Shown here: positions 1-13,173 of the stretch, in pieces | Layout of the letters: each line of letters opens with the position of its first letter | Position numbering within the stretch: the stretch's first letter is position 1 | Assembly: GCA_913009315.1 (NCBI GenBank) | Contig: CAJVZA010000057.1 | Location: 1 to 13,173 of the forward strand | Reading direction: 5' to 3' | Length of the DNA stretch: 13,173 nt | DNA from: an uncultured Hippea sp. | GTDB taxonomy: Bacteria > Campylobacterota_A > Desulfurellia > JAADFJ01 | Position numbers and translations under genes: made by a program | The notes under the pieces: model-generated | What the model was told of the DNA's origin: nothing | The model's input: the letters and a program-made list of their open reading frames with translations, nothing else | Database searches by the model: none

Positions 1-79
1 TTTTGTCGGAGTGGAGCTTATACTCATATGCATTTCTTTGGCGCCTCCGCCTTCATTGATTATCTTTACTTTTTTTTTT
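1..79. other. Chimeric end scrap plus 10-nt poly-T
   Basis: Positions 70-79 are ten T's directly before the adapter. They match the poly-A that follows the same adapter at the other end, as produced when a read runs off the end of a library molecule. Bases 1-69 were therefore probably joined to the contig only through the homopolymer and adapter, and cannot be assumed to be genomic neighbours of the rest. One frame is open across this piece, but it is too short to identify. Confidence 0.8.
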
Positions 80-145
80 CAAGCAGAAGACGGCATACGA
101 GATATATCAGTGTGACTGGAGTTCAGACGTGTGCTCTTCCGATCT
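80..145 (-). other. Illumina TruSeq index adapter (artefact)
   Basis: This stretch is the P7-side TruSeq adapter. It starts with CAAGCAGAAGACGGCATACG, contains the index region and ends with GCTCTTCCGATCT. It is the exact reverse complement of 13063-13128, including the index (ACTGATAT read on the other strand), so both ends come from the same indexed library. It is synthetic and should be trimmed. Genomic sequence can begin only at 146. Confidence 0.98.
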
Positions 146-197
146 ATAATGATTTCAATGTTCTGCACAAATTTCATCATAAATCGCAATAAAACCC

Positions 198-222
198 ATA
201 CAGTAAATCTCTTTTACTGTAT
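198..222. terminator. Perfect 10-bp hairpin, possible terminator
   Basis: ATACAGTAAA (198-207) and TTTACTGTAT (213-222) are perfect reverse complements around a 5-nt loop. On the plus strand a short T-run (227-231) follows. On the minus strand the stem is followed by GGGTTTTATT. It lies about 500 bases beyond the last gene of the minus-strand cytochrome operon, so if it is a terminator it acts on a long tail or on another transcript. The stem is AT-rich and weaker than a typical intrinsic terminator. Confidence 0.35.
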
Positions 223-237
223 TGAACTTTTGCTATT

Positions 238-296
238 TTCCCGACTTCGCCTATTTATTCCCGACTTCGCCCACTTATTCGAATAAACCCTTATTC
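238..296. repeat. 20-bp tandem duplication followed by TTATTC/GAATAA palindromes
   Basis: Two 20-base units (238-257 and 258-277) both start with TTCCCGACTTCGCC and differ at two positions. They run into TTATTCGAATAA, a perfect 12-base palindrome (275-286), then ACCC and another TTATTC (291-296). GAATAA can therefore pair with the copy on either side, giving two competing hairpins. No protein reading explains this. It looks like an intergenic repeat element or the edge of one. Confidence 0.6.
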
Positions 297-331
297 TACG
301 GGCATTCTTCTTTTAAGTTGAGCACTACAAT

Positions 332-635
332 CTATATCTTATAGACAGATCTGCGGAGCGGGATATCCATTAACCTGTGGATATTTCTAATCTCTGCAGA
401 TCTTTTGTTTCTTACAGAATTTGATATTATCTGAGCAAATCCAAGCTCATCATAGAGTTTACTGCCGTAGATGTCATGGATTCCCTTTATTATCCTGTCT
501 TCTTCAATCTATATCCAGAAGATTTACACTGTAGTCTTCTCTATTGATATCTATTTGATTGGCAGCTGTTCTGCTTTTGCCGCTATCATATCCATTTCCA
601 GCTTTATTTTTTATGGAGTAAGCGAGTGATTCCAT
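332..635 (-). pseudogene. Decayed transposase-like remnant (possible IS1634/IS4 type)
   Basis: Read on the minus strand from the ATG at 635, about 44 codons are open until a TGA at 506-504. Dropping one base there continues the reading in a second frame through EEDRIIKGIHDIYGSKLYD (from 505) to a TAG at 334-332. The RIIKGIHDIYG...LYDELGF stretch resembles, from memory, the N-terminal half of IS1634-type transposases of the IS4 superfamily. The DDE catalytic residues are not present, and later residues look scrambled. There are no clear terminal repeats and no ribosome binding site. If the family call is right this is a dead fragment. It could also be ordinary intergenic DNA that happens to be open. 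Confidence 0.35.
347..403. repeat. Nested inverted repeat
   Basis: The outer arms AGATCTGC (347-354) and GCAGATCT (396-403) are perfect complements. Inside them ATATCCA (363-369) and TGGATAT (378-384) also pair, with an 8-nt loop, giving a two-storey hairpin with an internal bulge. TTTTGTTTCTT follows on the plus strand, so it could terminate plus-strand transcripts. It overlaps the decayed transposase-like reading, so it may be a repeat inserted there or simply coding-derived. Confidence 0.45.
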
Positions 636-721
636 GGCTGCGTTTTTAGTGCGTAAGGTGAGTTATGAAGTTAACGTGCGTGCAAAGATATGACCTTTTC
701 AGCATTTAAGCAATTTTCTTG

Positions 722-832
722 TCAGCCTTTAATACCTGCAGTTGCAGCTATGAGCCACCACAAAAACCCTGCAAACGCGAGCATCGTAACGACAAGCGAT
801 GCCGCATCTCTATGACGCGATAGCCAGTTCAT
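722..832 (-). CDS. 36-aa single-helix membrane microprotein, third gene of cytochrome operon
   Basis: The ATG at 832-830 overlaps the TGA of the upstream gene (831-829) as ATGA, the classic translational-coupling arrangement. The reading runs 36 codons to a TGA at 724-722. The product starts MNWLSRHRDAASLVVTMLAF: a short basic amphipathic head, then one hydrophobic helix of about 22 residues (about 12-33) with two adjacent Trp near its end, and a short Lys-ending tail. Basic residues before the helix suggest an N-in orientation (positive-inside rule). Small single-helix subunits are known in cytochrome b6f (PetG, PetL, PetM, PetN) and cytochrome bd (CydX). By position this is most likely an accessory subunit of the cytochrome complex encoded upstream, but I see no sequence match to those families. 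The ATGA overlap and hydrophobic content make it a credible gene despite its size. Confidence 0.65.
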   Translation of the reverse strand: MNWLSRHRDAASLVVTMLAFAGFLWWLIAATAGIKG

Positions 833-1797
833 AAGTTTTTCTTCTTTTTATGTTCTTTGCGAATGTTATCATCATAATGATCTCCCTTCATTGAAAATTC
901 GGAACGTTTGGATTTTTTCGGATCAACAGCGTAGATAAGTTTGTAAAGGCCAATATATTTTGGAATATTTCTTAGACCTGGAATGAGCGGAAAGAGTACT
1001 AAAGCAAAAATTGCAAAAAGGCTGTTCCAAAAGATGAATCCCGGTCCGGTTGAACCGGCCGGAAGTAACACATGAGCAACAGCCGGGATGATCAGGTACC
1101 ATGGTCCCGGAGCAAACCCGCGCTCCTTAATCATTCCCCACTGATCATCCGTGAGGCCGTTCCTAATCGCAGTGTTTAGCATGTACGGTCGGTCATATAG
1201 CCAAATATTGGTGTACTCGAAGGTATTTCCGGGGCTGATCCCTTGAAAGTATGTTTCCAGGTAACCATTTTGCGCCAATTTGAGAATGGTATCGGCAATT
1301 ACCGGAACCGGTCCAAAGTTGCCCCTGAGCATGGAAATATTCGACATCTTCGGGACCGGAGTATAATCCGACTTGCTCACAGGGAAAGTCTTTTGTATCG
1401 CCTTGTCATAGTTTTTTGCCCATTCTATCCGTTTAGTCATTGGTGCATTAATATAGGTGCTCAGTGCTTGCCGCTGCTTTTGAGATAAAAACCACTTTGC
1501 GCTCTCAAGCGGGCCTATAACTAAGCGCTGTGCAGGATTCTTCATGCCGTATGCATAAGGATCGGTATACGATACAGATGCCCCATCTAATTCTTGGGAT
1601 ACCGCCCAGATAGTTCCTCCGGGTTCCATTTGTGCGGAGTTTTTGATGGTGGCCCTGGGCCAATTGGGGGAGCCCACCCAAATTCCCATTACAATGACCG
1701 TAATTAGTAAGACAATCATTAAAATAGGGTATTTCCAAAATCCATGCCTGACAATACTAAACTTAGTCGATTCGGACTTGTCTTTTATCTTTGACAT
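829..1797 (-). CDS. Membrane partner of b6-type cytochrome b (subunit IV-like role), 322 aa
   Basis: This is the second gene of the cytochrome operon. The start is the ATG at 1797, because AGGAGG lies 8 bases upstream (overlapping the stop of the preceding gene); a longer in-frame reading from 1827 lacks this. One helix at about residues 21-41 is followed by a large soluble region (about 42-230), two closely spaced helices (about 232-246 and 254-273) and a Lys-rich tail, probably cytoplasmic. That topology puts the soluble domain on the outside. The pair of late helices, with GPWYLIIP at their start, loosely recalls the PEWYFFP segment of b6f subunit IV / cytochrome b C-terminal half, but the true PEWY motif is absent. 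The GLRNIPKYIGLYKLIY segment after the last helix resembles tails of cytochrome-b-associated proteins that I remember only vaguely. There is no haem-binding CXXCH and no Fe-S motif. It probably forms the quinol-side or outer part of the complex with the cytochrome b below; the exact family is unresolved. Confidence 0.7.
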   Translation of the reverse strand: MSKIKDKSESTKFSIVRHGFWKYPILMIVLLITVIVMGIWVGSPNWPRATIKNSAQMEPGGTIWAVSQELDGASVSYTDPYAYGMKNPAQRLVIGPLESAKWFLSQKQRQALSTYINAPMTKRIEWAKNYDKAIQKTFPVSKSDYTPVPKMSNISMLRGNFGPVPVIADTILKLAQNGYLETYFQGISPGNTFEYTNIWLYDRPYMLNTAIRNGLTDDQWGMIKERGFAPGPWYLIIPAVAHVLLPAGSTGPGFIFWNSLFAIFALVLFPLIPGLRNIPKYIGLYKLIYAVDPKKSKRSEFSMKGDHYDDNIRKEHKKKKNL

Positions 1798-1810
1798 TTG
1801 TTTTAACCTC

Positions 1811-2464
1811 CTATAAAGGACGAGCAATTCCCTGTAACTTTACCAGAGTAACATGGACGCCGATCAAAACCAGTAAAGTAAAAGGAATAAAAGCTACGTG
1901 GATAAGTATAACCTGGGTAAAGTTCGACGGAGTAATAAGCCTCAGTAAGGGCAGACCAAACAACATATAGTTGGAATGCATGGCGACAAACTGAGATTCC
2001 CAGTCTCCTCTGGCCAAAACACCAAATAAATTCTCACCTAAGGCAAGAAATAGAGAAGTAAGCCCTATCGCATAATTCACCCATCTTTCCCCTCTGTACG
2101 CTCCTGTCAACCATACACGGACAACGTGGATAAAAAGAAAGAAGAAGAAAGCTTGAGCCGACCAGTAGTGCATTGACTTCACTGCGACTCCGGTAGGTGT
2201 ATGGAGCCACCATGGGGGCCCGAAAAGCGTGAGTATTATCCCGGTAATAACGAGAAAGAGAAATGAGAGAAAGGTGAGACCGCCCAGACAATACCAGTAA
2301 GACTCGGCATAGGAGGGTTCGACCTTCCCAAACATTCGGTTGAACGGAGGCAGGTAAGCAAAACTTTCGAGTGCGGCCTTCAGCCATCCAACCTCTTTTT
2401 TTCGTTCTTTAAACCGAAACGGTTCGCCTTTGTGATGAGCAAAATAGTCGTCTTGATCAGTCAT
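1811..2464 (-). CDS. Cytochrome b6-type (N-terminal cytochrome b) subunit, 217 aa
   Basis: A four-helix haem b protein of quinol:acceptor oxidoreductases of the bc1/b6f class, sited in the cytoplasmic membrane. Helices lie at about 60-82, 101-120, 130-150 and 183-206. The two haem pairs are visible with the family spacing: H99 and H113 (HYWSAQ...IHVVRVWLTGAYR) and H189 and H204. The length matches b6 rather than full-length cytochrome b, so the C-terminal half is encoded separately. YCLGG places Cys59 where b6 and the Bacillus enzyme carry the Cys that binds the extra haem c-n/c-i. The usual LPWDQ stretch after helix 3 is replaced by VLARGDWESQ, so the quinol site is divergent. AGGGGAT 8 bases before the ATG is the ribosome binding site. 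It is first in the operon, with a promoter and hairpin upstream. No Rieske or cytochrome c gene is adjacent. Confidence 0.9.
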   Translation of the reverse strand: MTDQDDYFAHHKGEPFRFKERKKEVGWLKAALESFAYLPPFNRMFGKVEPSYAESYWYCLGGLTFLSFLFLVITGIILTLFGPPWWLHTPTGVAVKSMHYWSAQAFFFFLFIHVVRVWLTGAYRGERWVNYAIGLTSLFLALGENLFGVLARGDWESQFVAMHSNYMLFGLPLLRLITPSNFTQVILIHVAFIPFTLLVLIGVHVTLVKLQGIARPL

Positions 2465-2492
2465 AGTATCATCCCCTTATTGTCATCTATGT

Positions 2493-2519
2493 TATCCCCC
2501 CACCCCCGATAGGGGGATA
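2493..2519 (-). promoter_or_regulatory. GC-rich hairpin in leader of cytochrome operon
   Basis: TATCCCCC (2493-2500) and GGGGGATA (2512-2519) form a perfect 8-bp stem around an 11-nt loop. It lies between the proposed -10 element and the ribosome binding site of the cytochrome b gene, close to the expected transcript start. It is strikingly C/G-rich beside AT-rich flanks. It could be an operator for a dimeric regulator or a stabilising 5' RNA hairpin; it does not resemble a known riboswitch. Confidence 0.5.
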
Positions 2520-2528
2520 GCATAGAAA

Positions 2529-2556
2529 AAAATACTGCTCTATCGGCAAAAGTCAA
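2529..2556 (-). promoter_or_regulatory. Putative sigma70-type promoter of cytochrome operon
   Basis: On the minus strand TTGACT (2556-2551) is followed after 16 bases by TATTTT (2534-2529). The first transcribed base would fall near 2522, about 58 bases before the cytochrome b start and right before the leader hairpin. The match to consensus is good at -35 and moderate at -10. Confidence 0.5.
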
Positions 2557-2657
2557 GTAAAAAGATTTGAGAAATCAAACATGTTTATCAGGAGGGAAAA
2601 GTTTTTATAATCAGCGCCTCGATCGTAAAATATCTGGAAAAATCACGCCATTTATCC

Positions 2658-2687
2658 GGACATATAACCTTTCTGAAAGCTATGTCC
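2658..2687. repeat. Nested hairpin in intergenic region
   Basis: GGACATA (2658-2664) pairs perfectly with TATGTCC (2681-2687), and inside it CTTT (2669-2672) pairs with AAAG (2676-2679). The rest of the 432-base divergent spacer (2465-2896) holds the two promoters and the cytochrome leader hairpin. I see no gene in it; an open frame at 2567-2752 has no coding character. The role of this hairpin is unknown. Confidence 0.4.
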
Positions 2688-2807
2688 AATATATGTTTCG
2701 GGGACGCCGGTCGTTTTGTATCTGTTTTTTTACCTTTCCTTTACTTTTGTAAAATGAATTTATTTACCTGTCTAATTGCGAAACGGTTCTTTATTCATCT
2801 TGAGTAC

Positions 2808-2836
2808 TTGACCATTATCAAATGATGATTTATAGT
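2808..2836 (+). promoter_or_regulatory. Putative sigma70-type promoter of accBC
   Basis: TTGACC (2808-2813), a 17-base spacer and TATAGT (2831-2836) fit the housekeeping consensus well. The expected start is about 50 bases before the accB ATG. The downstream leader is short and unstructured apart from repeated GATGAT motifs around the -10. Confidence 0.6.
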
Positions 2837-2896
2837 TGATGATCGGTTATTTGTTGGGTACTAAGTCAGACCGATAGCTAAAAAAAGGAGAAAGAG

Positions 2897-3337
2897 ATGA
2901 ACATATTAAATATAAAAAAACTTATTAAACTGTTTGAACGATCGGAAATGTCCGAACTTTCTTATGCCGATGATGAATTTAAACTGACATTGAAACAGGC
3001 GGAAACAAGTCAACAAACGACTCAACCAGAGACTATTCAAACAAAATCAACTGATAAATCCAATGTGAAAAAAGAACCTGAGGAGATGCCTTCTAATCTT
3101 AAAATAGTGAAATCGCCGATGGTAGGCATATTCTATCGCGCATCATCTCCGAAAGCCAAACCGTTTGTTGAAATTGGAAAAACGATCAACAAGGGAGATA
3201 CGCTCTGTATCATAGAAGCAATGAAAATTATGAATGAAATAGAATCCGAATTCTCAGGCGTAATAAGAAAAATTAATATCAAAAATGCCGAGAGGGTTGA
3301 ATACGGAACAGCACTTTTTTTTATTGAACCGTTGTGA
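2897..3337 (+). CDS. accB: Biotin carboxyl carrier protein of acetyl-CoA carboxylase
   Basis: AccB carries the biotin that shuttles carboxyl groups from biotin carboxylase to the carboxyltransferase, the first step of fatty acid synthesis, in the cytoplasm. The 146 residues show the standard layout: an N-terminal AccC-interaction segment (about 1-35), a flexible Gln/Thr/Pro/Lys-rich linker (about 36-66), and a C-terminal biotinyl domain from about 67. The biotinylation motif is EAMKIMNEI with Lys110 as the modified residue. VKSPMVGIFYRASSP is the usual start of the BCCP domain, including the protruding thumb region. AGGAG six bases before the ATG fixes the start. It overlaps accC by four bases. 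The carboxyltransferase genes accA and accD are not in this window. Confidence 0.95.
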   Translation: MNILNIKKLIKLFERSEMSELSYADDEFKLTLKQAETSQQTTQPETIQTKSTDKSNVKKEPEEMPSNLKIVKSPMVGIFYRASSPKAKPFVEIGKTINKGDTLCIIEAMKIMNEIESEFSGVIRKINIKNAERVEYGTALFFIEPL

Positions 3338-4692
3338 AAAAAAAGATAAAAAAAATTCTGATTGCCAATAGAGGAGAAATTGCGCTTAGAATTATAAGAA
3401 GCTGCAGAGAAAACGATATAAAAACCGTTCTTGTTGTTTCCGATGTAGACAAAGAAGGTGTTTTGACGCAATTTGCCGATGAGACTGTATGTATCGGGCC
3501 GGCAGAACCTCAAAAGAGTTATCTCAACATGTTTGCAATTGCTGAGGTGGCAATTGATAAAATGGTTGATGCCGTTCATCCCGGATATGGTTTTCTCGCG
3601 GAAAACAGTTCTTTTGCAAAGATTATTTCTGAACTTGGTATAATTTTTATAGGACCGTCTGCAAAAATTATGAAAGCGGCGGCAAACAAGGCATTTATGA
3701 TAAAAACCGTTAAAGAAGCCGGAGTTCCCGTGATACCCGGCAGCGGCAAAACGGTAGAAAATTCAGACGAAGCTAAGAAAATTGCCGATGAAATCGGATA
3801 TCCGATTATGCTTAAATCTGCCTATGGCGGCGGCGGACGCGGCATGAGAGTAGTGAATAACGGGTCAAATATTGGAGAAATTTTCAATGCCGCCGGTTCA
3901 GAATCTATGGCATCATTTGGAAAAGCGGATCTATATCTGGAGAAATTTATTGAACATCCAAGACATATAGAAGTTCAGATAATTTCAGATAAATACGGAA
4001 AAACGGTGACTTTGGGTGAGCGTGATTGCTCGCTTCAGCGAAGACATCAAAAATTGATAGAAGAATCGCCGGCACCGGGTATTAGTGATGAAAATCGCAA
4101 ATCGTTATATAAAATGGCAAAAATGGTTGCTCAGGCAATAAATTATGAGGGTGCCGGAACTGTAGAATTTCTTTATGACGGAAACAATTTTTATTTCATA
4201 GAAATTAATACGAGAATACAGGTAGAGCATCCCGTAACAGAGCTTCTTACCGGTATAGATATAGTGGAGGAGCAGATTAAGGTTGCCGAAGGAAAATCTC
4301 TGCAAATCAATCAATCGGATGTTAGGTTTCCCTATCATGTCATAGAGGCAAGAATAAATGCTGAAGATCCTGTAAATTTTACTCCTTCTGCAGGTCTTAT
4401 CACAAAACTTTTTTTACCTGGAGGTCCTGGGGTAAGAATAGACACTGCAATTGGATCAGGATCGGATATTTCGCCCTATTACGATTCGCTTATAGCCAAA
4501 TTGATCGTAAGACATACCGACAGAAAACACGCAGTTAAACGGTTAAAAAGATGCCTGAGCGAATTTATCGTGGAGGGAATAAAAACATCAATTCCGTTTT
4601 ATAGCAGCCTGATAGAAACAAAAGAGTTTAAACAATCCAAATACGATACAAATTTCATAGATAACTTGATCTATAATAGGAAAAATCAATAG
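3334..4692 (+). CDS. accC: Biotin carboxylase subunit of acetyl-CoA carboxylase
   Basis: AccC uses ATP and bicarbonate to carboxylate biotin on AccB. The start codon is GTG (3334-3336), overlapping the accB stop as GTGA, so translation is coupled; the resulting MKKKIKKILIANRGEIALR matches the conserved AccC N-terminus. At 452 aa it is of normal length. The biotin carboxylase N-domain covers about 1-115. The ATP-grasp domain follows, with the glycine-rich loop YGGGGRGM (164-171), ERDCSLQRRHQK (229-240) and INTRIQVEHPVTE (291-303), which holds the catalytic Arg294 and Glu298; metal ligands Glu278 and Glu290 are present. The C-terminal domain runs from about 335. No strong terminator follows; a tRNA promoter begins 17 bases after the stop. 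Confidence 0.97.
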   Translation: MKKKIKKILIANRGEIALRIIRSCRENDIKTVLVVSDVDKEGVLTQFADETVCIGPAEPQKSYLNMFAIAEVAIDKMVDAVHPGYGFLAENSSFAKIISELGIIFIGPSAKIMKAAANKAFMIKTVKEAGVPVIPGSGKTVENSDEAKKIADEIGYPIMLKSAYGGGGRGMRVVNNGSNIGEIFNAAGSESMASFGKADLYLEKFIEHPRHIEVQIISDKYGKTVTLGERDCSLQRRHQKLIEESPAPGISDENRKSLYKMAKMVAQAINYEGAGTVEFLYDGNNFYFIEINTRIQVEHPVTELLTGIDIVEEQIKVAEGKSLQINQSDVRFPYHVIEARINAEDPVNFTPSAGLITKLFLPGGPGVRIDTAIGSGSDISPYYDSLIAKLIVRHTDRKHAVKRLKRCLSEFIVEGIKTSIPFYSSLIETKEFKQSKYDTNFIDNLIYNRKNQ

Positions 4693-4708
4693 TTTGCAAT
4701 TTTTACTA

Positions 4709-4737
4709 TTGACAAATAAAAGAAGGTTTAATAACAT
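4709..4737 (+). promoter_or_regulatory. Putative promoter of the tRNA-HU block
   Basis: A perfect -35 TTGACA (4709-4714), a 17-base spacer and TAACAT (4732-4737) place a transcript start just before tRNA-Lys at 4751. It starts 17 bases after the accC stop, so the tRNA block could also receive read-through from accBC. Confidence 0.5.
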
Positions 4738-4750
4738 CCATATGTGTTGT

Positions 4751-4823
4751 GGGTCGTTAGCTCAGGCGGTAGAGCAGTAGCCTTTTAAGCTATTGGCCGC
4801 AGGTTCGAGTCCTGCACGACCCA
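4751..4823 (+). tRNA. tRNA-Lys(TTT)
   Basis: A full cloverleaf can be drawn. Acceptor GGGTCGT pairs with ACGACCC, the D-arm is GCTC/GAGC, the anticodon stem GTAGC/GCTAT closes the loop CTTTTAA with anticodon TTT (4784-4786), and the T-arm is GCAGG-TTCGAGT-CCTGC. CCA is not encoded; the discriminator A is followed by more A's. First RNA of the block. Confidence 0.95.
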
Positions 4824-4829
4824 AAAAAA

Positions 4830-4906
4830 GTCCCCATCGTCTAGTCGGCCAAGGACACCGCCCTTTCACGGCGGTAACGTGGGTTCAAATCCCGCTGGGG
4901 ACGCCA
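4830..4906 (+). tRNA. tRNA-Glu(TTC)
   Basis: Acceptor GTCCCCA pairs with TGGGGAC. The anticodon stem CCGCC/GGCGG closes the loop CTTTCAC with anticodon TTC. The T-loop is TTCAAAT. The 3' CCA is encoded. Only six bases separate it from tRNA-Lys, so the two are co-transcribed. The ribosome binding site of the HU gene begins seven bases later. Confidence 0.95.
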
Positions 4907-4924
4907 TTTTTTAAGGAGGTTTAT

Positions 4925-5206
4925 ATGTTGGTAAAGAGTAGTCTTATTAGACAGGTTGCCGAAGAAACGGGAGCTTCAATAGAAATGACAAAAAAAGTTA
5001 TTGATGCTTCTCTCAACACCATTGTTGAAAATGTTTCGAAAGGCAAGAAAGTAAGCATTGCCGGATTTGGGAACTTCTATGCAACCAAGAGAGCTGCAAG
5101 AAAAGGAAGAAATCCGAGAACCGGAGAAGAGATTGATATCAGCGAAGCGAATGTTCCCCGCTTCAAAGCAGGTAAGGCTTTCAAAGAAAGCGTTCTTAAT
5201 AAATAG
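4925..5206 (+). CDS. HU-family DNA-binding protein
   Basis: HU/IHF proteins are small dimeric nucleoid proteins that bend DNA. The product is 93 aa, the usual size. The family signature is clear: GFGNFYATKRAARKGRNPRTGEEI spans about 47-70, forming the beta-ribbon arm that enters the minor groove, including Pro64 (RNP), which intercalates in family structures. The start is the ATG at 4925 with AAGGAGGT five bases upstream; an upstream in-frame extension reads through the tRNA genes and is not real. The gene lies between tRNA-Glu and tRNA-Val, so it is transcribed within the tRNA block and its mRNA is presumably released by tRNA processing. Sequence alone does not separate HU from IHF; single-gene context and motif favour HU. 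Confidence 0.95.
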   Translation: MLVKSSLIRQVAEETGASIEMTKKVIDASLNTIVENVSKGKKVSIAGFGNFYATKRAARKGRNPRTGEEIDISEANVPRFKAGKAFKESVLNK

Positions 5207-5212
5207 CAAACA

Positions 5213-5287
5213 GGGCGATTAGCTCAGCGGAAGAGCACCTGCCTTACAAGCAGGTGGTCGCAGGTTCGAACCCTGCATCGCCCACCA
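5213..5287 (+). tRNA. tRNA-Val(TAC)
   Basis: It starts six bases after the HU stop codon. Acceptor GGGCGAT pairs with ATCGCCC, the anticodon stem CCTGC/GCAGG closes the loop CTTACAA with anticodon TAC, and the T-arm is GCAGG-TTCGAAC-CCTGC. CCA is encoded. Confidence 0.95.
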
Positions 5288-5290
5288 TAC

Positions 5291-5367
5291 GGGGCTGTAG
5301 TTCAGTTGGTTAGAACGCTGGCCTGTCACGCCAGAGGTCGCGAGTTCAAGTCTCGTCGGCCCCGCCA
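5291..5367 (+). tRNA. tRNA-Asp(GTC)
   Basis: Acceptor GGGGCTG pairs with CGGCCCC with one G-T pair. The anticodon stem CTGGC/GCCAG closes the loop CTGTCAC with anticodon GTC. Discriminator G and encoded CCA. Three bases follow tRNA-Val. Confidence 0.95.
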
Positions 5368-5368
5368 T

Positions 5369-5406
5369 CATAGCCATTGCAGTATAATTATATTTATAAG
5401 GCTATG
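5369..5406. repeat. 7-bp inverted repeat with AT-rich loop between tRNA genes
   Basis: CATAGCC (5369-5375) and GGCTATG (5400-5406) are perfect complements around a 24-base AT-rich loop containing TATAAT (5383-5388). This 87-base gap between tRNA-Asp and tRNA-Pro is by far the longest in the tRNA block. It may hold a processing signal, a weak terminator or a second promoter; I found no convincing -35 element. Confidence 0.35.
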
Positions 5407-5454
5407 GTCATGTTGTTGCAAGAGATAAATATAGGTTGACGCTATTTTTAACAA

Positions 5455-5528
<74 letters not shown>

Positions 5529-5531
5529 AAT

Positions 5532-5608
5532 GCGCCAGTAGCTCAGCAGGATAGAGCAACGGACTTCTAATCCGTAGGCCAGAGGTTCGAATCCTCTCTG
5601 GCGCACCA
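5532..5608 (+). tRNA. tRNA-Arg(TCT)
   Basis: Acceptor GCGCCAG pairs with CTGGCGC. The anticodon stem ACGGA/TCCGT closes the loop CTTCTAA with anticodon TCT. The T-arm is AGAGG-TTCGAAT-CCTCT. CCA is encoded. Confidence 0.95.
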
Positions 5609-5613
5609 TATTT

Positions 5614-5689
5614 GGGCCGTTAGCTCAGTTGGTAGAGCAGCAGACTCTTAATCTGCGGGTCGTAGGTTCGATCCCTACACGGCTCACCA
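5614..5689 (+). tRNA. tRNA-Lys(CTT)
   Basis: Acceptor GGGCCGT pairs with ACGGCTC (one G-T pair). The anticodon stem GCAGA/TCTGC closes the loop CTCTTAA with anticodon CTT. CCA is encoded. With tRNA-Lys(TTT) at 4751 it gives two lysine isoacceptors in the same block. Confidence 0.95.
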
Positions 5690-5705
5690 AATTCTTTTTA
5701 ATCGT

Positions 5706-5782
5706 GGTGGGTATAGCTCAGTTGGCAGAGCATTGGATTGTGGCTCCAAGGGTCGCGGGTTCAAATCCCGCTATCCACCCCA
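5706..5782 (+). tRNA. tRNA-His(GTG)
   Basis: Acceptor GTGGGTA pairs with TATCCAC. An extra G at 5706 (G-1) faces discriminator C at 5779, the identity element of tRNA-His. The anticodon stem TTGGA/TCCAA closes the loop TTGTGGC with anticodon GTG. CCA is encoded (5780-5782). Last RNA of the block; no clear intrinsic terminator follows on this strand. Confidence 0.95.
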
Positions 5783-5882
5783 AAATTAGAAAAGAGATGT
5801 CAGCGACAAGAAATGAATAGGGTTAGTGTGCATAATTTTGGCAGACACGATAAATAAAGTAAAAGATGCAGGATGGTTGGTC

Positions 5883-5910
5883 CAAAAATAACTCATACCG
5901 GCATACCGGT
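5883..5910 (-). terminator. Weak terminator-like hairpin after ybeY
   Basis: On the minus strand ACCGG-TATG-CCGGT forms a 5-bp stem with a 4-nt loop (5910-5897), followed within a few bases by TTATTTTT. It lies about 36 bases beyond the ybeY stop, as expected for the end of the seven-gene minus-strand operon. The stem is short and the T-run is offset, so this is tentative. Confidence 0.35.
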
Positions 5911-5945
5911 CTATATACAGGACTGATTGGATATTTGCAGAGGTC

Positions 5946-6401
5946 TTATAGTTGATGGAGCTTATAAAGGCTGAGCAGCCTCGCTTCTTCTTTCTGCATC
6001 AGCATCTTCTCGTGTACCTCCAAATGATCATATCCTGATAAATGCAATACGGCGTGAATTATGAGCCTTGCCATCATCTCATCAACATCAACTCCAATCT
6101 CTTCTGCATCATTGGTTAGTTGCTCCCATGAAATCACTATATTTCCAAAAATTTTTTCTTCAGACAAAACGAACTCACCCTCCGGTGCAGAAAAGGATAA
6201 AACATCCGTGGAACTATCGATAGAGCGGTATTTTTTGTTGTACTTTCTCATTAGCTTATCATCGGTCAGAAGCAGGTCTGTTTCTCCCTCAATTCCGAGA
6301 ATACCGACCACAAACATCATAATATCGATGATCTTTCTTTCCGGCAAAGGCCAGTTGCCGGTACTATTTATAACGTTAATTTTTTCGCTTTTCATATGCA
6401 T
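5946..6401 (-). CDS. ybeY: Endoribonuclease YbeY
   Basis: YbeY is a zinc-dependent single-strand endoribonuclease needed for 16S rRNA 3'-end maturation and late-stage ribosome quality control. The 151 residues contain the metal motif HAVLHLSGYDH with H116, H120 and H126, and the conserved STDVLSF segment (64-70). The length is normal. It overlaps the end of phoH by 26 bases and has no clear ribosome binding site of its own, so translation is probably coupled to phoH. Two ATGs lie two codons apart (6401 and 6395); either may be used. It is the last gene of the minus-strand operon. The phoH-ybeY pair is a conserved bacterial arrangement. Confidence 0.95.
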   Translation of the reverse strand: MHMKSEKINVINSTGNWPLPERKIIDIMMFVVGILGIEGETDLLLTDDKLMRKYNKKYRSIDSSTDVLSFSAPEGEFVLSEEKIFGNIVISWEQLTNDAEEIGVDVDEMMARLIIHAVLHLSGYDHLEVHEKMLMQKEEARLLSLYKLHQL

Positions 6402-7308
6402 TTATAATCTTTGAAACAAGCGGATTTCTCACAATATCGGCATTGTTGAAATAGACAATTTTTATATCTTTATCGATTCCATCCAATATTTTAGCACTAA
6501 TTAAAAGGCCTGATTTCTTTGGTTCAGGCAGATCCACCTGAGTTATATCTCCGGTGATAACCATTTTTGACCCAAACCCGAGACGTGTCAAAAACATTTT
6601 CATCTGGGTGACGGAACTGTTTTGGGCTTCGTCAAGAATTGCAAAAGCACCATTTAATGTCCGGCCTCTCATATAGGCAAGCGGTGCAATCTCTATCTTT
6701 CCGTTTTCAACATAACGCTCAACCTTTTCGGGACCAATCATATCATAAAGTGCATCATATAACGGCCTGAGATAAGGATTGATCTTTTCTGCCAGATCAC
6801 CCGGCAGATACCCAAGACTTTCTCCGGCTTCAACTGCAGGCCTGGTAAGTATTATTCTTTTGACTGCACCCGACAAAAGTGATTCAACCGCCATAGCTAC
6901 CGTCAGATAAGTTTTGCCGGTTCCCGAAGGCCCGATGCCTATCACTACACTGTGTTTTCTTATTTCCTGAAGATATCTGTTCTGATTGATAGTTTTAGGG
7001 AAAATTTGACGATTTTTTATTATAATCGGTTCGACATTATTGTCTCGTTCATAAAGCAGTGTAATAAACTGCTCAAATCCTGCGTCTTTTATGTTGTATC
7101 CTGATGATATGATATCCTCTATCTGTCTAAAACAACCTATGGCAGATTCAACATTTTTTTTCTCTCCTTCTACGAACAGCGTTCCCCCTCGGAACACAAT
7201 TGAAACTTCAAGCTTTTTTTCCAAAAATTTGGCATGTTTATCGCTATTCCACAGAAATGGAAGCCCAAGCATTCCACCGGCTATAAAGCTATCTCTGACT
7301 ATTCCCAT
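6376..7308 (-). CDS. phoH: PhoH-like ATPase (YbeZ)
   Basis: A cytoplasmic P-loop ATPase related to helicase superfamily 1; family members work with YbeY in RNA metabolism. The 310 residues carry Walker A GPSGTGKT (126-133), TRPAVEAGESLGYLPG (155-170) and Walker B FAILDEAQN (222-230), followed by TGDITQVDLP. The N-terminal KH-like region (about 34-66) is present. The ATG at 7308 overlaps the guaA stop by ten bases; a second Met at residue 13 is an alternative start. Nothing in the sequence supports a direct phosphate-starvation role, which the family name suggests. Confidence 0.95.
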   Translation of the reverse strand: MGIVRDSFIAGGMLGLPFLWNSDKHAKFLEKKLEVSIVFRGGTLFVEGEKKNVESAIGCFRQIEDIISSGYNIKDAGFEQFITLLYERDNNVEPIIIKNRQIFPKTINQNRYLQEIRKHSVVIGIGPSGTGKTYLTVAMAVESLLSGAVKRIILTRPAVEAGESLGYLPGDLAEKINPYLRPLYDALYDMIGPEKVERYVENGKIEIAPLAYMRGRTLNGAFAILDEAQNSSVTQMKMFLTRLGFGSKMVITGDITQVDLPEPKKSGLLISAKILDGIDKDIKIVYFNNADIVRNPLVSKIINAYEKRKN

Positions 7309-8813
7309 TCAATCGTACTTGGAGGTTTGGTTGAAATATCGTAAACAACCCTGTTTATACCTTCGGTTTCATTGATAATTCTTGAGGAAATTCTTCGCAG
7401 AACAGCCTCAGGAAGATATACCCAATCCGCTGTCATGCCATCTGTACTCTCTACAATTCTAATGCAGATCGTATAGTCGTAGGTTCTGTGATCTCCCATT
7501 ACGCCAACTGACCTCAGGGGAAGTAAAACCGCAAATGATTGCCATACCTCATCATAAAATCCGTTCTTTTTTGCCTCTTCCATCAAAATTTTATCAGCGT
7601 TTCTTAATATCTTCAGGCGTTCCGGTGTTAGTTCTCCGATAATGCGTATTGCCAGACCCGGACCTGGAAACGGCTGTCTTTTTATATATTCCTCCGCTAT
7701 TCCCAAGTGTCCGCCAAGTATTCTCACCTCGTCCTTGAACAGCTCGCGCAGCGGCTCAACAAGCTTAAATCCCAACTTTTCAGGCAATCCGCCGACATTA
7801 TGATGACTTTTTATAAGAGATGAATTTTTACCGACTGCACAGCTTTCAATCACATCAGGATAAAGCGTACCCTGAGCAAGATATTCAATCCCACTGTATC
7901 TTCCGGCAACATCCGTAAAAAGATCGATAAATGTGCGCCCAATAATTTTACGCTTTTTTTCCGGATCAGTAACGTTATTGAGCCTGGTAAGAAATATGTC
8001 GGATGCATCTTCATATATAACCTTAAGGCCAAGTTTTTTTAGTTGATTTAAGACAACTTTTTCCTCGTTATATCTAAGCAGTCCGTTGTTTATAAAAACA
8101 GGGATAACATCGGTTTCGGCTTTTTTCAAAAGAACGGCAGTAACGGTTGAATCTACTCCTCCCGAAACAGCCACGAGTACCTTTTTCTTTTTAAGCGTCT
8201 TCTTTAAAGTCGCTATCTTTTCAGATATAAACCGCTCGATGCTCCAGTCGGCTGCCGCACCGGCAATACCGGTAACAAAGTTTTTGAGCACGTTTTTGCC
8301 ATGTTCGGTATGAGTAACTTCAGGATGAAACTGAATGCCGTAAATTTTCCTGCTGCTGTCTTCTATTGCGGCGTATTCTATATTCTCGGTAGTGCCTACA
8401 GTTTTAAATCCTTCAGGTATAGCCGCAACTCTGTCTTTGTGACTCATCCACACGGTTGAATTATCGGCGCCTTTAATAAGCTGAGAACCGGAAATTCGAT
8501 TTAATTTTGCAGGTCCGTATTCTTCTTTCCCGCTGACAATTTTTCCTCCAAGCTGGCGAACAATAAGCTGCATTCCATAACAGATACCCAGAACAGGAAG
8601 GCCTATTTCGTTGATAGGTATAGAGGGGCTGTCCTTATCGTACACACTTGACGGACCGCCGGAAAGTACAACCGCTTTTGTTTCATATTTATAAATATCC
8701 CGCCATGAATCAAAAGGGATAATGATAGAATATACGCCGATTTCTCTAATTCTTCTTGCTAACAGCTGCGTGGTCTGGGATCCAAAATCGATAATCGCAA
8801 TCAGATTACTCAT
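7299..8813 (-). CDS. guaA: GMP synthase (glutamine-hydrolysing)
   Basis: GuaA converts XMP, ATP and glutamine to GMP, the last step of guanine nucleotide synthesis. The 504 residues form one chain with an N-terminal class I glutamine amidotransferase domain: catalytic triad C78 in GICYGMQ, H163 and E165 in FHPEVTHT. It continues with an ATP pyrophosphatase domain with PP-loop SGGVDST (217-223). The C-terminal dimerisation domain ends in STKPPSTIEWE, the typical end of GuaA, so the protein is complete. GGAG seven bases before the ATG overlaps the end of dgt, and only one base separates the dgt stop from the start codon. Adjacency to a dNTPase gene fits a guanine nucleotide theme. No purine riboswitch precedes it. 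Confidence 0.98.
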   Translation of the reverse strand: MSNLIAIIDFGSQTTQLLARRIREIGVYSIIIPFDSWRDIYKYETKAVVLSGGPSSVYDKDSPSIPINEIGLPVLGICYGMQLIVRQLGGKIVSGKEEYGPAKLNRISGSQLIKGADNSTVWMSHKDRVAAIPEGFKTVGTTENIEYAAIEDSSRKIYGIQFHPEVTHTEHGKNVLKNFVTGIAGAAADWSIERFISEKIATLKKTLKKKKVLVAVSGGVDSTVTAVLLKKAETDVIPVFINNGLLRYNEEKVVLNQLKKLGLKVIYEDASDIFLTRLNNVTDPEKKRKIIGRTFIDLFTDVAGRYSGIEYLAQGTLYPDVIESCAVGKNSSLIKSHHNVGGLPEKLGFKLVEPLRELFKDEVRILGGHLGIAEEYIKRQPFPGPGLAIRIIGELTPERLKILRNADKILMEEAKKNGFYDEVWQSFAVLLPLRSVGVMGDHRTYDYTICIRIVESTDGMTADWVYLPEAVLRRISSRIINETEGINRVVYDISTKPPSTIEWE

Positions 8814-8814
8814 A

Positions 8815-9810
8815 TTATCTCCATGGTTTCGGTATAAAGCAGGATTTATAATAGTTTATGGCAAATTGGTCGGTCATGCCTGAAATATAATCCACAGTCG
8901 ACTGCGTTGTATCTTCTGTTTTTGAAGCTGTTTTGTTGCACTCACAGATATAATAAAACAGCGCTTTGACTATCTTTTTTGCCTTTTCGGCCTCATTTCT
9001 GACCAAATTGTGATGATAAACGGCCTTATATAAAAAAGTCCTGAACAGCTTAAGCGCCTCAAACACTTTTTCGCTCATCACGATCTGCTTATAGTCATTT
9101 TTTATTGTATTGTCAATAATATCTATTACCATTGCGGCAATCCGTTTTGAATGCGTAATGCCCAAACATTCTTTAACCTCTTTAGGAAGTTGATCTTCCG
9201 TTATCAAAGATGAACGGATTGCATCGGCGGTATCATGATTTGCATAGGCAATAAGATCGGAAATTCTAACTATCTGACCTTCAAGAGTATTTGGAAGCAT
9301 CTTTTTATCGGATGGAATAATATGGCCCGTTCCTTTGGAATGCAGCGCTATTCCGTTTCTCACCTGCAAAGTAAGATTTAATCCTGATCCGTTATTTTCA
9401 ATGCTGTCAACGACGCGCAAAGACTGTCTTGCATGGGTAAATCTTCCATTGGTAATCTCATTTAATGCTTCTTCTCCGGCATGACCAAAAGGCGTATGGC
9501 CGAGATCATGACCAAGTGCGATTGCTTCGCATAACTCTTCGTTCAGCTTCAATGCTCTCGCTATGGTTCTGGCAATTTGAGAAACTTCTAATGTGTGAGT
9601 CAATCTGCTGATAAAATGATCTCCTTCGGGCGCAATAAAAACCTGAGTTTTATGTTTTAGTCTTCTGAATGCCTTACTATACAGAATGCGGTCGCGATCA
9701 ACAGCATAAGGCGTGCGCACAGGATCGTACTGCTCTTTGATTATCCTTTCGGCATCAATCGATCTTGCAGCCTTATCGTTCAGAAAATCCTCATAACATT
9801 GATTCAGCAT
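8815..9810 (-). CDS. dgt: dGTP triphosphohydrolase-like HD protein
   Basis: An HD-domain enzyme of the dGTPase family, which cleaves dNTPs to nucleosides and triphosphate. The 331 residues begin with the conserved DRDRILYSKAFRRLKHKTQVF (about 38-58), then SRLTHTLEVSQIAR with metal ligand H72, and LGHDLGHTPFGHAGE with the HD pair H101-D102. The length matches the shorter, broadly distributed branch of the family rather than the about 500-residue E. coli Dgt, so it may be a general dNTPase; strict dGTP specificity is not shown. The ATG at 9810 has only a distant AAAGG upstream, so initiation may be weak. A 120-base gap separates it from the nuclease gene, the only real gap in this operon, and it contains repeats. 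Confidence 0.9.
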   Translation of the reverse strand: MLNQCYEDFLNDKAARSIDAERIIKEQYDPVRTPYAVDRDRILYSKAFRRLKHKTQVFIAPEGDHFISRLTHTLEVSQIARTIARALKLNEELCEAIALGHDLGHTPFGHAGEEALNEITNGRFTHARQSLRVVDSIENNGSGLNLTLQVRNGIALHSKGTGHIIPSDKKMLPNTLEGQIVRISDLIAYANHDTADAIRSSLITEDQLPKEVKECLGITHSKRIAAMVIDIIDNTIKNDYKQIVMSEKVFEALKLFRTFLYKAVYHHNLVRNEAEKAKKIVKALFYYICECNKTASKTEDTTQSTVDYISGMTDQFAINYYKSCFIPKPWR

Positions 9811-9821
9811 ATTATTAATAT

Positions 9822-9950
9822 AAAACCTTTGAGAAAATTTAAAACACCTCTATTAATTTCGGGTGTTCCGGATCCGGAGCTCAAAATGATCATTCATGGA
9901 TCAATAGGCGTGTCATTAATATATTGACAATCACAAAACCTTTGAGAAAA
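9822..9950. repeat. Direct repeat with palindromes between bifunctional nuclease gene and dgt
   Basis: AAAACCTTTGAGAAAA occurs identically at 9822-9837 and 9935-9950. The right copy encodes the last codons (FSKV) of the upstream nuclease, so the left copy looks like a duplicated gene end. Between them lie AACACC/GGTGTT arms (9843-9848 and 9862-9867), the perfect palindrome CCGGATCCGG (9868-9877) and AATGATCATT (9885-9894). This could be a small insertion or slippage event, or a regulatory region for dgt-guaA-phoH-ybeY. Confidence 0.55.
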
Positions 9951-10365
9951 AATTGCACCAATTGGATATCAAATCATTCTCCACATCATCATAGCCGCTA
10001 TCGTCATCAATAAATATAGCTGCACGCGAAATCAGCGCAACCAAAATTGCATCATCGCTATCCATAAGCAGTTCAATTGTTTTATCATTCTGAGAAATAA
10101 CGAGTTTCGCCGTATCTTCACTTTTAAGATCGGCAGTCAGTACAACCGAGTCTATTTTGAAACCAAAGCCGTCTGCAAGTCTTACAAAACTGCTGTATAT
10201 GCTTTTTTCGTTGAGAGGAAATGCATTATATAAAAGCAGTGCTGCCCTTTTTCCTACATCTTTGCTGACCTGAAGCTGGAAATGCTCATCGGTATCTTTA
10301 AAAATCAGGTAAGCGCAGTTATTCATATCATCAAAAACCGCATCAATAATTACTATTTTACGCAA
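9931..10365 (-). CDS. Bifunctional nuclease (DUF151) family protein
   Basis: The 144 residues fit the BFN/DUF151 fold. AYLIFKDTDEHFQLQVSK (18-35) aligns with the LVLKD...LPIWIG start. GKRAALLLYNA (38-48) corresponds to the EAxAIALAL helix, FVRLADGFGFKIDSVVLTAD to the LLxxLGA..ERVVITD segment, and MDSDDAILVALISRAAIFID to the RPSDAIALALR...PIYV end. The canonical R-P-S-D is M-D-S-D here, so the match is divergent. Plant and Thermotoga members are linked to nuclease activity, but the bacterial function is not settled. The start is TTG at 10365, overlapping the miaB stop by eight bases with AGGG upstream; the next Met (residue 14) would remove the first strand. Its position after miaB supports the call. 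Confidence 0.75.
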   Translation of the reverse strand: MRKIVIIDAVFDDMNNCAYLIFKDTDEHFQLQVSKDVGKRAALLLYNAFPLNEKSIYSSFVRLADGFGFKIDSVVLTADLKSEDTAKLVISQNDKTIELLMDSDDAILVALISRAAIFIDDDSGYDDVENDLISNWCNFFSKVL

Positions 10366-11638
10366 GCTCTTTTCCCTTCAGGGTGTGTTTTGATATTCCG
10401 CAAACCTCAACCGGAACAAATTTGCCTAAAACTGCGCTCCCGCTTTTTACGTTAATAACAATATCCTGACGAGTTCTTCCTGCGAATCCGCTCTCTTTCT
10501 GTTTATCTACAAAAATCGACATTATGCTTCCTTTATACCTCTCTAATTTCTTAACAGTTATATTTTGCTGGTACTCTATCAATCTCCCCAGTCTCTCTTT
10601 CGATACGACCATACTGACCTGTCCCTCCATGGCACCGGCTTGCGTGCCGCTTCTTTTTGAGTAGCAGAACATAAAACTGTTAAAAAATCCTACATCTCCG
10701 ACAATTTTGAGTGTCTGCTCGAAGTCCTGCTCTGTTTCTGTGGGAAAACCTACAATAATATCAGTTGTTAATATAGCATCTTTAATATATTTTTCAATTT
10801 TCTCAACCTTTTTCATATAACCGGAACTATTATAGCCGCGTTTCATCAGTTTCAAAATCCTGTCTGAGCCTGATTGAAGCGGAAGATGAATATGGGGCAC
10901 ACACTTGGGTATATATGAGATCTCTCTTATTTGTCTGTCGGTCATACTTGCCGGATTGGGAGACATAAATTTGATGCGCGATATTCCTGAAATTGCTGCA
11001 ACTTTCCTGAGAAGTGCGGCAAAATCAATATCTTCATAGCTGTAGGCATTAACATTCTGGCCAAGCAGAGTAATCTCGCGTGCTCCATTTTCAGCAGCTC
11101 TGCAAACCTCATCGTATATATCATCGGGCCTGCGCGAAATCTCCCTGCCTCTTGTATAAGGAACAATACAGTAGCTGCAGAATCTGCTGCATCCGTACAT
11201 AATATCAACTGATGCCGAAAGCTTTTTAATTTCCGGTCGACTATGGATATAAAATTCCGGATTATCGTCGGTCAATACAACACTTCCGCCGGTTATTATA
11301 TGGGGAATCTCATATAGATATTGAGGACCCACAACGGCATGCACAAACGGTGCCCTCTTGATCAAGCTGCGGCCGGCGATTTGCGATAAACAGCCGGCAA
11401 CAATGATTTTTTTGTCCGACTTTGAATATCTTCCAAGCTCGCTGTAGAATTTGCTGTCGGCATGATCTCTGACGGTACATGTATTGAAGATTATCGTTCC
11501 TGCATCGTCGGGTTTACCGGCAATCATGTAACCGGATTGAATAAGCAATTCCCTGAGTATATCGCTGTCATGAAAATTCATCTGGCAGCCGAAAGTTTTT
11601 ATATAAACTATTCCTTCTTTTTGTGAATCTTTATCCAT
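10358..11638 (-). CDS. miaB: tRNA-2-methylthio-N6-dimethylallyladenosine synthase
   Basis: MiaB is a radical SAM methylthiotransferase that adds a methylthio group to N6-isopentenyladenosine at position 37 of tRNAs reading U-starting codons. The 426 residues show the N-terminal UPF0004 domain with its three cluster cysteines C18 (FGCQMN), C54 (NTCTVRDHAD) and C83 (AGCLSQ). The radical SAM cluster follows, with C150, C154 and C157 in YGCSRFCSYC, then IVPYTRGREISR, which favours MiaB over RimO or MtaB. The C-terminal TRAM domain spans about 365-425. Length is typical, slightly short. The ATG at 11638 lies inside the end of the mltG-derived reading frame (31-base overlap). No tRNA with a UNN-reading anticodon occurs in this window's cluster. 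Confidence 0.95.
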   Translation of the reverse strand: MDKDSQKEGIVYIKTFGCQMNFHDSDILRELLIQSGYMIAGKPDDAGTIIFNTCTVRDHADSKFYSELGRYSKSDKKIIVAGCLSQIAGRSLIKRAPFVHAVVGPQYLYEIPHIITGGSVVLTDDNPEFYIHSRPEIKKLSASVDIMYGCSRFCSYCIVPYTRGREISRRPDDIYDEVCRAAENGAREITLLGQNVNAYSYEDIDFAALLRKVAAISGISRIKFMSPNPASMTDRQIREISYIPKCVPHIHLPLQSGSDRILKLMKRGYNSSGYMKKVEKIEKYIKDAILTTDIIVGFPTETEQDFEQTLKIVGDVGFFNSFMFCYSKRSGTQAGAMEGQVSMVVSKERLGRLIEYQQNITVKKLERYKGSIMSIFVDKQKESGFAGRTRQDIVINVKSGSAVLGKFVPVEVCGISKHTLKGKELA

Positions 11639-11874
11639 TCTTTTTCCTTTTCATAGTTTGTAAAAAAAAATGTTGATCCGTCAGAACTCAAGAAATACAA
11701 CAGATTTCCTTTTGGTGCATCGGAAGCATATTGTATAGCCTTTAAGGACGGGTTAGATATCGGCGTTGGAGGTAATCCCCTGTTTTTATATAAGTTGTAT
11801 GGTGTTGCTGTATTAAAATCCGCATGATTTAATCTATTTTTACCGAGGGCATATTGAAGCGCAGAATCCAATCC
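11608..11874 (-). pseudogene. mltG: C-terminal fragment of endolytic transglycosylase MltG
   Basis: The last 88 codons match the end of MltG (YceG-like), an inner-membrane lytic transglycosylase that terminates nascent peptidoglycan strands. LDSALQYALGKN corresponds to the LQTDPTVIYGxG segment, and TPYNLYKNRGLPPTPISNPS (25-44 of the fragment) is the highly conserved AYNTY..GLPPxPI.NPG motif, followed by the LLYFLSSDGSTFFF strand. The membrane anchor, LysM-like part and catalytic Glu region (ASIVEKE) are missing. Upstream codons are continuous in frame with an unrelated protein. Its normal position in front of miaB suggests the intact genome has a full mltG here and that the break near 11874 is either a real rearrangement or, more likely, a mis-assembly. 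Confidence 0.85.
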
Positions 11875-13062
11875 CAGCTCAACAACGTTGCGTTCAACTA
11901 GGGTTTCAAATTCTTTATATCGCCAGATATCTTTCCCCGCCGCATCTTTTATCTTTTGCCGAAATTCTGCAAAATGCACACTACGAGTCAATGGTTTTCT
12001 GGACATATCATTTAGTAATTTTACAGTACCAGAATTGGCAATCTTCCCAACTCCCCAAAATCCATCTAGTGTTTTTATTATTTGCTCTGTAGCTCTACCA
12101 GCATCTGAAGGAATGGCTATTATTTTGTTTTTATTTAGCCAAGCATTGAGAGCATCGGTGCCTGAACATAATTCCCATCTTTCAGAAATATTTTTATATT
12201 CTGGAAAAAAGACTAATTCCTCAGCTGTAGACAAAAGATGTTCTCGTCCTAAACGAAAGTCTGGGAATATAGGGTTTTTATAATCACAAGGGAAAATTGT
12301 AGCTATTTGATCTTTGCCTCCCCAACATCTCATCTTTACGACATTAGCAAAACGATGTTTGTTTCTATGTTTTCTAGTAAACTTTGGCCAAAGAGTGTCA
12401 AAAGTAATTACTGGTTTTTCAACATCTACGGGGATATCAATATGCTTCTCATCTGCACTTACAATTGGCATAGTAGTCCGAACCACAGACTCGGGACTGG
12501 GGTGCCAAAGTGGCGGATACCATTGCTGAATGCAATTAGCATCCTTTTTATCAACTCTAATATATTTCTTATGTATTTTATCACTTTCTTTGTCTGATAT
12601 CGATCTAGAGAACATCACTGTGGGATGAATCATAACACCATGTGGATTTCCTGGAAGTGGACGGAAATTTTTTATAATAAATTCTTTGCAAAATGGTGAT
12701 AATTCTTTAATCCATTGTATTGGAATTGGCAATATATTTCTACGAACAATTCGCAAGTTCCAAAAATCAATCAAATCCCTCGCCTTTTGACCATCCAACA
12801 CAAACAAAGCTGGACCACTATGGTCGTTATAGTTTACATCTAAATCAGTTAGGCCAATATTCAATGCTGACGCATGTCTATTTTTATATATTTTAGATAG
12901 TGTTTTACCATTTAAAAGGAATTTTTGGGGATCAAAAACGTACTTGTAGCTGTCTTTAAAATATTTCAATCTTTTTTGTTTAGGGAATTCACCAAAGACA
13001 CAAGCCATAAAAGCATTAAAAGATTCATCCTCCGCTCTAACATCCATGATCGTTGGTTTATG
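11875..13062 (-). CDS. Unrecognised protein, internal segment only (396 codons, both ends missing)
   Basis: An open frame of 396 codons enters from the adapter at 13062 and continues in frame into the mltG tail at about 11874. I cannot name the family. Visible features: no membrane helices, no signal peptide, and many aromatic and basic residues. Noticeable motifs are LFVLDGQKARDLIDFWNLR, ILPIPIQWIKEL, PHGVMIHPTVMFSR, RCWGGKDQIATIFP, IPSDAGRATEQIIKTLDGFWG and KEFETLVERNVVELGL. It reads like a soluble, possibly nucleic-acid-related accessory-genome protein, but no catalytic signature is evident. From memory, related proteins continue after ELGLE into a Cys-X-X-Cys region, which would put the break exactly at GL/DSAL; this is unverified. 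It is AT-richer and its codon use looks different from miaB and guaA, fitting a foreign origin or a join to another genome. Confidence 0.6.
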
Positions 13063-13138
13063 AGATCGGAAGAGCACACGTCTGAACTCCAGTCACACTG
13101 ATATATCTCGTATGCCGTCTTCTGCTTGAAAAAAAAAA
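13063..13138 (+). other. Illumina TruSeq index adapter and poly-A (artefact)
   Basis: The stretch begins AGATCGGAAGAGC and contains CCAGTCAC, the index ACTGATAT and ATCTCGTATGCCG, ending CTGCTTG at 13128. Ten A's follow (13129-13138). This is library adapter read-through and the exact reverse complement of 70-145. An apparent start codon at 13077 and a small open frame at 12966-13169 on the minus strand are translations of the adapter. Confidence 0.98.
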
Positions 13139-13173
13139 CCCCATTTACCACTAGATCGGAAGAGCACACTTCT
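13139..13173 (+). other. Short chimeric scrap and second partial adapter
   Basis: Fourteen bases (13139-13152) separate the poly-A from a second adapter start, AGATCGGAAGAGCACAC, at 13153. This copy ends with one mismatch to the adapter (ACTTCT for ACGTCT). It is read-through debris, with nothing biological to annotate. Confidence 0.92.

Follow-up and report, generated by a model that had tools for sequence, protein, structure and literature searches.

In complexes built around a Rieske protein and cytochrome b, the oxidation of quinol is taken to require the Rieske cluster. PetB operons without a Rieske gene have already been noted in Sulfobacillus (Justice et al. 2014, PMC4378227), where only the cytochrome b subunits are present, with two copies in S. 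thermotolerans (Panyushkina et al. 2019, PMC6803676), and two neighbouring cytochrome b/b6 genes of S. thermosulfidooxidans shift the same way as its sulfocyanin genes (PMC6315122). In the literature that we searched on Rieske-less complexes, the Sulfobacillus remark (PMC4378227) was the only relevant one; it consists of one sentence and names no partner subunit, no function and no phyla beyond Sulfobacillus. The same search returned no description of the second protein of the operon reported here (termed P2), of a haem-ci subclade or of a spread across phyla. Compared by description only, our operon and the Sulfobacillus petB operons, which belong to acidophilic Gram-positives, share a di-haem, petB-homologous cytochrome b and the lack of Rieske and cytochrome c. 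Cytochrome b6f and the Bacillus-type QcrBC resemble the operon in having a four-helix b6-type subunit with the 14-residue spacing in helix D and the haem-ci cysteine, a second subunit that is encoded downstream as a separate protein and carries an ef-like motif, and a small one-helix subunit, but our operon encodes no Rieske protein and neither cytochrome f nor cytochrome c, other motifs stand in for PWDQ and PEWY, and P2 has an insert of ~190 residues between its first helix and the ef motif and appears to be missing the last helix of subunit IV. Measured against canonical bc1/b6f complexes, the b6-P2 pair has the four haem-b histidines and lacks the Rieske protein, the c-type cytochrome and the Qo motifs. 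The anammox Rieske/cytochrome b complexes Kuste4569-4574 and Kustd1480-1485 likewise combine a b6-like cytochrome with a subunit-IV-like protein and unusual extra parts, but they keep the Rieske protein, carry multihaem cytochromes c and have a five-helix subunit IV (PMC12954380). ExtP, from the selenite/tellurite reduction operon of Geobacter (NF040969), is the best NCBIfam match of our b6 protein (E = 3e-19) and is also a b6-type subunit of a non-bc complex; however, the match reaches 69.5 bits against a cut-off of 290, so that an identity as ExtP was rejected, and c-type cytochromes, which abound in the ext cluster (PMC5877670), are absent next to b6-P2.

The window, i.e. the whole stretch of DNA analysed here, is the entire contig C57 (13,173 bp) of a metagenome-assembled genome (MAG) of 1.74 Mb that is 88% complete. 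Three overlapping or closely spaced genes span 2464-722 on its minus strand (Table 1), with coordinates and gene content as given in the initial annotation, and the upstream neighbours of the operon are accB/accC-like genes on the opposite strand, from which it faces away. We found no Rieske gene and no gene with a CxxCH motif in the operon, in agreement with its original description as one without Rieske or cytochrome c genes. A second genome of the genus, the closest to that of the window (G020), carries all three genes, at 91% (b6), 90% (P2) and 86% (microprotein) identity, in an unrelated gene context. Taken together with this second copy, dN/dS values of 0.13-0.23 between the window and G020 indicate that all three genes are real and that the operon is maintained under purifying selection. 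Since the same operon occurs in G020 at ~90% identity and in another context, a binning error or contamination, which a MAG might harbour, is unlikely.

Table 1. Genes of the b6-P2 operon in the window; dN/dS values are for the window against G020.
Feature	Coordinates	Strand	Evidence
b6-like di-haem cytochrome b, 217 aa	1811..2464	-	Pfam PF13631, NCBIfam and PDB matches; conservation; dN/dS 0.13
P2, probable remote subunit IV, 322 aa, start at 1797	829..1797	-	always paired with b6; dN/dS 0.15
Microprotein MNWLSRHRDAASLVVTMLAFAGFLWWLIAATAGIKG, 36 aa, single helix; start overlaps the P2 stop	722..832	-	conserved in relatives; dN/dS 0.23 (36 codons)

The b6 protein matches Cytochrom_B_N_2 in Pfam (E = 4.5e-9), cytochrome b6 (PRK03735, E = 3e-16) in addition to ExtP in NCBIfam, both below cut-off, and cytochrome b6 or QcrB in the PDB (E about 1e-10). 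Both haem pairs are retained, as had been proposed: the haem-b ligands are His99/His113, with 13 residues between them, and His189/His204, with the 14 residues of the b6 spacing, and the four histidines are conserved in 61/61 and 60/60 cases across the extended family. By the features that mark PetB, the protein has the helix D spacing of 14 and a cysteine (Cys59) in its YCLGG motif, at the haem-ci position. The haem c-i type cysteine of the initial annotation is therefore present in the window, but it is confined to the window subclade, where most members have it and several close relatives carry alanine instead, whereas Ser, Leu or Met takes its place in the broad family. Alteration of the quinol-site motifs PWDQ and PEWY was confirmed, with ARGDWESQ in place of PWDQ in b6 and GPWY in P2. 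The stretch LPWDQ..YWA, kept in the canonical b6 proteins of relatives, reads LARGDWESQFVAMHS in the window protein, and while canonical paralogues in the same genomes retain PWDQ/PDWY, the b6-P2 family has ARGDWESQ and GPWY or GAVW.

P2 contains no cysteine and hence holds neither an iron-sulphur cluster nor a c haem. A hydropathy scan revealed two clear transmembrane helices (residues 18-47 and 250-279), and the ~190 residues that follow the first helix form an extracytoplasmic, helical region. The outer domain attributed to P2 at the outset was thus found again, while the three helices attributed to it came down to two, with a third only if the GPWY stretch, which lies between them at the place where canonical proteins have PEWY, is counted as an ef helix. 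Across the extended family P2 conserves the pattern QWG...E/D...G(P/A)W, with W220, G231 and an acidic residue (Glu/Asp) at 225 each in 59/59 sequences. P2 has no match in Pfam or NCBIfam, and no Pfam family was recognised in any of 23 family members; this includes Cytochrom_B_C (0/23), which speaks against P2 being a standard cytochrome b C-terminal domain, a possibility raised earlier as one that would overturn the original reading. When profiles were compared, the C-terminal part of the broad family's P2 aligned with canonical subunit IV in the correct register (E = 1.6e-4, probability 50%; reversed control 0.42), and the window subclade alone gave no significant match to it. In a Ktedonobacterales genome, b6 and P2 are naturally fused into one protein of 547 aa (L052, 5025-6665). 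The position of P2, this fusion and the weak profile match suggest, but do not prove, that P2 is a distant form of subunit IV in which a long insert precedes the ef helix and helix G is missing. The distal residue at haem ci in subunit IV is Phe40 in b6f and Glu in some Gram-positives. At the site that we aligned with it by eye, P2 has a tyrosine (Tyr23) in 14/14 members of the window subclade and a glutamate in 45/45 members of the broad family, and glutamate is described as a haem-ci ligand in subunit IV (PMC12954380). Because cysteine and Tyr23 go together in one branch and Ser/Leu/Met and Glu in the other, the two seem to handle the haem-ci site differently. AlphaFold models of the single proteins, made from nine-sequence alignments, were poor (pLDDT 55.7 for P2 and 53.8 for b6), and a Foldseek search of the PDB with the P2 model, too poor to inform, gave no match under E = 1. 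P2 offers a specific and so far unannotated partner subunit for direct test.

The microprotein had also been called correctly, as a third component of the operon. Loci of G020, Alicyclobacillus and Bacillota retain the 36-aa protein at the corresponding position (e.g. MNWMTRHKDGLSLLVTMILFAGVLWGIMAAAASVKG), and similar one-helix reading frames occur in Chloroflexi loci. In the Bacillota copies, P2 and the 36-aa protein are separated by an additional gene, absent from the window, whose product of ~70 aa has two hydrophobic stretches. In size and topology, and by analogy only, the microprotein resembles PetG/L/N of b6f.

Proteins 45-62% identical to P2 are encoded in Alicyclobacillus tolerans, Alicyclobacillus sp. 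ALC3, Bacillota MAGs, a Ktedonobacterales MAG and a Chloroflexi MAG; in every case the gene follows a b6 gene whose product is 57-75% identical to that of the window. Of 59 Alicyclobacillales genomes, 27 carry the broader b6-P2 family, often in several copies per genome, and it is also present in Chloroflexota and in a complete genome of another lineage (G198). In the window's phylum it is limited to two of 25 genomes, both of the window genus, and a wide sample of 386 genomes yielded three with the family. Together, b6 and P2 make up one family, which is common to at least three phyla. We inspected about 50 b6-P2 loci from Alicyclobacillales, Chloroflexota, G198 and the window genus, mostly with ~5 kb of flank per side, and found no bc-type Rieske gene in any of these flanks; the search of related genomes for a linked or adjacent Rieske gene, proposed at the outset as the way to check the original reading, was accordingly negative. 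A single ORF with CxxCH was seen near these pairs, with one motif and ~5 kb away (L081), and the only neighbours that broad-family loci widely share are regulators and small membrane genes. In Alicyclobacillus sp. ALC3, a Rieske oxygenase-type gene lies just upstream of a broad-family pair on the same strand (L047, 7346-8323) and is probably unrelated. In a tree of b6 proteins, canonical sequences (support 100/99), the broad family (99/96) and a monophyletic window subclade (100/97) are separate, and within the latter the window genus is sister to the Bacillota copies. This placement and the patchy distribution suggest that the operon was probably acquired horizontally, by transfer among mostly acidophile-associated bacteria. 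Carriage on a plasmid was considered and rejected, as no close plasmid copy was found and only a distant actinobacterial QcrB matched. Since the whole family comes without Rieske or cytochrome c parts and is shared by at least three phyla, the identity of its electron partner becomes a testable question. A widespread b6 family that keeps its haems in genomes without a bc-type Rieske would reveal either that this scaffold has a second use or a haem relay resembling an ancestral one, and b6-P2 is a candidate to fill the bc1 function that is missing from Gram-positive biomining acidophiles.

As a hypothesis, our best candidate for this partner is a rusticyanin-like cupredoxin. Called by TIGR03095 at more than 80 bits, which is below the curated cut-off, such a protein was present in 15 of the 27 family-positive Alicyclobacillales genomes and in none of the 32 family-negative ones (Fisher p = 4e-7, a value inflated by genome relatedness), including 5/5 of those with the window subclade. 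It was also found in the window genome, G020 and G198, beside CopA and/or CsoR; with CopA in the window genome and G198, and in the former also with CsoR and ResB. The distance from cupredoxin to operon is 5 kb in G085, about 17 kb in G042 and 20 kb in Alicyclobacillus sp. ALC3. The Chloroflexi carriers G046 and G047 are without rusticyanin, and G021 has rusticyanin and no P2. In these three genomes (G085, G042 and Alicyclobacillus sp. ALC3), the stretches that hold operon and cupredoxin are metal-resistance islands with CsoR, CopA, multicopper oxidase, DUF302, CcdA and TlpA genes, and the association could reflect a shared habitat or hitch-hiking in such acid/metal islands. As these islands could yield the same pattern, we advance the cupredoxin step as a hypothesis. 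The copper cluster of the window genome (L194; C44, 211-13937) comprises TlpA, CopA with YHS/HMBD domains, a DsbA-like protein, ResB, a rusticyanin/sulfocyanin-like protein, CsoR and a beta-propeller, followed by a second Rieske gene that is cut by the contig end.

Our preferred reading, which is tentative and which we regard as quite possible, is that b6, P2 and the PetG/L/N-like microprotein form a compact complex, free of Rieske and cytochrome c and similar to b6/subunit IV, that would relay electrons between quinone and a partner on the outside, with the cupredoxin as its most speculative part. The two b haems, together with haem ci in the window subclade, would carry electrons across the membrane, with a quinone site on the cytoplasmic side at haem ci, and an extracytoplasmic redox partner would dock on the outer domain of P2 and a remodelled GDW/GPWY site, where the acidic residue at P2 225, located shortly ahead of the GPWY region, may take over from the glutamate of PEWY. 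Such a complex would perform no Rieske-type electron bifurcation and would act as a simple transmembrane relay. Most speculatively, the partner in the window subclade may be a rusticyanin/sulfocyanin-like cupredoxin of acidophile copper-resistance or iron/sulphur chains, with electron flow possible in either direction. The lack of heme-copper oxidases in G198 is an argument that the family does not depend on an O2 chain with such an enzyme at its end. That b6-P2 might be an energy-conserving enzyme of a new class, in which a b6-type complex without Rieske, spread by horizontal transfer, passes electrons directly between quinone and a cupredoxin on a new outer domain and serves as the acidophile counterpart of bc1 plus Rieske plus cytochrome c, we consider unlikely.

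The pair could alternatively be made up of ordinary b6/bc-type subunits that recruit their Rieske protein from another locus of the same genome. The window genome does contain an ordinary Rieske-cytochrome b-cytochrome c1 operon on C72 and a partial Rieske gene, truncated at the contig end, on C44, either of which might provide it. Trans-encoded Rieske proteins probably exist, because in Alicyclobacillales a canonical b6 and its subunit-IV-cytochrome-c partner are apparently served by a solitary TAT-type Rieske gene located elsewhere. Three such solitary genes were recorded (L148, L149, L150), with no cytochrome b within several kb. However, G198 (1.77 Mb, one contig, 99% complete) has b6-P2 and, in a genome-wide search, zero Rieske domain proteins and zero COX1, and in the complete chromosome of Alicyclobacillus sp. 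ALC3 (G045) the only cytochromes b are a window-subclade copy and two paralogues, with no canonical cytochrome b and no bc-type Rieske. The nine Rieske matches in the latter are oxygenases, small ferredoxins and metallohydrolase fusions without the extra cysteine pair of the bc type. The family hence does not need a bc-type Rieske, and recruitment is refuted for it in these two complete genomes. The solitary Rieske gene of Alicyclobacillales, present in 27/59 genomes, does not co-occur with the family either (10 genomes observed, 12.4 expected, p = 0.30), and the altered Qo-site motifs also count against a Rieske partner. We therefore judge recruitment improbable. With respect to the initial annotation, which had allowed for a partner other than Rieske or one encoded elsewhere, these data and the flanks of the b6-P2 loci favour the former, and the latter fails as a general rule; its Rieske-free reading stands, although it had missed the genome's own bc1-type operon, P2 as a probable remote subunit IV and the probable horizontal acquisition.

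The metal-resistance islands themselves point to another function, periplasmic thiol or metal detoxification, in which b6-P2 would hand quinol electrons on to thioredoxins of the TlpA/CcdA type, to a multicopper oxidase or to copper ions. Genes for DsbD/CcdA, TlpA/redoxin, LGT, DUF302, DUF2933, CsoR, CopA and multicopper oxidase flank the operon in Alicyclobacillus and related Bacillota; on a Ktedonobacterales contig, genes for a redoxin and for a membrane protein that resembles CcdA but has no match in Pfam come immediately upstream on the same strand, and the Chloroflexi copy has an LGT gene nearby. Yet none of these genes adjoins the operon in the window or G020, island genes may merely hitch-hike and the redox levels have no obvious match, which leaves this function possible but rather unlikely. 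The rusticyanin association would also fit an uphill branch of acidophilic Fe(II) oxidation, in which cupredoxin electrons would be driven through b6-P2 to quinone by the proton gradient, in place of the reversed bc1 of Acidithiobacillus. The Sulfobacillus iron oxidisers, likened to our case by description, are without bc1 but possess cytochrome b subunits (PMC6803676), and the two cytochrome b/b6 genes fall together with sulfocyanin in S. thermosulfidooxidans transcriptomes (PMC6315122). On the other hand, the family is present in G198 without a heme-copper oxidase, the COX1 match in the window genome is sub-threshold only and this genome has normal Rieske-bc1 machinery, so that we hold a role in Fe(II) oxidation to be a poor prospect. 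Loss of Rieske, cytochrome c and the canonical Qo motifs might finally be read as the decay of a bc complex to a pseudogene remnant with no part in electron transfer, but the purifying selection on all three genes refutes decay, and with haem ligands invariant across phyla and an operon conserved down to its microprotein we give this reading practically no credence.

Apart from the operon, several features of the window are of minor interest. Illumina adapter sequence was assembled into both contig ends (79-145 and about 13061-13173); ORFs 28-192 and 12966-13169 are artefacts of these ends, and the outermost bases may be chimeric. An ORF of 489 aa at 11608-13077 combines ~390 residues without assignment with a C-terminal YceG/MltG fragment and is possibly a chimera or a degenerate gene. 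Eight tRNA genes are clustered around an HU-like gene at 4750-5782.
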